In this document: positions 1-64,000 of the stretch, in pieces
Layout: each line of letters opens with the position of its first letter
Position numbering within the stretch: the first letter of the stretch is position 1
Source: Candidatus Peribacteraceae bacterium
GTDB taxonomy: Bacteria; Patescibacteriota; Gracilibacteria; Peribacterales; Peribacteraceae
Length of the DNA stretch: 64,000 nucleotides
Assembly: GCA_018061945.1 (NCBI GenBank)
Contig: JAGOTD010000002.1
Coordinates: 1 to 64,000, forward strand
Direction of reading: 5' to 3'
Made by a program: the position numbers and the translations under genes
The notes under the pieces: generated by a model
What the model saw: the letters and a program-made list of their open reading frames with translations, nothing else
The model's database searches: none
What the model was told of the DNA's origin: nothing

Positions 1-84
1 CCACCATTTTGATTCATTTACTTATAAGGAATTTCTCCTCCAAATTTTTTGGATGATTATTTTCCGTGCTACACTCATTGCCAC

Positions 85-789
85 ATGCGACGATCTGCCT
101 TTGCAATCATCGTTTTCAGTTGCTGCGTGTTTGCATTACCTGTATCGGTACATGCGGCTGCAAAGACAGCAGTGGCTTCGTCGAAAGCCGCAGTCAAAAA
201 AGCACCTGCTGCCGTCGCGCCCAAAAAAATCACTGCCGCGGTAGAGTCCTCGTGTCAGAAAGAGGGGATTGCGGGAGTGGATATAGAAGAAGTGCGTCGT
301 GTCTGGCTCTCGTGGATCAACAAGGAGCGTCAGAAAGCCGGACTTGTGGCGTTACTGCCAAGCCCGGCGCTCAACGGCACCGCGTCGCTGTGGAGCAAGC
401 AGGCAGCCGACAAAGGTTCCATAAGTCACAAGCGTCCGGGCCAGACGGTCTACTACGATTATGCGCGCATGGTGAAGTGGTTCTTAGGTCTAGGAGTTGC
501 GTTTGCCAACGAAAACCGCACTACGTTTTCCGAAAGCATCGGGTACGGCAGTTATGCGTGTACAGCCAAGGACTGCACGCAAGCGTTGATCGATTCTCTG
601 CGTTCGACGTTTACATTCTACATGGCCGAAAAAGGCAAAAAGAGCGCGCCGCACTACAACAGCATCATGAATAAATCCTTCAAGAAAGCCGGACTTGGCA
701 TCGCTATCAATCCAGCGCAAAAAACGTATTACGTCACTACACATTACGGCACGACGCTCGAGGCACCGAAGCCGACGGCTTGTTTGTAA
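85..789 (+). CDS. Secreted CAP/SCP (YkwD-like) domain protein
   Basis: A 234-residue exported protein. Residues 1-24 form a Sec signal peptide: a basic MRR start, a hydrophobic core and a likely cut after VHA. An Ala/Lys-rich linker runs to about residue 60. The rest is one CAP domain, with WSKQAADKGSISHK in its first helix and HYNSIMNKSFKKAGLGIA matching the family H-x-N-I-x-N signature. CAP proteins are extracellular and their biochemical role in bacteria is mostly unknown. I chose the ATG at 85 over an upstream ATG at 49 because it opens the signal peptide and lies 9 nt after a -10-like TACACT (70-75), with no SD sequence. It converges with the next gene, 2 bp between stops. Confidence 0.85.
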   Translation: MRRSAFAIIVFSCCVFALPVSVHAAAKTAVASSKAAVKKAPAAVAPKKITAAVESSCQKEGIAGVDIEEVRRVWLSWINKERQKAGLVALLPSPALNGTASLWSKQAADKGSISHKRPGQTVYYDYARMVKWFLGLGVAFANENRTTFSESIGYGSYACTAKDCTQALIDSLRSTFTFYMAEKGKKSAPHYNSIMNKSFKKAGLGIAINPAQKTYYVTTHYGTTLEAPKPTACL

Positions 790-791
790 TT

Positions 792-2969
792 TTATTGCGT
801 CTTATTGTCCGGCAACGTAAGTGTGATGGTTGGCGGATCGCCCTCATTCAATTTGATGTTCGCGCCAGGTAATGATTGTAGCGTGATGGTATTCTGCGTA
901 TCGAATATGTTGATTTGCGACTGCGTATCGTACTTGAGGATGTTGTAGTCCAGCGTGGTACCAATAGTCTCTGCAAAGTTTTTCATGTTAAACACACCAA
1001 GCAATCGTCCAGCAGCAATGCCGGGTACTTCTTGTTTCTTCACCAATTCGGCATCAAGTTCCTGAATAGCATGCAAATCGTCTTCTAGTTTTTGTTTCGC
1101 CTGCAGCGCAATATCCATCACCGTGTTCATCGTATCTGCTACATATGTTCGTGCTTTTTCATTTACAGGATTTTGATCCAGCATAGCCTGCTCTAAGTCA
1201 GATAATTCCTTCCATACTTTTCGGTAATCTTTTTTGGCGATTTTTTGATCTAATTGTTCCAACGCTGGGAAAGATTTGTAAAACTCTTTACCATCACTCA
1301 CCTCTTTTTTCTCTGCATTTTCCTCAGGCTTTTTTAGTTCTTGAGGCTCCGCCTTCATTTGCTCGTCTGGTGCCGGAGCAGGAGCATCGACAAGTCTGGT
1401 ATCGACAAATGAGAGTGTATTTTTGTTTCGATCATAGACGATGTAAAACACGGTTGTATCTTTCATATAATACTTCTCTTCAAATCTTTTTAGGTACGCA
1501 GCAGTATCGGGATCCTTCGTGAGCAAATCCGGATTCGATTTTTTCATATCGGCCAATAACTCGTTGAGTCCTTTTAGTTTATTCTGAATATTGCTTGCAT
1601 CAAATAAATCCTCTCTTTGTAGCATCGGGATTATGTCGAAGGTAATAGCATCACGGAAAGTGTTAAGCATTCCTCTCTGACGTACCTGCTCATCAGTGAG
1701 TGGCGGAGGTTCTATATTCTCCATGATTGGCGCAGGGTCTTTCGGAGTTGTATCTGCGACTTTTGCAGTTGTTTGTACGGATTCTTTTTTCGGCTCGGTA
1801 AATGGATATTCTGGCAATTTTGTTGCATGTATTTTTCGATCTTTCTCCTCTTTTTCTGCTTTCTGCTGAGCGAGTTCTTCGGGTGTGAGATCGGCAACTA
1901 TTACAGGTGCGTCATCCATGGATGTGTTGATTGTTGGAGGCGCAACAGGTTTATCCGGACGCAGTGTAATATCCGGCGTTGCAGACAATACAGGGATCGG
2001 TTCTTGTTTCGCAGGAGAGATGTCTGGAGTGACGGTTGATTGAGCATCGCGCACTGCTTTTATCGTGTTGGTATTGATTGTTGGCGATGGTCCAGGTGTT
2101 TCAGTCGGCGTACTTGGCTCCATGCCTTTGATGTACGGGTCTTCCTGTATTTTTTTCATTGTGTCATTCATCGCCACTTTAAATGATGCATCTATATTTT
2201 TGAGAGGGTCTACCTGCGTTGTAGATACCTTTTCAGATGGAACGGCTTTTTCTGCGACAGGCTTTTCTGCTGTCGGTGTTTTTTTCTCGACGACAGGTGT
2301 TGTCGCTACCGTATCTTTTGAAGTAATCGATTCAGACTGCGGACTTGCAGTGACGGGCTTTTCTGCTTTCACCACAATCGTTTTTGTCTCATTTCCCTTG
2401 CGAGCGGTTACGGTAATGCTGTCGCCATCCTGCAAATGCACGCCCCAGGTATTGCCGTATTTGCCTGTGCCGATCACCGTGTCGTAGAGTTTGTACCGAA
2501 TCGGCAGAGCTGGTTCCCATTTTTCCAGCGTCCAGCCGTCTGTAAATTCCACAGTGTAACTTGTCAGCTTACCGTTTGGATCATTGGCATACAGCTGTTG
2601 ATCCGACTTCTCGGCAACCACTCCTTTCTTGCGCATTTCCCATGTTTGCAGAACTTCTTTATGGCCCTGTAATTCCTGTATGAAAGAATCGAGCTTGACC
2701 ATGCTTTCGGCTGATGCTTGCAACTGAGCCGCGAGACAATGTTGCTTGGCTGCTTCCAAACGCTTTGCATACTGATCGCGAACATTCGTTGAATCCGATG
2801 GAATGGTGGCAACAATTTTTTCACACTCGCTATTGAGTTTAAGAATTGTTTCTATCTTCTGCGAGATATTCAGCGCTTCTACTTTCGTTTCTGCAACCTG
2901 TGGATTATCGACTTTCGGCTGTGCCTCGAAGCGGCACAGGCGATGCTCGGCAAAAGAAAAATGTTTCAT
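792..2969 (-). CDS. Large coiled-coil protein of unknown function
   Basis: I do not recognise this 725-residue protein. The N-terminal 150 residues are helical and charged and look like coiled coil. A small beta-rich block follows (about 170-240, with DGWTLEKWEP and GDSITVTARKGNE). The middle (about 240-440) is a low-complexity Pro/Thr/Glu/Lys linker with repeated EKPVAEK-like words. The C-terminal third is again charged and helical. No signal peptide or membrane segment is visible. The ATG at 2969 was chosen because it lies 4 bp after the stop of the upstream 90-residue gene, so the two probably form an operon. The longer reading frame to 3053 overlaps that gene and looks spurious. The linker suggests a scaffold or surface-associated role, which is a guess. 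Confidence 0.7.
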   Translation of the reverse strand: MKHFSFAEHRLCRFEAQPKVDNPQVAETKVEALNISQKIETILKLNSECEKIVATIPSDSTNVRDQYAKRLEAAKQHCLAAQLQASAESMVKLDSFIQELQGHKEVLQTWEMRKKGVVAEKSDQQLYANDPNGKLTSYTVEFTDGWTLEKWEPALPIRYKLYDTVIGTGKYGNTWGVHLQDGDSITVTARKGNETKTIVVKAEKPVTASPQSESITSKDTVATTPVVEKKTPTAEKPVAEKAVPSEKVSTTQVDPLKNIDASFKVAMNDTMKKIQEDPYIKGMEPSTPTETPGPSPTINTNTIKAVRDAQSTVTPDISPAKQEPIPVLSATPDITLRPDKPVAPPTINTSMDDAPVIVADLTPEELAQQKAEKEEKDRKIHATKLPEYPFTEPKKESVQTTAKVADTTPKDPAPIMENIEPPPLTDEQVRQRGMLNTFRDAITFDIIPMLQREDLFDASNIQNKLKGLNELLADMKKSNPDLLTKDPDTAAYLKRFEEKYYMKDTTVFYIVYDRNKNTLSFVDTRLVDAPAPAPDEQMKAEPQELKKPEENAEKKEVSDGKEFYKSFPALEQLDQKIAKKDYRKVWKELSDLEQAMLDQNPVNEKARTYVADTMNTVMDIALQAKQKLEDDLHAIQELDAELVKKQEVPGIAAGRLLGVFNMKNFAETIGTTLDYNILKYDTQSQINIFDTQNTITLQSLPGANIKLNEGDPPTITLTLPDNKTQ

Positions 2970-2973
2970 ATAC

Positions 2974-3246
2974 TTACAAAGAAGGAAGATTATGCATGTC
3001 CTTTGTCTGGTCGTTTGATTCATTGATGTTGCGCGCATCGCGTTTGGCGGCACGTTGAAGTTCCGTCAATTGACTGATGAGCGTATCGAGAGCTGTTTCC
3101 CGTTTCTGGTGCAGAGTTTGCAGCTCCGCCGCAATCTTGAGCCGTACATTTTCGTCTAGATCGGGGCTCGCATTGAGTAGAACATCCATGTACACGACTG
3201 GAAGTCCGCAGCTGCGAACGAGAGTGGAGAAAGCGTCACTTGTCAT
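2974..3246 (-). CDS. Small helical hypothetical protein
   Basis: A 90-residue protein, acidic at the N-terminus (DVLLNASPDLDENVRLKIAAE) and then an amphipathic helical stretch rich in Leu, Gln and Lys/Arg. No family recognised. It sits directly upstream of the 725-residue coiled-coil gene with a 4-bp gap and the same direction, which argues that both are real and cotranscribed. A TATAAT-like box on the minus strand (3275-3270) lies 23 nt upstream of the ATG. Confidence 0.6.
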   Translation of the reverse strand: MTSDAFSTLVRSCGLPVVYMDVLLNASPDLDENVRLKIAAELQTLHQKRETALDTLISQLTELQRAAKRDARNINESNDQTKDMHNLPSL

Positions 3247-3339
3247 AATATGTGTGTGGAAATCTTAGTATTATACCAGAAAATTCATAAAATTGATATA
3301 TCCAGTATCAATCAGACTTCTTTGCTACAATTTGCGCAT

Positions 3340-3900
3340 ATGTCTCTTGGAATTACCGCACTGAACGAAAAAATGCAGTTGTGGAACGGTTGTGCTCTGG
3401 CAGAAACGTCGAATTTGGTGATGGGTGAGGGTAATCCACACGCATCCATCATGCTGATTGGCGAAGCGCCAGGACAAAAAGAAGATGAGCAGACGCGTCC
3501 GTTCGTCGGTGCATCGGGTAAGTTTTTAGGTGAACTACTCGCATCGATTGGGCTCAAGCGCGAAGACGTCTACATCACCAATGTCGTTAAATATCGTCCG
3601 CCCGACAATCGCGACCCAACATCCGAGGAAAAAGCACAGTGTCTACCGTGGCTTCAGCAAGAAATTGCCATCATTCAGCCAAAAGTGATTGTGCCACTTG
3701 GTCGGCATGCACTGGGCAATTTTCTACCCGATACAACGATTACTCTCGCTCATGGAAAGCCTTTTCCGTCAGCAAAAAACTATGTCATTTTTCCGATCCA
3801 CCACCCTGCTGCTGCGTTGCATAACGGAAAACTGCGCCAGAGTCTGTACGATGATTTTAAGGCGCTGGGAGAATATTTAAAGAGCCAGAATTTATTGTAG
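3340..3900 (+). CDS. Uracil-DNA glycosylase, family 4 type
   Basis: A 186-residue protein of the UDG superfamily, which removes uracil from DNA to start base-excision repair. The active-site block IGEAPGQKEDE is at about residues 43-53, followed by RPFVGASGKFL, TNVVKYRPPDNRDP, and the HHPAAALH leucine-loop motif near the C-terminus. Family-4 enzymes usually carry four Fe-S cysteines. Here only Cys18 and one in AQCLPWL are in the expected places, so the cluster may be missing or altered. The ATG at 3340 is 8 nt after TACAAT (3326-3331) with no SD, a leaderless arrangement. A repeat hairpin begins immediately after the stop. Confidence 0.88.
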   Translation: MSLGITALNEKMQLWNGCALAETSNLVMGEGNPHASIMLIGEAPGQKEDEQTRPFVGASGKFLGELLASIGLKREDVYITNVVKYRPPDNRDPTSEEKAQCLPWLQQEIAIIQPKVIVPLGRHALGNFLPDTTITLAHGKPFPSAKNYVIFPIHHPAAALHNGKLRQSLYDDFKALGEYLKSQNLL

Positions 3901-3902
3901 AT

Positions 3903-4014
3903 AATAGAACAGATAAAATACGAAGATCAAAGAACCAAGCACTACACAATTTCGAAATTTTAATTTTCAAATTCTAATTTGTCTCGGATTTCTCATTTTG
4001 ATCTTCGTATTTTC
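3903..4014. repeat. AGATCAAAGAACCAA-type palindromic intergenic repeat, copy 1
   Basis: This imperfect inverted repeat of about 110 bp starts right after the UDG stop. Its left arm has ACGAAGATCAAAGAACCAAG, its centre has an AATTTCGAAATT-like stretch followed by TTCTAATTTGTCTCGGATTT, and its right arm has TTTGATCTTCGTATTTTCT. Close relatives lie at 23535-23632, 46815-46990 and 49620-49710. It probably folds in RNA and may end or protect transcripts. Confidence 0.7.
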
Positions 4015-4068
4015 TACGATTTCATCTTCATACATTTACTCAGTTCAATGTATGTTACAATTCTTCCC

Positions 4069-4431
4069 GTGAATTCTCTTCTCTTTCGCATTACACTTTC
4101 CGGCATTTTGTCGATTGGGGCGTTACTTGTTATTCTGTTTCGAGTGAGTCCGCTGCTGTCGCCAACCATCGCTCTGCCATTTTTCTTTGCGACGCTGTTT
4201 CTGGCGATTACCAGCGTGACAACGCTCATCTGCTACGGCGTGTGGGGATTTATTCCCATCGAAGGACTCGACATGGGTCGCAAGCTAACCATTTCTCTGC
4301 GCGAAGGAATTTTCTTTGGTATCGCTACGTTATGTTTGGTTCTGTTTCATATTCTCGGCATTCTCACATGGTGGGTGGGCGCACTTATCTACGCGGTGTT
4401 TATGTTTGTGGAAATGGCGTTGCAAGCTTAA
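4069..4431 (+). CDS. Small integral membrane protein (GTG start)
   Basis: A 120-residue hydrophobic protein with about four transmembrane helices (FRITLSGILSIGALLVILF, an ALPFFFATLFLAITSV segment, GIFFGIATLCLVLFHILG, and a C-terminal WVGALIYAVFMFV). No family recognised. I chose the GTG at 4069 because a TACAAT box lies at 4056-4061, 7 nt upstream, as at the leaderless ATG genes nearby. The upstream in-frame ATG codons fall inside the repeat that follows the UDG gene. Confidence 0.6.
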   Translation: MNSLLFRITLSGILSIGALLVILFRVSPLLSPTIALPFFFATLFLAITSVTTLICYGVWGFIPIEGLDMGRKLTISLREGIFFGIATLCLVLFHILGILTWWVGALIYAVFMFVEMALQA

Positions 4432-4432
4432 G

Positions 4433-4466
4433 AGAACGTAGAACACAGAACGATAGAACGTAGAAT
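4433..4466. repeat. AGAACGTAGAAC simple repeat
   Basis: Degenerate tandem words (GAACGTAGAAC, ACAGAAC, GATAGAACGTAG) begin within 2 nt of the membrane-protein stop codon. Related words occur at 63919-63945. It is one of several simple-repeat families that follow stop codons in this window. Confidence 0.55.
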
Positions 4467-4480
4467 GATTAGTTTTCATT

Positions 4481-4560
4481 GTCGGTACGTGCCGGATAGT
4501 TCAATAGTATTCGTCCAACTTGATATTGTGATATTTCTCTCATCGCCGGCGCGTACCGAC
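4481..4560. repeat. 80-bp inverted-repeat element, copy 1
   Basis: The element is exactly 80 bp and bounded by near-perfect 15-bp inverted ends, GTCGGTACGTGCCGG and (as reverse complement) GTCGGTACGCGCCGG. The interior is AT-rich and non-coding. A second 80-bp copy with the same ends but a diverged interior is at 21800-21879. It resembles a REP- or MITE-like palindromic element. Confidence 0.75.
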
Positions 4561-4622
4561 TAACTAATCACAATATTCTTTTCAATCTTTCTCATTCTAC
4601 GAATATTCCCTACAATCTTGCC

Positions 4623-5633
4623 ATGACCACTCTCACCCATCCCTGGGATCGCTTTGTGACCAAAATTCAGGCTGCACCCGATAGCACTGCACTCGATGCA
4701 TTGGAGCAGGAGATATTCGGTCGTAAGGCTGGTGCGCTTACCACAGCGATGAAATCGCTTGGCAGCGAAACGCCCGAGAAGCGCAAAGAACTTGGTCAAT
4801 CGTTCAATGCTATTAAAATCGCACTCGAAAGCGCCATTGCCGAGCGCAAGACACAACTAGACGGTGCGGCGATGGGAAAGCTGGCAACCGATGACGCGCT
4901 CGATATCACACTGTCCTTACCGGCACAGGAGCAGGGGCATTTGCATCCGGTTCATTCGTTCATTGCCAAGGCGCAGGAAGTATTCGGTCGCATGGGCTTC
5001 GATGCAGCCGAAGGTCCCGAACTGGAGACGGAAGAATTCAACTTCAATAAGCTCAATATTCCAGCTGATCATCCCGCGCGCGATATGCAGGATACGTTTT
5101 GGGTGTCGCTCGAAGATCGCACGGTGATGCGCACACACACCTCGTCGGTGCAAATTCACTACATGCTCGCACACAAGCCGCCGTTTCGCATGATCTGTAC
5201 GGGTAAGGTCTACCGCAAAGACAGCGACGCAACGCACTCGCCGATGTTCCACCAAATCGAAGGGCTCATGATTGGCAAAAATGTGTCGCTTGCCAATATG
5301 AAGGGAGTTATGGAAACAGCCATCAAAGAATTGGTGAATCCCAATTTGGAATTCCGCTGGCGCACCGGCTTCTTTCCATTTGTGGAACCAGGCCTCGAAA
5401 TGGATGTGAAGTGGCAGGGCGATGAGAGTAAGAGCAAAGAAGGCAAGTGGCTGGAAATGCTCGGCTGCGGCATGGTGCATCCAAATGTGTTGAAGAATGT
5501 CGGCATCGATCCAGACGAATGGCAGGGCTTCGCCTTCGGTATGGGTGTCGAGCGTATGATCATGATCAAGCATCAGATTCCGGATTTGCGGTTGTTTTAC
5601 GGTGGAGATTTGAGATTCTTGAAGCAGTTCTAA
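4623..5633 (+). CDS. pheS: Phenylalanine-tRNA ligase alpha subunit
   Basis: A 336-residue class II synthetase catalytic subunit that charges tRNA-Phe together with PheT. An N-terminal coiled-coil (about 1-85) precedes the catalytic domain. Visible motifs are HPVHSFI, GFDAAEGPELETEEFNF, the motif-2 region FRMICTGKVYRKDSDATHSP, and the motif-3 end GFAFGMGVERMIMIKHQIPD. Length is normal. The beta subunit gene pheT, usually next door, is not in this window. The ATG is 6 nt after TACAAT (4611-4616), with no SD. An AATTGAAAATTG-type repeat follows the stop. Confidence 0.97.
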   Translation: MTTLTHPWDRFVTKIQAAPDSTALDALEQEIFGRKAGALTTAMKSLGSETPEKRKELGQSFNAIKIALESAIAERKTQLDGAAMGKLATDDALDITLSLPAQEQGHLHPVHSFIAKAQEVFGRMGFDAAEGPELETEEFNFNKLNIPADHPARDMQDTFWVSLEDRTVMRTHTSSVQIHYMLAHKPPFRMICTGKVYRKDSDATHSPMFHQIEGLMIGKNVSLANMKGVMETAIKELVNPNLEFRWRTGFFPFVEPGLEMDVKWQGDESKSKEGKWLEMLGCGMVHPNVLKNVGIDPDEWQGFAFGMGVERMIMIKHQIPDLRLFYGGDLRFLKQF

Positions 5634-5689
5634 ATTAATTGAAAATTGGCGTTTGAATTATTTCGCAATAAAATTCAATTCTCTTATTC

Positions 5690-6237
5690 CCCGCAGCAGC
5701 GATTCGCAAATCGCTGTTATTGCCCGTATAATCTCGCTCCATGCCACAAATACATGGCGCTCAGTACGGCACATTCCATTTTGTCACCAAGATTAAAGAG
5801 CCAAATAATTGGTGCACGTTCGAAAAAGTCCCGCAACGCCTCATTCATCATCTATGCATGACGCGAAACATGCAGCAGGCAAAGCTCCATGCTTTTTGCA
5901 TTCTACCCGATCACATTCATCTATTGCTCAGCTCCGGACCAAACGGAATCAGTAAATTCATGCATGCATTTAAGAAGGACAGTGCACGCGATATTGGCAG
6001 ACTCTTTCCAGCATTCGTCTGTAAATGGCAGAAGAATTTTTATGATGAGCGAATTCGCGATGGGAAACAGTCATCAGCAGTATTTGGTTACATTCATGGC
6101 AATGCTATGAAGCATGGGCTCGTCAAAGAAATTCTCGACTGACCATGGACGTCGCTACATTTTCAGGAAGTTATCGATCCATCAGATGTATGGTTTAATT
6201 GAACAGAAACAGCGATTTGCGAATCGCTGCTGCGGGA
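5690..6237 (+). mobile_element. RAYT/REP element with 29-bp inverted ends
   Basis: A 548-bp unit bounded by perfect 29-bp inverted repeats at 5690-5718 and 6209-6237. Each end contains the self-complementary word AGCGATTCGCAAATCGCT and so forms a REP-like hairpin by itself. The unit encloses one gene for a Y1 (HUH) transposase of the REP-associated type. This is the arrangement expected for a RAYT with its flanking REP sequences. Confidence 0.85.
5741..6142 (+). CDS. REP-associated tyrosine transposase (RAYT), cut short by TGA
   Basis: A 133-residue Y1-type HUH transposase. The metal-binding HUH motif is HIH in LPDHIHLLLSSG, and the YIHGNAMKHGLV helix carries the catalytic Tyr. The frame stops at TGA (6140-6142), but 19 further in-frame codons continue as PWTSLHFQEV...DVWFN before a second TGA at 6200-6202. 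Family members normally read W-PW-S at this place, so the TGA replaces a Trp codon. TGA is a normal stop elsewhere in this window, so this is probably a decaying or C-terminally trimmed copy. A TATAAT box (5727-5732) lies 8 nt before the ATG. Confidence 0.82.
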   Translation: MPQIHGAQYGTFHFVTKIKEPNNWCTFEKVPQRLIHHLCMTRNMQQAKLHAFCILPDHIHLLLSSGPNGISKFMHAFKKDSARDIGRLFPAFVCKWQKNFYDERIRDGKQSSAVFGYIHGNAMKHGLVKEILD

Positions 6238-6330
6238 GAGGAAGAAGTCGATAAATGAGCCGGAGGCTGCGGAAATCAACGGATCTTCAAAGCAATAATT
6301 TTCAATTATCAATTTTCCATTTACAATTCA

Positions 6331-6969
6331 TTAACGGCTCTTGCTCCACCTCTCCGGATCATCGGTAAAATCCCGAATGATGGTGGCTTGCTCCTGCGTA
6401 ATCTTGTTCATATCGACTGCCGACTGAATCAAATTCGAGAGTGTGCTGAGCGGGTGCAGGCGAATTTTGTTTTCGTTTGCAGATTCCAACGACGCCGGTA
6501 GTTCGTAGCTGAAAATAGCGACGATATCGGCAACGCGACATTTGCCCTCCTCGCGTACGGCATTGGCCGATGACATGGAGCTGCCGCCCGTCGAAATGAG
6601 ATCTTCGATAATGACTACGTCTTGTTCGGGCTTTAGGTCTCCTTCTATACGTTTCTTGGCGCCGTGTTCCTTGGCTTTGCTGCGGATATACACGAATGGC
6701 AGTTTGAGCCGATCGGCTACAAGCGCTCCCCAGCCGATGGCAGCAGTTGATGTTCCTGCAATAACATCGGGCTGAATGTGCAGAGATTTGACCCGAGATA
6801 CGAGCGCACTCACGATAAAATCACGAGCATCGCTGTGGCTATAGAGCATGCGATTGTCGCAGTAAACCGGAGATTTAAGACCGCTTGTCCACGTAAACGG
6901 CGGATCGATGGACAGTTTCACGGCCTCGACGGCGAGGAGATACTCGGCGATACGCTGTGAATGTGGCAT
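6331..6969 (-). CDS. pyrE: Orotate phosphoribosyltransferase
   Basis: A 212-residue PRTase that joins orotate and PRPP to make OMP in pyrimidine synthesis. The PRPP-binding signature VVIIEDLISTGGSS is at about residues 115-128. Also visible are FTWTSGLKSPVYCDNR near the N-terminus and the KAKEHGAKKRIEG flexible loop. No other pyr gene is adjacent. The ATG lies 9 nt downstream of a TATCGT box on the minus strand (6984-6979). An AT-rich AATTGATAATTGAAAATT repeat follows the stop. Confidence 0.95.
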   Translation of the reverse strand: MPHSQRIAEYLLAVEAVKLSIDPPFTWTSGLKSPVYCDNRMLYSHSDARDFIVSALVSRVKSLHIQPDVIAGTSTAAIGWGALVADRLKLPFVYIRSKAKEHGAKKRIEGDLKPEQDVVIIEDLISTGGSSMSSANAVREEGKCRVADIVAIFSYELPASLESANENKIRLHPLSTLSNLIQSAVDMNKITQEQATIIRDFTDDPERWSKSR

Positions 6970-7108
6970 ATGATATGTACGATAGCACGAAGTCTGGTAT
7001 TGCAGAAGTAAAATGAAAGCGAATCACGATACATTCTATAATCTCCGGATTCGACTTTTTTTCTGAGTCGAATCGAAGGTCTGCCAGTAGCGTTTTTATA
7101 AAAAGAAA

Positions 7109-8131
7109 TTACCGTGCAGCAACCGTCACAGCTTTTTTAAATGTCATTTCGTCATGCAAGACCGCATTGCGATTGGTCTGCACATTTCTCACGGCGAGGG
7201 TATAGGTAATGCCTTCTTCAAAGCCGCGATCGGTCGTGAGCTCAACTTTCATCGGACTGATGCGTTTGGCAATGAGAACACGGATAGCCGGCGCCGATAC
7301 TCTATTGCTTGTAATCGTATAATTATTCACATTGATTGCTGATGCTTTTTTAAGCAAGAGTGACGCGGACATTTCCACTTTGGCGGGAGCGCTGTTTTTC
7401 ACAGACTTGATGTACGCCGGACGTTCGATAGTGCCGCAGGTAACTCCGTATGTACCGGCTGCATTCGCACGTTCGAGAATAATAGCCATTTCCGCTCTAT
7501 TGAGAGGCGAGAGGGGACGCACAGTCGCAGCGCCATCATCACCCTGCAATACGCAGTTATCAATCAGTGTCTGGATAGCATCGTGATACCAGGTGCCGCT
7601 TGGGTTGTCGGTAAAGCTGCGGCCGTTTCCGGTGGGCTGCAAAGCGAATGCATTGGCCACAAATGCTGCTGCCTCCCCACGTGTCAGTTTGGCGTCGGGG
7701 AATGCAAAGCACGGGTGTGTGCCGACGCAGCCGTCTTTTCCTTTTGTCCAGCCTTCGGAGACTGCTTGTTCAAAAAACTTAAAAGCCGGATGGGTAGTGG
7801 GCACATCGTCAAACGTCGCAACGCTTGGAAGCGGACCCCGCGTAGTGGTACGAACAGGAACAGTGAGCGACACGAGTTCGGATCGCAACACATCCTTTTG
7901 CGGTAAAAAATGATTCGAAGGAGTAGGGAAGATAGTGGTGCCCAGGAGAATAATGTCCGCCAGTGGCTTCGGATTGGCAAAGTAGCCAAGTGAGGCAAAG
8001 CGCAGAGCAGCTGTTTCGTACCAAGCACCCGGTTTAATATCAGAGAAAACCGGAGTAGTCACTTCTGCGGCAAAAGCCAGCGAAGGAGCGAGGAACAGAG
8101 TAGCGATGGTAATAACAGAGAATGTGCGCAT
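7109..8131 (-). CDS. Exported protein with three SLH domains
   Basis: A 340-residue secreted protein. A signal peptide (1-22, ending LAFAAE) is followed by three S-layer homology repeats: one starting FSDIKPGAWYETAALRFA, one at FDDVPTTHPAFKFFEQAV with LTRGEAAAFVANA, and one at SFTDNPSGTWYHDAI with LNRAEMAIILERA. SLH domains bind cell-wall glycans. The last 100 residues form a beta-rich domain I do not recognise (about 240-340). The ATG is 8 nt after TATGAT (minus strand 8145-8140) and there is no SD. A second SLH protein lies at 34.7 kb. Confidence 0.85.
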   Translation of the reverse strand: MRTFSVITIATLFLAPSLAFAAEVTTPVFSDIKPGAWYETAALRFASLGYFANPKPLADIILLGTTIFPTPSNHFLPQKDVLRSELVSLTVPVRTTTRGPLPSVATFDDVPTTHPAFKFFEQAVSEGWTKGKDGCVGTHPCFAFPDAKLTRGEAAAFVANAFALQPTGNGRSFTDNPSGTWYHDAIQTLIDNCVLQGDDGAATVRPLSPLNRAEMAIILERANAAGTYGVTCGTIERPAYIKSVKNSAPAKVEMSASLLLKKASAINVNNYTITSNRVSAPAIRVLIAKRISPMKVELTTDRGFEEGITYTLAVRNVQTNRNAVLHDEMTFKKAVTVAAR

Positions 8132-8221
8132 AGATCTTTATCATACATCTGCAATCGCTTTTGCCAACGGAGGAGGCTTGCATGGTGCCTGTATTTGTAT
8201 TCATTAAAAATTGCTTCGAAA

Positions 8222-8391
8222 AAGGACTCAGAGGACTCAGAGGAAACAAAGGAAATGTTGTATCACTCGCCAATAAAAATACGCTTTGGTTATACAAAGT
8301 CGCGAATTAGAATAGAGTGAAGTAAGACTCATCTGAGTCTTCTGAGTCTTTTGTTTCCTCTGAGTCCTTTCCACTGAGTCTTTTCTCACTC
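8222..8391. repeat. GACTCAGA-type hairpin repeat, copy 1
   Basis: The left arm has GGACTCAGAGGACTCAGAGG at 8225-8244 and the right arm has GAGTCTTCTGAGTC and CCTCTGAGTCC at about 8335-8372. The arms are inverted, so the RNA can fold into a long stem. Other copies are at 16085-16168, 24642-24773, 59415-59458 and 61073-61106. It lies between the divergent SLH and rsmG genes. Confidence 0.7.
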
Positions 8392-8393
8392 CC

Positions 8394-9086
8394 ATGCATC
8401 TCTCCGACACCGACACCCAGCGGCTCAAAGATCTCGTTGCCGCTTTTCTTGTGGAAAATGCCAAGGTGAATTTGTCGGCACTTCGTACGCAGGAACAATG
8501 TTTTATTGGGAATGTGCTCGACTCAGTCGCATTCATCGATCTCCTCCCATCACTCGCGGGAACCGATTGGCAAAGCAAGCCGCTGCGGATTTTGGATATT
8601 GGCACTGGCGGGGGATTTCCACTACTGCCACTTGCGATGCTGCTGCCGCACTGCGAGTTCGTTGGATTGGACGCCGTGCTCAAGAAAGTCGACGCCGTCG
8701 ATCGCATTATTAAAACCATGCAGATTCCAAACGCCAAAGTCGTATCGGCCAGAGCGGAGGAATACGCCCATCGCGACAGCATTCGCGGCTCATTCGACAT
8801 TGTCACTTTTCGTGCAGTCGCGCCAATCGCAACACTCCTCGAATACGGTATTCCATTTCTAAAAATGCGCGGCAAATGTGTGCTGTGGAAAAGCATGCAC
8901 ATCGCCGATGAATTGCGCCTTTCGCTCAACGCCACCAAAGAACTCCACACTTCCCTCATCCAAACTTCCCCGTACACGCTTCCGGGCGACTGGGGCGAGC
9001 GGCAATTGCTCGTCTACGAAAAAAACGCAGGGACGGCCAGCAGCTATCCGCGCAAGAATGGGTTGCCGAAGAATAAGCCTTTATGA
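8394..9086 (+). CDS. rsmG: 16S rRNA (guanine-527-N7)-methyltransferase
   Basis: A 230-residue SAM-dependent enzyme that methylates N7 of G527 in 16S rRNA. The SAM-binding motif I is ILDIGTGGGFPLLPLA (about residues 65-80). NLSALRTQEQCFIGNVLDS and VTFRAVAPIATLLEY are also typical of RsmG. Length is normal. It starts immediately after the GACTCAGA repeat. A GGTA-type hairpin repeat begins one or two bases after its TGA stop, followed by a Rho-independent terminator. Confidence 0.93.
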   Translation: MHLSDTDTQRLKDLVAAFLVENAKVNLSALRTQEQCFIGNVLDSVAFIDLLPSLAGTDWQSKPLRILDIGTGGGFPLLPLAMLLPHCEFVGLDAVLKKVDAVDRIIKTMQIPNAKVVSARAEEYAHRDSIRGSFDIVTFRAVAPIATLLEYGIPFLKMRGKCVLWKSMHIADELRLSLNATKELHTSLIQTSPYTLPGDWGERQLLVYEKNAGTASSYPRKNGLPKNKPL

Positions 9087-9222
9087 AGGTAAGGTAGGTA
9101 GGGTACGTAAGGTACGTATAGTAGGTATGGTAAGTATTGTAGGTGACTTTAGTTGTACTTGTGATGATAATTTGCTTTTTACCTACCGTACCTACTTTAC
9201 TTACAATACCTACACTACCTAA
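9087..9222. repeat. GGTA/CGTA-type hairpin repeat, copy 1
   Basis: It is built from short words such as AAGGTAGGTAGGGTACGTAA on the left and TACCTACCGTACCTACTTTA on the right. The two arms are imperfect inverted copies around an unrelated centre. It begins directly at the rsmG stop. Other copies are at 20236-20355, 22959-23057 and 54243-54336. Confidence 0.72.
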
Positions 9223-9252
9223 AAAGGCAGCCACTCGGCCGCCTTTCTTTTA
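9223..9252 (+). terminator. Rho-independent terminator after rsmG
   Basis: The stem AAAGGC-A-GCC with loop ACTC pairs with GGC-C-GCCTTT and is followed by CTTTT. This is one of the few classical terminators in the window. Confidence 0.75.
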
Positions 9253-9725
9253 CATGACAATAAACTTCTTTACGAAATCGGATTCGACAAACTCGTGACG
9301 ATAACAACCAGTGAGCAAGCGATGACAACGAACACCGAGGACATGCGAAGAGTTCGTGAACGCATAGGTGGAGTGTGGTAAAAAATAAACCGTGCCACAG
9401 GGCACATATCTCATCTGTAAGTATAGTCAGGGAAAACCGTCTGTCACTTGTCAGTAGATAGGTATTTATGTTGATAAAGTAGTATTAGAAAATATTCGTG
9501 CAAAAAGATAGGCTCACGCGGGCCATTGTTGACTTTGTAAATTTTTGTATCAGTAATGCATAAAAATACTAGACAAAATGAAAGAGTAGTCTTTTATACA
9601 TGTGTTCATATTTCTCTTTTCTCTCCATCGGGGATTTTCAATCTATCCACTAAATGGAACAGTCTGGATATTGCACTCTGAAAAGAATCTCGATACGATC
9701 CGTAGCATTACTTCTTTTCTGTTCC
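9253..9725. other. Gene-free stretch upstream of pstS
   Basis: About 470 bp of moderately AT-rich sequence before the pst operon. I see no convincing gene. A short GTGCCACAGGGCAC hairpin is near 9390-9403. A possible but weak promoter is TTGTAT with TACTAG 16 nt downstream, near 9545-9572. No clear Pho-box-like direct repeats were found by eye. The pst control region presumably lies here. Confidence 0.4.
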
Positions 9726-10661
9726 ATGAAAAAAATCCTCCTTTTTGCGACAGCGTTTGTAATGGTTGCCTGCTCATCAAATGGAGTAGTATCAGATCAA
9801 AATACTTCTTCTTCGGTAGCTAATAATGATAATCAGAGTCTTGTCATAAAGGGGTCGGATACGGAAGTGCAGCTGGTTTCGAATCTGGCCGAAGCGTTTG
9901 GCGCCAAAAATCCAGGGAGTGATATTTCGGTAACAGGCGGCGGCAGTGCCACGGGAATCGCCTCGCTCTTAAACGAAGAAATCGACCTTGCCAACAGTTC
10001 ACGCGCAGTATCGCAGGAAGAGAAAGAGACGGCAGCAAAAAAAGGTCTTACGCTTCATGAATTTATTCTGGCGAAAGACGGACTGAGCGTTATCGTTCAT
10101 CCATCGAACAAGCTCGCGTCGTTTACGTTACAACAGCTGTCGGATATCTACAGTGGCACCGTTAAGAACTGGAAAGATCTGGGAGGCAAAGATGCGCCGA
10201 TTGTGTTGTACGGACGTCAGAGTACATCTGGCACCTACAAATTTTTCCGCGACACTGTTGTCAAAAAAGACTATGCGTCCGATATGCGTAATATGGAAGG
10301 CAGCCAGGCTATTGTCGATGCAGTCAAAACCGATGTGAACGGCATCGGATATGTCGGTGTGGGATACATAAAAGATGAAACGGAAAAGCCCCGTACCGAT
10401 ATTGCAATTATTCCGGTGCAAACTGCGGATGGAACGCCTGTGTCGCCACTCGACGAAGCAGCGGTGAAGAGCGGGAAATATCCCATTGCTCGCGATATTT
10501 ACCAGTACTTCTCTGCATCACCTAAGCAAAATGCACTCCTCACATCCTTTCTTGTATACGAGGCAAGCCCCGAAGGTCAGGAGATTATAAAGAAGGCAGG
10601 CTTTTACACTCTGTCACAGCAGGCAGCCGATGCGAATACAGCTCTTCTCTCCGCTCAGTAA
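9726..10661 (+). CDS. pstS: Phosphate ABC transporter, substrate-binding lipoprotein
   Basis: A 311-residue phosphate-binding protein. The ATG at 9726 opens a lipoprotein signal (MKKILLFATAFVMVACSS) with the lipidated Cys in the lipobox VMVAC. Phosphate-contact segments include KGSDTEVQLVSNLAEAF and GGGSATGIASLLNEEIDLA near the N-terminus, and GRQSTSGTYKFF. It delivers phosphate to PstCA. An upstream in-frame ATG at 9654 would spoil the signal peptide. The stop TAA overlaps the pstC start (TAATG), so the genes are translationally coupled. Confidence 0.95.
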   Translation: MKKILLFATAFVMVACSSNGVVSDQNTSSSVANNDNQSLVIKGSDTEVQLVSNLAEAFGAKNPGSDISVTGGGSATGIASLLNEEIDLANSSRAVSQEEKETAAKKGLTLHEFILAKDGLSVIVHPSNKLASFTLQQLSDIYSGTVKNWKDLGGKDAPIVLYGRQSTSGTYKFFRDTVVKKDYASDMRNMEGSQAIVDAVKTDVNGIGYVGVGYIKDETEKPRTDIAIIPVQTADGTPVSPLDEAAVKSGKYPIARDIYQYFSASPKQNALLTSFLVYEASPEGQEIIKKAGFYTLSQQAADANTALLSAQ

Positions 10662-11569
10662 TGGCTGTAACTCGTGCGTACATCATGCGAAAACATTCGC
10701 AACATGCTCTCCGTCATGCAGATTATCTGCTATTTGGACTTGTCGCAGTCTTCACGGTTTTTTTACTGCTGAGTATTTTTCTGTTTCTGTTTCTCACCGG
10801 AATTCAGGCATTTACGGAAATAAGTGTCAGTCAATTTTTTACCACATTGCGGTGGGATCCGACCGCCATGAGTGGGCCTAAATACGGCATTCTCTCGCAG
10901 CTTGCTGGCACGCTTTCCATCAGCGTTCTTTCACTTCTTATAGCGGTGCCTGCCGGACTGTCGATTGCGATTTGCTTGTCGGAAATGCTTTCGCCGAGGC
11001 TGCGCGAAATTTTAAAGCCCACCATAGAAATGATCGCGAGTATTCCATCGGTTGTGTTGGGTTTAGTCGGATTGCTCTACGTGGCACCGCTCATTGCGCG
11101 CGTGTTTCATATCAGCAACGGTCTGAATGCCGTGACAGCGTCTCTTCTGATTGCGATTGCTGTGTTGCCGACAATTGCCAGCATCTGCGAGGATGCACTT
11201 TCCTGCGTGCCAGATCGGCTGCGCGATGCCAGTTTTGCGCTGGGTGCTACGCGTTGGACGACCATCAAACGAGTGGTGATTCCGACAGCGCGATCGGGTA
11301 TTCTTGCCGGAATCATGCTCGGGTTTGGCCGCGCGATTGGCGAAACAATGATCGTGCTTATGGTAGCCGGCAACAGCTTGGCATTTCCGAAATCTCTCCT
11401 CGATCCTGTACGGCCGATTACCGCCAACATCGCAATCGAAATAAAAGAAGTCACACTGGGCAGCATTCATTGGGACGCATTGTTTGCCGTAGGCTGCGTA
11501 CTATTTCTGCTGACATTTATCATCAACTTTGCTGCTGATTTCGTTATCCATGCCAAAGATCCGTTATGA
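10661..11569 (+). CDS. pstC: Phosphate ABC transporter permease PstC
   Basis: A 302-residue membrane permease with about six helices, one of two that form the phosphate channel. The Pst signature IEMIASIPSVVLGLVGLLY lies about midway, and the coupling-helix EAA-like loop is seen in RDASFALGATRWTTIKRV. It overlaps pstS by one base and pstA by four (ATGA). A later start at MRKHSQ is possible. Confidence 0.93.
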   Translation: MAVTRAYIMRKHSQHALRHADYLLFGLVAVFTVFLLLSIFLFLFLTGIQAFTEISVSQFFTTLRWDPTAMSGPKYGILSQLAGTLSISVLSLLIAVPAGLSIAICLSEMLSPRLREILKPTIEMIASIPSVVLGLVGLLYVAPLIARVFHISNGLNAVTASLLIAIAVLPTIASICEDALSCVPDRLRDASFALGATRWTTIKRVVIPTARSGILAGIMLGFGRAIGETMIVLMVAGNSLAFPKSLLDPVRPITANIAIEIKEVTLGSIHWDALFAVGCVLFLLTFIINFAADFVIHAKDPL

Positions 11570-12429
11570 TTCTCAAGCGCAATACACCATTGCAAGAGCT
11601 CGTGTACTTCTCTCTCTTCGGGCTCATTACCGCCTGCGCGATTTTGCTGCTCGTTGCAGTGATCGGGCTACTGCTTTCCAGCGGATATGCGGTTCTCAGT
11701 TGGCAGTTTCTCACTGAATCCTGGCAGCATCGAGAGATTACCAAAGGCGGCGTGTTCCCGGCGATTTTCGGTTCGTTTATGATAGGCATCGGTGTATCGG
11801 TAGTTAGTTTTCCTCTCGGTATTGCCACGGCATTATTTTTAACTGAGTACAGTAAAAATCAGGTACTCAAACGTATCATTCAGCTGTCTATCCGCAACTT
11901 GGCTGGCGTGCCGTCGGTTGTCTACGGTTTGTTTGGTCTTGGTATTTTCGTACACATGCTTTCACTCGGCATGTCGTTACTGTCGGCTATTTTGACATTG
12001 TCACTGATGACATTGCCGTGGGTGATTGTTTCGTCGGCCGAATCGCTCCTGAGTGTTCCACAAAAATTCCGCGATTCCAGTCTGGCACTTGGTGCAACGC
12101 CCTTTCAGACAACCTGCCGCATCACACTTCCTTGTGCGTTGCCTGGCTGTATAACCGGCAGCATTATCGGTGTGGCGCGCGCGATGGGCGAGACAGCGCC
12201 TATCATTTTAGTTGGTGCAACGTTTTATATGAGTCGACTGCCGCAATCGATCCTCGATCCATTTATGGCGCTTCCGTATCACGCGTTTATTTTGGCCACC
12301 CAGCACTCCAGTCCGCATGCGTTTGCCTATGCAGCGGGAACGTCTGTTGTTTTGATGGTCATGACATTTGTCTTAAGCCTCGGCGCCATTCTTCTGCGGA
12401 CGTATTTGAGGCGACGAAAAAACTGGTAG
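11566..12429 (+). CDS. pstA: Phosphate ABC transporter permease PstA
   Basis: A 287-residue membrane permease, partner of PstC. The matching signature is SIRNLAGVPSVVYGLFGLG, and the cytoplasmic coupling loop is FRDSSLALGATPFQTTCRI. About six hydrophobic helices are visible. It begins inside the pstC stop (ATGA) and is followed after 45 bp by pstB. Confidence 0.93.
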   Translation: MILKRNTPLQELVYFSLFGLITACAILLLVAVIGLLLSSGYAVLSWQFLTESWQHREITKGGVFPAIFGSFMIGIGVSVVSFPLGIATALFLTEYSKNQVLKRIIQLSIRNLAGVPSVVYGLFGLGIFVHMLSLGMSLLSAILTLSLMTLPWVIVSSAESLLSVPQKFRDSSLALGATPFQTTCRITLPCALPGCITGSIIGVARAMGETAPIILVGATFYMSRLPQSILDPFMALPYHAFILATQHSSPHAFAYAAGTSVVLMVMTFVLSLGAILLRTYLRRRKNW

Positions 12430-12474
12430 TATCTTTTTGCACGCGGTCATTTTTTGTTGCTCTTCTCTCAGCGT

Positions 12475-13296
12475 ATGCATTCTTCCCCTCTCATCGAAGC
12501 ACGCAATGTGAACGTCTGGTACAACGGACTTCATGCGCTCAGCAACGTGAATATGGATATTCATGAGCATAAAATTACGGCAATGATCGGGGCTTCCGGT
12601 AGCGGTAAATCTACGTTTCTACGCTCGATTAACCGCATGCTTGATACCGTCCCGCTTGCAAGGGTAGATGGGCAAATTTTATTGCAAGGACAGAATGTCT
12701 TAGAGCCGGAAACCGATGTTATTCACTTGCGTCGGTCGGTTGGAATGGTGTTCCAAAACCCAACGCCGTTTCCACAGTCTATTTATGACAACATTGCCTA
12801 CGGCCTCGAAATCCAAGGTCACAAGAAAACCAGAAAATCCGGTTTTCTGCGCAGGCGTCGCATCGACCCGGTTGAATTGGAGCAAAGTACCGATTCTATC
12901 GATAGAGCTGTCGTGCAGAGCTTAAAAGAAGCGGCTCTCTGGGACGAGGTAAAAGATCGCCTGCACCAATCGGCATTATCCCTTTCTGGAGGGCAGCAGC
13001 AACGCTTGTGTATCGCACGTGCTATCGCTGTACGGCCGCTGGTATTGCTTCTCGATGAACCCTGTTCGCAGCTCGATCCGCTTTCTACACATAAAATTGA
13101 AGAGCTGCTTCTGGTCCTTAAAAAATCATTCACGATCGTGATTGTCACACACAACATGCATCAGGCCCGTCGCATTGCCGATCACATTTCTTTCTTTCAT
13201 CTGGGAACACTCATCGAACACGCCAGCGCTCAAGACATTTTCGAGTCACCCAAAGAAGCGCTGACGAGAGAATATGTGTCGGGGAATTTTGGGTGA
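12475..13296 (+). CDS. pstB: Phosphate ABC transporter ATP-binding protein
   Basis: A 273-residue ABC ATPase that powers PstCA. Walker A is GASGSGKST, the Q-loop region GMVFQNPTPFPQSIYDN is PstB-like, the signature is SLSGGQQQR, and Walker B is LVLLLDEP. About 35 residues between the Q-loop and the signature are unusually basic (KTRKSGFLRRRR), a lineage-specific insertion compared with the usual ~255 residues. I used the ATG at 12475; an in-frame TTG at 12454 is less likely. It ends with TGA. Confidence 0.94.
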   Translation: MHSSPLIEARNVNVWYNGLHALSNVNMDIHEHKITAMIGASGSGKSTFLRSINRMLDTVPLARVDGQILLQGQNVLEPETDVIHLRRSVGMVFQNPTPFPQSIYDNIAYGLEIQGHKKTRKSGFLRRRRIDPVELEQSTDSIDRAVVQSLKEAALWDEVKDRLHQSALSLSGGQQQRLCIARAIAVRPLVLLLDEPCSQLDPLSTHKIEELLLVLKKSFTIVIVTHNMHQARRIADHISFFHLGTLIEHASAQDIFESPKEALTREYVSGNFG

Positions 13297-13604
13297 GATG
13301 ACGAGGTTGTAGCTTCTTAGCCGATGAGCTTTTTGGCAATACATAACAGATGTCATCTGACACATAGCTTTTTCTTTCCGCAGATCTTTCTTATAGGGAA
13401 TGAAGAAATATTTTATCGTATGGCGGACATGGAATTACCTTAAACCGCCGCGCCCACGGAGGGGCGCTGCTGAAGTGAATGGATAATCTTTTATTCCATT
13501 TCGTATTAATCGTAATTCGTAATTAGCGATTCGTACTTCGTTTTCCGTTCCCTTGATTCTTACTTCTAGATTCTCGCTTCTCCCTGCGCTACACTCTGCC
13601 CATT
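13297..13604. other. Gene-free spacer between pstB and the DUF47 gene
   Basis: About 300 bp with no gene. It contains a GC-rich hairpin element at 13443-13475, repeated near the window end, and a run of TAATTCGTAATT / TACTTCG words at about 13503-13565. The TACACT box at 13590-13595 serves the next gene. Confidence 0.6.
13443..13475. repeat. 33-bp GC-rich hairpin element, copy 1
   Basis: The sequence begins AACCGCCGCGCCCACGGAGG and contains the stem GCGCCC / GGGCGC. The same 33 bp occurs in opposite orientation at about 63966-63998. Function unknown; possibly a REP-like element. Confidence 0.6.
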
Positions 13605-14216
13605 ATGTTCCGCCTTGTTCCGAAAGACGAAAAGTATTTTGATCTATTTGAAGAGATGGGTGCGTCGCTTGTCGAGGCAAGCAGGCTTTTGACATTACTT
13701 CTGTCAGACGATGCGCCTGCGGCAAAGCATCTGGAGAAAATTAAGCAGCAGAATACGGATGCGGCGATGCTGGCCCAGTCGATCACGGCAAAGCTCAGCA
13801 CTTCCTTTATTACGCCCATCGATCGCGAAGATATTTATGCCTTAGGCAGTAGTCTGCAAGATGCGATACAGATGGTGGTCGATACAGCGGTACGATCGCA
13901 TGCGTATGCACTGCCAAGCCAAAAGCATAGCAAAGCGATGGCCGAACTCGTTCACAAGCTTTCCCTCGAACTGGCAGCAGCTATTGAAAAAGTCGGTGCC
14001 AACCAGTCGGCTGAAAAATTGTTTGTGACAATGAAGCAATTACGTGTTGATGCAGAGACACTTTTTATACACGCGTTAACCGATCTTTTTGCCGCCACAA
14101 CTGATCCGCTCGTTATCATTAAGCAGAAAGATATCTACGAATTGCACCGACGGTCAGTGGAATCCTGTCTGCGCGTTTGTCATGTGCTGGAAGTGATTGT
14201 CCTCAAACATTCGTAA
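13605..14216 (+). CDS. PhoU-like DUF47 protein, PiT partner
   Basis: A 203-residue all-helical protein of the DUF47/PhoU-related family (MFRLVPKDEKYFDLFEEMGA at the N-terminus is typical). Such proteins are encoded next to PiT phosphate transporters and are thought to regulate them. Here it is followed after 29 bp by a PiT gene and preceded by the pst operon. The ATG is 9 nt after TACACT (13590-13595) with no SD. Confidence 0.88.
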   Translation: MFRLVPKDEKYFDLFEEMGASLVEASRLLTLLLSDDAPAAKHLEKIKQQNTDAAMLAQSITAKLSTSFITPIDREDIYALGSSLQDAIQMVVDTAVRSHAYALPSQKHSKAMAELVHKLSLELAAAIEKVGANQSAEKLFVTMKQLRVDAETLFIHALTDLFAATTDPLVIIKQKDIYELHRRSVESCLRVCHVLEVIVLKHS

Positions 14217-14245
14217 ATTCTTGCTGCGTTTCTCTTTGTGTATTC

Positions 14246-15259
14246 ATGACGATTTTTATCATCTTCATCATCGTAGCTGCGCTTGTCTTCTGTTATATAA
14301 ACGGGTTTCACGATAGTGCAAATTCTATCTCGACGATCGTGAGCACGCGTGTGCTTTCGCCTCTTCACGCTGTACTATGGGCAGCCTTTTTCAATTTCGT
14401 GGCGGCATTTGGCCTCGGAACATTCGTCGCTAAAACAGTGGGGTCTGGTTTGATTGATTTATCATTTGTTACCCCATCGGTCATTCTAAGTGGTCTGCTT
14501 GGCGCTATTATCTGGGACATCATTACATGGTGGCTGGCGCTGCCTACCAGTTCGTCACATGCACTTATTGGCGGGTATGCCGGCGCCGCTCTTGCGAGAG
14601 TTGGCTGGAAAGCGTTGATTGTGGGAGGCTGGCTGAAGACGGCGCTGTTTATTTTTCTTGCTCCGCTGATCGGCTTTGCTGTCGCATGGATTCTCATGTT
14701 TGCTATTATCAGACTGTTTGCCAAACAGCCGCCAGCGCTTATGGACAAGCATTTGCGCAAACTGCAGCTCTTTTCAGCTGCTATTTATTCTCTTGGCCAC
14801 GGTACCAGCGACGCGCAAAAAACGATGGGAATTATTGCCGGACTTCTGTTTATAACGCCGCAGTACGCCGCTTTGGTGACAGCTGCCAATGGCACCATGA
14901 TGTTTCCGTTCTGGCTTCTTTTGTTGTGTCATTTTACGATTGCTCTTGGCACGCTTTTCGGTGGCTGGCGTATTGTACGCACTCTTGGTGGACGCATTAC
15001 CAATCTTAAACCTGTCGGCGGTTTCTGCGCCGAAACGGCCGGGGCTATTACACTCTTTGGCGCTGCATTGCTCGGCGTGCCGGTAAGTACAACCCAAACC
15101 ATTACCGGTGCTATCGTCGGCGTTGGAATGACCAGGCGATCGTCTTCTGTCCGATGGGTGGTAGCTGGCCGCATTCTATGGGCATGGATTCTGACTATTC
15201 CGGCATCGGCATTGATCGCGGCGGTTATTTTTCTGCTGATTTCGGCGGCAGGATATTAA
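14246..15259 (+). CDS. PiT-family inorganic phosphate transporter
   Basis: A 337-residue membrane protein with about ten helices. The two PiT signature repeats are visible: GFHDSANSISTIVSTRVLS near the N-terminus, and GHGTSDAQKTMGIIAGLLF plus TTQTITGAIVGVGMTRR in the second half. It moves phosphate by cation coupling, complementing the ATP-driven Pst system upstream. I used the ATG at 14246, which opens the first helix; the longer frame overlaps the DUF47 gene. A 15-unit ACGAATT array starts one base after its stop. Confidence 0.92.
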   Translation: MTIFIIFIIVAALVFCYINGFHDSANSISTIVSTRVLSPLHAVLWAAFFNFVAAFGLGTFVAKTVGSGLIDLSFVTPSVILSGLLGAIIWDIITWWLALPTSSSHALIGGYAGAALARVGWKALIVGGWLKTALFIFLAPLIGFAVAWILMFAIIRLFAKQPPALMDKHLRKLQLFSAAIYSLGHGTSDAQKTMGIIAGLLFITPQYAALVTAANGTMMFPFWLLLLCHFTIALGTLFGGWRIVRTLGGRITNLKPVGGFCAETAGAITLFGAALLGVPVSTTQTITGAIVGVGMTRRSSSVRWVVAGRILWAWILTIPASALIAAVIFLLISAAGY

Positions 15260-15260
15260 G

Positions 15261-15365
15261 AATTACGAATTACGAATTACGAATTACGAATTACGAATTA
15301 CGAATTACGAATTACGAATTACGAATTACGAATTACGAATTACGAATTACGAATTACGAATTACG
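15261..15365. repeat. Perfect 7-bp tandem array (AATTACG x15)
   Basis: Fifteen perfect copies of AATTACG (105 bp) follow the PiT stop codon. The period of 7 carries no stop codon in the forward frames, where it would read RITNYEL cyclically. The same word appears as shorter tracts at 13503-13546, 19532-19600, 45353-45480, 51709-51770, 54978-55007, 56888-56917, 59693-59757 and 60255-60322, sometimes inside coding sequence. Confidence 0.95.
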
Positions 15366-15465
15366 TGATTTTGCACAAAACAGCCTCAGATGCAATTGAC
15401 GCTGAGACCCTTAATTCTTCGGCCGTCGCTCTGATGAGCTATGGCCGACAAGCGCTTCTAAATTC

Positions 15466-15822
15466 TCACTTCTCTTCTTTTGCCATTTCCCCCAACCGCT
15501 GCCGGTCTGCTTGGAGCGTATCGATTGTTGCCAGATTTTTATGAAAACTGGTGAGGAGAGTCTTGTGAAGATGGGTGACAGGCTCGGATAGCTGATAAAA
15601 AATCGCAACGCCTTTTCGGGAAGCTTGCACAACGCCGGTATGGCGCAAGTACGCCAAGTGGCGCGAGACTGTGGATTGAGGAAGTCCGAGTGTTTGTTGT
15701 AAATCTGTGACGCAAATCTCTCCTTGAAACAGTAAATTAATGAGCCGCATGCGCACAGGGTCAGAAAATGCTTTCCACAGCTGAGCGGAATATTCCAGTG
15801 TGAGAGGTTCGATTGTGTTCAT
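15466..15822 (-). CDS. ArsR/SmtB-family transcriptional regulator
   Basis: A 118-residue winged-helix repressor. The recognition region VTDLQQTLGLPQSTVSRHL is at about residues 37-55, followed by the wing (GVVQASRKGVAIFYQL). The usual ELCVCDL metal site reads EICVTDL, so only one of the two Cys ligands remains and the classic arsenic/cadmium site is incomplete. Its target is unknown; the closest neighbours are PiT and the DUF1559 gene. Confidence 0.88.
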   Translation of the reverse strand: MNTIEPLTLEYSAQLWKAFSDPVRMRLINLLFQGEICVTDLQQTLGLPQSTVSRHLAYLRHTGVVQASRKGVAIFYQLSEPVTHLHKTLLTSFHKNLATIDTLQADRQRLGEMAKEEK

Positions 15823-16405
15823 ACAGCAATGTGTGGCTTAAAGAAACGGCTCCAATTGACCCGAATAAAAAGGATGATATCAAATTTTTGGCATGTAGTC
15901 CAAGTTACTATGCAATTACATTATTCTGTCAATATCAATATATCCTTATAAGCGGATGGATAGATATATAATCCCACAAGTTTCATTTTCCTCTAGTAGG
16001 AAGATGGAGCACTTGATGTGACTTTTGTGGTCTTTCAAAGCATTGGTTTCAGAATGACCTTTCGACGGTTGCTCAAGGAGGGGATTGAAAAAAGACTCAG
16101 AGGACTCAAAAGACTCAGAAGACTCAAAGGAAGGAATTAAAAGAATCAGAAGAGTTAAAGGAATCAAAAGATGAATGAATTTTTATATCATGAGAGCGGC
16201 TTTTCTAGCCGCGGATTCCTATTTTTTTATATCTTCTGCTTGAGCAATCGTTTTGAAAGGAAACAGCTCATTGGTTTTTACAGCTTCTCACATCGAGAAC
16301 TGGAAACCTGTCTGTCGTTTCGAGTTTTTTACACCTGCCCACTATGGGCGAAGGTTCGGCTATCAGCCGCATTTTTGCGCTTGCCAACCTTTTCGGAGGT
16401 ATCAG
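15823..16405. other. Gene-free region upstream of the DUF1559 gene
   Basis: About 580 bp without a supported gene. A GACTCAGA-type tract is at 16085-16168. It is followed by a GCGGC-TTTTCTA-GCCGC hairpin (about 16197-16213) and a CGGCT-ATC-AGCCG hairpin with a following T-run (about 16357-16375). The last 50 bp lead into a clear SD before 16406. A long 5' leader for the DUF1559 gene is likely. Confidence 0.5.
16085..16168. repeat. GACTCAGA-type repeat, copy 2
   Basis: Words such as AAAGACTCAGAGGACTCAAA and GACTCAGAAGACTCAAAGG are repeated in one orientation only. Unlike copy 1 it lacks a clear inverted arm. Confidence 0.6.
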
Positions 16406-17554
16406 ATGCGTCCCATCTCTCGCAGAGAGAAGAATCGCCTCGGCTTCACCCTCATCGAACTGCTGGTCGTCATCGCGATCATCGCGGTGCTGATCGCGCT
16501 CCTGCTCCCCGCCGTGCAAGCCGCTCGTGAAGCGGCGCGGCGCTCGCAGTGCGTCAACAACCTCAAGCAAATGGGGTTGGGGCTGCACAACTTCGAAAGC
16601 ACCTACAACGCGTTTCCCCGCAGTGGGGAACATCCCGTGACCTTCACCGACGGCAGGGTCTACAAGTCGCAGGACTTGCAGAGTGCGTACACGCTCATGC
16701 TCCCTTACATGGAGCAGACCGTGGTCTTCAATGCTTACAACCTTGAGCAACGCCACAACCTGCCGTCGAACTTCACTGCCGCAGGAGGCGTGCTCAACAT
16801 CTTCATCTGCCCAAGCAATGGGCTATCAGGAGATCGTCAAGGTCCCGGCCGTGATAGCAGCGGCTACGGCTGCAGCGACTACGCCGTCTGCCCGTATACC
16901 GAGCTGGATACGCTCGGTCGTCCGACCGACAACCCGGCGCACGGTACGGCTCCCGGTGCCAAGCTACTCAGCCTCGCCTCGCTGACCTCGAATCAGTACC
17001 CCAACAGCCTCTACACCCAGTTCAGCGGTTCGGGCGGCAAGACCTATGTCTCGTCGTCGAAGCGTGTTCACTTGGACCCGAGCAAGGGCAAGATCGACGT
17101 CTACGAGAACGGTTCTCGCATTGCTTCGATCACCGACGGCACCTCTAACAGCATGGCTGTTTACGAGGATGCCGGTCGCAGCGAGAAGATGTGGGAAACT
17201 GTTGGACAGAACCTTGCCGCCTCCACCGGCGGCTACCTTGATCCCGAAACCGGCGAAGCCCGCTGCCACTGGCGCTGGGCTGAGCCCGATAGCGCCTCGG
17301 GAGTGTCGAAGCTGATCAATAACAATCGCAATGCTGGCTACGCGCTCGGCGTGGCGGCTGCCCCGGGCACTTGCCCGTGGAACGCCCACGACTGCGGTCC
17401 CAATAACGAGATCTTCGCCTTCCATCCAGGCGGGGCCAACGTCCTCATGATGGACGGCTCGGTCCGCTTTGCGAAGGAAACGATGGCCGGCAACGTGTTG
17501 CGCGCTCTCATCACCAAGAATGGTGGTGAAGTCATCTCCGCCGACTCGTACTGA
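16406..17554 (+). CDS. DUF1559 type IV pilin-like protein (Planctomycetes style)
   Basis: A 382-residue protein with a type IV prepilin N-terminus: basic leader [13 protein letters not shown], a cut before [20 protein letters not shown], then [20 protein letters not shown]. This start, and the C-terminal [17 protein letters not shown] motif, define the DUF1559 (SBP_bac_10) family. That family is expanded mainly in Planctomycetes and related phyla. Its function is unknown; a secreted or surface pseudopilin is likely. The gene is clearly more GC-rich, by eye, than its neighbours and has a strong SD (GGAGG, 16396-16400), unlike most genes here. Both point to transfer from outside. Assembly contamination should be excluded. 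Confidence 0.9.
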
Positions 17555-17601
17555 GCCGGCCAATATCATTTCTGAAACCAGGCTTCGGCCCGGTTACATC
17601 C

Positions 17602-17645
17602 TCACCTACTCGATCGCCTTTGTGCGGTCGAGTGGGTATCAATTT
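17602..17645 (+). terminator. Probable terminator after the DUF1559 gene
   Basis: The hairpin CTCGATCGC...GCGGTCGAG (one G-U pair) is followed within ten bases by the weak T-tract of ATCAATTTTATT. Confidence 0.5.
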
Positions 17646-17690
17646 TATTGCTGAACTAACTCTCTTTTTCGTTTATACTCTCGCACTTGT

Positions 17691-18146
17691 ATGAAAATGC
17701 TTCCAAAACCAGCGCCTGCATTACAGTTGGAACAAAAGTCTCCAACGTATGATGAGCTTGTCGATTTTGCTCGTAGAAATCCACATGGTCATGTGAGGGT
17801 AAATGATAGGTTTATGAAAATCGAGCTTATGGAACATAAGAATGGGCAAGGTATTCTTACGCATTCTGTACGATTGCGGGGTGTAGGAAATGATACGAGT
17901 ATGTGGATGCCAGGTCGTCCTGAAAAGCCAGGTCAAAGTTTTGCGGCATCAGGCATTAAAGTAAGGTTACCTTCCGATGACCTGTTGCTAAAATTTGGCT
18001 TACCGCCAAACGAAAATTTGACTATTCAAGAAGGTCCAATCACTCATAATAATATTCTGCAACCTGTGGAGAATGTCGAGAAGTCTCAGTCTTCTGTGCG
18101 AAAAGCTGCTGCCATGCTTTTGGCTTTGCTTCAAGGCATTCGGTAA
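17691..18146 (+). CDS. Hypothetical protein
   Basis: A 151-residue soluble protein with no family I recognise. It has a mixed alpha/beta look (DELVDFARRNPHGHVRVND, GILTHSVRLRGVGNDTSMW) and a helical C-terminus (SVRKAAAMLLALLQGIR). The ATG lies 11 nt after TATACT (17674-17679) and there is no SD. It therefore matches the ordinary genes of this genome even though it sits between two SD-bearing, atypical genes. Confidence 0.6.
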   Translation: MKMLPKPAPALQLEQKSPTYDELVDFARRNPHGHVRVNDRFMKIELMEHKNGQGILTHSVRLRGVGNDTSMWMPGRPEKPGQSFAASGIKVRLPSDDLLLKFGLPPNENLTIQEGPITHNNILQPVENVEKSQSSVRKAAAMLLALLQGIR

Positions 18147-18250
18147 TAGTGTGATATGCCAGTACACGTAACAAACTTCTTTCTTGATCGAGGTCATTTT
18201 GTCGCATCTACTTGAGTTACATTCGTGTCATTTTTTCTTTCAGTTGTAAA

Positions 18251-18350
18251 GCAATCGTTCGATTGCTACGTTTGATTCATGAATTCTCCATTGTGGAGAG
18301 TTCGGCGATCTTTCATAGATCGGCTCAGTGGTTTCGTTCCTCACGGAGGT
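18251..18350 (+). promoter_or_regulatory. Leader with three hairpins and an SD
   Basis: The stems are GCAATCG-TT-CGATTGC, GAATTCTCC-ATTGT-GGAGAGTTC and CGATCT-TTCAT-AGATCG, in tandem, followed by the SD CACGGAGGT. Most genes nearby have no leader at all, so this one is likely to have its own control. Confidence 0.5.
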
Positions 18351-18354
18351 TTCC

Positions 18355-19476
18355 ATGCGCACGTTCCTGTCGTTGGTTGTTCTCTTCTGCCTCGCATCCG
18401 GTTCCTTTGCAGCGCAGCCGATTCGGTCCGAGCCAGTGTCGCGCCGATGGACAGTCGTCAGCCGCACGTATTTTCAAGACCAAGGTGATTGGCAAGTGCA
18501 ATACGACTTGCGTCACGATTCGTCGGAGAGTGTCACATTGTATCCCCATGATATTGCAATTGGCATGCGCGGCTGGGTGTCCAATTCGAATGTCGCCGTG
18601 CATGGAAACCCAAAGCTCATCGTTGCAAAAATTGATGCGTCGACAGGATCCAATATCCTGTATGACATCGTACCGTCTCGAGATGATATTTTGCATTGTC
18701 GCGAACGAATGGTCGTTCGCTTGTGGGTCGGCGATGCGCTTGATCCACCACATGCTATTGAACCGCACATTCCGTCCATCAGCGTTACGTGGTGGACAAA
18801 AAGTGAGCCGTTTACGATGCTCAGGATTCCTGCCAAGGAATTGCTCCATATTCGTATTCGTTTCGGGCACGAACATTTTTTGTTCGGTCCGTACAATCCG
18901 CTGCTGGGCAAGCGCGATATGCGCATCCGCCTCGGAAGTGATGTCATCACCGATATTCTTCCGCTTGACCAAGAGCAGTATGCTGCGTATCCACGGGAAC
19001 AATGGAAAAATATTCCAGAAGACCGCCTGGATACGATGCATTTCGTATCTAAGCCCGACAGTCTGTATCTGGAAGCACATGTTCCAGGTAACCTGTCGTA
19101 TCGTTTTGCAGAGATTCCCGTACGCTACTCCACAAAAATGCGTCTCAGCTTCTGGTACCTGGTCGCGCCAGATACCCGTGGCGACTTCAAGCTCCAGCTT
19201 TCGCAGTACAAAGACAGTCCTCATGGCTGGGAGATACTGCATGCCGGGATGATTGAAAAAGTTTATTACACAATCGATCGTACGTGCAAACCGGTCGATC
19301 GAAGAAAGAATGTCGCAGGTCGGTGGATGTATGTCGAGCACATACTTCGTACCGAGGCGCAGGCGACGTCGGCAGCGCTGACGTTTCGCATTAGCAATTC
19401 TCCAGACAGCATCGGCGAAGTGTGGGTCGACGATGTCGTCTTTGAACCAATCGGCGCGCCATCGCGTAGCCCCTGA
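18355..19476 (+). CDS. Exported hypothetical protein with structured leader
   Basis: A 373-residue protein with a signal peptide (MRTFLSLVVLFCLASGSFA, cut before AQP). The remainder is rich in beta strands and charged residues. A C-terminal half with YSTKMRLSFWYLVAPDTRGD and a final DDVVFEPIG resembles carbohydrate-binding jelly-roll folds, which I cannot confirm. I picked the ATG at 18355 because CGGAGG (18345-18350) is a proper SD and the signal peptide starts there. Three consecutive hairpins precede it at 18251-18323. A clear terminator follows. It may share its origin with the DUF1559 gene upstream. Confidence 0.7.
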   Translation: MRTFLSLVVLFCLASGSFAAQPIRSEPVSRRWTVVSRTYFQDQGDWQVQYDLRHDSSESVTLYPHDIAIGMRGWVSNSNVAVHGNPKLIVAKIDASTGSNILYDIVPSRDDILHCRERMVVRLWVGDALDPPHAIEPHIPSISVTWWTKSEPFTMLRIPAKELLHIRIRFGHEHFLFGPYNPLLGKRDMRIRLGSDVITDILPLDQEQYAAYPREQWKNIPEDRLDTMHFVSKPDSLYLEAHVPGNLSYRFAEIPVRYSTKMRLSFWYLVAPDTRGDFKLQLSQYKDSPHGWEILHAGMIEKVYYTIDRTCKPVDRRKNVAGRWMYVEHILRTEAQATSAALTFRISNSPDSIGEVWVDDVVFEPIGAPSRSP

Positions 19477-19492
19477 GCCGTAGAGGAAAGCA

Positions 19493-19526
19493 CCCTGCCA
19501 GACCGAAAGGTTTGGCGGGGTTTTTA
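19493..19526 (+). terminator. Rho-independent terminator
   Basis: The stem CCCTGCCAGACC pairs with GGTTTGGCGGGG across a GAAA loop, with G-U pairs, and is followed by TTTTT. Confidence 0.85.
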
Positions 19527-19644
19527 CGATATCGAATTACGAATCTGGAAGTACGAATGACGATTGTCGTAATTCGTGATTCGTACTTCGTACTTCGCGT
19601 CACGCCCTCTTTCGGCAGCCACCAATCCAGCTTATACTCTCCCC

Positions 19645-20235
19645 ATGCCCAAGCCCTACGTTCCCAATGACAAATGGTCGCAGCGTGCACACGCCGAAGG
19701 ATTTCGTGCGCGGTCGGTGTATAAACTAGAGGAGCTCGATACTAAGTTTCGCTTGCTCAAGCCAGCTCAGAAAATTATCGATATTGGCGCGGCGCCAGGC
19801 AGCTGGTTGCAGTACGCCAGCCAGAAAGTTGGTCCGCTGGGCAAAATTATTGGTATCGATCTCAAAGAAATTGTTGCAGTTGCCGATAACGTGCAGACAT
19901 TCGTTTGCGACGTCACCAACGATCAGCAGCTCGAAAAAGAATTAACCGAGAGGGGATTTCCCAAAGCAGATTTGATTCTGTCGGATATTGCACCGAATAC
20001 GAGCGGCATCAAAGACGTCGATCAATGGCGATCTATCGAACTCAATCAAATGATTATGCACGTTGCCAAAAACTGGCTCAAGCCGCGCGGTCGACTGGTG
20101 ATGAAAGTCTTTCGCGGCGCAGACTTCGACGAATTCTTGGCCGAAGTAAAACAGCAATTCGCTATCGTCAAAATTGGCAGCGTAAAGGCAAGTAGAGACA
20201 GGAGCAGGGAAGTGTATGTGGTGTGCGGAAACTAG
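19645..20235 (+). CDS. rlmE: 23S rRNA 2'-O-methyltransferase (RlmE/FtsJ family)
   Basis: A 196-residue SAM methyltransferase that modifies U2552 of 23S rRNA. The K-D-K-E catalytic set is visible: Lys in ARSVYKLEE, Asp in LILSDIAPN, Lys in GRLVMKVFRG and Glu in SREVYVV. The SAM motif is IIDIGAAPGSWLQYA. I used the ATG at 19645 because it starts the conserved protein and lies 6 nt after TATACT (19633-19638). A GGTA-type hairpin repeat follows the stop directly. Confidence 0.93.
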   Translation: MPKPYVPNDKWSQRAHAEGFRARSVYKLEELDTKFRLLKPAQKIIDIGAAPGSWLQYASQKVGPLGKIIGIDLKEIVAVADNVQTFVCDVTNDQQLEKELTERGFPKADLILSDIAPNTSGIKDVDQWRSIELNQMIMHVAKNWLKPRGRLVMKVFRGADFDEFLAEVKQQFAIVKIGSVKASRDRSREVYVVCGN

Positions 20236-20355
20236 GAGGTAAGGTAGGTAAAGTAAGTATTGTAAGTAAGGTAGGTACGCAGGAAAGATCAGATTGATCG
20301 AAAAGAAGACACACCTACCTTACATACCTGACCTACTATACGTACCATACCTAGC
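20236..20355. repeat. GGTA/CGTA-type hairpin repeat, copy 2
   Basis: The left arm contains AGGTAAGGTAGGTAAAGTAA and the right arm contains CCTACCTTACATACCTGACC, which are imperfectly inverted. It starts next to the rlmE stop codon. Confidence 0.72.
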
Positions 20356-20411
20356 CACTCGTCGAGCCTTTTCCATAGCACCCAGCTGCTCGTTTCGCTA
20401 TCCTTTCTTCC

Positions 20412-21296
20412 ATGATCGTCTTCTCGTCTGTCACGAAATCATTTGAGCGTCGGATGGTGCTTGACCACATTAATTTGCGGATCGAACCTGGAGAATTTGT
20501 CTGTTTAACTGGTCCAAGCGGTGCTGGAAAGTCGACGATGATTCAGCTCCTCATCCGCGCCGATTTCCCAACCAGTGGCGTGATAGAAGTAGACGGTGTC
20601 AATCTGGGCAAGCTACCGGCTTCTATATTGCAAATGTATCGCCGCCGCACGGGTGTCGTGTTTCAGGATTACAAATTACTTTCTGATAGAACGGTGTATG
20701 AAAACGTCGCCTTTGCCATGGAGGTCTGCGGCGATAGTGACAAAGCAATTGCACAGCGCGTGCCGGCGTTACTCCAGCAAATCGGTTTGGCTGATAGAGC
20801 CAAAGCATTTCCGCGCGAGTTATCTGGAGGAGAAAAAGCACGTGTAGCTCTTGCGCGCGCACTGGTGCATCATCCCATGATTGTGATTGCCGACGAGCCG
20901 ACTGGTAACATCGACCCCAAGCAATCGATGCAGATTGTGGATCTACTCAAAAAAGTGCACAGCGAAGGTGCAACCGTTATTCTCGCGTCGCACGACCAGC
21001 AAATTATCGATGCATTGCAAACACGCGTAGTGCGGCTAGAAGGCGGCAAAATTATCCGCGATTCGATTGGTGGATACGATACAGGCAGCAAGCAGGCAAC
21101 TGGCGTACCGTCTGCGCGTAAACATCAGATTTTCGATAAGCAGAACGATGCGTTTATGGCACCAAAAAAAGAAGATCAACATGCAAAAGAAGATGATGAT
21201 TCCTCCGAGTCCAGCATGAAAATCAAAACGCATTCACCCGAAAAACCTGCCGAAGCCGCTAAGCCAAGCAACAAGATTAAGCCGATTGCGATTTAA
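20412..21296 (+). CDS. ftsE: Cell-division ABC ATPase FtsE, with C-terminal extension
   Basis: A 294-residue ATPase of the FtsEX complex, which controls septal peptidoglycan hydrolases. Walker A is TGPSGAGKST, the signature is ELSGGEKARVALARALVH, and Walker B is IVIADEPTGNIDP. The ATPase core ends near residue 220. About 70 further residues are charged and low-complexity (EDDDSSESSMKIK...), absent from standard FtsE (~222 aa). The permease gene ftsX, normally adjacent, is missing here; the next gene runs the other way and overlaps by four bases. The ATG is 7 nt after TATCCT (20399-20404). Confidence 0.88.
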   Translation: MIVFSSVTKSFERRMVLDHINLRIEPGEFVCLTGPSGAGKSTMIQLLIRADFPTSGVIEVDGVNLGKLPASILQMYRRRTGVVFQDYKLLSDRTVYENVAFAMEVCGDSDKAIAQRVPALLQQIGLADRAKAFPRELSGGEKARVALARALVHHPMIVIADEPTGNIDPKQSMQIVDLLKKVHSEGATVILASHDQQIIDALQTRVVRLEGGKIIRDSIGGYDTGSKQATGVPSARKHQIFDKQNDAFMAPKKEDQHAKEDDDSSESSMKIKTHSPEKPAEAAKPSNKIKPIAI

Positions 21297-21670
21297 TCAG
21301 TTTTCTGTGGCTCGGCAGCTCGTACATGTATGCCGTGCCTGTTAAGCAGTGTGTAGACCGTATTTCTATTGATACCAAGGCTTTTTGCTACACGCGTTAA
21401 ATTGACAGAATGATCTTTTTCCGATCGATGTGCAGCGATCCAATAGAGCAACGCATTTTTTTCCGCAGTATCTATCGCACCTTCTAGCGTTAAGTCTTCA
21501 GGTTCTTTACGTTTTTTACGCAGAGTATTAAAAAATATTTCTAATTGTACTTTATGAGGATCAGGGAGTAACTCATCCAGCCAAATATAACCAACTATTC
21601 CTGCATCCACGTCATCATCAATATCGTGAGAAAGAGTCGTGATCATAGGCATATTAAAATTGATGTACAT
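21293..21670 (-). CDS. Small Fis-type HTH regulator, probably self-regulated
   Basis: A 125-residue protein whose C-terminus is a Fis-like helix-turn-helix (VNLTRVAKSLGINRNTVYTL, then LNRHGI). The N-terminal half is acidic (SHDIDDDVDAGIVGYIWLDE). It likely binds DNA as a dimer; other targets are unknown. In-frame ATGs at 21652 and 21646 are alternative starts. Upstream lie two copies of ATTTGCAAGTA that look like an operator. It converges with ftsE with a 4-bp overlap. Confidence 0.68.
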   Translation of the reverse strand: MYINFNMPMITTLSHDIDDDVDAGIVGYIWLDELLPDPHKVQLEIFFNTLRKKRKEPEDLTLEGAIDTAEKNALLYWIAAHRSEKDHSVNLTRVAKSLGINRNTVYTLLNRHGIHVRAAEPQKTD

Positions 21671-21673
21671 TTT

Positions 21674-21720
21674 ATTTGCAAGTACTTGCTACTCATGGTA
21701 TTATCTATTTGCAAGTAAAT
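21674..21720 (-). promoter_or_regulatory. Promoter with paired operator for the HTH gene
   Basis: Plus-strand ATTTGCAAGTA occurs at 21674-21684 and 21707-21717, 33 bp apart (about three helical turns). The first copy extends into a perfect 12-bp palindrome GCAAGTACTTGC (21678-21689). A minus-strand -10 GATAAT lies between them (21705-21700). Sites on either side of a promoter suggest repression, most simply by the HTH protein itself. Confidence 0.6.
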
Positions 21721-21799
21721 CCTCGTTCCCCAAGATAGTAACCTTAACGGAAACTGAAATGAAGCGGACGGGGTTTTGATTATAGAATTTTTTCTGTCT

Positions 21800-21879
21800 G
21801 TCGGTACGTGCCGGCTATTTGAAGTATATCCTGTAAAAATCATTGATGAATATCAGTGAGCAGTCCGGCGCGTCCCGAC
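21800..21879. repeat. 80-bp inverted-repeat element, copy 2
   Basis: It has the same length and end sequences (GTCGGTACGTGCCGG and, in reverse, GTCGGGACGCGCCGG) as the element at 4481-4560, with a different AT-rich interior. It lies 7 bp downstream of the purM stop. Confidence 0.75.
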
Positions 21880-21886
21880 AAAAGTT

Positions 21887-22933
21887 CTACCACTTTAGCT
21901 CGCCTTTCATTTCGACTTCGCCGTTGCCATCGACAATCTCACCAATGGCGTAGGCATCGATTTTGTGTGATGCAAAATGCTTGATAGTATCAGCAACCGC
22001 ATCGGCACTAACGACAATCGTCAGTCCTGCACCCAAGTTATAGGTTTTACGCATATCGGCATCCGATGAACCGGAATAGTTTTTGATCACTTTGAAGATC
22101 GGGAGAATCTTGATCATCGATGCATCGACACTGGCATCCAGATTTTTCGGCAGAATACGATTGAGATTTCCTTCTATGCCGCCGCCCGTTATGTGCGCCA
22201 TGCCATGCAGACTTGGCTGCTTCATCAAGTCTTTAAGCGATTGCCAGTAACAACGATGAGGAATGAGGACGGTATCGACAAATGATTTTCCTTCGATCAT
22301 CTCTTTCAAAATATCCGGCTTGGCTTCCATCAGTTTTCGGACGAGTGTGTAGCCGTTGGTATGCAGTCCGCTCGACGCAACCGCAAGAACGCGATCACCT
22401 TTTTTGATGGCGGATCCATCAATCACTTTGGATTTTTCGGCAACGCCAATGCCGCTGCTTGTGAGAATATACGTCCCAACCGGAATAACGCCCGGCTGCT
22501 CCGATGTTTCTCCGCCGGTCAAAATACAATCCTGCGCGCGGCACGCATCGGCCATGCCTTTTACAATCCGTTTTACTTTGTTGCTCTCTAACTTGCCGCA
22601 AATAATACAATCCTGGAAAAACACGGGAGTGGCGCCCATCACGATAATATCGTTGATGAGGTGATTGATGAGGTCTTCGCATACGCTCTCGATTTTGTCG
22701 TGCTGAAATGCGATCAGCTGCTTGCTGCCTGGCTCTTCTGTTTTACAGACCAATACCGGTTCTTTATAACCTTTAAACGATCCATCCAATAATGATGCAA
22801 ACGCGCCAAAGGCATTCAGCACCAGCGGGCTTTTTGTTTCCAAACTCGTTGCCATCGCTTTCTTGGTCGCATCGGCATTGTCGATATCGACACCGGCGTC
22901 TTTATAGGAGATTGGAGAGGATGGGTCGGGCAT
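21887..22933 (-). CDS. purM: Phosphoribosylformylglycinamidine cyclo-ligase
   Basis: A 348-residue ATP-dependent enzyme that closes the imidazole ring (FGAM to AIR) in purine synthesis. Typical segments are SYKDAGVDIDNADATKKAM, NDIIVMGATPVFFQDCI, LTGGETSEQPGVI, SSGLHTNGYTLVRKL and HITGGGIEGNLNRILP. Length is normal. No other pur gene is nearby, as for pyrE. Confidence 0.95.
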   Translation of the reverse strand: MPDPSSPISYKDAGVDIDNADATKKAMATSLETKSPLVLNAFGAFASLLDGSFKGYKEPVLVCKTEEPGSKQLIAFQHDKIESVCEDLINHLINDIIVMGATPVFFQDCIICGKLESNKVKRIVKGMADACRAQDCILTGGETSEQPGVIPVGTYILTSSGIGVAEKSKVIDGSAIKKGDRVLAVASSGLHTNGYTLVRKLMEAKPDILKEMIEGKSFVDTVLIPHRCYWQSLKDLMKQPSLHGMAHITGGGIEGNLNRILPKNLDASVDASMIKILPIFKVIKNYSGSSDADMRKTYNLGAGLTIVVSADAVADTIKHFASHKIDAYAIGEIVDGNGEVEMKGELKW

Positions 22934-22958
22934 GTGTGGGGGCTGAGATAGTACGAAG

Positions 22959-23057
22959 AGGTAAGGTACGTACGGTAGGTATGGTATGTATTGTAGGTAA
23001 AAGCTGATTCTCAGCTACCTACCTTACGTACGGTACTTACTATACCTACCTTACCTC
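22959..23057. repeat. GGTA/CGTA-type hairpin repeat, copy 3
   Basis: GAGGTAAGGTACGTACGGTA on the left and CTACCTACCTTACGTACGGT on the right are inverted arms around AAAGCTGATTCTCAG. It lies between the divergent purM and MarR genes. Confidence 0.72.
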
Positions 23058-23113
23058 TCAAAATCATCTTTTCATCGCCTTGCTCCGGCTTTCATGCTAT
23101 CATCCGCGCACGT

Positions 23114-23533
23114 ATGAGCCATACTCTCGACCTTATTCACCTTCTTAAAAACGCTGCAAGTTGTTGCGAGCGCGAATTGCAGGTCGGTTTGACGGGCAGT
23201 GATATTAGCATTTGTCAGGCCATGATGTTGCAGCAGATACAGGAAAATGGCGAATCTATGAGCAAGCTCAGCAAGGCGCTGTGCTGCCACAAAAGCAATG
23301 TGACACAGATTGTAGATGGCATGGTAAAAAGTGAATGGGTCACGCGCGAGCTCTGCAAATCCGACCGTCGTGTGTCGCATTTAAAGCTCACGACCAAAGG
23401 CAAGAAACTGCTGGAAGTAATAGAAGCAGCACTCAAAAAGCAGGCTGACAAATGTTTCGGGATGTATTCAGATACAGAGAAGAAGCAGCTGGAAGCATTG
23501 CTCAGGAAATTTGTGGAAACGCATTCACATTAA
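23114..23533 (+). CDS. MarR-family transcriptional regulator
   Basis: A 139-residue winged-helix protein. The HTH is SMSKLSKALCCHKSNVTQIV and the wing contains CKSDRRVSHLKLTTKGKKLL, the standard D-R-R-x-x-x-L-x-L-T-x-K-G MarR signature. It has several Cys residues (CCERE, CCHKS) that could sense oxidants or metals, which is speculative. The ATG is 10 nt after TATCAT (23098-23103). Confidence 0.9.
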   Translation: MSHTLDLIHLLKNAASCCERELQVGLTGSDISICQAMMLQQIQENGESMSKLSKALCCHKSNVTQIVDGMVKSEWVTRELCKSDRRVSHLKLTTKGKKLLEVIEAALKKQADKCFGMYSDTEKKQLEALLRKFVETHSH

Positions 23534-23534
23534 T

Positions 23535-23632
23535 AAATACGAAGATCAAAGAACCAAACACGAAACAAAATTGAATTTCGAATTTTAAAATTAGAATTTG
23601 TCTCAAATTTCGTATTTGGTTCTTCGTGCTTG
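23535..23632. repeat. AGATCAAAGAACCAA-type palindromic repeat, copy 2
   Basis: It begins two bases after the MarR stop. ACGAAGATCAAAGAACCAAA on the left pairs with TTTGGTTCTTCGT on the right; the centre carries TTAGAATTTGTCTCAAATTT. Confidence 0.72.
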
Positions 23633-23651
23633 CTTCTACTATACTTTTACT

Positions 23652-24641
23652 ATGCATCCCAATAACGAAAAAATTGCTGCACTTTTGCGCGAAATCGCGG
23701 ATATTCTGGATTTCCAGGCGATAGCATTCAAGCCGGCGGCCTATAGGCGTGCGGCGCAAACTATCGAAGATCAAGCCGACGATATTTGCTTGCTTGCGAC
23801 GGTAAAAGAACTGCAGAAGTTACCGGGAATCGGCGAAGCGATTGCATCTAAAATTCGTGAGTATTGTGATAATGGCTCGATCAAATTTCTCGATGCACTA
23901 CGCAGCGAAATCGGCCTTGGCTCACTCAGCTTGTTACAGGTCGATGATCTTGGCCCCAAGCGTGTTGTGCAACTCCAGAAAGAACTTGGCATCAAAACGG
24001 TGGAGGATCTCATCAAAGCTGCTCAAGAAGGAAAACTGCGTTCGCTTCCACGATTTTCGCAGCATTTGGAAGCCAAAATTCTGGAGAACGCCAAATCAGT
24101 CGGGGAGCGCAGCAAACGTTTTGTGCGCAGCGATATAGAATCCGAAGTCGAATCTCTTTTGGAAAGTATTCGCGGTGTAGAGGGCATAAAACGGGCGCAA
24201 GCTGCCGGTTCATATCGTCGGCATAAAGAAACGGTTGGCGACATCGATATTGTAGCTACTTTGAGCATGAAAACCGGAAGCGCGGAAAAGAAAGCAGCGT
24301 TTCGTAAAAATGTAGAGGAGAAAATTTCGACGCTGCCGGCTGTCCGTAAAATCGTTGCGTTCGGGAATACAAAATTGTCGTTCGATGCGCAGTCTGGCTT
24401 GCGAGTGGATGTGCGTTTTGTGGAAGATGATGAATGGGGGAGTGCGCTTTTGTATTTTACCGGTGATAAAGAGCACAATATCGCCCTGCGGAAAATCGCG
24501 ATTGCTAAAGGCTGGAAGCTCAACGAATATGGCTTATTTGACGGCGAGAAAAATATCGCGAGTAAAACCGAAGAAGAGATTTACGAGAAGTTGGGACTCA
24601 GGTACGTGGAGCCGCGGGAGAGGAGGGGAGAGATTCTTTAG
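23652..24641 (+). CDS. PolX-type DNA polymerase core without PHP domain
   Basis: A 329-residue family-X polymerase. An N-terminal helical 8-kDa-like domain (AFKPAAYRRAAQTIE) and a helix-hairpin-helix (LPGIGEAIASKIREY) lead to the nucleotidyltransferase palm, with GSYRRHKETVGDIDIV and GLRVDVRFV supplying the catalytic Asp residues. Typical bacterial PolX is ~570 aa with a C-terminal PHP exonuclease. Here the protein stops after the thumb (LFDGEKNIASKTEEEIYEKL), so proofreading/AP-endonuclease activity is absent. A base-excision repair gap-filling role is likely. The ATG is 6 nt after TATACT (23640-23645). Confidence 0.9.
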   Translation: MHPNNEKIAALLREIADILDFQAIAFKPAAYRRAAQTIEDQADDICLLATVKELQKLPGIGEAIASKIREYCDNGSIKFLDALRSEIGLGSLSLLQVDDLGPKRVVQLQKELGIKTVEDLIKAAQEGKLRSLPRFSQHLEAKILENAKSVGERSKRFVRSDIESEVESLLESIRGVEGIKRAQAAGSYRRHKETVGDIDIVATLSMKTGSAEKKAAFRKNVEEKISTLPAVRKIVAFGNTKLSFDAQSGLRVDVRFVEDDEWGSALLYFTGDKEHNIALRKIAIAKGWKLNEYGLFDGEKNIASKTEEEIYEKLGLRYVEPRERRGEIL

Positions 24642-24778
24642 AAGGACTCAGAGGAAGCAGAAGACTCAGACGACTCAAAGGAAAGTAGTAGAACGAGAGG
24701 TGAAACTTTGATGAAGTGATTGCCAAATTCCTCTGCTTCCTCTGAGTCCTGTGAGTCTTCTGAGTCCTTTTCCGAATA
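24642..24778. repeat. GACTCAGA-type hairpin repeat, copy 3
   Basis: AGGACTCAGAGGAAGCAGAA on the left and TTCCTCTGCTTCCTCTGAGT on the right are inverted arms that fill the gap between two converging genes. It starts at the polX stop and ends within a few bases of the MscS stop, so it could serve both. Confidence 0.75.
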
Positions 24779-24782
24779 GTTT

Positions 24783-26198
24783 TTATCTCACACGCTCTGC
24801 CCCTCCCACCACCCTCACCGTGCTGTAGGCCAGCTGAATATCTTTCTCTTTGCCGAATTTCTTCAGAATATCTTTACTCACTTTTGTCGCGACATCTCTG
24901 CGGAAACCAATCGGTACGTTAAAGCGCAGCGTGAAGGTAACACCCGAACTGGCAATGTCGGTATACACAATCCCATCCGACGGCTCGATAGGAATATAAT
25001 ACAAGTACGTACGCTTGGTCTGTTGCTTGCGCGCTGCTGTGGTAAATTCCTTGGTTTCTTTGAGCAGAATTTCGTGGATGATTTTTTCGGCTTTCTGCCA
25101 ATTACTTTCGTAAGTGATGGTTATCTGCATTTCGGATTTCGTATAATCCGATGTCGTGTTGTAGTTGAGAACCTGCTGGGTAAGAACTTGTGAATTCGGC
25201 ACAAATAGCGTTTTGCCGGAACGCTCGAGCACATCGGCGTGAACGGTGGTACCTACCTCCAGCAGTGCCGTACGCAGAATACCAATGTCGATAACGTCTC
25301 CGGTGTACGTACCGATACTGATGCGATCACCGACGGTAAAGTGTCGTTTCTGCACGATCATCATCCAGCCCACTACGTCTTTTACCACATCCTGCAATGC
25401 GACGGCCAAACCGGCACCGATGATCGCGAGAGAGGACAGAATCGACGGATGTTCCACCAGAATTTTATTGAGTACCAAAAGCGATGTGCCGCCGTAAATG
25501 ACACCGGTAATAATCTTCTTGAAAAAATAGCGGCGCTCGCGTTTTTCAATTCTGGCCACAAACACCCGTTGAATAAAGCGCTCGATCAGAATAATGATTA
25601 AGAGCATGCTCATATAGATGCTGACGCTGATCAGAAAACTGAATTGCTCCAGACGCTGTTCGCTCTGCAGCTTAAGGAGCTTGTCTTTCTGCGCCGGCAA
25701 AATGGCATTCAAAACGGAAATGCGTTCTTCGAGCACCGCTTTCTTGGCGAGAAGTTCGGCGTACGAATGTGTCGTACGTATGTCGTCGACCGTGGCTTCT
25801 ATCTGCGGCGAAACGTAGTACTTATCCTCTTCCTCCAGGAGCAAATCGCGGTCGACACTTCGACCGCGCAGCGAGGATTCCAGCGCACTTACTACACTCC
25901 GTTGCTTGCTTGTAGATTGCGCGATAGGTGTTCCGGCAAGCAGCTGATCCTCGTTGCTATTCAGGAAAGCCTGTATTTCGTCATCGATGAGACCGTTGAT
26001 ACGACGACGTTCGTCGACGATGCGATTTTCGGTGTAGGTATCGTTTTTATTTTTGGCCAGATACGCCTCGTAGAGCTTGGTAAGTCGCGTGTCATCGATT
26101 GTCGATACGTTTGGCAATGTCGTTTGCGCAGAAACCATTGGCACGCAGCTGAGTGCCAAAGCAATCGAAAAAACGACAATGCGACCCTTTCTCCACAT
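24783..26198 (-). CDS. MscS-family mechanosensitive channel with N-terminal extension
   Basis: A 471-residue membrane protein. A signal peptide (1-24, ...MVSAQ) is followed by an extracytoplasmic helical region (about 25-175). Two or three membrane helices come next, and then the MscS pore helix and beta domain: SSLAIIGAGLAVALQDVVKD, then GWMMIVQKRHFTVGDRISIG. MscS channels release solutes on hypo-osmotic shock. The long N-terminal extension is like larger MscK/YbdG-type members. Confidence 0.88.
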   Translation of the reverse strand: MWRKGRIVVFSIALALSCVPMVSAQTTLPNVSTIDDTRLTKLYEAYLAKNKNDTYTENRIVDERRRINGLIDDEIQAFLNSNEDQLLAGTPIAQSTSKQRSVVSALESSLRGRSVDRDLLLEEEDKYYVSPQIEATVDDIRTTHSYAELLAKKAVLEERISVLNAILPAQKDKLLKLQSEQRLEQFSFLISVSIYMSMLLIIILIERFIQRVFVARIEKRERRYFFKKIITGVIYGGTSLLVLNKILVEHPSILSSLAIIGAGLAVALQDVVKDVVGWMMIVQKRHFTVGDRISIGTYTGDVIDIGILRTALLEVGTTVHADVLERSGKTLFVPNSQVLTQQVLNYNTTSDYTKSEMQITITYESNWQKAEKIIHEILLKETKEFTTAARKQQTKRTYLYYIPIEPSDGIVYTDIASSGVTFTLRFNVPIGFRRDVATKVSKDILKKFGKEKDIQLAYSTVRVVGGAERVR

Positions 26199-26297
26199 GG
26201 AGCCGAGTATAGGCTTTCTTAAGAGACAGGCGAGTATTTATGCTTGTCGCAGACCCACTGTTTGCTGTATACATGCATCAAACTTTCTCTTTTTCCT

Positions 26298-26813
26298 ATG
26301 CACCATCTTCCAATCGGTTCCAAGTTTCCAGAGATCTTCAATTGTTTTGTCGAAATCCCGCGCGGCACACACAACAAGTACGAATTCGATCATGAATTAG
26401 GCGTGATGAAACTCGATCGCGTCTTGCATTCGTCCATGTTCTACCCCGTTGACTACGGCTACATCCCCGAAACTCTGGCCGATGATGGCGACCCGCTCGA
26501 TGTGCTCATTGTAACCGATAGTCCGGTCATTCCCGGTTGTTTGGTAGAAGTACGTGCGCTTGGCGTGCTTAAAATGTCGGACGACAAAGGTTTGGATGAC
26601 AAAATTTTGGCCGTTGCAACTGGAAACCCACACACCAAGCATCTTAAAACCATGGACGATGTCGGTCAGCACACGCTCGACGAAATCGCCAACTTCTTCG
26701 AAACCTATAAGGTCTTAGAAAAGAAGGAGACCAAGATTGAGGGTTGGTTCGACTTGAAAGAAGCGCATCGTCTCATCAAAGAAGCGCATGCGAATGGGAA
26801 GAAGGCAAAGTAA
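26298..26813 (+). CDS. ppa: Inorganic pyrophosphatase
   Basis: A 171-residue family-I soluble pyrophosphatase. The metal-binding signature D-x-D-P-x-D is seen as DDGDPLDVLI, with FVEIPRGTHNKYEFD, PVDYGYIPETL and the DDKILAV segment also typical. It hydrolyses PPi to drive biosynthesis. I used the ATG at 26298, which starts the conserved protein. It converges with the kinase gene 18 bp away. Confidence 0.95.
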   Translation: MHHLPIGSKFPEIFNCFVEIPRGTHNKYEFDHELGVMKLDRVLHSSMFYPVDYGYIPETLADDGDPLDVLIVTDSPVIPGCLVEVRALGVLKMSDDKGLDDKILAVATGNPHTKHLKTMDDVGQHTLDEIANFFETYKVLEKKETKIEGWFDLKEAHRLIKEAHANGKKAK

Positions 26814-26831
26814 ATTAAGCAGAATTTTACT

Positions 26832-28562
26832 TTACTCAAAGATCAGGGAGAAAGTCGTGCCTTTTCCTTCGGCCGAATGAAACGCGACAGTCCCACTCAG
26901 CAGTCGCATCAGCGAAGCGGTTAAATACAATCCCACGCCTGTTCCATCGGTACTTTCGTGTACCACGTTATCGGCGCGGAAGAATTTCGTGAAAATTTTA
27001 TCTTGTTGGTATGCTGGAATCCCTACGCCAGTGTCGCGAATGGTAATGATCACGGCGCCATCCTTTTCATCCGATTCGATAAAAATATCGCCGCCATCGG
27101 GGGTATATTTGATCGCATTGCTGAGGAGATTTTTGAAGACTTCATTGATCAGGTCGGCATCTGTTTTCAGTGTTACAGCTTCGTCGCAGGTCATATGCAG
27201 CGTCTGATTTTTGTTACGCAGATCGTCGGCAAAATCGCTCGTCGCTTTATTCAGCAATGAGCACGCAGAATGTGTGCTGATTTTCGGTGTTACTTTCCCG
27301 CTTTCAATGCGCGAAATGGTAAGCATTGTCGTAATAGTGGTGGCCATGCGGACGATCGAATTTTTCAGTTCGTTCAGCAATCGTCGCTGATAGTCATTTG
27401 CCTTATCACCCAAATTGCGATTCAATCTGCCAACCGCCCAGCGAATGGCTGTAAGTGGTGTGCGTAGCTGATGGCTGGCCAGAGACATAAATTCACTCTT
27501 CGCAACATCCGTGCGCTTCTTGCGCGTAATGTCGCGGTACAGTAGCAGATGTCCGCGCGGATCATTGCTCACTGTAATCGGGAGGTAATCGCACATCAGC
27601 GTGCGATCGCCCCGCACGTGTAGTTCCTGCGTAATGTTCGGTTCACGATGCTGGATTGTGTGGCGCATGCGTTGCAAATACAGTTCTTTACTGTTCGTCT
27701 CGCTCATCGCCAGCTCAAACAGTTTGGCGCTTTTTTGCCCTACCCAATGTTCCGGTCCGCTGTGCAGGCTAAACAGCATGCAATAGTGCTGGTTGATGTA
27801 GAGAATAATTTCGTTCTCATCGATAATGACTGCGCCCATCGGCATGATATCGATCGTACTTATCATGCGTGCCAAGTTGGCATGATCCCGCTCTTCCAGT
27901 TTCATACGTCGCTGGATTTCAGCTTCCAGAAACTGATTATTTTTCATGAGCTCCGCTGTCCGTTGGGCGACCATCTTGTCTAGCTCCTCTGCCATTTTTT
28001 CATGATGCTCAGCCAGCTTTTTCGTATCATCTATATCCGTAAACGTCCCGAACCACTTTACGATCGTTCCGTTTGCATCGCGCACGGGTAGTCCGCGCAC
28101 CAGGTGCCACCGATACATGCCATCGTGGCGAAGAAAGCGATATTCGGCTTCGTATTCTTCACCCGTTGCAAGTGCCTGCGACCAACGCTCTAGATAGACT
28201 GTAAAATCGTCGGGATGCAGCGCTGTTTTACCGAGATACGTTTCTTCTTCGGTAAAACCGGTGTATTCAAACCAGCGTTTATTGAAATAATCCTGAAAGC
28301 CGTTCGTTTCGGCAGTCCAGACAATTTGTGGGATCGTTTCGGCCAGAATATGGAGACGTTCAGTTTCTTTGTCCTCGCTCAAACGGCGACGATGCTCCTG
28401 AATACGTCGCAGTGTCTCATCTTTTTTATGATTCAATATATTCTGATATTCCAACGGATAACCAAAAATTCCCTTGTGAGCCAGATCCTTGAGCGGTGCT
28501 CTCTCCTGATGTTTCGGATTCACAAAGAAGTGGAAAATGATGGAAGTATCACAGTGTATCAC
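26832..28562 (-). CDS. Cytoplasmic PAS-PAS sensor histidine kinase
   Basis: About 576 residues with no membrane helix. A PAS domain (about 65-190, IVWTAETNGFQDYFNKRWFEY) with a PAC-like tail (RHDGMYRWHLVRGLPV), a coiled coil and a second PAS (about 240-350) precede the kinase core. The H-box is SHQLRTPLTAIRW, the N-box NLLSNAIKYTPDGG, G1 DTGVGIPAY and G2 GTGVGLYL. It should autophosphorylate on His and pass phosphate to an unlinked response regulator; none is nearby. The start is uncertain: GTG at 28562 or GTG at 28523, with no early ATG. Confidence 0.9.
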   Translation of the reverse strand: MIHCDTSIIFHFFVNPKHQERAPLKDLAHKGIFGYPLEYQNILNHKKDETLRRIQEHRRRLSEDKETERLHILAETIPQIVWTAETNGFQDYFNKRWFEYTGFTEEETYLGKTALHPDDFTVYLERWSQALATGEEYEAEYRFLRHDGMYRWHLVRGLPVRDANGTIVKWFGTFTDIDDTKKLAEHHEKMAEELDKMVAQRTAELMKNNQFLEAEIQRRMKLEERDHANLARMISTIDIMPMGAVIIDENEIILYINQHYCMLFSLHSGPEHWVGQKSAKLFELAMSETNSKELYLQRMRHTIQHREPNITQELHVRGDRTLMCDYLPITVSNDPRGHLLLYRDITRKKRTDVAKSEFMSLASHQLRTPLTAIRWAVGRLNRNLGDKANDYQRRLLNELKNSIVRMATTITTMLTISRIESGKVTPKISTHSACSLLNKATSDFADDLRNKNQTLHMTCDEAVTLKTDADLINEVFKNLLSNAIKYTPDGGDIFIESDEKDGAVIITIRDTGVGIPAYQQDKIFTKFFRADNVVHESTDGTGVGLYLTASLMRLLSGTVAFHSAEGKGTTFSLIFE

Positions 28563-28620
28563 GTTTCCGGGATTGTGGGAAAAGTCCGGCTTTTATGAAG
28601 AAGAAAGATTATTACCCTCC

Positions 28621-29310
28621 TTACCTCTTTTTACGTTTAGCGATCATCGCAATAGTCGTATCACTCTGGAGTTCGCGCAGGGCGTCGCGCGCGATCCAGC
28701 GGGCGGCTTTTGTATCTTGTGTCAGTACTCTTTGCGCGCAGCAGATAGCCAGTAGTCGTAGCTTTTCATTACGCTTGCCGATCTGGCGCAGCGCCCAGTT
28801 GACGGCTTTGCGTACAAAATTCCGGTCATCAAAGGCGTAGTGTTCAATGAGCGGAAAGAATTGCGTAAACATCACATCAACCGCTTGTTTGTCGTGCACT
28901 GCGAGTGCTGCCATCATCGCAAAACCGGCTCTACGTACATATTCCTGGTCAGATCGTACCCACGCTTCTGCTTTGTCGTACGCAAACGGTGTGCGGTCGA
29001 AAAGATTGCCACACGCCTGGTCGCAAATATCCCACGAATCAAACTCATGTACCCAGCTTTCCATTTGCTGCTTTGTAACCAATGCTGGATCATCGACAAA
29101 TGCTGCAAGCAAGCGCGCCTCATGAATGCCCGATGCCCAAAGATCGGCGGCGATGTCATGATCTTTGCCGATTTTTTTGGCTAGTGTGCGCAGTGTTGGA
29201 ATCGAAATGCCAAGCAGCTTTCCGCCGTGAATGCCGAAACGTTTCATGCCTTCGATGTTCTTTGGATTCTTAAGCGATTGCAGATGGGCGAGAATTTTTT
29301 GGGCTGACAT
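28621..29310 (-). CDS. DNA alkylation repair protein (AlkD-like HEAT repeats)
   Basis: A 229-residue helical-repeat protein of the AlkD family (IPTLRTLAKKIGKDHDIAADL, ARLLAAFVDDPALV, FDSWDICDQACGNLF, VRRAGFAMMAALAVHDK, FVRKAVNWALRQIGKRN). AlkD-type glycosylases remove bulky alkylated bases. The Trp/Asp residues of the SWDICD motif are in the place expected for the active cleft. The neighbouring kinase runs in the same direction, 58 bp downstream. Confidence 0.88.
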   Translation of the reverse strand: MSAQKILAHLQSLKNPKNIEGMKRFGIHGGKLLGISIPTLRTLAKKIGKDHDIAADLWASGIHEARLLAAFVDDPALVTKQQMESWVHEFDSWDICDQACGNLFDRTPFAYDKAEAWVRSDQEYVRRAGFAMMAALAVHDKQAVDVMFTQFFPLIEHYAFDDRNFVRKAVNWALRQIGKRNEKLRLLAICCAQRVLTQDTKAARWIARDALRELQSDTTIAMIAKRKKR

Positions 29311-29321
29311 TACTTAGAGCT

Positions 29322-29375
29322 TACACCCCTCATCCGGCCTGCGGCCACCTTCTCCCCGCTGAAGCGTGGAGAAGG
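29322..29375. repeat. REP-type element (CTCATCCGGCCTGCGGCC)
   Basis: CCCCTCATCCGGCCTGCGGC is followed by a CTTCTCCCCGC-TGAA-GCGTGGAGAAG hairpin. Related copies occur at 42620-42660 and 55058-55097. Such sequences are widespread REP-like elements in bacteria. Confidence 0.7.
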
Positions 29376-29436
29376 ACATTCAATTTCTTTCATCAAATCT
29401 GCATACTACTTATTAGATTCAAGTTAGATTCAAGCT

Positions 29437-29480
29437 CCCCTCTACCCCGCTTTAGCGGGGAGAGGGGTTGGGGGTGAGGG
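29437..29480. repeat. REP-type hairpin (CCCCTCT...AGAGGGG)
   Basis: CCCCTCTACCCCGC-TTTA-GCGGGGAGAGGGG is a near-perfect stem, followed by TTGGGGGTGAGGG. It abuts the stop codon of the minus-strand TPR gene. Copies are at 53614-53660 and 53727-53769. Confidence 0.75.
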
Positions 29481-31391
29481 TCACTCAATCATCGCATTAA
29501 GCATGCGCTGCGCCGATCTATTATCGGGCTCCAGTGCGAGTAAATGTTCGAGTGCGGCGCGCGCTTCGTCTATGCGGCCACGCGTTTGATAGCGATAGGC
29601 GATAGATAAGATAATATCGGGAGAATCGGGATTGAGCGCATACGCTTTTTCCAGATGTGGAAATGCCTCGTCATTTTTCTTCTGGAGTTCGAGCGTTTGA
29701 AACAAGTTGTACTGGCCTTCCATAAAATTCTGATTGTACGAAAGTGCTTTCTTGAATGCCGTTTCCGCTTCCGGCAATTTGCCGCTGTCTAAATAGATCT
29801 GTCCCAAGTTATTATGCGCCGCAACGTACGAATCGTCTTTGGCGATCGCGGCTTTATAGAGTTCTTCTGCACGTGCCTCATTGCCCTCGTCTTGCGCGAG
29901 CGAAGCTTCGTAGAAATCTGGCTCCGGACTTTTGGGATCGGCGCTCCGGGCTTTCTCGAATTCGGCCAGTGCCTCGGCCCACTTTTTCTCGCGGGCAAAA
30001 ACAGAACCTAGTCCCAAATACAAACTCTCGTCTTGTGAGTATTCAAGACCGTCTTGCAGGACTTTTTGTTCGTCATCCGTGCGACCGGTTTCGCGATAAA
30101 TCACCGATAAATTGATGCGAGCCGGAACAGAATCCGGGTACACCGCGAGTGCGTGGTCGAACAGTATTTCGTTTGTTTGCCAGTACGATGTCTGGTAATA
30201 CGCAAGTGTCGCAAAAGACGCAACTGCCACAAACATCGCGAGGCCCGATATAATCCGTTGCTGCGAGCGATACTGATACAGGCTCTCGCTCATGCGGCCG
30301 AGCGCCTGCATGCTGAAGCCAATCAGCAGCAACAATGCAATCGAAGGAACATACGCGTAGCGATCGACCGCAAAAAACATCGCTTCACCTTTATGAAAGT
30401 TGAGAAACGTCGGCGCAAGCGTAAGGAAGAAAAACAGTGCGCAAAAAAATATGCGTGTGGTCCATCGAACAGAGAGTGCAATCAGCACACACAGAATAGC
30501 AACAATAATGAGCGGCACAAAGAAATCGCTCGAGGCAATGCTGATGGTTTTTTGGTACGCATAAAAGACATTCAGCTGTGTGGGCACAATCAATTTTTGC
30601 GCATAGAAAACCGTACTCTTGGCTGCCATCAGCAGAGTTTCTGTCAAAGTGGATGACGCGACGATGCGCGTTTTCCCAAACAACGCGACAAGACCGAAAA
30701 TGGTCGAGAGGGCAGCAAAGGGAGTAATCGCGAAGAGATGTTTCTTGCTGATTTTCTGATCGAGAAGCAAATGCTGCGCAATCAGGACAAGCGGAAAGAG
30801 GAGAATCATCACTTTCGATAGCAGCGCGCTGGCAAAAAGCAGTAGGCTCACAATCAGCCATTTGTTCGAATGAGTTGACTTGAAATACAGATACGAAATC
30901 CAGCTGCTGAGAAAGAAAAAAGTCGCCAGCAAATCTTTGCGTCCGGCAATCCACACAATCGCTTCGGTGTGCAGCGGATGAATCGCAAACAGCACGCCGC
31001 AGAAAATGGCAATCCAGCGCTTACGCAGAAAGAAGGTAAACAGGCATGTTACAAGCGTCGCATTTGCCGCATGCAGAACCAAATTCGTGAAGTGATAGAA
31101 AGTCGGGTTTAAGCCGGCAAACACGTAATTGATTTGATACGAGAGGAGTGTGAACGGAATATAGAGCTCCGGATCGAACGTCGTAAAAATCGTCTGCAGA
31201 TTGGTAAGCGTTATGCCGCGGATCGCCAAATTGTTGTACACCAGATACGGATCATCGAGCATCGAGAAATCGAATCCGAGTGCCTGACCAAACACTGCAA
31301 ACACAAGAATGAAAAAAGCACCTGCGCACATACCGATAAATGCTGGCGTGAGAACGGATGATGTAGTCGAGTGTTGAGTGGAATTTGCCAT
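29481..31391 (-). CDS. TMTC-like membrane protein with C-terminal TPR repeats
   Basis: A 636-residue protein. The first ~390 residues hold about ten transmembrane helices with an early extracytoplasmic acidic motif (FSMLDDPYLVYNN) and an IHPLHTEAIVWIAGRKD loop. Both resemble the GT-C glycosyltransferase-like TMTC/TPR proteins. Five or so tetratricopeptide repeats follow (about 410-636, for example AAHNNLGQIYLDSGKLPEAE). A role in glycosylation of surface proteins is plausible but not shown. The ATG at 31391 is the first ATG. Confidence 0.8.
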   Translation of the reverse strand: MANSTQHSTTSSVLTPAFIGMCAGAFFILVFAVFGQALGFDFSMLDDPYLVYNNLAIRGITLTNLQTIFTTFDPELYIPFTLLSYQINYVFAGLNPTFYHFTNLVLHAANATLVTCLFTFFLRKRWIAIFCGVLFAIHPLHTEAIVWIAGRKDLLATFFFLSSWISYLYFKSTHSNKWLIVSLLLFASALLSKVMILLFPLVLIAQHLLLDQKISKKHLFAITPFAALSTIFGLVALFGKTRIVASSTLTETLLMAAKSTVFYAQKLIVPTQLNVFYAYQKTISIASSDFFVPLIIVAILCVLIALSVRWTTRIFFCALFFFLTLAPTFLNFHKGEAMFFAVDRYAYVPSIALLLLIGFSMQALGRMSESLYQYRSQQRIISGLAMFVAVASFATLAYYQTSYWQTNEILFDHALAVYPDSVPARINLSVIYRETGRTDDEQKVLQDGLEYSQDESLYLGLGSVFAREKKWAEALAEFEKARSADPKSPEPDFYEASLAQDEGNEARAEELYKAAIAKDDSYVAAHNNLGQIYLDSGKLPEAETAFKKALSYNQNFMEGQYNLFQTLELQKKNDEAFPHLEKAYALNPDSPDIILSIAYRYQTRGRIDEARAALEHLLALEPDNRSAQRMLNAMIE

Positions 31392-31473
31392 ATGCAAGAG
31401 ACTAACATTCTCGCACAGAAGCGTCTATGCAACCTCATTCATTGTGTATGAACAATCTGCTATACTTCATTCT

Positions 31474-31935
31474 ATGTTCGGATCCATCGCCATTGTTGCC
31501 CTCACTATTCTTACAGCGGTGATCGGTGGCCTCGTCACAAGCAAGGGATTAGGATGGTATAGCCACATCAAAAAGCCAAGCTGGACGCCGCCAGGCTCGA
31601 CGATTGGCAAGGTATGGACAGTCATTTACACACTCGCCGCTCTCTCGGCGATTATTGCGTACAACACGGTTGCCGGCGATATTCTGGCATGGGTGATGCT
31701 CTGGTTTTTCATCAACGCGATTTTGAATGCAGCCTGGAGCGGCTTGTTTTTCGGCTTCAAGCTAAAAGGCGCGGCGGTCATCGATTCTATTCTGCTGGAA
31801 TGTTCGATTCTCATTCTGATGTGGCTGCTCTGGCACGCAGCGCCCATTGCTGCCGCACTCCTTATTCCGTATGCCGCGTGGGTATGTTTTGCCACGTACC
31901 TTACTTATACGGTGCGGGAGATGAATAGAAGGTAA
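31474..31935 (+). CDS. TspO/MBR-family membrane protein
   Basis: A 153-residue protein with five predicted helices. Family motifs are KKPSWTPPGSTIGKVWTVIY, FFINAILNAAWSGLFFGFK and LLIPYAAWVCFATYLTY. TspO proteins bind tetrapyrroles and related ligands in the membrane and respond to stress. The ATG lies 7 nt after TATACT (31461-31466), with no SD. Confidence 0.92.
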   Translation: MFGSIAIVALTILTAVIGGLVTSKGLGWYSHIKKPSWTPPGSTIGKVWTVIYTLAALSAIIAYNTVAGDILAWVMLWFFINAILNAAWSGLFFGFKLKGAAVIDSILLECSILILMWLLWHAAPIAAALLIPYAAWVCFATYLTYTVREMNRR

Positions 31936-31950
31936 AACCTTCAGCTGAGA

Positions 31951-33066
31951 TCAGTGTGCCTTCACATTTTTATCAAAAAACTCCGTCGTACGCTTCATAA
32001 CGAGCGGCCAATCGGTGATGAATTCGTGCGGTTCGTTTTCGTACACATTGAGTACAATATCTTTCCCTGCAGCTTTCATCTTGGTGTTCAAGTTCTCTGA
32101 CCACGCGAGTGGAACCGAATCATCGGCCGTTCCATGATGAATGACAACCGGTGCAACGATGCGGCTCAAATAATTGATCGGTGAAATCGCATCCCAGAAG
32201 GTCGGGTTCTGCTCCGGTGCACCGTATATCTTTTCGATTGCTGCTGCCAGTGACGAATTGCTTTTCGTCCACTTGTTAAAATTATCGCGAACATCGCCGC
32301 TCACCGGCGCAAACAATACGGCTGCATCGATCAAATCCGGCCGCAGCACGAGAGCATTGAGTGTCACGCCGCCACCCATCGAATGCCCGAGCATGCCGAC
32401 TTTGCTGCTGTCTACCTGCGGCAGCTTGGCTGCCTGTACGGCGAGAATCGCATTGATGGCATCCTCGGTGTAACCGAGACGGAAATTCATATCACTCGCT
32501 GCATCTTTATCCGAAAATGCGTGATTGCGGAAATCCGGATGCAGCACTGCGTAGCCCTGGCGCGCCAGATAATCCTGTTCGCGCTTAAGGCCACGGCCGT
32601 TGGTATAGATCGACGTATCGATGTGGCCGTGATTTAAAATCAGCAGTGGAAACGGTCCACTGCCTTTGGGAATATTCATAATTCCGCTGATGCGCAAATC
32701 GCCGCTTTTGTAGGTGATGGTATACCGCGTGTAGGCGTTGTTGTCGGCGAGTACGGTTCCCAATTTCAAGTCCGATCCGCTGAATTGTTTGGACATGAGA
32801 GCAGGGAGCGATACAGCAGAGACCGATGAAGAGGACGAAGTAATGGTCGCAGATTGCGCTGTGCTCATCGAGTTTTGAGTTGGCTCAATATTCCTCGTAA
32901 ATGTCCGGCCGTCTGGTGTGCGACACTGCTCCGGATAGATTTCCATAATGGGATAGCCGGCAGCCGCGCAGTCCTCATACGACGAAATATCCGCTTGTGG
33001 CGGCGCTGCTATGCACGCGGTACACAGCAGGCCAGCGCCGACAAGAGAGAGAAAGGAAGTTCTCAA
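31951..33066 (-). CDS. Exported alpha/beta hydrolase with Cys-rich PDG motif
   Basis: About 371 residues. I propose the TTG at 33066: it gives a lipoprotein signal (MRTSFLSLVGAGLLCTAC) and lies 17 bp after the YceI stop. A short cysteine motif follows (EDCAAAGYPIMEIYPEQCR, then TPDGRTF), then a Ser-rich linker and the hydrolase domain. The nucleophile elbow is GMLGHSMGGGV, the acid is in HGTADDSVP and the His in NEPHEF. Substrate unknown; the domain resembles dipeptidyl-peptidase/acetyl-xylan-esterase-like hydrolases. Confidence 0.82.
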   Translation of the reverse strand: MRTSFLSLVGAGLLCTACIAAPPQADISSYEDCAAAGYPIMEIYPEQCRTPDGRTFTRNIEPTQNSMSTAQSATITSSSSSVSAVSLPALMSKQFSGSDLKLGTVLADNNAYTRYTITYKSGDLRISGIMNIPKGSGPFPLLILNHGHIDTSIYTNGRGLKREQDYLARQGYAVLHPDFRNHAFSDKDAASDMNFRLGYTEDAINAILAVQAAKLPQVDSSKVGMLGHSMGGGVTLNALVLRPDLIDAAVLFAPVSGDVRDNFNKWTKSNSSLAAAIEKIYGAPEQNPTFWDAISPINYLSRIVAPVVIHHGTADDSVPLAWSENLNTKMKAAGKDIVLNVYENEPHEFITDWPLVMKRTTEFFDKNVKAH

Positions 33067-33082
33067 ATACGAAGCGAAGAAA

Positions 33083-33691
33083 TTATTTCTGGAACACGAG
33101 TTTGATATCCACTGGAACAGTCGGCTCAAGCAACTTCTCACCATACGAGTCTTTACCAATGCCAAAATCCGCGCGTGGCAGGTCATAATGTGCTGTCAGG
33201 TACTCATTCGTAATCTCGGCTGTGAAGACAATAGGTTTGGTAACGTCTTTGATGGTGAGGTCACCCGTAATTTCGTACTGATTATTGCCTTTGCTTGTAA
33301 TGATGTCCGACATGAACGTTGCTTTTGGATATTTTGCAGTATCGAAGAAATCCTCTTTCGCCAAATGTCCTTGCAGGCCTGCAGCATCGACTTCTATAGA
33401 CGTCATATCGATTTCGGCTTCGATGAGTGCCAGTTCCAAATTGGCCGGCTCGCCTGCATCGAGTGTGACATCGGCTGTGTACTTGTTGAATTTTCCGACG
33501 TGATTGACGATGTTGCTTTTACCAGTGAAAGAAATGACACTTTGCGCAGTATCAATACCGCCGAAAGTACCATCAAACGCAGTGCTGGATTCACTTACCG
33601 GAGCTTGCTGCTCTGGTGTAAGGGACGATGTCTCGCAGGCACCGAGTGTAAGAACAGACAGGGCGAGAAGGGGGAGCGATAGCTTTCGCAT
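33083..33691 (-). CDS. YceI-family lipoprotein
   Basis: A 202-residue protein with a lipoprotein signal (MRKLSLPLLALSVLTLGACE). The YceI domain is shown by DFFDTAKYPKATFMSD and LTIKDVTKPIVF. YceI proteins are lipocalin-like barrels that bind isoprenoid or other lipids. It is followed 16 bp later by the hydrolase gene in the same direction, so an operon is likely. Confidence 0.9.
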   Translation of the reverse strand: MRKLSLPLLALSVLTLGACETSSLTPEQQAPVSESSTAFDGTFGGIDTAQSVISFTGKSNIVNHVGKFNKYTADVTLDAGEPANLELALIEAEIDMTSIEVDAAGLQGHLAKEDFFDTAKYPKATFMSDIITSKGNNQYEITGDLTIKDVTKPIVFTAEITNEYLTAHYDLPRADFGIGKDSYGEKLLEPTVPVDIKLVFQK

Positions 33692-33850
33692 AACGAGGAA
33701 AAGAAAGTGATAAAAGACAGAGTCCGTATTTTACACGAAATGTTAGTGTACGGTTTGTTCATTAAAAAGAGATTAAAAATCAAAAGATAATGACGTAATT
33801 ATGCGTTGCGGCAATTCCATTTTTTTTGGAAGCTGTTATACTTCGTTTCT

Positions 33851-34714
33851 ATGCTTAAAAAACTCCTCATCCCAGCCGCGTTTCTCCTTATTTCTTGTAC
33901 CGCTACTGCTCCAAACGATCAGGCAATGAGTAGCAGTGATCATAGCGATCATGGCAGCGAAAGCAGTATGACGGCAACCGCAAGTATGAATAGACTAAGC
34001 GATTCGCCGCGTCATCAGGAATGGGTTGAGATTCAAAACAACGGAAAAACAATTTACGCATGGGTCGTGTATCCACAGACAAGCGAGAAGCGTCCGGTCG
34101 TTCTCCTTATTCACGAAAACAAAGGCCTCAATGATTGGGCGCGCTCTATGGCCGATCAAGTCGCCGAAGCAGGCTACATTGCGGTCGCACCAGACTTACT
34201 TTCAGGATTCAGTGATACTACCAAGCGCACGAGCGATTTCGCTACACCCGACGACGCAACGAAAGCCATTTCGCAGCTCAAGCCCGATGCAGTGTCATCC
34301 GATCTGCAAGCGGTTACGACGTGGACTAAATCTATTCCGGCCAGCAATGGTAAGTTGGTCTCTGCCGGCTTCTGTTGGGGCGGATCGCAATCATTCCAGT
34401 TGGCATCCACGAATAAAGATCTTGCCGCCGCGCTCGTTTTCTACGGCACAGGCCCAACCGACAAAGCGACCTACAGCAAAATTTCTACACCTGTTTTCGG
34501 TTTCTATGGCGGAGCGGATGCACGTGTAAACGCCACGATCGATCAGTCCAAGCAATACATGGCCGATAGCGACAAGAAATATGATTACAAAATTTACGAA
34601 GGCGCAGGCCATGCATTCATGCGCCTTGGCGAAGACCCTGCAGGCGAGCCAGCAAACATTGTTGCGAGAACTGCCGCATGGGAACGCATGAAAGAAATCT
34701 TGTCGACTTTGTAG
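33851..34714 (+). CDS. Dienelactone-hydrolase family lipoprotein
   Basis: A 287-residue exported enzyme. The lipobox ends LLISC, followed by a Ser/His-rich linker. The catalytic triad is visible: Cys in SAGFCWGGSQS, Asp in GGADARV, His in EGAGHAFMR. Dienelactone hydrolases cleave cyclic ester bonds; in this exported form the substrate is unknown. The ATG is 8 nt after TATACT (33837-33842). Confidence 0.9.
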   Translation: MLKKLLIPAAFLLISCTATAPNDQAMSSSDHSDHGSESSMTATASMNRLSDSPRHQEWVEIQNNGKTIYAWVVYPQTSEKRPVVLLIHENKGLNDWARSMADQVAEAGYIAVAPDLLSGFSDTTKRTSDFATPDDATKAISQLKPDAVSSDLQAVTTWTKSIPASNGKLVSAGFCWGGSQSFQLASTNKDLAAALVFYGTGPTDKATYSKISTPVFGFYGGADARVNATIDQSKQYMADSDKKYDYKIYEGAGHAFMRLGEDPAGEPANIVARTAAWERMKEILSTL

Positions 34715-34745
34715 AGAGAAAAATATTCTCCGCTATGCTCCGTCT

Positions 34746-36308
34746 ATGCAAAAACAGAGAACGTTCAGCATGATTCTGAAAAATTGCTCAAGACTGTTGT
34801 TCATAAAAATAAGAGCAGCAGCAAATTTTGCTCAATGCGCCGCGGGTAGATACCCGCTCCCTTTTTCTCCTATTATTTCAATGAGTAAAATAATGGGGAG
34901 CAGGTGTCTACCTGCGGCTGGCTCTAAAAGCGATTGGAGGATAAAGCTTAAACAGGTTCTTAGTATTGCGTTGATTGGTGCAATCCTCATTCCTCTCACG
35001 CCCGTCGAAGCGGTAGCCACTCCGCCGTTTCCGGATATGGCTAAATCTTGGTATGGGTATCAGGAAAACGTGACGTACCTCAAAACCAAAGGTGCAATCG
35101 ACGGTTACCCAGATGGGCTGTTTCACCCGAAGCAAACTGTGAACCGTGCGGAGTTTTTAAAACTCGTGTTCAGCTCCAAAAGTGATAGCGAACCGGTGAC
35201 AGATGATTGTTTTGCGGATGTACCGGCCAGCGCATGGTTTGCACCGTTTGTATGTGCGGCAAAACGGCGGGGGATTATAAGCGGATACAAAGTCGGGTCG
35301 CGTTATTTTTTCAAGCCCGATCAGCCGATTGTTTTTGCCGAAGCCGTAAAAATGGCCGTACTGGCGTACGGCAATAACATTACCGAGCCGCAGGGCGAGC
35401 AGTGGTATAGGCCGTATGTCGAAAAATTGAATGAGGAAAAAATTCTGGGCAGCTGGTCGTACATTCCGTGGGAGCCCATCACGCGCGAGCGCGCAGCGGA
35501 CCTTATCGCCAAGTATGTGAAACACGATAACGAACGTGTTCTGGGTAACCTTTCGGCTGGTTGCGGCAAAGACGAACGCAGCCCACTACTCACACTCTCG
35601 GTTGGCGGGCAAGATCGATCGTACATTCTGACTAAAGCACGTGGTGCATCGTCCAATACCCCATCACCACTCATTGTGGCGTTTCATGGTCGCACCAACA
35701 GCAACGCACAAGTGCAAAAATATTTCGGCCTCGACCGAGCGGCGTCAAATTACTTTATCGCGTATCCAGCAGCCATTTCCAACGGCAACGGCACATTCTC
35801 GTGGTCCAATGGAAATGATAAGCCCAGTGAGCTGCGCGATATCGCCTTCTTCGATGCCATCGTAAAAGAAATTGGCGACAGTGAATGCATCGATATGAAC
35901 AGGATTTACGTCGTCGGCCATTCACTCGGCGCCTGGTTTGCCAACTCCGTCGCGTGCGCACGCGGAGGTGTTGTTCGCGCGTCGGCAACAGTCGGTGGTT
36001 CGGCAGTCACCAGCAATTGCACAGGCCCGACCGCAGCGATGATTATCAATAACCCGAAAGATGCCCTCTCGTCGCATACAAGTGCTATCGCCATGAGCGA
36101 TATTCGTATCAAAGAAAATACGTGCTCCACAAATTCTGCACCGGTAGAGCCGTCGGCATTTTCGTGTGTGCAGTACGCAAGCTGCAGCCAAAACCCCGTC
36201 GTGTTTTGCCCACATACCATCGACTACGAACGCGGAACATATTATCCACACGTGTGGCCACCAGATACAGAACAGGCGATCGTGAAATTTTTTGAGGAAT
36301 TTTTTTAA
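34746..36308 (+). CDS. SLH-anchored poly(3-hydroxybutyrate)/feruloyl-esterase-like protein
   Basis: Up to 520 residues. Three SLH repeats (FPDMAKSWYGYQENVTYLKT; CFADVPASAWFAPFVCAAKR; EQWYRPYVEKLNEEKILGSW) precede an LpqC/PHB-depolymerase-type esterase domain with IVAFHGRTNSNAQVQKYFGL, nucleophile VGHSLGAWFANS and a final HVWPPDTEQAIVKFFEEFF. It should be a hydrolase held on the cell surface. A TATGCT box (34734-34739) precedes the ATG at 34746. However, the signal-peptide core (VLSIALIGAILIPLTPVEAVA) starts only near residue 70, behind an 80-bp palindrome at 34839-34918. The true start may be in or after that element. Confidence 0.85.
   Translation: MQKQRTFSMILKNCSRLLFIKIRAAANFAQCAAGRYPLPFSPIISMSKIMGSRCLPAAGSKSDWRIKLKQVLSIALIGAILIPLTPVEAVATPPFPDMAKSWYGYQENVTYLKTKGAIDGYPDGLFHPKQTVNRAEFLKLVFSSKSDSEPVTDDCFADVPASAWFAPFVCAAKRRGIISGYKVGSRYFFKPDQPIVFAEAVKMAVLAYGNNITEPQGEQWYRPYVEKLNEEKILGSWSYIPWEPITRERAADLIAKYVKHDNERVLGNLSAGCGKDERSPLLTLSVGGQDRSYILTKARGASSNTPSPLIVAFHGRTNSNAQVQKYFGLDRAASNYFIAYPAAISNGNGTFSWSNGNDKPSELRDIAFFDAIVKEIGDSECIDMNRIYVVGHSLGAWFANSVACARGGVVRASATVGGSAVTSNCTGPTAAMIINNPKDALSSHTSAIAMSDIRIKENTCSTNSAPVEPSAFSCVQYASCSQNPVVFCPHTIDYERGTYYPHVWPPDTEQAIVKFFEEFF
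34839..34918. repeat. 80-bp palindromic element inside the esterase reading frame
   Basis: The left arm GCCGCGGGTAGATACCCGCT and the right arm (reverse complement) GCCGCAGGTAGACACCTGCT match at most positions. An AT-rich inner stem follows. It lies in an open reading frame before the signal-peptide core, so it is either translated or part of the leader. Confidence 0.75.
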
Positions 36309-36343
36309 TTTCGTAAGCTAGAGAGGATATAAATTTACAAAGA

Positions 36344-37789
36344 TTAAATTACTTCATCTCGTAGATTTCTGAGTATTTTTATTGATTCTTCTAGCTCTTC
36401 TGAGGTGAATCTTTGATTAGATGTGTTTTCCGGATGATGAATTGTATGGCGTATGTAAGTAGCAAGAGATACGTTTTCAGTATTTCCATTTTTTTTATTT
36501 TTCCATTTCCTATTTTTATCCAGATTATCAAGTTTTGATTTTTCTCTTTCTTCTATGTATCCATATAGTTCATTATGATAATCACTTGATGAGATAGCAA
36601 AGACCTCATAATTCACTTCAGCAAACGAACTTCTACCTAATTTAATTTGTTCTAGCTCTGTTCTTTTATTTGACTGCTTTAAGACTCTATAACAACGATC
36701 TATATGATCTTTATCAATCATATAATTTGAATGAGTAGCAAAGAAAACAATATTATTCTCATCATTTTTTGTTATTTTTATAAGCTCCTCTTTTAGATAT
36801 TCCTGAGCCTGAGGATGTAGATGGGTTTCTGGTTCATCTAAAAGTAATAGAGAATTTGAGAGTTGTTTCGTTGCGTTTTCAGCAGAAATAGTTAATAAAA
36901 AAGAAATAAATTGTCTAAAGCCATCACTTCTTTGAGCTGTGGTTTTTGACTTATATTTAACATGATCATCTTCGATAAGAAGAGATAATTTCATATTATT
37001 GATTTGAAATTTAATTTTTACTGGGTGTTTTGGCCAAACTTTTTTTAAATGTGCTGTAACTTTATCACTAAGCTTGTCTTGTAGATTACTAATTTCTGCA
37101 GTATCTGTTTTAATTTTTTCAATTTGAGATGTTTGTATTCCAGCTAATTCAAAGCAATTCATTAAAGGAATAGAAATATTCTCAGGATTATTTGCAAATG
37201 CAATTAAATCTATCTCTTCATTTATTAAATGCTTACTATCAGGTTTCCAGAAAATAATAAAATGTGCATGTTGCCAAAAATATTTCGATAAATATGTTTC
37301 AAAATATTTTTCAAGATCCAAATTTTCCTGATTGCCTTGAGGTTCTTTTTTGAAAGGCTTGGCTTCCTTTAGCGTGAAATCTTCAAGAAATTTATTTTCG
37401 AATTTGATACAATCAAAAACTCTTCTGGTAGCTGCCTGATTTGGATCATAAGTAGTAGTTACATCGACTTCTCTAATCTTAATTTTTAATAATGCTTCAT
37501 TATCAAATCCCTGTTCAGATAAAATTTTCTTAAGTAGCTTTTCATCATTTGGATTTAATTTATATTTTAGCGAAATATTGATTTCCTCATTTTCATTAAA
37601 AAAATCCTTCGGAAAAGAAACTTTTTCATGATCACTATCTATTAATGATAAAGCTCGTAGGAAGCTACTTTTACCAGATTCATTTACTCCAATAAGGCAA
37701 AATGTTCTTCCGTTATCAATAGTTGAAATTTTGAAGGAAACATTTTTTATACTTCTATAGTTTTTAATAGTCAGTGACTGAAGGTCCAT
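36344..37789 (-). CDS. AT-rich AAA ATPase (RecF/OLD-like, defence type)
   Basis: A 481-residue ATPase. Walker A is GVNESGKSS (about 34-42), preceded by the MDLQSLTIKNYRSIKNVSF start typical of the AAA_15/AAA_21 group. Walker B with downstream motif is LLLLDEPETHLHPQAQEYL, then VFFATHSNYMID. The C-terminal 130 residues (ATYIRHTIHHPEN...) contain no TOPRIM domain that I can see. The gene is much more AT-rich than its surroundings, suggesting recent acquisition. Such ATPases often belong to anti-phage systems, but no partner nuclease is directly adjacent. Confidence 0.85.
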   Translation of the reverse strand: MDLQSLTIKNYRSIKNVSFKISTIDNGRTFCLIGVNESGKSSFLRALSLIDSDHEKVSFPKDFFNENEEINISLKYKLNPNDEKLLKKILSEQGFDNEALLKIKIREVDVTTTYDPNQAATRRVFDCIKFENKFLEDFTLKEAKPFKKEPQGNQENLDLEKYFETYLSKYFWQHAHFIIFWKPDSKHLINEEIDLIAFANNPENISIPLMNCFELAGIQTSQIEKIKTDTAEISNLQDKLSDKVTAHLKKVWPKHPVKIKFQINNMKLSLLIEDDHVKYKSKTTAQRSDGFRQFISFLLTISAENATKQLSNSLLLLDEPETHLHPQAQEYLKEELIKITKNDENNIVFFATHSNYMIDKDHIDRCYRVLKQSNKRTELEQIKLGRSSFAEVNYEVFAISSSDYHNELYGYIEEREKSKLDNLDKNRKWKNKKNGNTENVSLATYIRHTIHHPENTSNQRFTSEELEESIKILRNLRDEVI

Positions 37790-37954
37790 ATTTTGGAATG
37801 GATATGTGCGACTCTATTTAGTAAATGAGTCCGGGACACAAATATACTGACCTTAACATGTGATTATGTCTATGCCAATTTTATAAGAATACTAATTAGC
37901 AATTGTTATTAGAATAAAATCGGGAGATATTTCTTGAATGAGTACATTCTGTAT

Positions 37955-38413
37955 CTATCCCTCCACCAACTCCTTCAATCTTAATAGCGCCTTCTTCCAC
38001 ATAGCTTCCATATTCGCCTTTTCCTCTTCCATAATATCCAAGTCGATCACCAGCTCTGTGCCGCCGTCTTTCTCGTTGAACGTGTAATTTTCGTGCGCGC
38101 CAGCCCAGCCTTTTGTCGCTTCGCTGGTCGTGTCTTCCACGCCATCTCTCACAAGACCTAAGTGCTCAATCGATACAAATTCGTGAAGCTTGTTTTTCTT
38201 GATGCGACTTACCATTCCGCCTACGCCTTTGTTGGCTCCTGTTGGATCGGGGCCTAGAAACAGAATCTTGGATCCTTCTTCCCAGTTTCCTTTGTAGTAA
38301 GAACCGGGACAGAACGCACTGGTCCAGTCGCGGTACGTCGCATCGGAAAGCATGGTGTCCCAGACTTTTGCTCGCGGAGCTTTTATAAAGGTAGTGAGGT
38401 GGATTTTTTGCAT
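37955..38413 (-). CDS. SRPBCC/AHSA1-type START-like domain protein
   Basis: A 152-residue polyketide-cyclase/AHSA1-like protein (TTFIKAPRAKVWDTMLSDAT, then YRDWTSAFCPGSYYKGNWEE, and a GWAGAHENYTFNEKDGGTEL segment). These bind hydrophobic ligands or chaperones; the role here is unknown. I used the ATG at 38413 because TATACT (minus 38426-38421) is 7 nt upstream. The frame extending to 38680 overlaps a divergent gene. Confidence 0.85.
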   Translation of the reverse strand: MQKIHLTTFIKAPRAKVWDTMLSDATYRDWTSAFCPGSYYKGNWEEGSKILFLGPDPTGANKGVGGMVSRIKKNKLHEFVSIEHLGLVRDGVEDTTSEATKGWAGAHENYTFNEKDGGTELVIDLDIMEEEKANMEAMWKKALLRLKELVEG

Positions 38414-38545
38414 AGCCCCAAGTATACCGGAAAATAAATGAGGGTAAATCAGATGTACAGCTTTTATGCTAATGCGCAGGATAAGCTGGTAATAAGTTGT
38501 CTGCCAAGCTTTCGTATCGGCAGCTTTGCAAGTATCATCACTATC

Positions 38546-38767
38546 ATGAAACGAAATTCTGCATCTCTCCTGCGCTATTTTGCCAAGAACATTTCGGTTG
38601 TTATCGGCATTGTGTTCATTTGGCGCGGAATTTGGTATGTTCTGGATTTTATCGATCTGCAGATTTTTGGCGGACAACACATTGTGACATCTCTTGGCGG
38701 TATTGTTATCGGTCTGCTCATTATTTATCTGCCCGATAAGGATTTAAAGGAGATCGAAAAGCTGTAA
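38546..38767 (+). CDS. Small two-helix membrane protein
   Basis: A 73-residue protein with two hydrophobic helices (ISVVIGIVFIWRGIWYVLDF and IVTSLGGIVIGLLIIYLPDK) and charged ends. No family recognised. The ATG at 38546 lies 7 nt after TATCAT (38533-38538), a leaderless pattern. It is divergent from the SRPBCC gene. Confidence 0.6.
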   Translation: MKRNSASLLRYFAKNISVVIGIVFIWRGIWYVLDFIDLQIFGGQHIVTSLGGIVIGLLIIYLPDKDLKEIEKL

Positions 38768-38811
38768 TCTGCAAAGGCAAAATTTATTGAGCGAGTTTCA
38801 GCTGAAAAAGA

Positions 38812-41208
38812 CTAAATTTTTAAAAAGCCCAACGTATACACTTGGGGTCGCAATTTTTCTGTGAGGATTTTGTACGCTTCTTCAAAAGACGTAAAGCTGA
38901 CTGGCGGGAAATCACTGTCGGAGTTGCGAGCCTGGAGCGCCTTGCGCACTTGGTACCAGCCAACGTCAGGACGATTAAGTTTAAGCTCGTCGCGTACATT
39001 GCGAGTGTCGGTATGGGCAAAATATGCTTGCCACAAATGCTTTCCTTCTTCCATTACAGCGCGAGCTTCATCCGATAGCGTTTTGTCGGCCAAGTAACGC
39101 ACCATAAAGTCCGATTCAAAACGTTCCGGTGCATTCACTTCCGCTTCTGTATATGGAATAAAATGATTCACAATTGACCATTTCTTGCCATTCCACTCGA
39201 GATCATTCGCGCTTGCAGTAAGATTGCTGCCATTAAACAGCATCCAGACAAGACAATCATTTTTGAATTCATCAGAAAGCGGTTCTGTTGGTTGCAAAAA
39301 CTGATCGCGATCGTTTAGCCAAGTGGGTTTAATGAGTCTGCGAATAGAGAAAACGGTTGCGCTCTGCCAAAGATTTTTTTCGTTTACAAAATTACCTCGG
39401 CCACTGCCATAACCAGACGAAAATAACATTGTTTTTAAACTTGCATTTTGCAAATCGTTACCTGCGCAATTTAGCCATGCAATTGCATTATCTGACCACT
39501 TGGTTCCTCTTAAATCTTTACTAGCAGTTGCAGGAGTAATTGCATTTTTCAAAGGTACTACATCAGCTTTATTTGCTCGAGATCGCTCAATCCAATCAGT
39601 GAGAAGTTTTTCATTTGAAATATTGCAAAATGTTTTTTGACCAATTGGTCGCGCTTGTTTATCTAAAACTTCAGCCATAATCTCGGTTAATGGGATTTTC
39701 TGTTTTGAATTTTGATTTGTTTTCCAGATCAAAAAACCAATTGGAAAATCGCCATTTATGCCATCGAACGCTCTACTGTGTACAACAAAGCCATCTAAAT
39801 ATTTTGCATTCCAGTTATCTCTAAATGTATCAAGCGTAGGCGCGCTTATGTATTTAAGTGTACTGAACATTGCTAAGGTTGCATTGGGAATCTCTAAAGC
39901 AATTCTGGCAATAAATTGCGTATAAAGTTCGTTGCTAGCTTTTCCATAAACTGACATTGCAGTTGCGGAAAATTTAGTTTTTGCAACGCCGGTCTTATTT
40001 TCTCCACCACTTGCAGTATCGGCGCTTGTCGCCTCCGCATACGGCGGATTGATCAGTACCAAAATCTTCTTACCCTCTGCAATCGCTTTGCGTAAACCTT
40101 CGGGAATCTTGTTGGTAAGCGAATAATCGATCTTGCCGTCGTCGGTAATATCGTCGTTTAAGTAGTCATACTGAAATCGCTGCGCTGCGACGCAGGTTTT
40201 GGTTGCTTTCATTACATCTACATCCGCTTGGTCCAACGTCGACATGTAAATTTTGCGCGGATTGCTGTGCTTTACTTCCAAATTTCCCACTCCACAGCAC
40301 ATATCCCATACGATGTAATCTTTTTGCCAGTTAGGACCGAGCGTTTCGGTAAGTTTGTCGTACGCTTTATCTACAACATGCAGCGGCGTGTAGTAGGCGC
40401 CTTTGAAACTACGTTCATCGAGTGGAATAAGGCTGTCTCGTCGTTCCAGTAAATAGTCGCGATACTCTGCTTTTGGCGGTTTGTGATAGATGGCCCAAAA
40501 TTGCCGATATCCTTCTTTGTTCCCAAGTTCATAGATTTTGCCACCCAAACTGAAAACGGGTGCATTATTTTTGTGGAGCAATTCAGCTGGTAGATCGTTG
40601 TGGGTAGAAACAGTGCCATCATGCATAATGTCCGCAAAGAACAAAAGAGCGTAGTCTTCTTCCTTCATATCTTTTATTTCTCGGCCAACCATCTCTACCC
40701 ATTTATCGAAAACCTGCTTTAAGTTGTCTGGAGTAATTTGCGTACGGATAATATCTCCGCTCTTGATAGCGTTTTTAATAGTTTGGATAAACTCTTCCTC
40801 ATGCGTTTCGATCTTAAAAGAAACAAAATGAGTGCCGATATGCGCCGAAACAACATCGAGCGCTTCTGGCGTGTAGTCGCTTGCCGACTTGCCCCATTTG
40901 ATAATTTTCTTTTCGAGCAGAGGAAGAACGTCGACAGTTTTCATAAGAGCTGCTTTTTTGGTATCTATCACAGCCAAAAAAGGCGGAACATAATCGCCGT
41001 GATTCAACGCCTCTTGCACATAGTGTAAGAGCTGCGTAAACATAGCGTAACTGGAATGCTTAGAATCTTGCTTTGCCTCAAACCAGATTTCCTTTGTCTG
41101 AATATCTATGAGGTTTTTCTGATATTCCTTCAATCCAAGTGCTTTTATATACATATCCTTCACATCTTCTTCGCTTGTGGCTTTTTGCAATTTTTCGTAC
41201 AAACTCAT
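38812..41208 (-). CDS. Candidate type IIG restriction-modification enzyme (nuclease + N6-adenine methyltransferase)
   Basis: A 798-residue protein. Near the N-terminus LIDIQTKEIWFEAKQ followed by FTQLLHYV has the D...ExK spacing of a PD-(D/E)XK nuclease, which is an inference. The methyltransferase part has SAM motif I WDMCCGVGNLEVK and catalytic motif IV LINPPYAEATS, typical of N6-adenine enzymes. The C-terminal ~350 residues are probably the target-recognition domain. One-polypeptide enzymes of this order are type IIG/IIL. If the nuclease call is wrong it is a large orphan methyltransferase. Start at the ATG 41208; the longer frame overlaps the divergent DUF4256 promoter. Confidence 0.8.
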   Translation of the reverse strand: MSLYEKLQKATSEEDVKDMYIKALGLKEYQKNLIDIQTKEIWFEAKQDSKHSSYAMFTQLLHYVQEALNHGDYVPPFLAVIDTKKAALMKTVDVLPLLEKKIIKWGKSASDYTPEALDVVSAHIGTHFVSFKIETHEEEFIQTIKNAIKSGDIIRTQITPDNLKQVFDKWVEMVGREIKDMKEEDYALLFFADIMHDGTVSTHNDLPAELLHKNNAPVFSLGGKIYELGNKEGYRQFWAIYHKPPKAEYRDYLLERRDSLIPLDERSFKGAYYTPLHVVDKAYDKLTETLGPNWQKDYIVWDMCCGVGNLEVKHSNPRKIYMSTLDQADVDVMKATKTCVAAQRFQYDYLNDDITDDGKIDYSLTNKIPEGLRKAIAEGKKILVLINPPYAEATSADTASGGENKTGVAKTKFSATAMSVYGKASNELYTQFIARIALEIPNATLAMFSTLKYISAPTLDTFRDNWNAKYLDGFVVHSRAFDGINGDFPIGFLIWKTNQNSKQKIPLTEIMAEVLDKQARPIGQKTFCNISNEKLLTDWIERSRANKADVVPLKNAITPATASKDLRGTKWSDNAIAWLNCAGNDLQNASLKTMLFSSGYGSGRGNFVNEKNLWQSATVFSIRRLIKPTWLNDRDQFLQPTEPLSDEFKNDCLVWMLFNGSNLTASANDLEWNGKKWSIVNHFIPYTEAEVNAPERFESDFMVRYLADKTLSDEARAVMEEGKHLWQAYFAHTDTRNVRDELKLNRPDVGWYQVRKALQARNSDSDFPPVSFTSFEEAYKILTEKLRPQVYTLGFLKI

Positions 41209-41372
41209 AAATATGATCTTAAAAAGATAACTGACGAAGTATATTGATCCAAAATTTAACACTTTTGCGCAGCTGAGTATAGAACAACCAATCCGGGTTG
41301 ATTCAGTTGCCTGATTTGCAATAAGGCGGTTATGTGCTTCACACATTAAATCGGCGGAGGTACTATAAAATT

Positions 41373-41927
41373 ATGAGTAAAAAAGCATTATCAGCGCAAG
41401 AATCTGCAGAGCTTTTGAAAACATTGAAAGCGCGTTTCGAGAAACACATGAATCGTCACAAGGGGATTAAGTGGGAAGCCGTACAAGCCAAGCTGGAAAA
41501 GCTCCCAGAAAAACTGTGGTCACTCCATGAGATGGAACGAACGGGTGGTGAACCGGATGTCGTAGGTGAGGAAAAAGGCGAATATGTTTTCTACGATTGC
41601 GCAGCCGAAAGCCCAAAAGATCGCCGAAGCGTCTGTTACGATAAGCAAGCGCTGGACTCCAGAAAAGAGCATAAGCCAAAAAACAGCGCACTAGATATGG
41701 CGGCAGATATGGGCATTGAGCTTTTGACAGAAGAGGAATATCGGAATCTGCAGACACTGGAAAGTTTTGATTTGAAAACATCGAGCTGGATACAAACGCC
41801 TGCAGCGGTTCGCAAGCTCGGCGGCGCACTCTTCTGCGATCGTCGTTACGATACCGTATTTCTGTATCACAACGGCGCGGAGTCGTATTACGCCGCGAGA
41901 GGGTTTAGAGGGAAGGTGAGGGTGTAG
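41373..41927 (+). CDS. DUF4256 protein
   Basis: A 184-residue conserved protein of unknown function. Long stretches are family-typical: FEKHMNRHKGIKWEAVQAKL, LWSLHEMERTGGEPDVV, FYDCAAESPKDRRSVCYD and KLGGALFCDRRYDTVFLYHN. The ATG at 41373 is 6 nt after TACTAT (41361-41366). It is divergent from the restriction-modification gene, and its last 23 bases overlap the converging small membrane-protein gene. Confidence 0.9.
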   Translation: MSKKALSAQESAELLKTLKARFEKHMNRHKGIKWEAVQAKLEKLPEKLWSLHEMERTGGEPDVVGEEKGEYVFYDCAAESPKDRRSVCYDKQALDSRKEHKPKNSALDMAADMGIELLTEEEYRNLQTLESFDLKTSSWIQTPAAVRKLGGALFCDRRYDTVFLYHNGAESYYAARGFRGKVRV

Positions 41928-42186
41928 GGATTTGAAATATTCCTGAAACAAGTTGAAAAAGAAAACCAAGAAATATTAGCCTTAGACCACATTTTAGAAA
42001 TTGAGGCTTTTTTAAAAATACCGGTGTTTCTGATTTTGCATTTTCTCCAAATTTAAATCGTATCCCCGAATCTGACTGGTCTATAGCTACAGCGGTCAAG
42101 AATGTTCCGCAAATTCCTAAAACCAATCCTATTAAATTTAGAAGGGCTAATATGATTGACTTATAAGCAATAAAAAACTCTATCAT
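41905..42186 (-). CDS. Small membrane protein next to tRNA-Gln
   Basis: A 93-residue protein with two hydrophobic helices (SIILALLNLIGLVLGICGTF and LIFLGFLFQLVSGIF) joined by a polar loop. No family recognised. I used the ATG at 42186: TATAAT (minus 42198-42193) is 6 nt upstream. The longer frame to 42303 reads through the tRNA gene and is not credible. Confidence 0.55.
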   Translation of the reverse strand: MIEFFIAYKSIILALLNLIGLVLGICGTFLTAVAIDQSDSGIRFKFGENAKSETPVFLKKPQFLKCGLRLIFLGFLFQLVSGIFQIPTPSPSL

Positions 42187-42227
42187 AGAGTAATTATATT
42201 CAATTATTAGTAATACACTATTCACAA

Positions 42228-42302
42228 TGGCTGGGGAGGAGGGATTCGAACCCCCGAATGCTTGCTCCAGAGGCAAGTGCCTTACCACTTGGCGACTCCC
42301 CA
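42228..42302 (-). tRNA. tRNA-Gln (anticodon CUG)
   Basis: On the minus strand the cloverleaf runs from TGGGGAGTCGCC to the encoded CCA end (CCCCAGCCA). D-arm: GCCAAGTGGTAAGGC. Anticodon arm: CTTGC-CTCTGGA-GCAAG, giving anticodon CTG. T-arm: GGGGGTTCGAATCCCTC. The weak U1-A72 pair and G73 are tRNA-Gln features. CCA is encoded in the gene. Confidence 0.95.
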
Positions 42303-42303
42303 A

Positions 42304-42665
42304 TATGTAGTGACTGACTGGTCTGGCTGAGTAGAGCTGATTGGGTGGGCTAGGCGCCTGCCCGTCCGTAGTCAGCCGCGGCTGACGTAGGCGGGACTCC
42401 CCAATTGTCCATTTTGATTCTCAGCGCCCTTCTTCTGGATGAAGAGCCACGAGATTGTATAAGGAAAGAGGCTTTCTGCAAAGTGGCAATATGTAGCCGC
42501 TTTGTCAGTCTATGTGCATTGTAGGCGGGCCTCACTCCGTCGCTGATGCGACACCTCTCTCCCGCGGGGAGAGAGGAATCTCAGGAAATATTTTATCTGA
42601 AAATTTGCACATGCTTTCCTTCCCCTCGCAGGAGAAGGTGGCCGTAGGCCGGATGAGGCCAGCCC
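42304..42665. other. Repeat-filled gap between tRNA-Gln and the VOC gene
   Basis: No gene seen. It contains a CAGCCGCGGCTG palindrome (about 42374-42385), a CTCTCTCCCGCGGGGAGAGAG hairpin (about 42556-42576), and a GGAGAAGGTGGCCGTAGGCCGGATGAGG-like REP (about 42629-42657). Confidence 0.6.
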
Positions 42666-43067
42666 TTACTTCGCCATCCACCCCGTCGACTGTAACAATC
42701 CAAATATGTTGCCTTCTGTGTCGTTGCAGCGCGCAAACCAGCCGACGCCGGGGATTTCGGATTTTTCTGCGCGGATTGATCCGCCATTGTCTGTGACAGC
42801 TTTGATGGCTGCGTCAATATTCTCGACGTGAATGGTGCAGTCGAAGGTAGTCAGTTTGTTATCGGCTGGGCGCTCGTACAAGCCACCGTTGATACCAGGC
42901 TTGCCATCTGGCCGCGTCGTAAGGCCCCAATAATCCATGCCGCCTTTCTCTTTGGTCATGACCTGCTCAATTTTCCAACCGAATGCTTTTTCGTAAAACG
43001 CTTTGGCGCGACCGATGTTATCGGCCTGAACTTCGAAGTGAATGACGGGATTGGAAGAAGAAGGCAT
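42666..43067 (-). CDS. VOC-superfamily (glyoxalase-like) protein
   Basis: A 133-residue protein with the paired beta-alpha-beta modules of the vicinal-oxygen-chelate fold: VIHFEVQADNIGRAKAFYEK at the N-terminus and IHVENIDAAIKAVTDNGGSI in the second half, ending with DTEGNIFGLLQ. Metal ligands in the expected places include His (VIHFEV) and Glu/His positions. Substrate unknown; close to the bleomycin-resistance/lactoylglutathione-lyase-like group. Confidence 0.9.
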   Translation of the reverse strand: MPSSSNPVIHFEVQADNIGRAKAFYEKAFGWKIEQVMTKEKGGMDYWGLTTRPDGKPGINGGLYERPADNKLTTFDCTIHVENIDAAIKAVTDNGGSIRAEKSEIPGVGWFARCNDTEGNIFGLLQSTGWMAK

Positions 43068-43224
43068 GAGGAATGTAAGAAGAATGTAATGCTAAAATTG
43101 TACCATGACTCGATTCGCGTATCTGTAATCAAATGCTCGCAATAAGCCTCAAAGAATGTTTTATCGTATTTTCTTGCATTTCTGCAAGTTCGCAGTACTC
43201 TATGCGCCTTTCTTACTATTTCTT

Positions 43225-43884
43225 ATGTCAAAGCACGACTCTTCGAGGCCCCTTAGTTTGCTAGATGACCAAGTACTAAGAATTGCAACTTCTGTAAAAA
43301 TTCCAAATGTATCACCAGAAACAATAGGTGAAATAGTACGTGCAAATTTGGTAGAACTTAGGGAAGTATTCGAACAAACACCTCATTACTCCAAAGAAAT
43401 AGCAGTTCTCAAAAGAGCAAGAGAATTAGTTGCAAATGCAGGTGACTCAGTAAAAAAAGTGCTTCATCCAAAATCTTCCGAATTAAGTGGAAGTTCAGTG
43501 GGGCAATCAAATGGCAATAAGACTACGGTAATATTAAATTATTCAACTGCGAGGGAAATTACTCGTCGTCTTGCCATTAGTTTTTTATCGACCAAGCATG
43601 CAAAAGCACTCATTACATCTGCAAAATCGGGTATTGTTGTGAGTGGTAACAAAACTGCGAGATCACCAGAAACACTCGCATTAATTGAGAGGTTTGCATC
43701 TGAAGGTGCATCACTTCTCATCAAGGAGGAACATCAAGGAATTACTGCCAACAAAAGAACAGAAATATTGAATGTATTCTTTATGGGAATACTTCGTGAG
43801 CATCTCGGGCTTTCAGCTGCCGAGCAAGATGAGTCAGCTGCTCCAAGCGAAGGCGAGAACTTGGATAGTTGTGATAGCGAGTAG
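43225..43884 (+). CDS. Hypothetical soluble protein
   Basis: A 219-residue helical protein with no family I recognise. The middle has a Ser/Gly/Asn-rich linker (SELSGSSVGQSNGNK) separating two helical parts. The C-terminus is acidic and probably disordered (DESAAPSEGENLDS). The ATG at 43225 is 5 nt after TACTAT (43214-43219). An upstream in-frame ATG at 43156 is possible. Confidence 0.55.
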   Translation: MSKHDSSRPLSLLDDQVLRIATSVKIPNVSPETIGEIVRANLVELREVFEQTPHYSKEIAVLKRARELVANAGDSVKKVLHPKSSELSGSSVGQSNGNKTTVILNYSTAREITRRLAISFLSTKHAKALITSAKSGIVVSGNKTARSPETLALIERFASEGASLLIKEEHQGITANKRTEILNVFFMGILREHLGLSAAEQDESAAPSEGENLDSCDSE

Positions 43885-44099
43885 TTGAAGATTGGGCATT
43901 GTATTTTTACGGAGCAAACAGAGTACACGAAGGACTAGCGAAATGTTGATTGTTTCAGCTGTAGCTGTCAGTGTTGCGTTGACAAAGGCGATAATCGTTT
44001 TATTCCGCTCCCAGAGCCACTAGAACAATACTTTGGTCAAAATTTGAGTGTATTGGCTTATTTGTTGCCCTAGGCCTTTTATTCTAAGGAATTTTATGA

Positions 44100-44145
44100 T
44101 ATAATACCTAGATTTATTTCAAAAAGACGTAAAAAACACACAAAA
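44100..44145 (+). promoter_or_regulatory. Promoter -10 and A-rich leader of the glycan operon
   Basis: GATATAATACC (around 44099-44109) is a strong extended -10. The ~35-nt leader is A-rich and contains no SD, so this gene is neither leaderless nor SD-driven. The 43885-44145 gap shows no gene. Confidence 0.5.
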
Positions 44146-45366
44146 ATGTCGATGCATTCACTTATGTTCGGGTGGGAATATCCTCCAGCACATGCTGGCG
44201 GACTGGGTGTTGCGTGCCAGGGAATCGTGCGTGGGCTGCTGCATCATGGCGCGCAAGTCACATTGGTCTTGCCACACGACCAGGCGCGCGAAGACGGTGT
44301 TGGCATTATTTCGCCAACGCACGAACAGTGGCAATCGACTCTCATTAAAATTCCAAGCATTTTGCAGCCGTACGACTGCCCGGAAATCTACGGTGAGCGT
44401 TTGGAATTGCTGGAATCATCCATCAAACACGGCAACGGCATTCAGAATTTGTACGGCCATAACCTCGGCGAAGAGGTCGAACGCTTCACATCACTCGCGG
44501 TCGAAATGACCAAGAACGTGAATCCGGACATCATTCACAGTCACGACTGGATGACGATCGAAGCCGGACGCTTGGCTGCCAAACATCACAGAAAGCCGAT
44601 GGTGGCGCACGTGCATGCAACCGAGCTCGATAGAACAGAATTCAATCCCAACGAATGGATTTACCAGCGCGAGCGTTTTGGTTTGCAGCAGGCGACACAC
44701 GTATTGGCTGTCAGTAACTACACACGCAACTTGCTCATCAAAGAGTACGGCATTAGTCCGGACAAAATCACGGTGCTGCATAACGGCACCTTCGACTCTC
44801 CACATGAGGTTCACCGAGCCGAGCGCAACAAAAAGCATTCACTCGTCTTGTTCCTCGGTCGCCTTACCGTGCAAAAGGGCGCACTGCACTTCCTGCGCGC
44901 CGCGCAGAAAATCGTTGCTATCAATCCCGATGTGCGTTTTGTGATTGCCGGCGAAGGCTATTTGCAAAATGAACTGATTCAGAACGCCTACGAATTCGGT
45001 CTCGCCAATAACGTGATCTTCGCGGGAAAAGTGAAGAGCTCGGAAGCCAAGAAGCTCTACGCCAAAGCAGATTGTTTCGTGATGCCGTCTGTCTCCGAGC
45101 CGTTTGGACTGGTCGCACTCGAAGCTATTACGCACGGCGCACCGGTCATTTTGAGCAAGCAATCCGGCGCTGCCGAAGTAGTGCACAACGCGATGACAGT
45201 CGATTTCTGGGACACCGATAAAATGGCTGATTGTATTCTGACTGTCATCAGAGAAAAGCCACTGGCCGATCAAATGCGTACCGAGACACCGAGAATACTC
45301 AAGAATCTTACGTGGAATAATCAGAGTGGGAAAATTTTAGATACGTATAAGCGAATTACGAATTAA
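44146..45366 (+). CDS. GT4/GT5-type glycosyltransferase (glycogen-synthase-like)
   Basis: A 406-residue GT-B enzyme. The N-terminal MFGWEYPPAHAGGLGVACQG resembles starch/glycogen synthases, with a donor-site block FLGRLTVQKGALHFLRAAQ and the E-x7-E region SVSEPFGLVALEAI. It is followed by GH57, GH15 and glucokinase genes, so a role in alpha-glucan synthesis or remodelling fits. The C-terminus ends in ...TYKRITN, and the last residues and stop lie inside an ACGAATT repeat tract. Confidence 0.9.
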   Translation: MSMHSLMFGWEYPPAHAGGLGVACQGIVRGLLHHGAQVTLVLPHDQAREDGVGIISPTHEQWQSTLIKIPSILQPYDCPEIYGERLELLESSIKHGNGIQNLYGHNLGEEVERFTSLAVEMTKNVNPDIIHSHDWMTIEAGRLAAKHHRKPMVAHVHATELDRTEFNPNEWIYQRERFGLQQATHVLAVSNYTRNLLIKEYGISPDKITVLHNGTFDSPHEVHRAERNKKHSLVLFLGRLTVQKGALHFLRAAQKIVAINPDVRFVIAGEGYLQNELIQNAYEFGLANNVIFAGKVKSSEAKKLYAKADCFVMPSVSEPFGLVALEAITHGAPVILSKQSGAAEVVHNAMTVDFWDTDKMADCILTVIREKPLADQMRTETPRILKNLTWNNQSGKILDTYKRITN

Positions 45367-45502
45367 GAAGTACGAATTACGACTAATTACTACAAATTCT
45401 CAATGCAACACTTACATCCTTTCAATCATTATCTACCTCCTCGTAATTCGTAATTCGTACCTCGTACTTCGTCGCCCGTACTTCGTCTCTTTCTCTCACA
45501 CT

Positions 45503-46936
45503 ATGTCACACAAGCATCATAATCCCTCCGTCTGTTTCTACTTCCAGGTCCATCAGCCGTATCGTTTGAAGGACGTACGTATTACCGATATCGGTGAGCT
45601 CAATGGTGACTACTTCGATGACGAGAAGAACAAAGCGATATTCCGCAAGGTTGCAGAAAAATGTTACCTGCCCGCCAATGCGCGCATGCTCGATATGATC
45701 CGCCATAACCCGGAATTCAAAGTGTCGTATTCGCTCTCCGGTGTGTTTATCGATCAGTGTCGCGAATACGGTCCGGATGTGCTCAAGTCGTTTCAGGATT
45801 TGGCTGCAACTGGTAACGTGGAGTTTCTGTGCGAGACGTATTACCACTCACTCGCCGGCATTTTCTCATTGCAGGAATTCTGCGCGCAGGTCAAAAAGCA
45901 CGCAGATACCATCGAGGAGCTATTTGGCAAACGTCCGGTTATCTTCCGCAATACCGAGCTCATCTTCAGTAACGAAATCGCACATATTGTTCGCTTGCTT
46001 GGCTTTAGAGGAATCCTCGCCGAAGGTGCGGATCATGTGCTTCATGGCCGCTCGCCGAACGTTCCGTTTACACCACCAAAATTCAGACTTCCGAAAGAAT
46101 ACGAAGCGATCATCCGCAAGAATCGTATTCACACCAAGCCGGTTCGTGAAATAAAAGTGCTGCTTAAAAATTATAAACTGTCTGATGACGTCGCCTTCCG
46201 CTTCTCCAACCGCGGTTGGGCGAGTTATCCGCTGCATGCCGATACGTTTGCTGATTGGATTCGCAATTGTTCTGGCCACAGCATCAACTTGTTCATGGAC
46301 TACGAAACATTCGGCGAACATCAGTGGGCCGATACCGGTATTTTCGACTTCCTCGGCGCTCTGCCGTTTTACTTCCGCAGCGCGCATATTCCCACCAAAA
46401 CGCCATCGGAAGTCATCACGAGCTGGGGCAAGAAACCGTGTGACCATATCGATGCGCATGCGCCTGTATCGTGGGCCGATACCGAACGCGATTTATCAGC
46501 CTGGCGCGGCAATCACTTACAAGAAGCAGCACTTGGTGGCATTTACGCACTGGAAGCGCAGATCAAAGCAACGGGCAGTGAGCAGCTGCTGGAAATCTGG
46601 CGCAAACTTCTTACCTCCGATCACTTCTATTATTTGTGCACCAAGTACTGGAGCGATGGCGATGTACACAAATACTTTAGTCCCTATGAATCTCCGTACG
46701 AAGCGTATCGTCGCTACAGCCATGTGCTCGAAGATTTAAGAATGGTGTTGGCGGATTATGATAAGCCGAAATTGATTATTGCGAGAATTACGTTTGATGA
46801 GGATTCAAAAATGACGCAACAGGTGAGAAAAATTCGAAGAACGAAGAACCCTGCCTCGCCGGCAGGCAGGCAAATCCGAGACAAGCATCAAGATACAAAA
46901 AACAAATCCCAAAAAATTCGAAGGACCAAATCATAA
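45503..46936 (+). CDS. GH57 family alpha-amylase-like glycosidase
   Basis: A 477-residue enzyme. GH57 landmarks: CFYFQVHQPYRL at the start, VEFLCETYYHSL, the nucleophile region VIFRNTELIFSN, and MDYETFGEHQ carrying the acid/base Asp. It cleaves or rearranges alpha-1,4 glucans. The last ~35 residues (RKIRRTKNPASPAGRQIRDK...) come from an AGATCAAAGAACCAA-type repeat plus a GCC-rich palindrome (GCCTCGCCGGCAGGC), so the native C-terminus is probably near residue 440. The 136-bp gap before it holds ACGAATT words. Confidence 0.92.
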   Translation: MSHKHHNPSVCFYFQVHQPYRLKDVRITDIGELNGDYFDDEKNKAIFRKVAEKCYLPANARMLDMIRHNPEFKVSYSLSGVFIDQCREYGPDVLKSFQDLAATGNVEFLCETYYHSLAGIFSLQEFCAQVKKHADTIEELFGKRPVIFRNTELIFSNEIAHIVRLLGFRGILAEGADHVLHGRSPNVPFTPPKFRLPKEYEAIIRKNRIHTKPVREIKVLLKNYKLSDDVAFRFSNRGWASYPLHADTFADWIRNCSGHSINLFMDYETFGEHQWADTGIFDFLGALPFYFRSAHIPTKTPSEVITSWGKKPCDHIDAHAPVSWADTERDLSAWRGNHLQEAALGGIYALEAQIKATGSEQLLEIWRKLLTSDHFYYLCTKYWSDGDVHKYFSPYESPYEAYRRYSHVLEDLRMVLADYDKPKLIIARITFDEDSKMTQQVRKIRRTKNPASPAGRQIRDKHQDTKNKSQKIRRTKS

Positions 46937-46990
46937 AATCCGAAACTAAAAACCAGTAACCAAAATATTCTCATCCCAAGTCCCAATCCC
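46815..46990. repeat. AGATCAAAGAACCAA-type repeat, copy 3, partly coding
   Basis: It includes AAAATTCGAAGAACGAAGAA, the palindrome GCCTCGCCGGCAGGC and AAATCCGAGACAAGCATCAA. The first ~120 bp are read as the C-terminus of the GH57 protein; the rest is non-coding. Confidence 0.65.
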
Positions 46991-47011
46991 AAAGTCCTAA
47001 CCCCCCGTTTT

Positions 47012-49087
47012 ATGCCTCGCTCACTCGTTCTCGGCAACGGCTCGCTCCTCGCCACCTTCGATGAGTTCCTGCAACTGCGGGACTTTTACTACCCGTACGT
47101 GGGAGAAGAGGATCACACGACCTACGGAAAATTCCATCGTGTTGGATTTTTTATAGAAGAAAAAGGCTTCTCGTGGACAAACGACGGTAGCTGGAAGATC
47201 CGCGCGAACTACATGGAATCATCGCTCGTATCCGAATCGACGATGATCAATGAAAAATTGGGTCTCGAAATCATCTCCGAAGATTTTGTGGATCCGACTC
47301 GCAATATGCTTATCCGTAGTTTTCGCATTCGTTCGACCGACGGAAAAGAGCATACGCTCAAGTGTTTCTTTAACCACGACTTTTACCTGTATGGTGATAA
47401 ACAGAAAGACACGGCGTTTTACGAACCACATACCAAAACAGTCATTCACTACCGTCAGAATCGCTACTTCTTAGTCGGTGGTACAACGAGTGATCCGCTC
47501 AACTGTAAGACGAGCGATCCACCCGATGCGTTTCATCCGTTCTTTAAAAAAGACGAACACATCGATCACTGTGGCATCGTCGGTTTCTCGATCGGCAAAT
47601 CCAACTATCGCGGACTGGAAGGCACGTGGCGCGACGCTGAAGACGGTCAGCTGAGCGGCTTTCCGATCGAACAAGGCTCAGTTGACTCCACGGTTCAGAT
47701 CGATTGTCTCATTCATCCGGATCGCGAAACGACGGTCAATTTGTGGGTATGTGCCGGCAAGCATATAAGCGAAGTGCACGATTTGCAGCATGCGATTTTG
47801 CAGGACACGCCCGATCAAATCAAAAAGTCGGCCAAAAATTACTGGCGCGGCTGGTCGCATTCGCACCGCGACCCGGGTCCCGCACTCGCCGAAAATCTCC
47901 GCGATTTGTACTGGCGAAGTTTGCTCACTATCCGCACGCAGATCGACAACAACGGCGGCGTGATCGCCGCAGCAGACAGCGATATTATGCAATTCAACCG
48001 CGATACCTATACGTACGTCTGGCCGCGCGATGGCGCATTCGTCTCGCTCGCGCTCACCAACGCCGGTCAGAGCGAAGTGGTCGCACGCTTCCTCGATTTC
48101 TGTGCCCGCGTGCAAACACACGAAGGTTACCTGCTTCACAAATATAATCCCGACGGTTCGCCGGGTTCGTCGTGGCATCCGTGGTATGCCAATGGTCATT
48201 CGCTTCTGCCGATTCAAGGTGACGAAACGGCTTTGCCACTTGTAGCCCTCTGGCGACACTTCGAGAAATTCCAGGACTTCGAGTTCCTGCACACCATGTT
48301 CCAGAACTTCGTAAAAAAAGCTGCCGACTTCTTGATCGATTACCGAGAAGAGGAAACGGGTTTGCCGTTGGCCAGTTACGATTTATGGGAAGAGCACCGC
48401 GGTATTTCCACGTTCACAACCGCCGCTACATGTGCCGGTTTGCGTGCTGCAGGTAGCATTGCAACAGCCCTTGGCCACCACCGTCACGCCGAAAAATACA
48501 ACGAGGCGTTTGTTAAAATGCAAGAAGCGATGATCACGCATTTGTTCGACGAAGAAACGCAGTGCTTCATGAAAAAAATCCAGCGCAAAGATGGCCAAAC
48601 AACCGAGCGCGACACCACACCCGACGCCAGCATTTCGACCATCTGGATGTTTGGCATTCTGTCGCCAAGTGATCCGCGTGTGGTTTCGACTATCAAACGT
48701 CTCAAAGATAAATTGACCGTACGCACAGGAATCGGCGGCATTGCGCGCTACACGAACGATTATTATCAGACAGTCACACCGCCGACTGCCGACGTGCCAG
48801 GCAATCCGTGGATCATCACGACCTTGTGGTTTGCGCAGTGGCAGATTGCCACCGCCAAGAAAATCGAAGATTTAGAAGAACCGCATGCGGCGTTGCAATG
48901 GGCGCATCGCATGGCCACAGTCTCGGGCATTTTGCCGGAACAAATGCATCCATTCACGGGCGCACCGCTCTCGGTTGCACCACTCACGTGGAGCCATGCC
49001 GTGTATGTCGACACCGTCCTTCGCTACTCCCAAAAACTCGCCGAAATGACGCAAGGCGGGAAGGGCGAGACGCAGGTGTTGTGGTAG
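47012..49087 (+). CDS. GH15 family glucoamylase-like protein
   Basis: A 691-residue protein with an N-terminal beta-sandwich (about 1-270) and an (alpha/alpha)6 barrel. The catalytic acid Glu is in ASYDLWEEHRGIS and the base Glu in SGILPEQMHPFTGAPLS; YVWPRDGAFVSLAL is the -1 subsite motif. It releases glucose from alpha-glucans, or acts on trehalose/glucan dextrins as in some GH15 members. It follows GH57 by 75 bp of repeat. Confidence 0.94.
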   Translation: MPRSLVLGNGSLLATFDEFLQLRDFYYPYVGEEDHTTYGKFHRVGFFIEEKGFSWTNDGSWKIRANYMESSLVSESTMINEKLGLEIISEDFVDPTRNMLIRSFRIRSTDGKEHTLKCFFNHDFYLYGDKQKDTAFYEPHTKTVIHYRQNRYFLVGGTTSDPLNCKTSDPPDAFHPFFKKDEHIDHCGIVGFSIGKSNYRGLEGTWRDAEDGQLSGFPIEQGSVDSTVQIDCLIHPDRETTVNLWVCAGKHISEVHDLQHAILQDTPDQIKKSAKNYWRGWSHSHRDPGPALAENLRDLYWRSLLTIRTQIDNNGGVIAAADSDIMQFNRDTYTYVWPRDGAFVSLALTNAGQSEVVARFLDFCARVQTHEGYLLHKYNPDGSPGSSWHPWYANGHSLLPIQGDETALPLVALWRHFEKFQDFEFLHTMFQNFVKKAADFLIDYREEETGLPLASYDLWEEHRGISTFTTAATCAGLRAAGSIATALGHHRHAEKYNEAFVKMQEAMITHLFDEETQCFMKKIQRKDGQTTERDTTPDASISTIWMFGILSPSDPRVVSTIKRLKDKLTVRTGIGGIARYTNDYYQTVTPPTADVPGNPWIITTLWFAQWQIATAKKIEDLEEPHAALQWAHRMATVSGILPEQMHPFTGAPLSVAPLTWSHAVYVDTVLRYSQKLAEMTQGGKGETQVLW

Positions 49088-49091
49088 AGGA

Positions 49092-49200
49092 GAGAATCAG
49101 GGTTAAGGGTTGGGGTTAGGGGCTTGTGCCTCATCGAGCAAGGAAGATCAAATTATTGCAATGAGGGCTTGCCCTGAGTGAGCGAGAGCGATCGAAGGGT
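49092..49200. repeat. GGGTTAGGG words and a CTCGCTCACTCAGGGCAAGC repeat
   Basis: Telomere-like G-runs (GGGTTAAGGGTTGGGGTTAG) are at about 49099-49120, and a REP-like GGCTTGCCCTGAGTGAGCGA is at 49166-49185. Similar G-runs follow the BI-1 gene at 59277-59301, and a related GACCCTTCGATTCGCTCAGT is at 61133-61152. Confidence 0.55.
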
Positions 49201-49258
49201 GTACAAACGTCACTAGTAATTGCTTGTAACTCGACGTGACTTTGATTAGGCTTCGAGT

Positions 49259-49585
49259 ATGAGTCAGAAGGATGATGAATCGCCGGCAACACGTGGAGAT
49301 CTCGCTGCAATGCGTACCGATATGCAGGACATGATGAAAGTCTTTATGAGCGCCATTGGCGGACTTGAGACGCGTATGGATAGATTTGAAATGCGTATGG
49401 ACAGCATGGAAGTTAAAATGGATGGTATGGCAACCAAAGATGATTTGGAAAATGTGAAGCATCAGCTTCTACTGTCCGATGAACAAACGCGCCGCGATAT
49501 TGCCGATATGTATCAAGATCAACTGTCGACGCACGATGATCGGATTACTAAACTGGAAATGGTTACAGGATTAAAAGTAGGATAA
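49259..49585 (+). CDS. Small coiled-coil protein
   Basis: A 108-residue protein dominated by heptad-like repeats (GLETRMDRFEMRMDSMEVKM, then DDLENVKHQL...), resembling the small coiled-coil proteins often annotated as hypothetical in CPR genomes. It probably forms oligomers; function unknown. The ATG has no SD. Confidence 0.65.
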   Translation: MSQKDDESPATRGDLAAMRTDMQDMMKVFMSAIGGLETRMDRFEMRMDSMEVKMDGMATKDDLENVKHQLLLSDEQTRRDIADMYQDQLSTHDDRITKLEMVTGLKVG

Positions 49586-49729
49586 ATACGATTGCAGAAA
49601 ATGATGGGTATGAACTATTTGATTTTTAGTTTTTTTTGATGCTCGTATCTTGTATCTTGGAATTTGTCTGTCCGACCGCATGTGAGCGGTTCTCGTATTT
49701 GGTTCGTTCTTCGCATTTCTCCTGTCTCT

Positions 49730-50617
49730 ATGTCTTCCACTTCCTCTGTCATTGGTATCGATCTTGGCGGTACAAAACTGCGCATTACCCGTCTGGATAC
49801 CAAGACTATGAAGGTGCTTAAAAGCGAGAAGATTCCCACGCGCGCGCAATCGTTTTCTCTCGTCAAAGAAGATTTAGTCGAAGCTATCAATAATCTGCGT
49901 GCGCCAGATACTGTCGCAGTGGGCATTGGTGTGCCGGGTCTCATCGATCGCAAATCTGGCACGATCATGACACTGCCAAATATCGCTGGTGCCGAGAAGC
50001 AGCATCTCAGTAAATATCTCACAGAAAAAACAGGGCTGCCCACGTTTATGGAAAACGACTCGCATTGTTTTGCACTGGGCGAAGCGTTGTATGGTGCAGG
50101 CAAGGGCCATGACATTGTCATCGGTGTCATTATGGGAACGGGGGTCGGGTCGGGCATCATCATTCATCAGAATATTTTTCATGGCGCTCACGGCTTTGCC
50201 GGCGAACTTGGCCATATGTTACTCGTACCCGGTCAGCCACCGTTTGACACGGCCGATAAGCGTGGAGAGGTGGAGCAGTTTCTCTCCGGCAAAGCCATGG
50301 GACTCCGCTGCGAGGCGGCAACGAGTCCTAAAGATTTCCTCTCCGGGCAAACGTGTTCGTTTATGCATCCAGAGCTTTACAAAGAAGTCGCTTGGCTTGT
50401 CACAAACCTTACGTACTGTCTCGATCCATCGATCATTGTCTTCGGTGGCAGTGCCGGTACGGCACTCAAAGATCACTTGCCAGCTATCCAAACCGAAATG
50501 AAAAAGTGGATGCTTCCTACAACGCCTATTCCGCCACTAGCTGTTGCCCTCCTCGACGATTCGCCTGTCCGCGGAGCTGCGAGCGTGGCCTTGAAGGCGC
50601 TGGGGATGGTGGGGTAA
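49730..50617 (+). CDS. ROK-family sugar kinase, likely glucokinase
   Basis: A 295-residue ROK kinase. The phosphate loop is VIGIDLGGTKLRITRLD; MENDSHCFALGEALYG and VIMGTGVGSGIIIHQNIFHG carry the catalytic Asp and glucose-binding region; GFAGELGHMLL is the ROK signature. The zinc site C-x-C-G-x-x-G-C that normally follows is missing (it reads PPFDTADKRGEVEQFLSG). It would phosphorylate the glucose released by the GH57/GH15 enzymes upstream. Start chosen at the ATG 49730, directly before the P-loop. Confidence 0.9.
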   Translation: MSSTSSVIGIDLGGTKLRITRLDTKTMKVLKSEKIPTRAQSFSLVKEDLVEAINNLRAPDTVAVGIGVPGLIDRKSGTIMTLPNIAGAEKQHLSKYLTEKTGLPTFMENDSHCFALGEALYGAGKGHDIVIGVIMGTGVGSGIIIHQNIFHGAHGFAGELGHMLLVPGQPPFDTADKRGEVEQFLSGKAMGLRCEAATSPKDFLSGQTCSFMHPELYKEVAWLVTNLTYCLDPSIIVFGGSAGTALKDHLPAIQTEMKKWMLPTTPIPPLAVALLDDSPVRGAASVALKALGMVG

Positions 50618-50774
50618 CAAGCGTTTTCATCGCATGGAAAACCCTGATAACAGTCGGCTTTTCTGTTTGCGCGAGATCGGCATTACTCGGTACAAACAAT
50701 CCCATGGCACTGAGTGTCAGTAGGGCAAGCAGGCAGCAAAATGAACTGATCATGAGAATCTTTTCACGGCGCAT
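50526..50774 (-). CDS. Possible small signal-peptide protein (doubtful)
   Basis: An 82-residue frame starting MRREKILMISSFCCLLALLT looks like a signal peptide or single membrane anchor. Its last third is antisense to the end of the glucokinase gene and is Pro/Arg-rich, as expected for a shadow frame. An alternative ATG is at 50792. It may be a real short exported peptide whose stop happens to lie far downstream, or an artefact. Confidence 0.28.
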   Translation of the reverse strand: MRREKILMISSFCCLLALLTLSAMGLFVPSNADLAQTEKPTVIRVFHAMKTLVTPPSPAPSRPRSQLRGQANRRGGQQLVAE

Positions 50775-50909
50775 AGTAGAAGCGAAGCGCATAGAGACAA
50801 GTGGGAGTGAATGTATATTTTGATGGATCAATATTATAATTTAAAATTATTATTTCGTCAATAAAACTGGGGTAAGTACGTACTGAATCTGCAAAATCTA
50901 TTCACATTC

Positions 50910-51091
50910 TTTAAAAATATATCAAAACCAGAGCGGCCGTTCCCGGCCGCGGTCTCGGTACAACTTCCGACGCTTTCCTTCCAACGCCGCGCCCCGTCCG
51001 AACGGATGGCGTTCACCAGCCCAGCATCGTTCTGGCGGGTCCGGGCGGGCCGGTAACGGGACACTCTGAAGGTGTCAGGAAATGATTGTGA
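50910..51091 (-). ncRNA. Candidate structured small RNA (~180 nt)
   Basis: A GC-rich block (about 50933-51080) between AT-rich flanks. On the minus strand a promoter TTGTAA-N17-TATATA (51126-51121 and 51103-51098) would start RNA near 51091. Predicted stems are GACAC/GTGTC, CCAG/CTGG, GGCGTT/AAGCGTC with loop GGAAGGA, and a closing GCGGCC-GGGAAC-GGCCGC hairpin at 50950-50933 followed by weak T-runs (ATATTTTTAAAG). No ORF fits. Size is like 6S RNA, but I could not match 6S, SRP, tmRNA or RNase P landmarks. Confidence 0.5.
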
Positions 51092-51097
51092 AAGGAA

Positions 51098-51126
51098 TAT
51101 ATATCAGAGTCAGTGAGCTGTTACAA
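51098..51126 (-). promoter_or_regulatory. Sigma-70-like promoter for the ~180-nt RNA
   Basis: Minus strand -35 TTGTAA, 17-nt spacer, -10 TATATA. No gene start lies close downstream except the GC-rich structured block. Confidence 0.5.
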
Positions 51127-51188
51127 ACTCAGCGTTCACTCCCGATTTCAATCGGCGGTTAACACATGACGATACCATCGATCTTTTC

Positions 51189-51653
51189 TTAGTAGCTATT
51201 ATCTTCTCTCCCGAGGACAGCTCGCTGCTGCGCCATAAAAGGGGATTCGACGAATGCCACTCCGCCTGTCGTGGCGAGAAGTTGTTCGGATACGCTGGGA
51301 GCGTAGCCAAATTCTGTTTCGAGCGAGAAACGTTTGATCACCTGCAAAATGCACCACGAGAGAATGCTGCCCCCAACAATCAGGCCGATCCACCAAAGGT
51401 AAGAGGAAATCGCGGCAAGAGTAGGGGTAATTCCATGAGTCGGATCCAAAATAGCAGCCGTACTGTCTTGATACTGTATAACGTTTGCAAGCTTCGGGCC
51501 GGCAATCAGTTCGGCTTTCGGTGCCAAAAGAAAAGCACCGCCGCTGCCTTTGGTGAGCAGGCGCAGCATCATCGTAAAGATGAAGAATGTCAGCGTGAAT
51601 CCTGCAAGGGAGGATATGAGGACTTTGCCGAATGCTTTTTGTACCAATGCCAT
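51189..51653 (-). CDS. Two-helix membrane protein
   Basis: A 154-residue protein with two hydrophobic segments (VLISSLAGFTLTFFIFTMML and SSYLWWIGLIVGGSILSWCI) and polar loops. No family recognised. The ATG is 6 nt after TATAAT (minus 51665-51660), one of the clearest leaderless starts here. Confidence 0.62.
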   Translation of the reverse strand: MALVQKAFGKVLISSLAGFTLTFFIFTMMLRLLTKGSGGAFLLAPKAELIAGPKLANVIQYQDSTAAILDPTHGITPTLAAISSYLWWIGLIVGGSILSWCILQVIKRFSLETEFGYAPSVSEQLLATTGGVAFVESPFMAQQRAVLGREDNSY

Positions 51654-51708
51654 CTCTATATTATACCACAGATGGCTTGTAGATGCCAGGTAGGAATATG
51701 AATTATGA

Positions 51709-51775
51709 ATCTCGAATTACGAATTACGAATGAATCGTACTTCGTAATTCGAGATTCGTACTTCGCATGTCGATT
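51709..51775. repeat. ACGAATT-type inverted tract
   Basis: AATCTCGAATTACGAATTAC, then GTACTTCGTAATTCGAGATT: inverted arms of the ACGAATT family between two divergent genes. Confidence 0.7.
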
Positions 51776-51816
51776 CTAAATTGAGTAACCGATCATAGCC
51801 ATGTATAGTCCTGCGT

Positions 51817-52362
51817 ATGCGTATTTTTGCCCTCGAAACCGATATCGAAAAGCTCAAAAAACGCTATATAACGCCGGCTGAAAAAGAAATATTTACCACC
51901 CACCGGCATGGGCTCTACTTTATCAAAACGATTTTTGTCGATGTTCTGTTTACAATTTTGCTCGGTGTCATGGCGTATTTGTCGTATGTCAACAACGTGA
52001 TGGCAGCGTTCGATGTGGTGCTCATTGCTCTTGGCGTGTGGTCGTTCATTGCTTTCTTTTCGTTGCTGCGTGTGTTTCTCGACTGGAAATACGATTTCAT
52101 CGCACTTACCAATGAAAAGTTACTTATCGTCAATCAATCATCCGTCTTTAAGCAGGAAGTCAATCCACTCAATTTGCATAATATTCAGAGTGTCTCGGCG
52201 GAAACACAATGGCTGAATCTTTTTGGATTCGGTGCTGTGCGCATTGTCATCAAAGAAGCGGCGCAGACGGATGTATTGCTCACTTTCATTCCCCGTGCAG
52301 AAGATATCGTTGCAAAAATTTCGCAGCAGATTACTTTCGATGATAACGGCAATCCTTCCTAA
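51817..52362 (+). CDS. Membrane protein with bacterial PH (bPH_2-like) domain
   Basis: A 181-residue protein. Two membrane helices (VDVLFTILLGVMAYLSYV and FDVVLIALGVWSFIAFFSLL) are followed by a bacterial PH-like domain (YDFIALTNEKLLIVNQSSVF, then NLHNIQSVSAETQ). Function unknown. The ATG is 7 nt after TATAGT (51804-51809). The next gene starts 12 bp after the stop, so an operon is likely. Confidence 0.8.
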   Translation: MRIFALETDIEKLKKRYITPAEKEIFTTHRHGLYFIKTIFVDVLFTILLGVMAYLSYVNNVMAAFDVVLIALGVWSFIAFFSLLRVFLDWKYDFIALTNEKLLIVNQSSVFKQEVNPLNLHNIQSVSAETQWLNLFGFGAVRIVIKEAAQTDVLLTFIPRAEDIVAKISQQITFDDNGNPS

Positions 52363-52374
52363 ATTCACTCTTGT

Positions 52375-53613
52375 ATGCGCTCGCTTATTTTTTCTCTGCT
52401 CTCACTCGTCTTACTCCTCTCGCTGTTTGGCAATGCCTATTTGTATTACAGCCATAGACTATCGGCGCCGCAGGAAACGATGCAGACCATGAGCAGCGTG
52501 TCGGCATCGGGTGGCACAGCGCAGGTGCGCTTGCCGCCGCTTGCATTTGGCAATGTCGTGTTGCCAGCGCTACCGGCTCAAATAAATGCATGCGATGAAT
52601 TGCAGCGCGGAGGCAAAGACAATGGCGAGTGTCGCGCTCTGCGCGCCGCCAATGTGCCGGCCAAAGGTCCGCAACCAGCCGTGCCCGCGACGGCAAAAAC
52701 GGTCGCTCTTACGCCGCTGCATTTTACGTTTACCATGAGTGGCGATACTCTGCCGCACTTGCCACAGGTTCTCACGCTCTATCGTGATCAGGGTGCAAAG
52801 ATTGATTTTCAGCCGTTTCTCAAAACACTCGACGCGATGCACGTGCCACTCGATACGGCTACATTCACGCTCATTCCCGATAGTGTGCGGCTGCAGTCGC
52901 CCGATGGCGTGTACACAGTTTTGTTAGAGCCGTTTAAGCGCACAACAACGGTACTGCGACGCTATCGGCAATCCGGCTATACGCTCGATGCCACCAAGCT
53001 TACACTCCCGCCCGATGAAACTCTTATTGCGGCCGCCAGCGAGTTTGCACTGAGCCTGGGCATTCAGCCCGATATCTACGGCACGCCAACCGTGCTCCAT
53101 CCGCTCACGGTCTCGGGAAGCCTGGTGCGATCATCGGTGGATGTCTTGTGGCCGATGACACTCGATAGTAAGCCGGTTATCGATGCTCAGGCACAACCGG
53201 TTGGCATACTTGCCATCACGCTTTCGCTTCCCTCGCTTACGCCACAAGAGTTGGTTGTCCGTCAATTTGACGCGGATATTCTGGCTCAATCGGACTACAC
53301 AGCTGCGTCCGTCGATGCGTTGCAATCGGGCATACAGCTGGGAGGATTGCGTCCGCCTTTCTCGTTTGAAAAAGGAACGAAACAAAAAGTACCTGTTGCC
53401 GATGCCGCACTGGCGTATCTCTTTCTGCAAGATGCAGACGGACGCGTGCCAACATATTTTGTGCCGGTTATTCTGACCACGTTCCATTTACCAGCGACTT
53501 GCTCCACTTGCAGCACACTTGCTTGGCGCTCCTTTGTGCCAGCACTCGACCGCGCACATTTTTCCTGGGCGAAGACGGCTGCACCGATTGAGTCGAAAAA
53601 CTTGGTGCGGTAG
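52375..53613 (+). CDS. Exported hypothetical protein
   Basis: A 412-residue protein with one N-terminal hydrophobic helix (LIFSLLSLVLLLSLFGNAYL; signal anchor or signal peptide). A Pro/Ala-rich segment comes next, and then a beta-rich body. A Cys pair CSTCSTL is near the C-terminus and another C-x(n)-C (NACDEL...GECRAL) near residue 75. Not recognised. A hairpin REP follows the stop immediately. Confidence 0.65.
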   Translation: MRSLIFSLLSLVLLLSLFGNAYLYYSHRLSAPQETMQTMSSVSASGGTAQVRLPPLAFGNVVLPALPAQINACDELQRGGKDNGECRALRAANVPAKGPQPAVPATAKTVALTPLHFTFTMSGDTLPHLPQVLTLYRDQGAKIDFQPFLKTLDAMHVPLDTATFTLIPDSVRLQSPDGVYTVLLEPFKRTTTVLRRYRQSGYTLDATKLTLPPDETLIAAASEFALSLGIQPDIYGTPTVLHPLTVSGSLVRSSVDVLWPMTLDSKPVIDAQAQPVGILAITLSLPSLTPQELVVRQFDADILAQSDYTAASVDALQSGIQLGGLRPPFSFEKGTKQKVPVADAALAYLFLQDADGRVPTYFVPVILTTFHLPATCSTCSTLAWRSFVPALDRAHFSWAKTAAPIESKNLVR

Positions 53614-53660
53614 GCCCTCACCCCCGGCCCCTCTCCTCGCTAAAGCGAGGAGAGGGGAGC
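53614..53660. repeat. REP hairpin with 13-bp perfect stem
   Basis: CCCTCACCCCCGG precedes CCCCTCTCCTCGC-TAAA-GCGAGGAGAGGGG. It begins at the stop of the upstream gene. A mirror-image copy is at 53727-53769. Confidence 0.8.
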
Positions 53661-53726
53661 TCTGATTTGAGAGTGATTTACTTTCATTCAATTATTCTTC
53701 ATATCGATTTATTAATAACAAAAGTC

Positions 53727-53769
53727 ACCCCTCTCCCCAGCGCAGCGGGAGAGGGGCCGGGGGTGAGGG
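53727..53769. repeat. REP hairpin, inverted partner
   Basis: CCCCTCTCCC...GGGAGAGGGG is followed by CCGGGGGTGAGGG, the inverse of the element at 53614-53660. Together they enclose ~65 bp of AT-rich sequence. Confidence 0.75.
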
Positions 53770-53773
53770 AAAT

Positions 53774-53835
53774 AAAAAAACAGGCATCCGGTTGGGAGAT
53801 CCACTTTGCGAGTAGACCTCTTAACCGAATGCCTG
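53774..53835 (-). terminator. Strong Rho-independent terminator of the ~400-nt RNA
   Basis: The stem CAGGCATTCGGTT pairs with AACCGGATGCCTG (one U-G), with a nested GAGGTCTAC/GTGGATCTC stem, and is followed by TTTTTTT on the minus strand. Confidence 0.8.
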
Positions 53836-54177
53836 TCTTAAGTGCTCAAAACTAGAAGCTCTGAGCGTTCAAAGCGTCGACCAGGCGCCTTGGACTCCCC
53901 ACACCTTTTTACAGTCTGAATGCGCGACTGCTACGCTTTTTGTGTTTGTTAGTTGCCAGTTGGACTGGCGGCCTCTCCACTCTTAGCAGGAGACGCTCAT
54001 GTATGTTTGTTGGTTTCCCTCGCCCGCTTATTTGGCGCGCTAGGGAACTCTTTGGTCTAAAGAGATCAAAGAGCAGGGAGGACGCTAGGGCGCTACCCGG
54101 GAGTAAGCGCCGTAAGGTTCTCCCGGCTCTTGATAGTAAGAGGTTTTTTGGGGAGTCGGTGTTTTTTAAAGATCGAA
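53774..54177 (-). ncRNA. Candidate large structured RNA (~400 nt) with its own promoter and terminator
   Basis: On the minus strand a promoter TTGCAA-N17-TACAAT would start RNA near 54177. The RNA would end at a strong terminator (stem 53835-53823 with 53793-53781, then seven U). The terminal arm nests a second 9-bp stem whose G-U pairs fit only the minus strand. Other stems: CCGGGAG/CTCCCGG, CTCTTTG/CAAAGAG with AGA/TCT, GCCAGT/ACTGGC, CAGTC/GACTG, GCTCA-GAGCT/AGTTT-TGAGC, and a long-range GACTCCCC (54157-54150) with GGGGAGTC (53900-53893). A short frame GCAACTAACAAACACAAAAA (reads ATNKHKK...) would suit a tmRNA tag, but I see no tRNA-like ends. Family unknown. Confidence 0.6.
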
Positions 54178-54183
54178 CAGAAC

Positions 54184-54212
54184 ATTGTATCAGAAACGGG
54201 GGAGGATTGCAA
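54184..54212 (-). promoter_or_regulatory. Sigma-70-like promoter for the ~400-nt RNA
   Basis: Minus strand -35 TTGCAA, 17-nt spacer, -10 TACAAT. No start codon is placed 6-10 nt downstream, unlike the leaderless genes. Confidence 0.65.
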
Positions 54213-54242
54213 GCGTCAGTATGGTCGCTACGCGACCATAAG

Positions 54243-54336
54243 TAAGGTAGGTAGGGTACGTAAGGTAAGTACGGTAGGTATCTGAATCAGAATCCACGTA
54301 CCTTACCTACAATACTTACAATACCTACCTTACTTC
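54243..54336. repeat. GGTA/CGTA-type hairpin repeat, copy 4
   Basis: AAGGTAGGTAGGGTACGTAA on the left and TACCTTACCTACAATACTTA on the right form inverted arms. Confidence 0.72.
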
Positions 54337-54393
54337 TTCGCCCGATCAATTTCACATTCAGCTTCACTCGATTTCCCGCTACCATACCCCTAC

Positions 54394-55008
54394 ATGTCTT
54401 CCGGAAAACTTGTTTTGATAATCGGCCCCAGCGGAGTTGGAAAAAGTGTGATTCTCAAAACACTCAGACAGCGTCATGCTGAGTTTGTGTTTCCGCGATC
54501 GGCAACCACACGTGCTCGCCGCGAGCGCGAAGGCGACGATCTGTATCACTTTGTATCCGAAGAAGAATTCACCGATTGGATCAATCAGGAAAAGTTTTTG
54601 GAATGGGCGCAGGTTCATAAAGGCGCGCGCTACGGCACGTTGTACGACGAAATTATTCCAGCAATTGAGCAGGGCAAGACCGTCGTCCGCGAAGTGGATG
54701 TACAGGGTTTTGAATCGCTGCGCAAAGACACGCGCTATTTTGGCGAAGGCGCCAAGTACAAACTGCAAACAATCTTTATCCTGCCCGAAAACGAACAGCA
54801 ACTCATCGCACGCATCATCAAACGCGCACCGATTGCCGACGAAGAACTCAAGCGTCGCGTCGAAAGTATGCAAAAAGAACTCGCCTTCGCAGCCCTTACC
54901 GATGTGCAGATTATCAATCACGAAGGCAAGATTGATGAGACAATGGCGGAAGTGGAGAGGGCGATCGGGGATACGAATTACGAATTACGAATTACGAATT
55001 ACGAATAG
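54394..55008 (+). CDS. gmk: Guanylate kinase, with repeat-encoded C-terminus
   Basis: A 204-residue kinase converting GMP to GDP. P-loop GPSGVGKS, GMP-binding RSATTRARREREGDDLYHFV, and the lid region ENEQQLIARIIKRAP are all present. The protein ends TNYELRITNYE, encoded by the ACGAATT repeat array (54978-55007). A native end near residue 190 is likely. The ATG is 8 nt after TACCAT (54380-54385) with no SD. Confidence 0.95.
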   Translation: MSSGKLVLIIGPSGVGKSVILKTLRQRHAEFVFPRSATTRARREREGDDLYHFVSEEEFTDWINQEKFLEWAQVHKGARYGTLYDEIIPAIEQGKTVVREVDVQGFESLRKDTRYFGEGAKYKLQTIFILPENEQQLIARIIKRAPIADEELKRRVESMQKELAFAALTDVQIINHEGKIDETMAEVERAIGDTNYELRITNYE

Positions 55009-55057
55009 GCAAGAATATTCCAAGCATAAGTCATTTCATACAAGCTCTATCATCCTT

Positions 55058-55097
55058 CTCCCCCATCGGGAGAAGGTGGCCCGCAGGCCGGATGAGG
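55058..55097. repeat. REP-type element (GGGAGAAGGTGGCCCGCAGG)
   Basis: CCCCCATCGGGAGAAGGTGG is followed by a GGCCCGCAGGCC palindrome, the same class as at 29322 and 42629. Confidence 0.7.
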
Positions 55098-55100
55098 CAC

Positions 55101-55126
55101 AAAAAAACCGCCGTGGGGAGGCGGTG
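55101..55126 (-). terminator. Terminator of the 55.2-kb small gene
   Basis: On the minus strand ACCGCC-TCCCC-ACGGCGGT-like stem (CACCGCC/GGCGGT) is followed by TTTTTTT. An equivalent terminator follows the related gene at 61.3 kb. Confidence 0.75.
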
Positions 55127-55161
55127 GTGCTTGCAAGGTCGAAGACGCTGCAAGACTTGAT

Positions 55162-55578
55162 TTACGATTGGAGGAACAAATGCGCCAGGCTATCGCCGTT
55201 TGGAGCATCATCGCTCGTCACTTGGAATCGAAGCTCGAACCCACGCTCCGTTTCAACGACGCTGAGGATGCCTACATACGGCTCTTTCCGCGCGACGAAA
55301 CCGGTGTTGTCAGTGTCCATCTGCCAGGTTTTCCCATTGTCGTCGGTGACAATTCTCGGATCCACTTTGCGGATCCGAATTTTGGCGCCGTGGATTTTCA
55401 AGCCTTTCGTAGGCTTGATGCTGATTTCCATGGTGTGCAGAGATCGATTCCAATGAATCGACGATTGAGACGCTTGCGTGGCATCGATGCGAAAAGCAGG
55501 AAGCTGCTCAGTTGTATGCTGCAGTTCGTATGCACCATCATTTCGGCGCACTAGATTGGTATCATGAAAATCGGTCAT
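55162..55578 (-). CDS. Small beta-rich protein with structured leader (family member 1)
   Basis: A 138-residue soluble protein, not recognised. It has a beta-strand pattern (LHTMEISIKPTKGLKIHGAK; VETERGFELRFQV). The ATG is preceded by a real SD (GGGGAGG, 7 nt upstream), unusual in this window. A second small gene at 61336-61794 has the same leader, the same kind of terminator and a faintly similar sequence (ISI...NGK-TW versus ISI...NGI-W). I chose the minus frame over an overlapping plus-strand frame (55168-55554) because of these shared signals. Confidence 0.7.
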   Translation of the reverse strand: MTDFHDTNLVRRNDGAYELQHTTEQLPAFRIDATQASQSSIHWNRSLHTMEISIKPTKGLKIHGAKIRIRKVDPRIVTDDNGKTWQMDTDNTGFVARKEPYVGILSVVETERGFELRFQVTSDDAPNGDSLAHLFLQS

Positions 55579-55726
55579 CAATTCCTCCCCACGGCATCCT
55601 CCTTCTGTTCGCGCCCCACGTGCGAACAGGAGCAAAACGCCTTGTGCATGCGGTGACGCCTCTTGATACCGCAAGCGCGGTCTCATCAAAAAGAGGGTGG
55701 ATAGGGAAGTGTCTGTCAAAGAACGG
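55579..55726 (-). promoter_or_regulatory. Conserved structured 5' leader, copy 1 (candidate riboswitch/thermosensor)
   Basis: Read on the minus strand: GCACGCCGTTCTTT at the predicted RNA start, then TTCCCTATCCACCCTC, a T-run and an ACCGC-gctt-GCGGT hairpin closed by CCTCTT/AAGAGG. Next come CATGC, the stem CTGTTCGC/GCGAACAG with the GTGGGG loop (55629-55611), and finally GGAGGATGCCGTGGGGAGG. The early CTTCCC and CCTC words can pair with the late GGGGAG and GAGG, so the SD can be hidden. The same order and words occur at 61795-61946. Confidence 0.68.
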
Positions 55727-55731
55727 CGTGC

Positions 55732-55760
55732 ATCATGAAATATGATGAATTGATTGTCAA
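55732..55760 (-). promoter_or_regulatory. Promoter of the 55.2-kb small gene
   Basis: Minus strand TTGACA (55760-55755), 17-nt spacer, CATGAT (55737-55732). The RNA would start at the conserved GCACGC word. Confidence 0.65.
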
Positions 55761-55777
55761 TTATTCTGTATGGAGTC

Positions 55778-55954
55778 TTAATCCTTCGTATCCTCCTTTT
55801 CCACATGTCGCGCATGCCTATCCTCCAAAAGCTTTTTACCGACAATTGAGCCAATCGCTCCACCAATAATGAGACCAACCACCACTTTTTTCATCGTCTT
55901 TTTCATCGGGAGAATATCTTTCTTTTTGCGCCAGAAGAGGAACGGAATTCGCAT
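55778..55954 (-). CDS. Small YtxH-like membrane protein
   Basis: A 58-residue protein with one glycine-rich helix (VVVGLIIGGAIGSIVGKKLL) and charged ends, like YtxH/gas-vesicle-type small membrane proteins. The ATG at 55954 is 6 nt after TATAAT (minus 55966-55961). It is divergent from folP. Confidence 0.6.
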   Translation of the reverse strand: MRIPFLFWRKKKDILPMKKTMKKVVVGLIIGGAIGSIVGKKLLEDRHARHVEKEDTKD

Positions 55955-56043
55955 GCGGCGATTATAACACGGCGGTGCAATTTCTCTGTATACTTTCCTC
56001 ACAAAAATCGTTTTCGTGTCTCATCATCATTTGTTCATTATTC

Positions 56044-56919
56044 ATGTCATTCCTGCTTCGCTCTGGCCTCAAGACGCTCGATTATACGGGTAAAACGCTC
56101 GTTGTCGGGATTTTGAATATCACGCCGGATTCGTTTGTCGATGGCGGCAAGTGGCTGGAGCCACACAAGGCAATTGATCGCGCCACAGAAATGATCGCGC
56201 AGGGCGCCGACATTATCGACATTGGCGGCGAATCAACCGGTCCGGATTCATTAAGTGTTTCAGCGGAGGAAGAAATCAGACGGGTTCTGCCCATCATCAA
56301 AGCTCTTCGCAGCGAATTATCCGATGTGTGGCTTTCGATCGATACCTGGAAAGCGGATGTTGCCGATAACGCACTACAATCGGGAGTGGATATGATCAAT
56401 GATATTTCGGCTGGCAGGTTTGATCCGCAGATGTTTTCGGTGCTTGCGAAGCATCAGTGTCCCTATGTGCTGATGTACAGCAAAGACACAACGCCACGTA
56501 CGAAAAAAATTGATCAGCAGTACGACAATGTCATCGAGACGATTCATGCATTTCTTGCCGATCGTATCCATCAGGCAATAGAGCAGGGGATTGATCGGTC
56601 GCGCATTATCGTCGATCCGGGGCTTGGGTGGTTTGTGTCGGGTACGCCGTCGTACTCATTTGAGATTTTGAATCAGCTGGAAAAATTTGCAGATCTAGCG
56701 CCGGTCTTCATCAGTCCATCGCGTAAGTCATTCCTCGCAGGCCCAAACAATCTGCCTGCATCTGAGCGTTTATCGGCGACTCTTGATGCGACGAAAATTG
56801 CCCTCGAGCATGGCGCATCATTTATCCGAACACATGATGTGAGCGAAACAAAGAACGTGATTCATCGATTTTTTTTCAACCACAGAGACGAATCACGAAT
56901 TACGAATCACGAATTATGA
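56044..56919 (+). CDS. folP: Dihydropteroate synthase
   Basis: A 291-residue TIM-barrel enzyme that condenses pABA with the pterin in folate synthesis. Signatures are GILNITPDSFVDGGKW near the N-terminus and GADIIDIGGESTGPDS. VWLSIDTWKADVADNAL and IIVDPGLGWF follow. Other folate genes are not in the window. The last residues (DESRITNHEL) are encoded in an ACGAATT-type repeat. The ATG at 56044 begins the conserved part. Confidence 0.93.
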   Translation: MSFLLRSGLKTLDYTGKTLVVGILNITPDSFVDGGKWLEPHKAIDRATEMIAQGADIIDIGGESTGPDSLSVSAEEEIRRVLPIIKALRSELSDVWLSIDTWKADVADNALQSGVDMINDISAGRFDPQMFSVLAKHQCPYVLMYSKDTTPRTKKIDQQYDNVIETIHAFLADRIHQAIEQGIDRSRIIVDPGLGWFVSGTPSYSFEILNQLEKFADLAPVFISPSRKSFLAGPNNLPASERLSATLDATKIALEHGASFIRTHDVSETKNVIHRFFFNHRDESRITNHEL

Positions 56920-56952
56920 ATCTTCTCGCTTACCGCTACCCACTTATCGCTT

Positions 56953-57741
56953 TTAGAGTGTTTGCACAATAAACTCAGTGATCACAAAGCTCGTGCCAAT
57001 CAGCATTAGTCCGCCAAGTGAGCGCACAATGAGCGAGCGGGCGCCAGTAAAGGCTTCTTCGTTACCGAAGTTGAGCACCATGCGAATGCCGGCGTACACC
57101 ACAATACACAGTGCAACGAGCGTCATCATGCCAAGAACCAGCGCGACTCGTCCTAAAATCAAGTTGATCAGGAGATTCGGACTGTCGTTGAAGAACGCAA
57201 CTTTTATCGCGTAGCCAAGCGAAATAACAAGCATACCGAGAATCACATGGAAGACGGTCGTGCGCACAACGGTATAGGAATTCTCGTCGCCGAAGCTGCC
57301 GATCGCGCGGAAAGCGCCAATGACAATAATCGCAATGCCACTCATGGCCGCCATCGACGAGAGCCATTTTCCGATCCCCACTGCCTCGTTGTTCAGAAGT
57401 TCGGCGCGTGCAGTCTCAATACCATTGATCTGAAACAGAATCTGTTCGATCGGGCCCGACAGAGTAATAAAGATAAGGCCGACGACAATCGCGTTGATGG
57501 ATTTTTTTGCCTTGTCCATCGATCCTTCATCGCTCGTAATAATCAGGCGAATAGAGGCAATCACGAGCATCAGCACTGCAACCTTGAACACGGTGCCATT
57601 GAACATATCAAACAGCTCGCCAATCAGACTACCAATAGCCACGGCACCGGGTGTCTGGCCATAGGCAAGGTTTGGAACGAGAAGCATCCCCAGCAGCACA
57701 CTGGTTTGGGCAAGCCGACGCAAACGAGGAGACAGAGGCAT
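56953..57741 (-). CDS. VirB2/TrbC-like membrane protein with three pilin-like modules (B)
   Basis: A 262-residue protein with a signal peptide (1-29, ...LAYGQ) and six helices. They form three similar helix-loop-helix units, each with an I-R-x-I/V, acidic/Asn, basic pattern: IASIRLIITSDEGSMDKAKK, then GAFRAIGSFGDENSYTVVR, then YAGIRMVLNFGNEEAFTGAR. Single VirB2/TrbC pilins have one such unit. It begins one base after the stop of the paralog upstream. A role in a type IV secretion or pilus-like assembly is inferred from the module only. Confidence 0.72.
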   Translation of the reverse strand: MPLSPRLRRLAQTSVLLGMLLVPNLAYGQTPGAVAIGSLIGELFDMFNGTVFKVAVLMLVIASIRLIITSDEGSMDKAKKSINAIVVGLIFITLSGPIEQILFQINGIETARAELLNNEAVGIGKWLSSMAAMSGIAIIVIGAFRAIGSFGDENSYTVVRTTVFHVILGMLVISLGYAIKVAFFNDSPNLLINLILGRVALVLGMMTLVALCIVVYAGIRMVLNFGNEEAFTGARSLIVRSLGGLMLIGTSFVITEFIVQTL

Positions 57742-58509
57742 TTAGCTGAAGATAAAGGCAATCAGGCTGTAACTCGCAATGACCACAACGAGCGTGATAA
57801 TTGTTCCAGTCACTGTTTTCTTGGCGCGGTCTTTAAGCGCTTCATCGACCGAGACAATCAGCAAGATTCCGGCTGCGATCATGGCCAGAACCGATAGAAT
57901 TCCGATGATACCCAGCACGAATTGCACGAAGCCGGCTATTTCATCCAGAATATAGCTGGTGTCTTTTTGCGTGACAGCTAAGACAATCGCGCGCGAGAAC
58001 ATCATCAAAATCACACCACCGATATGCATGGCCATGGTTTTCTTGAGTTTATCGGCTTCGCCACTTTCTCCCTGCGAAGCTACAAGACGCATACCCGAAA
58101 TCGTGAGCACGAGCGTAAATGCGCCACCGGCTGCCGTGGTGATAAATATCAGAAGCTGATCAAAGCCTCCGCCGCTGCCGAAAATCGGTGCGAAACTGTT
58201 TGTCTGCAGTGACAAGGCAATGGAACCGGCAAGCGCGATAATGCCAAAACCAATCAGGACAAGAATGAATGATTTCGTTGCGTCACTCAACGCGCTCTCA
58301 TTATCCGAATCAACGATCATTCTGTAGCCGTAGTAAAACAGAAATGCGACAGAGAGAGGTTGAAAGATGTAAATAGCGTTACTGATGATGTGTAGTTGAA
58401 TAAACGCCGCAAACGCTCGGGCACCGCTCGCTGCAAAGACACTGTCTGGCATTAGCAGACAAAAAAGTGCCAAGGGGACAATTGCCGAAAGGTGGCGTCT
58501 GGATACCAT
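57742..58509 (-). CDS. VirB2/TrbC-like membrane protein with three pilin-like modules (A)
   Basis: A 255-residue paralog of the next gene: signal peptide (1-26, ...DSVFAAS), six helices and three modules (YGYRMIVDSDNESALSDATK; SGMRLVASQGESGEADKLKK; AAGILLIVSVDEALKDRAKK). The two genes abut exactly and are surely cotranscribed. No VirB4/VirD4 ATPase is in view, so I cannot place them in a complete secretion system. Confidence 0.72.
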   Translation of the reverse strand: MVSRRHLSAIVPLALFCLLMPDSVFAASGARAFAAFIQLHIISNAIYIFQPLSVAFLFYYGYRMIVDSDNESALSDATKSFILVLIGFGIIALAGSIALSLQTNSFAPIFGSGGGFDQLLIFITTAAGGAFTLVLTISGMRLVASQGESGEADKLKKTMAMHIGGVILMMFSRAIVLAVTQKDTSYILDEIAGFVQFVLGIIGILSVLAMIAAGILLIVSVDEALKDRAKKTVTGTIITLVVVIASYSLIAFIFS

Positions 58510-58583
58510 AAATCTAAATATTATAGCAGAAAATTACTCTTGGAACAACTTGCGAGGCAGGCCAAAACCCATAGGATGCAGGT

Positions 58584-59276
58584 ATGTCCACTTTTTCACG
58601 ACCACATTCATCGGCCATTATTCTCGATAATTCAACGCTTTCACGGGTGTATTTCCTCTTTGCATTGGCTCTAGGACTCACTTTTTCTGGTATTTATGCC
58701 GGTATGACCTTTGCCTTGCCCATCATCACTTCTGGATGGATGTTTGGCCTGCTTATGATCGAATTACTGCTGATTGTCACATCGCGCGCTTGGATGAACA
58801 TTTCGCCGCTCAATTACATCCTTTTTGCCTTATTTCCACTCTTTTCGGGGCTTACGATCACGCCGTTTTTGCTCTCGGTGACCGAAGCCTACGTCAACGG
58901 TGCGTCTATTTTGCTCAATGCTGCTATTTCAACCGCTCTCATGAGCACGGCCGCCGGTATTTTCGCCTACACAACCAACTGGAACCTCGGCATGTTCAGC
59001 CGGTTTCTGTTTTTCTCACTCGTTGGTCTGGTGGCTTTTAGCCTGATTCAGCTCTTTGTGCCGTTTTTGCGCACAGGCATTACCGAAGTATTTGCCTCTG
59101 GCTTTGGCATCGTTGTTTTCTCGCTCTATACCGCCTACGACATTCAGCGCATTCAGACCATGGCCACTCGCGGTGCCTCGCCCTTTATGCTGGCGCTCAG
59201 CCTGTATCTCGATATCTTCAACCTGTTCCTCTACATTGCACGTTTCATGCTGGCGATAAGCGGAAATAGGCGATAG
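58584..59276 (+). CDS. Bax inhibitor-1 (BI-1/YbhL) family membrane protein
   Basis: A 230-residue protein with seven helices. The C-terminal SLYTAYDIQRIQTM and LALSLYLDIFNLFLYIARFM segments, with two Asp residues in the last helices, are the BI-1/UPF0005 signature linked to a pH-sensitive calcium leak in a bacterial homologue. The ATG is 6 nt after TAGGAT (58572-58577) and no SD is present. Confidence 0.92.
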   Translation: MSTFSRPHSSAIILDNSTLSRVYFLFALALGLTFSGIYAGMTFALPIITSGWMFGLLMIELLLIVTSRAWMNISPLNYILFALFPLFSGLTITPFLLSVTEAYVNGASILLNAAISTALMSTAAGIFAYTTNWNLGMFSRFLFFSLVGLVAFSLIQLFVPFLRTGITEVFASGFGIVVFSLYTAYDIQRIQTMATRGASPFMLALSLYLDIFNLFLYIARFMLAISGNRR

Positions 59277-59301
59277 GGTTTGGGATAGGGTTAGGGGTTT
59301 G
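59277..59301. repeat. GGGTTAGGG-like G-run tract
   Basis: GGGTTTGGGATAGGGTTAGG starts right at the BI-1 stop. The four G-runs could form a G-quadruplex. Confidence 0.5.
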
Positions 59302-59410
59302 GACTTAGACATAGAGGAATTTTGTCTTTCATTTATTCATTGTTTATTTAGTATTGAGATTTTTCCCGCCCGTACCGAACGTACACGTTCGGGCGGGGAT
59401 CTTCGTATTT

Positions 59411-59458
59411 TTCATTCCTTTGAGTCTTTTGAGTCCTTTGATTCTTCTGAGTCCTCAT
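59411..59458. repeat. GACTCAGA-type repeat, copy 4 (reverse orientation)
   Basis: TTTGAGTCTTTTGAGTCCTT and TTCTGAGTCC words lie upstream of the bL32-like gene. Confidence 0.6.
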
Positions 59459-59503
59459 TTTTCTCTTTACAGCACTCATCTCAGCCTCTAATATTTGGCC
59501 CTC

Positions 59504-59689
59504 ATGTCAAAGAAACCTACCCCCAAAAAGCGGCTATCCAAGGATCGTGGTCGACGTCGTCACTCGACGTTCGTCACAAACGAAGTACGCAGACTCAAGG
59601 ATAAGGCCAATTCGCCCTACAGCGGACCTGTAACCCAGAAGAACAAAGGTCGCAAGGCGTTGGATAAGATCACGACTATTAAAGCGTAA
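59504..59689 (+). CDS. rpmF: Putative ribosomal protein bL32, without zinc ribbon
   Basis: A 61-residue very basic protein. Its start PKKRLSKDRGRRRHSTFV fits the bL32 pattern P-K-R-x-x-S-K-x-R-x-x-x-R-R-x-H. The C-terminal half lacks the four Cys of the usual zinc ribbon. Position before nusB and rnc supports a translation role. It could instead be another small basic ribosome-associated protein. The repeat after the stop is of the ACGAATT type. Confidence 0.55.
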   Translation: MSKKPTPKKRLSKDRGRRRHSTFVTNEVRRLKDKANSPYSGPVTQKNKGRKALDKITTIKA

Positions 59690-59692
59690 GCG

Positions 59693-59757
59693 AAGTACGA
59701 ATCTGGAAGTACGAAGTACGACAAGCGTAATTCGTGATTCGCAATTCGATATTCGTC
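59693..59757. repeat. ACGAATT-type inverted tract
   Basis: GAAGTACGAATCTGGAAGTA, then GTAATTCGTGATTCGCAATT: inverted words starting a few bases after the bL32-like stop. Confidence 0.65.
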
Positions 59758-59813
59758 TGATCTTCTCTTCACTGTAAGAAAGCGCTACGCTATAGCTCTC
59801 TTCACACAGCTCT

Positions 59814-60227
59814 ATGCCATCCCGCCGTCACACCGCTCGGATTGTCACCATGCAGACGTTGTTTGAAATGAGCATGCGCGACGAAAAGGAGTTGGAGGTT
59901 TTCACGCGTGACATGAAACATGCAGATGATGACGGCAATGAGGCTGATGAAGAATTTGCACTCAAGCTTCTAAAGGGCGTGCATGCAAAGAAAGAAGAAA
60001 TCGAGCTGTCCATCACGACCTGCGCCCCCGAATGGCCGCTGGATCGTATGGATCCTATTACGCGTTGCATTCTCTTCATTGGCGCCTACGAGCTACTGTT
60101 TGGCAACGACGCACCAGCACCGGTTGTGATGAACGAAGCCATCGAAATGGCCAAAGAATACGGAACGGCAGAGAGTGCAAAGTTTGTGAATGGCGTCCTC
60201 AATGCTCTGGCTCATCCGAAGAAATAA
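59814..60227 (+). CDS. nusB: Transcription antitermination factor NusB
   Basis: A 137-residue all-helical protein that binds boxA RNA with S10 during rRNA transcription. Typical parts are SRRHTARIVTMQTLFEM, the WPLDRMDPITRCILFIGAYE core and NEAIEMAKEYGTAESAKFVN at the end. It lies in the same segment as rpsJ, its partner NusE. The leader of ~18 nt after TATAGC has no SD. Confidence 0.92.
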   Translation: MPSRRHTARIVTMQTLFEMSMRDEKELEVFTRDMKHADDDGNEADEEFALKLLKGVHAKKEEIELSITTCAPEWPLDRMDPITRCILFIGAYELLFGNDAPAPVVMNEAIEMAKEYGTAESAKFVNGVLNALAHPKK

Positions 60228-60254
60228 ACAGGAGGTTTTTTGCGATACAACTAT

Positions 60255-60322
60255 AACGAATTACGAATCTCGAAGTACGTATTACGAACCATTCGTAATA
60301 CGTAATACGTACTTCGTACTTC
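60255..60322. repeat. ACGAATT/ACGTATT-type inverted tract
   Basis: CGAATTACGAATCTCGAAGT on the left and CGTAATACGTACTTCGTACT on the right, between nusB and rnc. Confidence 0.65.
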
Positions 60323-60376
60323 GCCTTTCCAACATTCTTTTTTACAAATCGTCATTATCAATTTACTATAGGATCT

Positions 60377-61072
60377 ATGGCCAATCCGACATCGTTTACC
60401 GGGCTCGAGAAAACAACCGGGGTGCACTTTCATAACAAAAACCTGTTGGCCCAAGCGCTTACGCATCGCTCTGCCATGCACGAACGCGGTCGTCATGGCC
60501 ACAACGAACGTCTCGAGTTTTTGGGTGATGCAGTTTTACAGATGATCACAACTGAGTACCTGTTTCATGTTAGTGACAAACCCGAAGGCGAGCTGACCAA
60601 CTGGCGTTCGGCGCTGGTGCAAGGCAATCATCTGTCGCAAGTAGCACACGAGCTCAAGTTGGGAGAATACATCTTTATGAGCCGTGGCGAAGAAGCCTCT
60701 GGCGGCCGCATGAAAGATTCCACTCTTGCCGATGCCGTGGAAGCGTTTATCGGTGCTGCGTATTTAGACCAAGGCTTGGAAGTAGCTAAAACATTTGTCC
60801 ATCAGTTCATTCTGGCCCACCTCAAAAATCTTTTGGCTCAAGGCAAACACAAGGACGAGAAGAGTTTATTGCAAGAAATGGCGCAGGAGAAAACAGGCAT
60901 AACGCCAACCTACGATACCATCGATGAAACAGGTCCAGATCACCTGAAAACGTTCACGTGTGCCGTTTTTATCGGCGAAGAGCAGATAGCGACTGGTGCT
61001 GGCAATACCAAGCAAAAAGCTGAGCAGAGTGCGGCAAAAGAGGCACTGAAGGTGAAGGGATGGAAGAAATAA
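60377..61072 (+). CDS. rnc: Ribonuclease III
   Basis: A 231-residue dsRNA endonuclease for rRNA and mRNA processing. The RNase III signature NERLEFLGDAVLQ is at about residues 42-54, with the second catalytic Asp/Glu region DSTLADAVEAFIGAAYLDQG. A dsRNA-binding domain occupies about 155-228 (KSLLQEMAQEKTGITPTYDT). Many intergenic hairpins in this window would be natural substrates. TACTAT (60364-60369) lies 7 nt before the ATG. A GACTCAGA repeat begins at the stop. Confidence 0.95.
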   Translation: MANPTSFTGLEKTTGVHFHNKNLLAQALTHRSAMHERGRHGHNERLEFLGDAVLQMITTEYLFHVSDKPEGELTNWRSALVQGNHLSQVAHELKLGEYIFMSRGEEASGGRMKDSTLADAVEAFIGAAYLDQGLEVAKTFVHQFILAHLKNLLAQGKHKDEKSLLQEMAQEKTGITPTYDTIDETGPDHLKTFTCAVFIGEEQIATGAGNTKQKAEQSAAKEALKVKGWKK

Positions 61073-61106
61073 GGACTCAGAAGACTCAGAGGACTCAAAA
61101 GACTCA
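61073..61106. repeat. GACTCAGA-type repeat, copy 5
   Basis: GGACTCAGAAGACTCAGAGG, then ACTCAAAAGACTC, directly after the rnc stop codon. Confidence 0.65.
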
Positions 61107-61227
61107 AAGGAAAGAAGAATATCCGCAGTCGGGACCCTTCGATTCGCTCAGTGCAAGCGCAGCGTTTCGGTTCTTGTTCAAAGAGAAGGGTTATTTGAAA
61201 ATCGCTATACTACAAACAAATAGTTCG

Positions 61228-61280
61228 TAGCGCAGGTTCCGTAACCTGCGCGGTCCAGCGAGATTGTCGAATCTCGCCTG
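61228..61280. repeat. Double-hairpin REP-like element
   Basis: GCGCAGGTTCCGTAACCTGCGC and GCGAGATTGTCGAATCTCGC are two adjacent near-perfect palindromes separated by six bases. Confidence 0.65.
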
Positions 61281-61302
61281 CTATTCTCGTTGAGAATTTA
61301 TA

Positions 61303-61329
61303 ACAAAAAATCGCCGTGGGGCGGCGATT
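61303..61329 (-). terminator. Terminator of the 61.3-kb small gene
   Basis: On the minus strand ATCGCCG-CCCCA-CGGCGAT is followed by TTTTTG, close to the terminator at 55101-55126. Confidence 0.8.
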
Positions 61330-61335
61330 GTCTGG

Positions 61336-61794
61336 TTAGAAGAAAATGTCGAGTTCGATCATCTTCTCCCAAGCCATGATCCATGTCCCTGTTGCTGCGA
61401 GTCCGTTGAGACTGCGCATAGTAAGGATCAGGCTATTTTCTTTTTTACTTGCCACGACATCGGCCTTGATCTCACTGCCTCGGGTCATAATGCACGAAGG
61501 AGGGCTATCGTGCACGATCCAAATTCCATTTCCAGTATCGCGGAACCATTCTTTATTTTCGCCCACTTCCTCGATCACCAGATGCGCTCGCACGAAGGTA
61601 ATCGGGCAATCGACTCCAATAGAAATCCGAGTGAGTTGCTTGGCGTATCCGGCACTCCGGACGTATGTGTAGGCAGTTTGAACGTCTTCGCCTGCAACTG
61701 GACGAAGACACAGAGTGTCTTTGATAGCATCGAGACTTGCAATCTGTTGGCCGTTATCTCGTTGTGTAGTCACGAATGGGGGGTTGAACGACAT
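61336..61794 (-). CDS. Small beta-rich protein with structured leader (family member 2)
   Basis: A 152-residue soluble protein of unknown function. Strand-like stretches ARAHLVIEEVGENKEWFRDT and SEIKADVVASKKENSLILTM are similar in spacing to the 138-residue protein at 55.2 kb. The ATG at 61794 follows a GGGGAGAG SD. Three Cys are present and no signal peptide. The leader, promoter type and terminator are shared with the 55.2-kb gene, so the two probably respond to the same signal. Confidence 0.7.
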   Translation of the reverse strand: MSFNPPFVTTQRDNGQQIASLDAIKDTLCLRPVAGEDVQTAYTYVRSAGYAKQLTRISIGVDCPITFVRAHLVIEEVGENKEWFRDTGNGIWIVHDSPPSCIMTRGSEIKADVVASKKENSLILTMRSLNGLAATGTWIMAWEKMIELDIFF

Positions 61795-61946
61795 AATTTC
61801 TTCTCTCCCCACGGCATCCTCTTTCTTTCTGCGCCCCACGCAGATTGAAAGATTCAACCGAGCATGTGGTGGGCACCTCTGGCATCGCACAAGGCGATGC
61901 CTAAAAAAGAGGATGGATAGGGAATGATGGTATGTAAAAGAACGAG
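61795..61946 (-). promoter_or_regulatory. Conserved structured 5' leader, copy 2
   Basis: Minus strand: GCACGCTCGTTCTTTT, TTCCCTATCCATCCTC, a T-run, hairpin GGCATCGC/GCGATGCC closed by CCTCT/AGAGG, CATGC, stem TCTGC/GCAGA with the GTGGGGC loop (61844-61828), then AGAGGATGCCGTGGGGAG. CATCCTC and GAGGATG are perfectly complementary (7 bp) and UUCCC can pair with GGGAG of the SD. Confidence 0.68.
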
Positions 61947-61952
61947 CGTGCT

Positions 61953-61980
61953 ATTGTAAGAGCATTCTCGTTTTATGCAA
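61953..61980 (-). promoter_or_regulatory. Promoter of the 61.3-kb small gene
   Basis: Minus strand TTGCAT (61980-61975), 16-nt spacer, TACAAT (61958-61953), placing the RNA start at the conserved GCACGC word. Confidence 0.65.
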
Positions 61981-62049
61981 GTTTTCCAATAAAAAAGCCT
62001 GTAATAACACTAGTATAAGATCAAAACTAGGATTCAAGAAAGATAGTAA

Positions 62050-62505
62050 TTACCCCATCTTGATCTCGATGCTGACGCCCGATGGCAAGCTCAAGTTCTG
62101 CAGAGCATCGACAGTCTTGAGAGTTGTTTCGTTCAAGTCGATCAAGCGACGGTGAATGCGCATTTCGAACTGATCGCGTGCGTCTTTGTGAACGAACGTC
62201 GAGCGGTTGACTGTAAACTTCTTGATCTTCGTTGGTAGGGGAATAGGACCATGAACTACCGCACCAGTGCGGATAGCAGTGTCGACGATCTTCATGCTGG
62301 TCTCATCCAATACGTTATAGTCAAAAGCACTCAAGCGAATGCGGATTCCTTTAATTTTAGATGATGTGTCTGCCTTGGCAGATGTTGTTTCCTCTCCCTT
62401 GGCTTTGTCAGCTTTCGTAGCGCGAGAAGTTTTTGGCTTCTTGGTATCTTCAGACGACATATCGTCTTCGTGCTTGGTTACTTTCTTTTTTGTGACTGCG
62501 CTCAT
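62050..62505 (-). CDS. rpsJ: Ribosomal protein uS10 with N-terminal extension
   Basis: A 151-residue protein. The S10 core starts near residue 50 ([20 protein letters not shown], then [20 protein letters not shown] and [11 protein letters not shown]). The first ~48 residues are a Lys/Ser/Thr/Asp-rich, probably disordered extension absent from standard S10 (~102 aa). S10 is also NusE, the NusB partner. It follows tuf in the same direction, as in str/S10 operons, separated by a 38-bp palindrome. Confidence 0.94.
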
Positions 62506-62537
62506 GGGAGATGGTGGGAAAGAACTGGGGGATTAAA

Positions 62538-62575
62538 TGGCGGTACAGACAGATAATTATCTGTCTGTACCGCCA
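62538..62575. repeat. 38-bp perfect palindrome between tuf and rpsJ
   Basis: TGGCGGTACAGACAGATAA is followed immediately by its exact reverse complement. It lies 5 bp after the tuf stop and 32 bp before the rpsJ start. It could act as a partial terminator, RNase III site or mRNA stabiliser. Confidence 0.85.
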
Positions 62576-62580
62576 GTGTA

Positions 62581-63762
<1,182 letters not shown>

Positions 63763-64000
63763 AGTGGTAGGGGAAAAAGAAGTGTGTAAATGCTATACGA
63801 GAATCGTAAGTCCGATGCATCGTATCTATCAAAGCCAAAATAGTCTAGAGAAGAAGGGAGGAGGAGTCAATACTCGGTCTGGGCTGGAAGAAGAGAATAT
63901 GGCTTTTAGATAGAATGGAGAACTGAGAACGTAGAACGTGGAACAAAAATATAATTCCTACAACCTTCAGCAGCGCCCCTCCGTGGGCGCGGCGGTTGAT
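63763..64000. other. Region upstream of tuf, no gene
   Basis: A TATAGC-like box (minus, about 63797-63792) may be the tuf -10. AGAACGTAGAACGTGGAAC words lie at 63925-63943 and the second copy of the 33-bp GC-rich hairpin at 63966-63998. Confidence 0.5.
63966..63998. repeat. 33-bp GC-rich hairpin element, copy 2 (inverted)
   Basis: CTTCAGCAGCGCCCCTCCGT, continuing GGGCGCGGCGGTT, is the reverse complement of 13443-13475. Confidence 0.65.

Follow-up and report, generated by a model that had tools for sequence, protein, structure and literature searches.

Conserved boxA-headed leaders with complementary 3' trailers in Candidatus Peribacteraceae mRNAs: a possible miniature of the pre-rRNA layout

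Two short genes and their leaders

The window (the whole 64 kb stretch of DNA that was analysed) carries two genes, here called A and B, each preceded by a structured leader where the earlier note had placed one, upstream of 55578 and of 61794. Both genes are monocistronic, with a terminator directly after the open reading frame, and their leaders belong to the RNA family described below, in which a boxA word precedes a long stem (P1) and a 3'UTR trailer is complementary to part of the leader. The features are as follows.

55732-55760, minus strand: gene A promoter, TTGACA (55755-55760) and CATGAT (55732-55737) spaced by 17 bp; read from the sequence
55584-55737, minus strand: family match of leader A, upstream of the ATG at 55578
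55714-55724, minus strand: boxA of leader A, GTTCTTTGACA; boxA lies beside all 20 strong model matches, and the word is also in the 16S and 23S leaders
55688-55708, minus strand: P1 5' arm of leader A, TTCCCTATCCACCCTCTTTTT; from word search, folding and covariation
55605-55629, minus strand: inner hairpin of leader A, loop ACGTGGGGC; read from the sequence
55585-55603, minus strand: P1 3' arm of leader A, AGGAGGATGCCGTGGGGAG, overlapping the gene A Shine-Dalgarno sequence (SD); from folding and covariation
55162-55578, minus strand: gene A, open reading frame of 138 aa
55101-55125, minus strand: gene A terminator, stem CCGCC/GGCGG and 7 T, with trailer A in its loop and upper stem
55110-55121, minus strand: trailer A, CCTCCCCACGGC, perfectly complementary over 12 nt to GCCGTGGGGAGG of leader A
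61953-61958, minus strand: gene B -10 element, TACAAT, with TTGCAT 16 bp further upstream; read from the sequence
61804-61956, minus strand: family match of leader B, upstream of the ATG at 61794
61933-61943, minus strand: boxA of leader B, GTTCTTTTACA; sequence match
61904-61924, minus strand: P1 5' arm of leader B; from word search, folding and covariation
61828-61844, minus strand: inner hairpin of leader B, TCTGC-GTGGGGC-GCAGA; read from the sequence
61805-61824, minus strand: P1 3' arm of leader B, AAAGAGGATGCCGTGGGGAG; from word search, folding and covariation
61336-61794, minus strand: gene B, open reading frame of 152 aa
61305-61328, minus strand: gene B terminator, with trailer B in its loop and upper stem
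61313-61321, minus strand: trailer B, CCCCACGGC, a 9-nt complement of the leader B P1 3' arm

No convincing Pfam family was found for the gene A protein and no Pfam match for the gene B protein. A few G, W and D positions are common to the two proteins and their relatives; divergence of the proteins defeats pairwise BLAST, and an AlphaFold run on four sequences yielded no usable model (mean pLDDT 37.5).

The words GATGCCGTGGGGAG and TTCCCTATCCA each occur twice in the window, both times at the leaders, and are singly only mildly unusual (two matches were reached in 5 of 100 and 15 of 100 shuffles, respectively); TTCCCTATCCA followed by CCTCTTTTT is found only at these two leaders in the whole 1.37 Mb genome, in which the reversed control of this order has zero occurrences. 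Single-word pattern searches of the genome returned mostly chance matches. Folding gives leader A a z-score of -2.0 and leader B one of -5.8. The word list of the earlier note contained neither boxA, nor its match in the rRNA leaders, nor the trailer.

The leader family, its closing stem and boxA

That the leaders are real is settled by covariance-model comparison. A model built from 7 sequences and searched against 74 Ca. Peribacteraceae (Peregrinibacteria, CPR) genomes much as the earlier note had advised, found relatives of which many have E < 1e-5; the family amounts to about 70 copies in 43 of the 74 genomes, and many of these genomes have a single copy. The class and phylum samples searched outside Ca. 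Peribacteraceae contained no convincing copies. Within the window, Rfam release 15 at gathering scores identifies only a tRNA, and a permissive search of both leaders (E up to 10) produced no plausible match; a literature search of incomplete coverage found neither this leader motif nor a boxA from CPR bacteria reported earlier. Both window leaders are confirmed as members of a conserved, cis-acting structured RNA family with genuine covariation, and the proposal that a cis-acting RNA is common to a small set of genes is supported. None of the outcomes that the earlier note had named as refuting it (no relatives, no covariation, a known Rfam family) occurred. The layout of the leader points to a possible message control not previously described in the Peribacteraceae lineage.

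P1 is a long stem of approximately 17 bp, in which UUCCCUAUCCAyCCUCUUU pairs with AAAGAGGAUGCCGUGGGGAG, and it closes over variable hairpins. Its covariation is strongly supported: among 19 sequences both sides have changed in 10 of the 17 pairs, with 98.1% of cells paired versus 53-65% when slid, and among 51 sequences, in an alignment fitted to the model, both sides have changed in 16 of 17 pairs, with 96.7% paired versus 47-60% slid. The pairings CATCCTC/GAGGATG and UUCCC/GGGAG of the earlier note are two halves of this one stem and do not exclude each other. The local CCTCT/AGAGG helix thought to compete with them is present in the two window leaders and in a genome of the same genus but nowhere else, so that as a general feature it was rejected; by covariation, the competitor of the SD-proximal strand is instead the 3'UTR trailer. 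Leader interiors differ, some being one loop and others a set of several hairpins, and they have no letters in common; the conserved letters are in boxA and P1. A metabolite riboswitch or aptamer was rejected because the interior has no conserved junction or loop nucleotides for a pocket.

The most conserved word before P1 is boxA (GTTCTTTgACA or GTTCTTTtACA), with the consensus GYUCYUUSACANCA at the RNA start, corresponding to the NusB/S10 site. Although the first model did not include it, all 20 strong matches have at least 9 of 12 boxA positions matched within 40 nt upstream, compared with 4% of control stretches, and 300 permuted consensus words all performed less well. Its place is nearly fixed: in relatives the -10 element mostly ends 8-14 nt before boxA, and the P1 5' arm begins 3-11 nt after it. 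In the source genome this word also stands at the head of both rRNA leaders, 16S and 23S, and it opens the 16S processing stem at 17 of 18 16S loci of the family. The gamma-proteobacterial boxA consensus is GYTCTTTAANA-like (PMC5725501). The leader word, matching the rRNA boxA of the same organism, is thus a candidate NusB/S10 binding site.

The source genome possesses nusB, rnc and rpsJ. The RNA-binding domain of Rho (PF07497) was absent from a search of this genome, which is 94.6% complete, and 9 of the 14 genomes taken as controls have it; the absence could be a gap in the assembly. Antitermination by boxA against Rho was set aside, Rho being undetected in a genome of this completeness, and for the same reason boxA probably aids long-range folding.

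Complementarity between leader and trailer

The leader strand adjoining boxA is complementary to a trailer of its own transcript, and the two covary, in the manner of pre-rRNA. The trailer, a C-rich word of the type CUCCCC(C)AC, complements the outer half of the P1 3' arm (within P1a) and the internal loop, not the inner half (P1b). Complementarity to the own leader reaches 8.18 versus 6.56+-0.17 nt across 50 loci and 7.72 versus 6.12+-0.17 nt across 46 non-redundant loci (0 of 20,000 permutations), and 18 later, weaker loci agree (7.11 versus 5.85+-0.25, p 5e-5). The pairing segments are P1a, the internal loop, nearby nucleotides and a segment of the inner hairpin; in segment tests, boxA with the 5' arm, the upstream DNA, P1b and the end of the open reading frame take no part, while the 28 nt preceding the P1 3' arm also complement the 3'UTR of the same locus (z 5.5). 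In leader B, the inner-hairpin loop and the word GCCCCAC in the gene B terminator loop are exactly complementary.

Trailers often lie within the loop of a terminator-like hairpin (12 of 37, with 2.5 expected). A perfect 8-nt complement is missing at 31 of 68 loci, among which L043, L092 and L089 pair through bulges or G-U pairs; L065, L072 and L142 appear to be without a trailer. The balance between the two structures differs between the window genes: for gene A the leader-trailer duplex is computed at -29.8 kcal/mol versus -10.4 kcal/mol for P1a, and the fold of the full-length transcript contains the leader-trailer helix, which includes the SD GGAGG, with P1b kept; for gene B the P1a fold is better than a forced leader-trailer fold by 5.9 kcal/mol, and the switch therefore need not flip.

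A pre-rRNA-like arrangement and its alternatives

On balance the probable description of these mRNAs is that they are laid out as miniature pre-rRNAs: boxA is followed by a stem that closes the leader, and pairing of leader with trailer competes with the outer part of P1. In bacterial pre-rRNA (boxA/rrnTAC and leader-trailer helix; PMC10250234), boxA likewise lies just before one strand of a helix whose other strand is a trailer at the opposite end of the transcript, and Nus factors bound to boxA have been proposed to retain the first strand until the second has been transcribed; here, in contrast, the RNA is a protein-coding message, a local stem competes, and a short trailer often occupies a terminator loop. 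NusB/S10 and partners would bind boxA and keep the leader at RNA polymerase. P1 would be the first structure to fold; the trailer, once transcribed, would displace P1a to form a helix beside the SD while P1b persists, linking both ends of the completed message and presenting a double strand that is a candidate substrate of RNase III. The likely result, as far as an effect on expression can be inferred, is that translation and decay hinge on whether the transcript is finished and on the supply of Nus factors. The least certain step, modelled on icaR, is that a helix adjoining the SD may reduce translation and trigger turnover by RNase III.

Other boxA-bearing RNAs resemble this arrangement in part. 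The gamma-proteobacterial mRNAs of suhB, nusE/rpsJ, ribH and a ParE-like toxin have boxA in the 5'UTR (PMC5725501), that of suhB being 6 nt from the SD, where a block of initiation coupled with Rho-dependent termination was proposed; the portion of that report available describes no conserved stem or trailer, whereas here boxA is at the transcript start, P1 and a trailer accompany it, and Rho is undetected. A lambdoid nut site also has boxA followed by a hairpin (boxB) near the transcript start (PMC10250234 and general knowledge), unlike the P1 stem closing over variable hairpins and the monocistronic, terminator-ended genes of the window.

Among the alternatives, the one that survives best, though unlikely, is pairing between the 5' and 3' UTRs as in icaR: the duplex that the trailer forms close to the SD would be cleaved by RNase III, and the boxA-like word would serve no Nus-related purpose. 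In Staphylococcus aureus, a C-rich 3'UTR motif of icaR, UCCCCUG, pairs with the SD region of its own 5'UTR, stops initiation and creates an RNase III substrate (PMC3868564), and the present trailers, too, are C-rich words of this sort. Against this stand the strong conservation of boxA, its near-fixed place beside P1 and its identity with the boxA that these genomes have in their rRNA leaders, as well as the position of the SD itself, which is outside the helix at most loci, the helix ending before it in most relatives. The icaR case is also that of a single gene for which the consulted portion of PMC3868564 describes neither boxA nor a counterpart of P1, whereas the present family covers many loci with covariation.

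It is very unlikely that the leader is an SD-masking switch or riboswitch, on when P1 is open and off when it is closed. Masking, as the earlier note had claimed it, would hold for the window genes, where the last pairs of P1 cover GGGGAG, but most relatives have their SD (AAGGAG) downstream of P1 and their start codon at a distance of 12-50 nt. For the two window genes, P1 and the leader-trailer helix would alike cover the SD, and the direction of regulation is therefore not readable from these two states. The interior varies where a ligand pocket would be expected, and the covariation of the trailer would be left unexplained.

Very little probability attaches to the leader and 3' words being DNA inverted repeats at the ends of a small mobile cassette. 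The passenger genes do differ widely, the match is specific to the own end, and G-U pairs, which show no enrichment in the leader-trailer helix over mismatched controls, do not tell RNA from DNA pairing; however, the promoter, boxA and P1 5' arm are outside the repeat pair yet among the best conserved parts, terminator loops hold more trailers than expected, viral contigs and phages gave no match, and at a locus adjoining a guanylate kinase gene two species have retained both leader and trailer although the protein has drifted. Just as improbable is release of the 3' end as a trans-acting small RNA whose targets are the leaders of other family members, for although leaders of one genome have GUGGGG in common and the terminator loops look like small-RNA seed loops, own pairs clearly beat cross pairs and many genomes have a single copy.

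The miniature pre-rRNA layout carries a wider suggestion, to which we give slightly less credence than doubt: that in cells lacking Rho this CPR lineage reuses the rRNA folding machinery (boxA, Nus factors, leader-trailer helix and RNase III), through a three-way competition of P1, trailer and inner loop, to control mRNAs of fast-evolving, often exported proteins, as the small set of proteins downstream of the leaders are. The roles of Nus factors at boxA beyond opposing Rho are hard to disentangle from ribosome assembly, and the transcripts described here, which are short and natural and combine boxA with a competing stem and with leader-trailer pairing in cells that apparently have no Rho, are open to direct test. 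To our knowledge, pairing between the 5' and 3' UTRs within bacterial mRNAs has only a few single-gene examples, and the leader family constitutes a broad instance of it backed by covariation, as well as a regulatory RNA family for a bacterial group whose gene regulation is almost unknown.

Structured leaders in Ca. Peribacteraceae

Two small genes of the window have structured leaders, as claimed in the earlier note.

55162-55578, minus strand: gene A, 138 aa, leader upstream of the ATG at 55578
61336-61794, minus strand: gene B, 152 aa, leader upstream of the ATG at 61794

The key words described as common to them are confined to these leaders within the window, and a word search of the whole 1.37 Mb genome finds their combination nowhere else. 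Both leaders are predicted to fold with a stem linking the element's first word to its last; comparison with Rfam gave no match. The long closing stem, P1, has an outer half, P1a (UCCCyUAU / GUGGGGGA), and an inner half, P1b (CCUCUUU / AAAGAGG), separated by a small internal loop; the interior, which has no letters in common across loci, varies from one loop to several hairpins, with an inner hairpin of loop GGGGAGC or GUGGGGC in many loci. Covariation supports P1: in 19 sequences aligned by MAFFT without use of structure, 10 of the 17 P1 pairs differ on both sides and 98.1% of cells are paired, falling to 53-65% when the partners are slid. Among 51 sequences, in an alignment fitted to the model and hence biased towards it, 16 of 17 pairs differ on both sides.

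A covariance-model search for further copies, which the earlier note had called for, found relatives in Ca. Peribacteraceae genomes. A looser word search of the 74 family genomes yielded a handful of true relatives, and a first model of P1 only, built from seven sequences, about 20 strong loci; a second, with the upstream region added, matched 38 genomes and a third 43, with E-values that are rough and possible false loci among the weak ones. Outside the family, a search of 353 genomes of the class gave only two matches, both weak, and one of 380 genomes of the phylum gave none at E 1e-4, few candidates per genome being scored in either; lineage was assigned by named records (Ca. Peribacteraceae / Peregrinibacteria). 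The third model also detects a third copy beyond the window, in both species of the genus (G000, the genome studied here, and G001).

G000:C7:78474-78553, minus strand: third, weaker copy with a short interior
G001:C20:19470-19549, plus strand: its counterpart

The downstream proteins, in reading frames picked by a simple rule, are small and mostly without family; among nine scanned against Pfam, one (L064) is a clear GNAT acetyltransferase and another (L054) is above the cut-off for DUF7067, a domain of unknown function. By a crude measure, 27 of 52 have a strongly hydrophobic N-terminal stretch, versus 18 of 61 ORFs of the window. A few positions are common to the proteins of gene A, gene B and the same-genus locus. 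Intergenic repeated words of the ACGAATTACGAATTACGAAT type occur at 54975-55008, 56888-56917, 59697-59755 and 60251-60325, and, in the same-genus genome, downstream of the guanylate kinase gene. Elsewhere in the window, 16406-17554 (plus strand) encodes a protein whose N terminus is type IV pilin-like and which we take to be reminiscent of planctomycete DUF1559 proteins.

The boxA word

Upstream of P1 lies the word GYUCYUUSACANCA. It was absent from the first covariance model, yet all 20 strong matches of that model carry it, with at least 9 of 12 positions matching (4% of control stretches) and 3-11 nt before P1; none of 300 permuted consensus words did as well. Several of its positions are invariant in 51 aligned loci, where the -10 box mostly ends 8-14 nt upstream, so that transcripts of family members should begin within a few nucleotides of it. 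Because words of the same kind head the 16S and 23S leaders of G000 (TGCTCCTTCACAGCATCGTGTAGTAGAGAA and TGCTCCTTAAAAGCATCGG, respectively), the leader word is identified as boxA, a putative site of NusB/S10 binding, by the criterion for boxA in other mRNAs (PMC5725501). The 16S processing stem of G000 starts inside the boxA word, and of 18 family 16S loci, 17 have a word of this type running into that stem; in the remaining one the 16S 5' end was not located. The 16S gene of G000 is on contig C4 and the 23S gene on contig C2, and each has a separate leader and boxA; in four relatives (G003:C12, G033:C14, G048:C70 and G072:C19) the 16S matches are in several separate pieces, which look like a contig-end cut, insertions or a degenerate gene.

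Trailers complementary to the leaders

The terminator of gene A contains a 12-nt perfect complement of GCCGUGGGGAGG, part of its own leader. When the P1 3' arm plus 8 nt was compared with each locus's own 160-nt 3'UTR in 50 loci, the mean longest complement was 8.18, versus 6.56 (sd 0.17) for permuted 3'UTRs, with 0 of 20000 permutations as high, in shuffles that take no account of the tree; duplex energy agrees. The excess persists with related loci removed (7.72 versus 6.12; 46 loci) and among 18 later-fetched, weaker-scoring loci (7.11 versus 5.85; p = 5e-5). Controls with boxA plus the 5' arm, upstream DNA or the reading-frame end as target were null. By finer cuts, the trailer's partners are the internal loop, P1a and a few nucleotides beyond, and P1b takes no part; the 28 nt upstream of the 3' arm, containing the inner hairpin, also complement the 3'UTR. 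Leader and trailer have changed jointly in loci such as the following five.

Joint changes (leader/trailer)
L075: GCUGUGGGGG/CCCCCACAGC
L080: UUGUGGAGG/CCUCCACAA
L093: GCUGCUGUGG/CCACAGCAGC
L099: AGCGCUGUG/CACAGCGCU
L077: CAGGGGAGCAU/AUGCUCCCCUG

A perfect 8-nt complement is absent in 31 of 68 loci, some of which pair via bulges or G-U instead, while in others the trailer seems to be missing; the third copy has no clear trailer in either species, given the reading frame chosen.

The same words might, less probably, be inverted repeats of DNA instead of pairing RNA. Since G-U pairs fail to separate the two, the decision falls to where the conserved parts lie and to the placement of trailers in terminator loops, both of which speak against inverted repeats. 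A clear complement is present in 37 loci, and in 12 of them (2.5 expected) it overlaps the apical loop of a terminator-like hairpin. In gene B the terminator word GCCCCAC is the exact complement of the gene's own inner hairpin loop, GUGGGGC.

A possible switch and its factors

In rRNA transcription, boxA-bound Nus factors are thought to keep the leader close to the RNA exit, so that once the trailer emerges the leader-trailer helix can form (PMC10250234). The transcripts described here have boxA, leader and trailer parts in the same order, within a protein-coding message. P1 would form first, and the trailer could then replace P1a, pairing through the internal loop with P1b retained. Folding of the whole gene A transcript predicts just this arrangement (duplex -29.8 versus -10.4 kcal/mol for P1a); in gene B the prediction favours the P1a state by 5.9 kcal/mol. 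The earlier note's claim that the leader can mask its own Shine-Dalgarno sequence stands for the window genes; most relatives do not fit it, because their Shine-Dalgarno sequence lies beyond P1. By analogy with icaR (PMC3868564), a helix beside the Shine-Dalgarno sequence would be expected to reduce initiation and attract RNase III. No Rho RNA-binding domain (PF07497) was detected in G000 (94.6% complete), so an anti-Rho role of boxA is unlikely unless the Rho gene falls in a gap.

Three genes are located no more than 4 kb from gene B.

59814-60227, plus strand: nusB
60377-61072, plus strand: rnc (RNase III)
62053-62505, minus strand: rpsJ (S10 = NusE)

Their products are those that would act on boxA and on the double-stranded leader; their closeness may be a coincidence of housekeeping genes.
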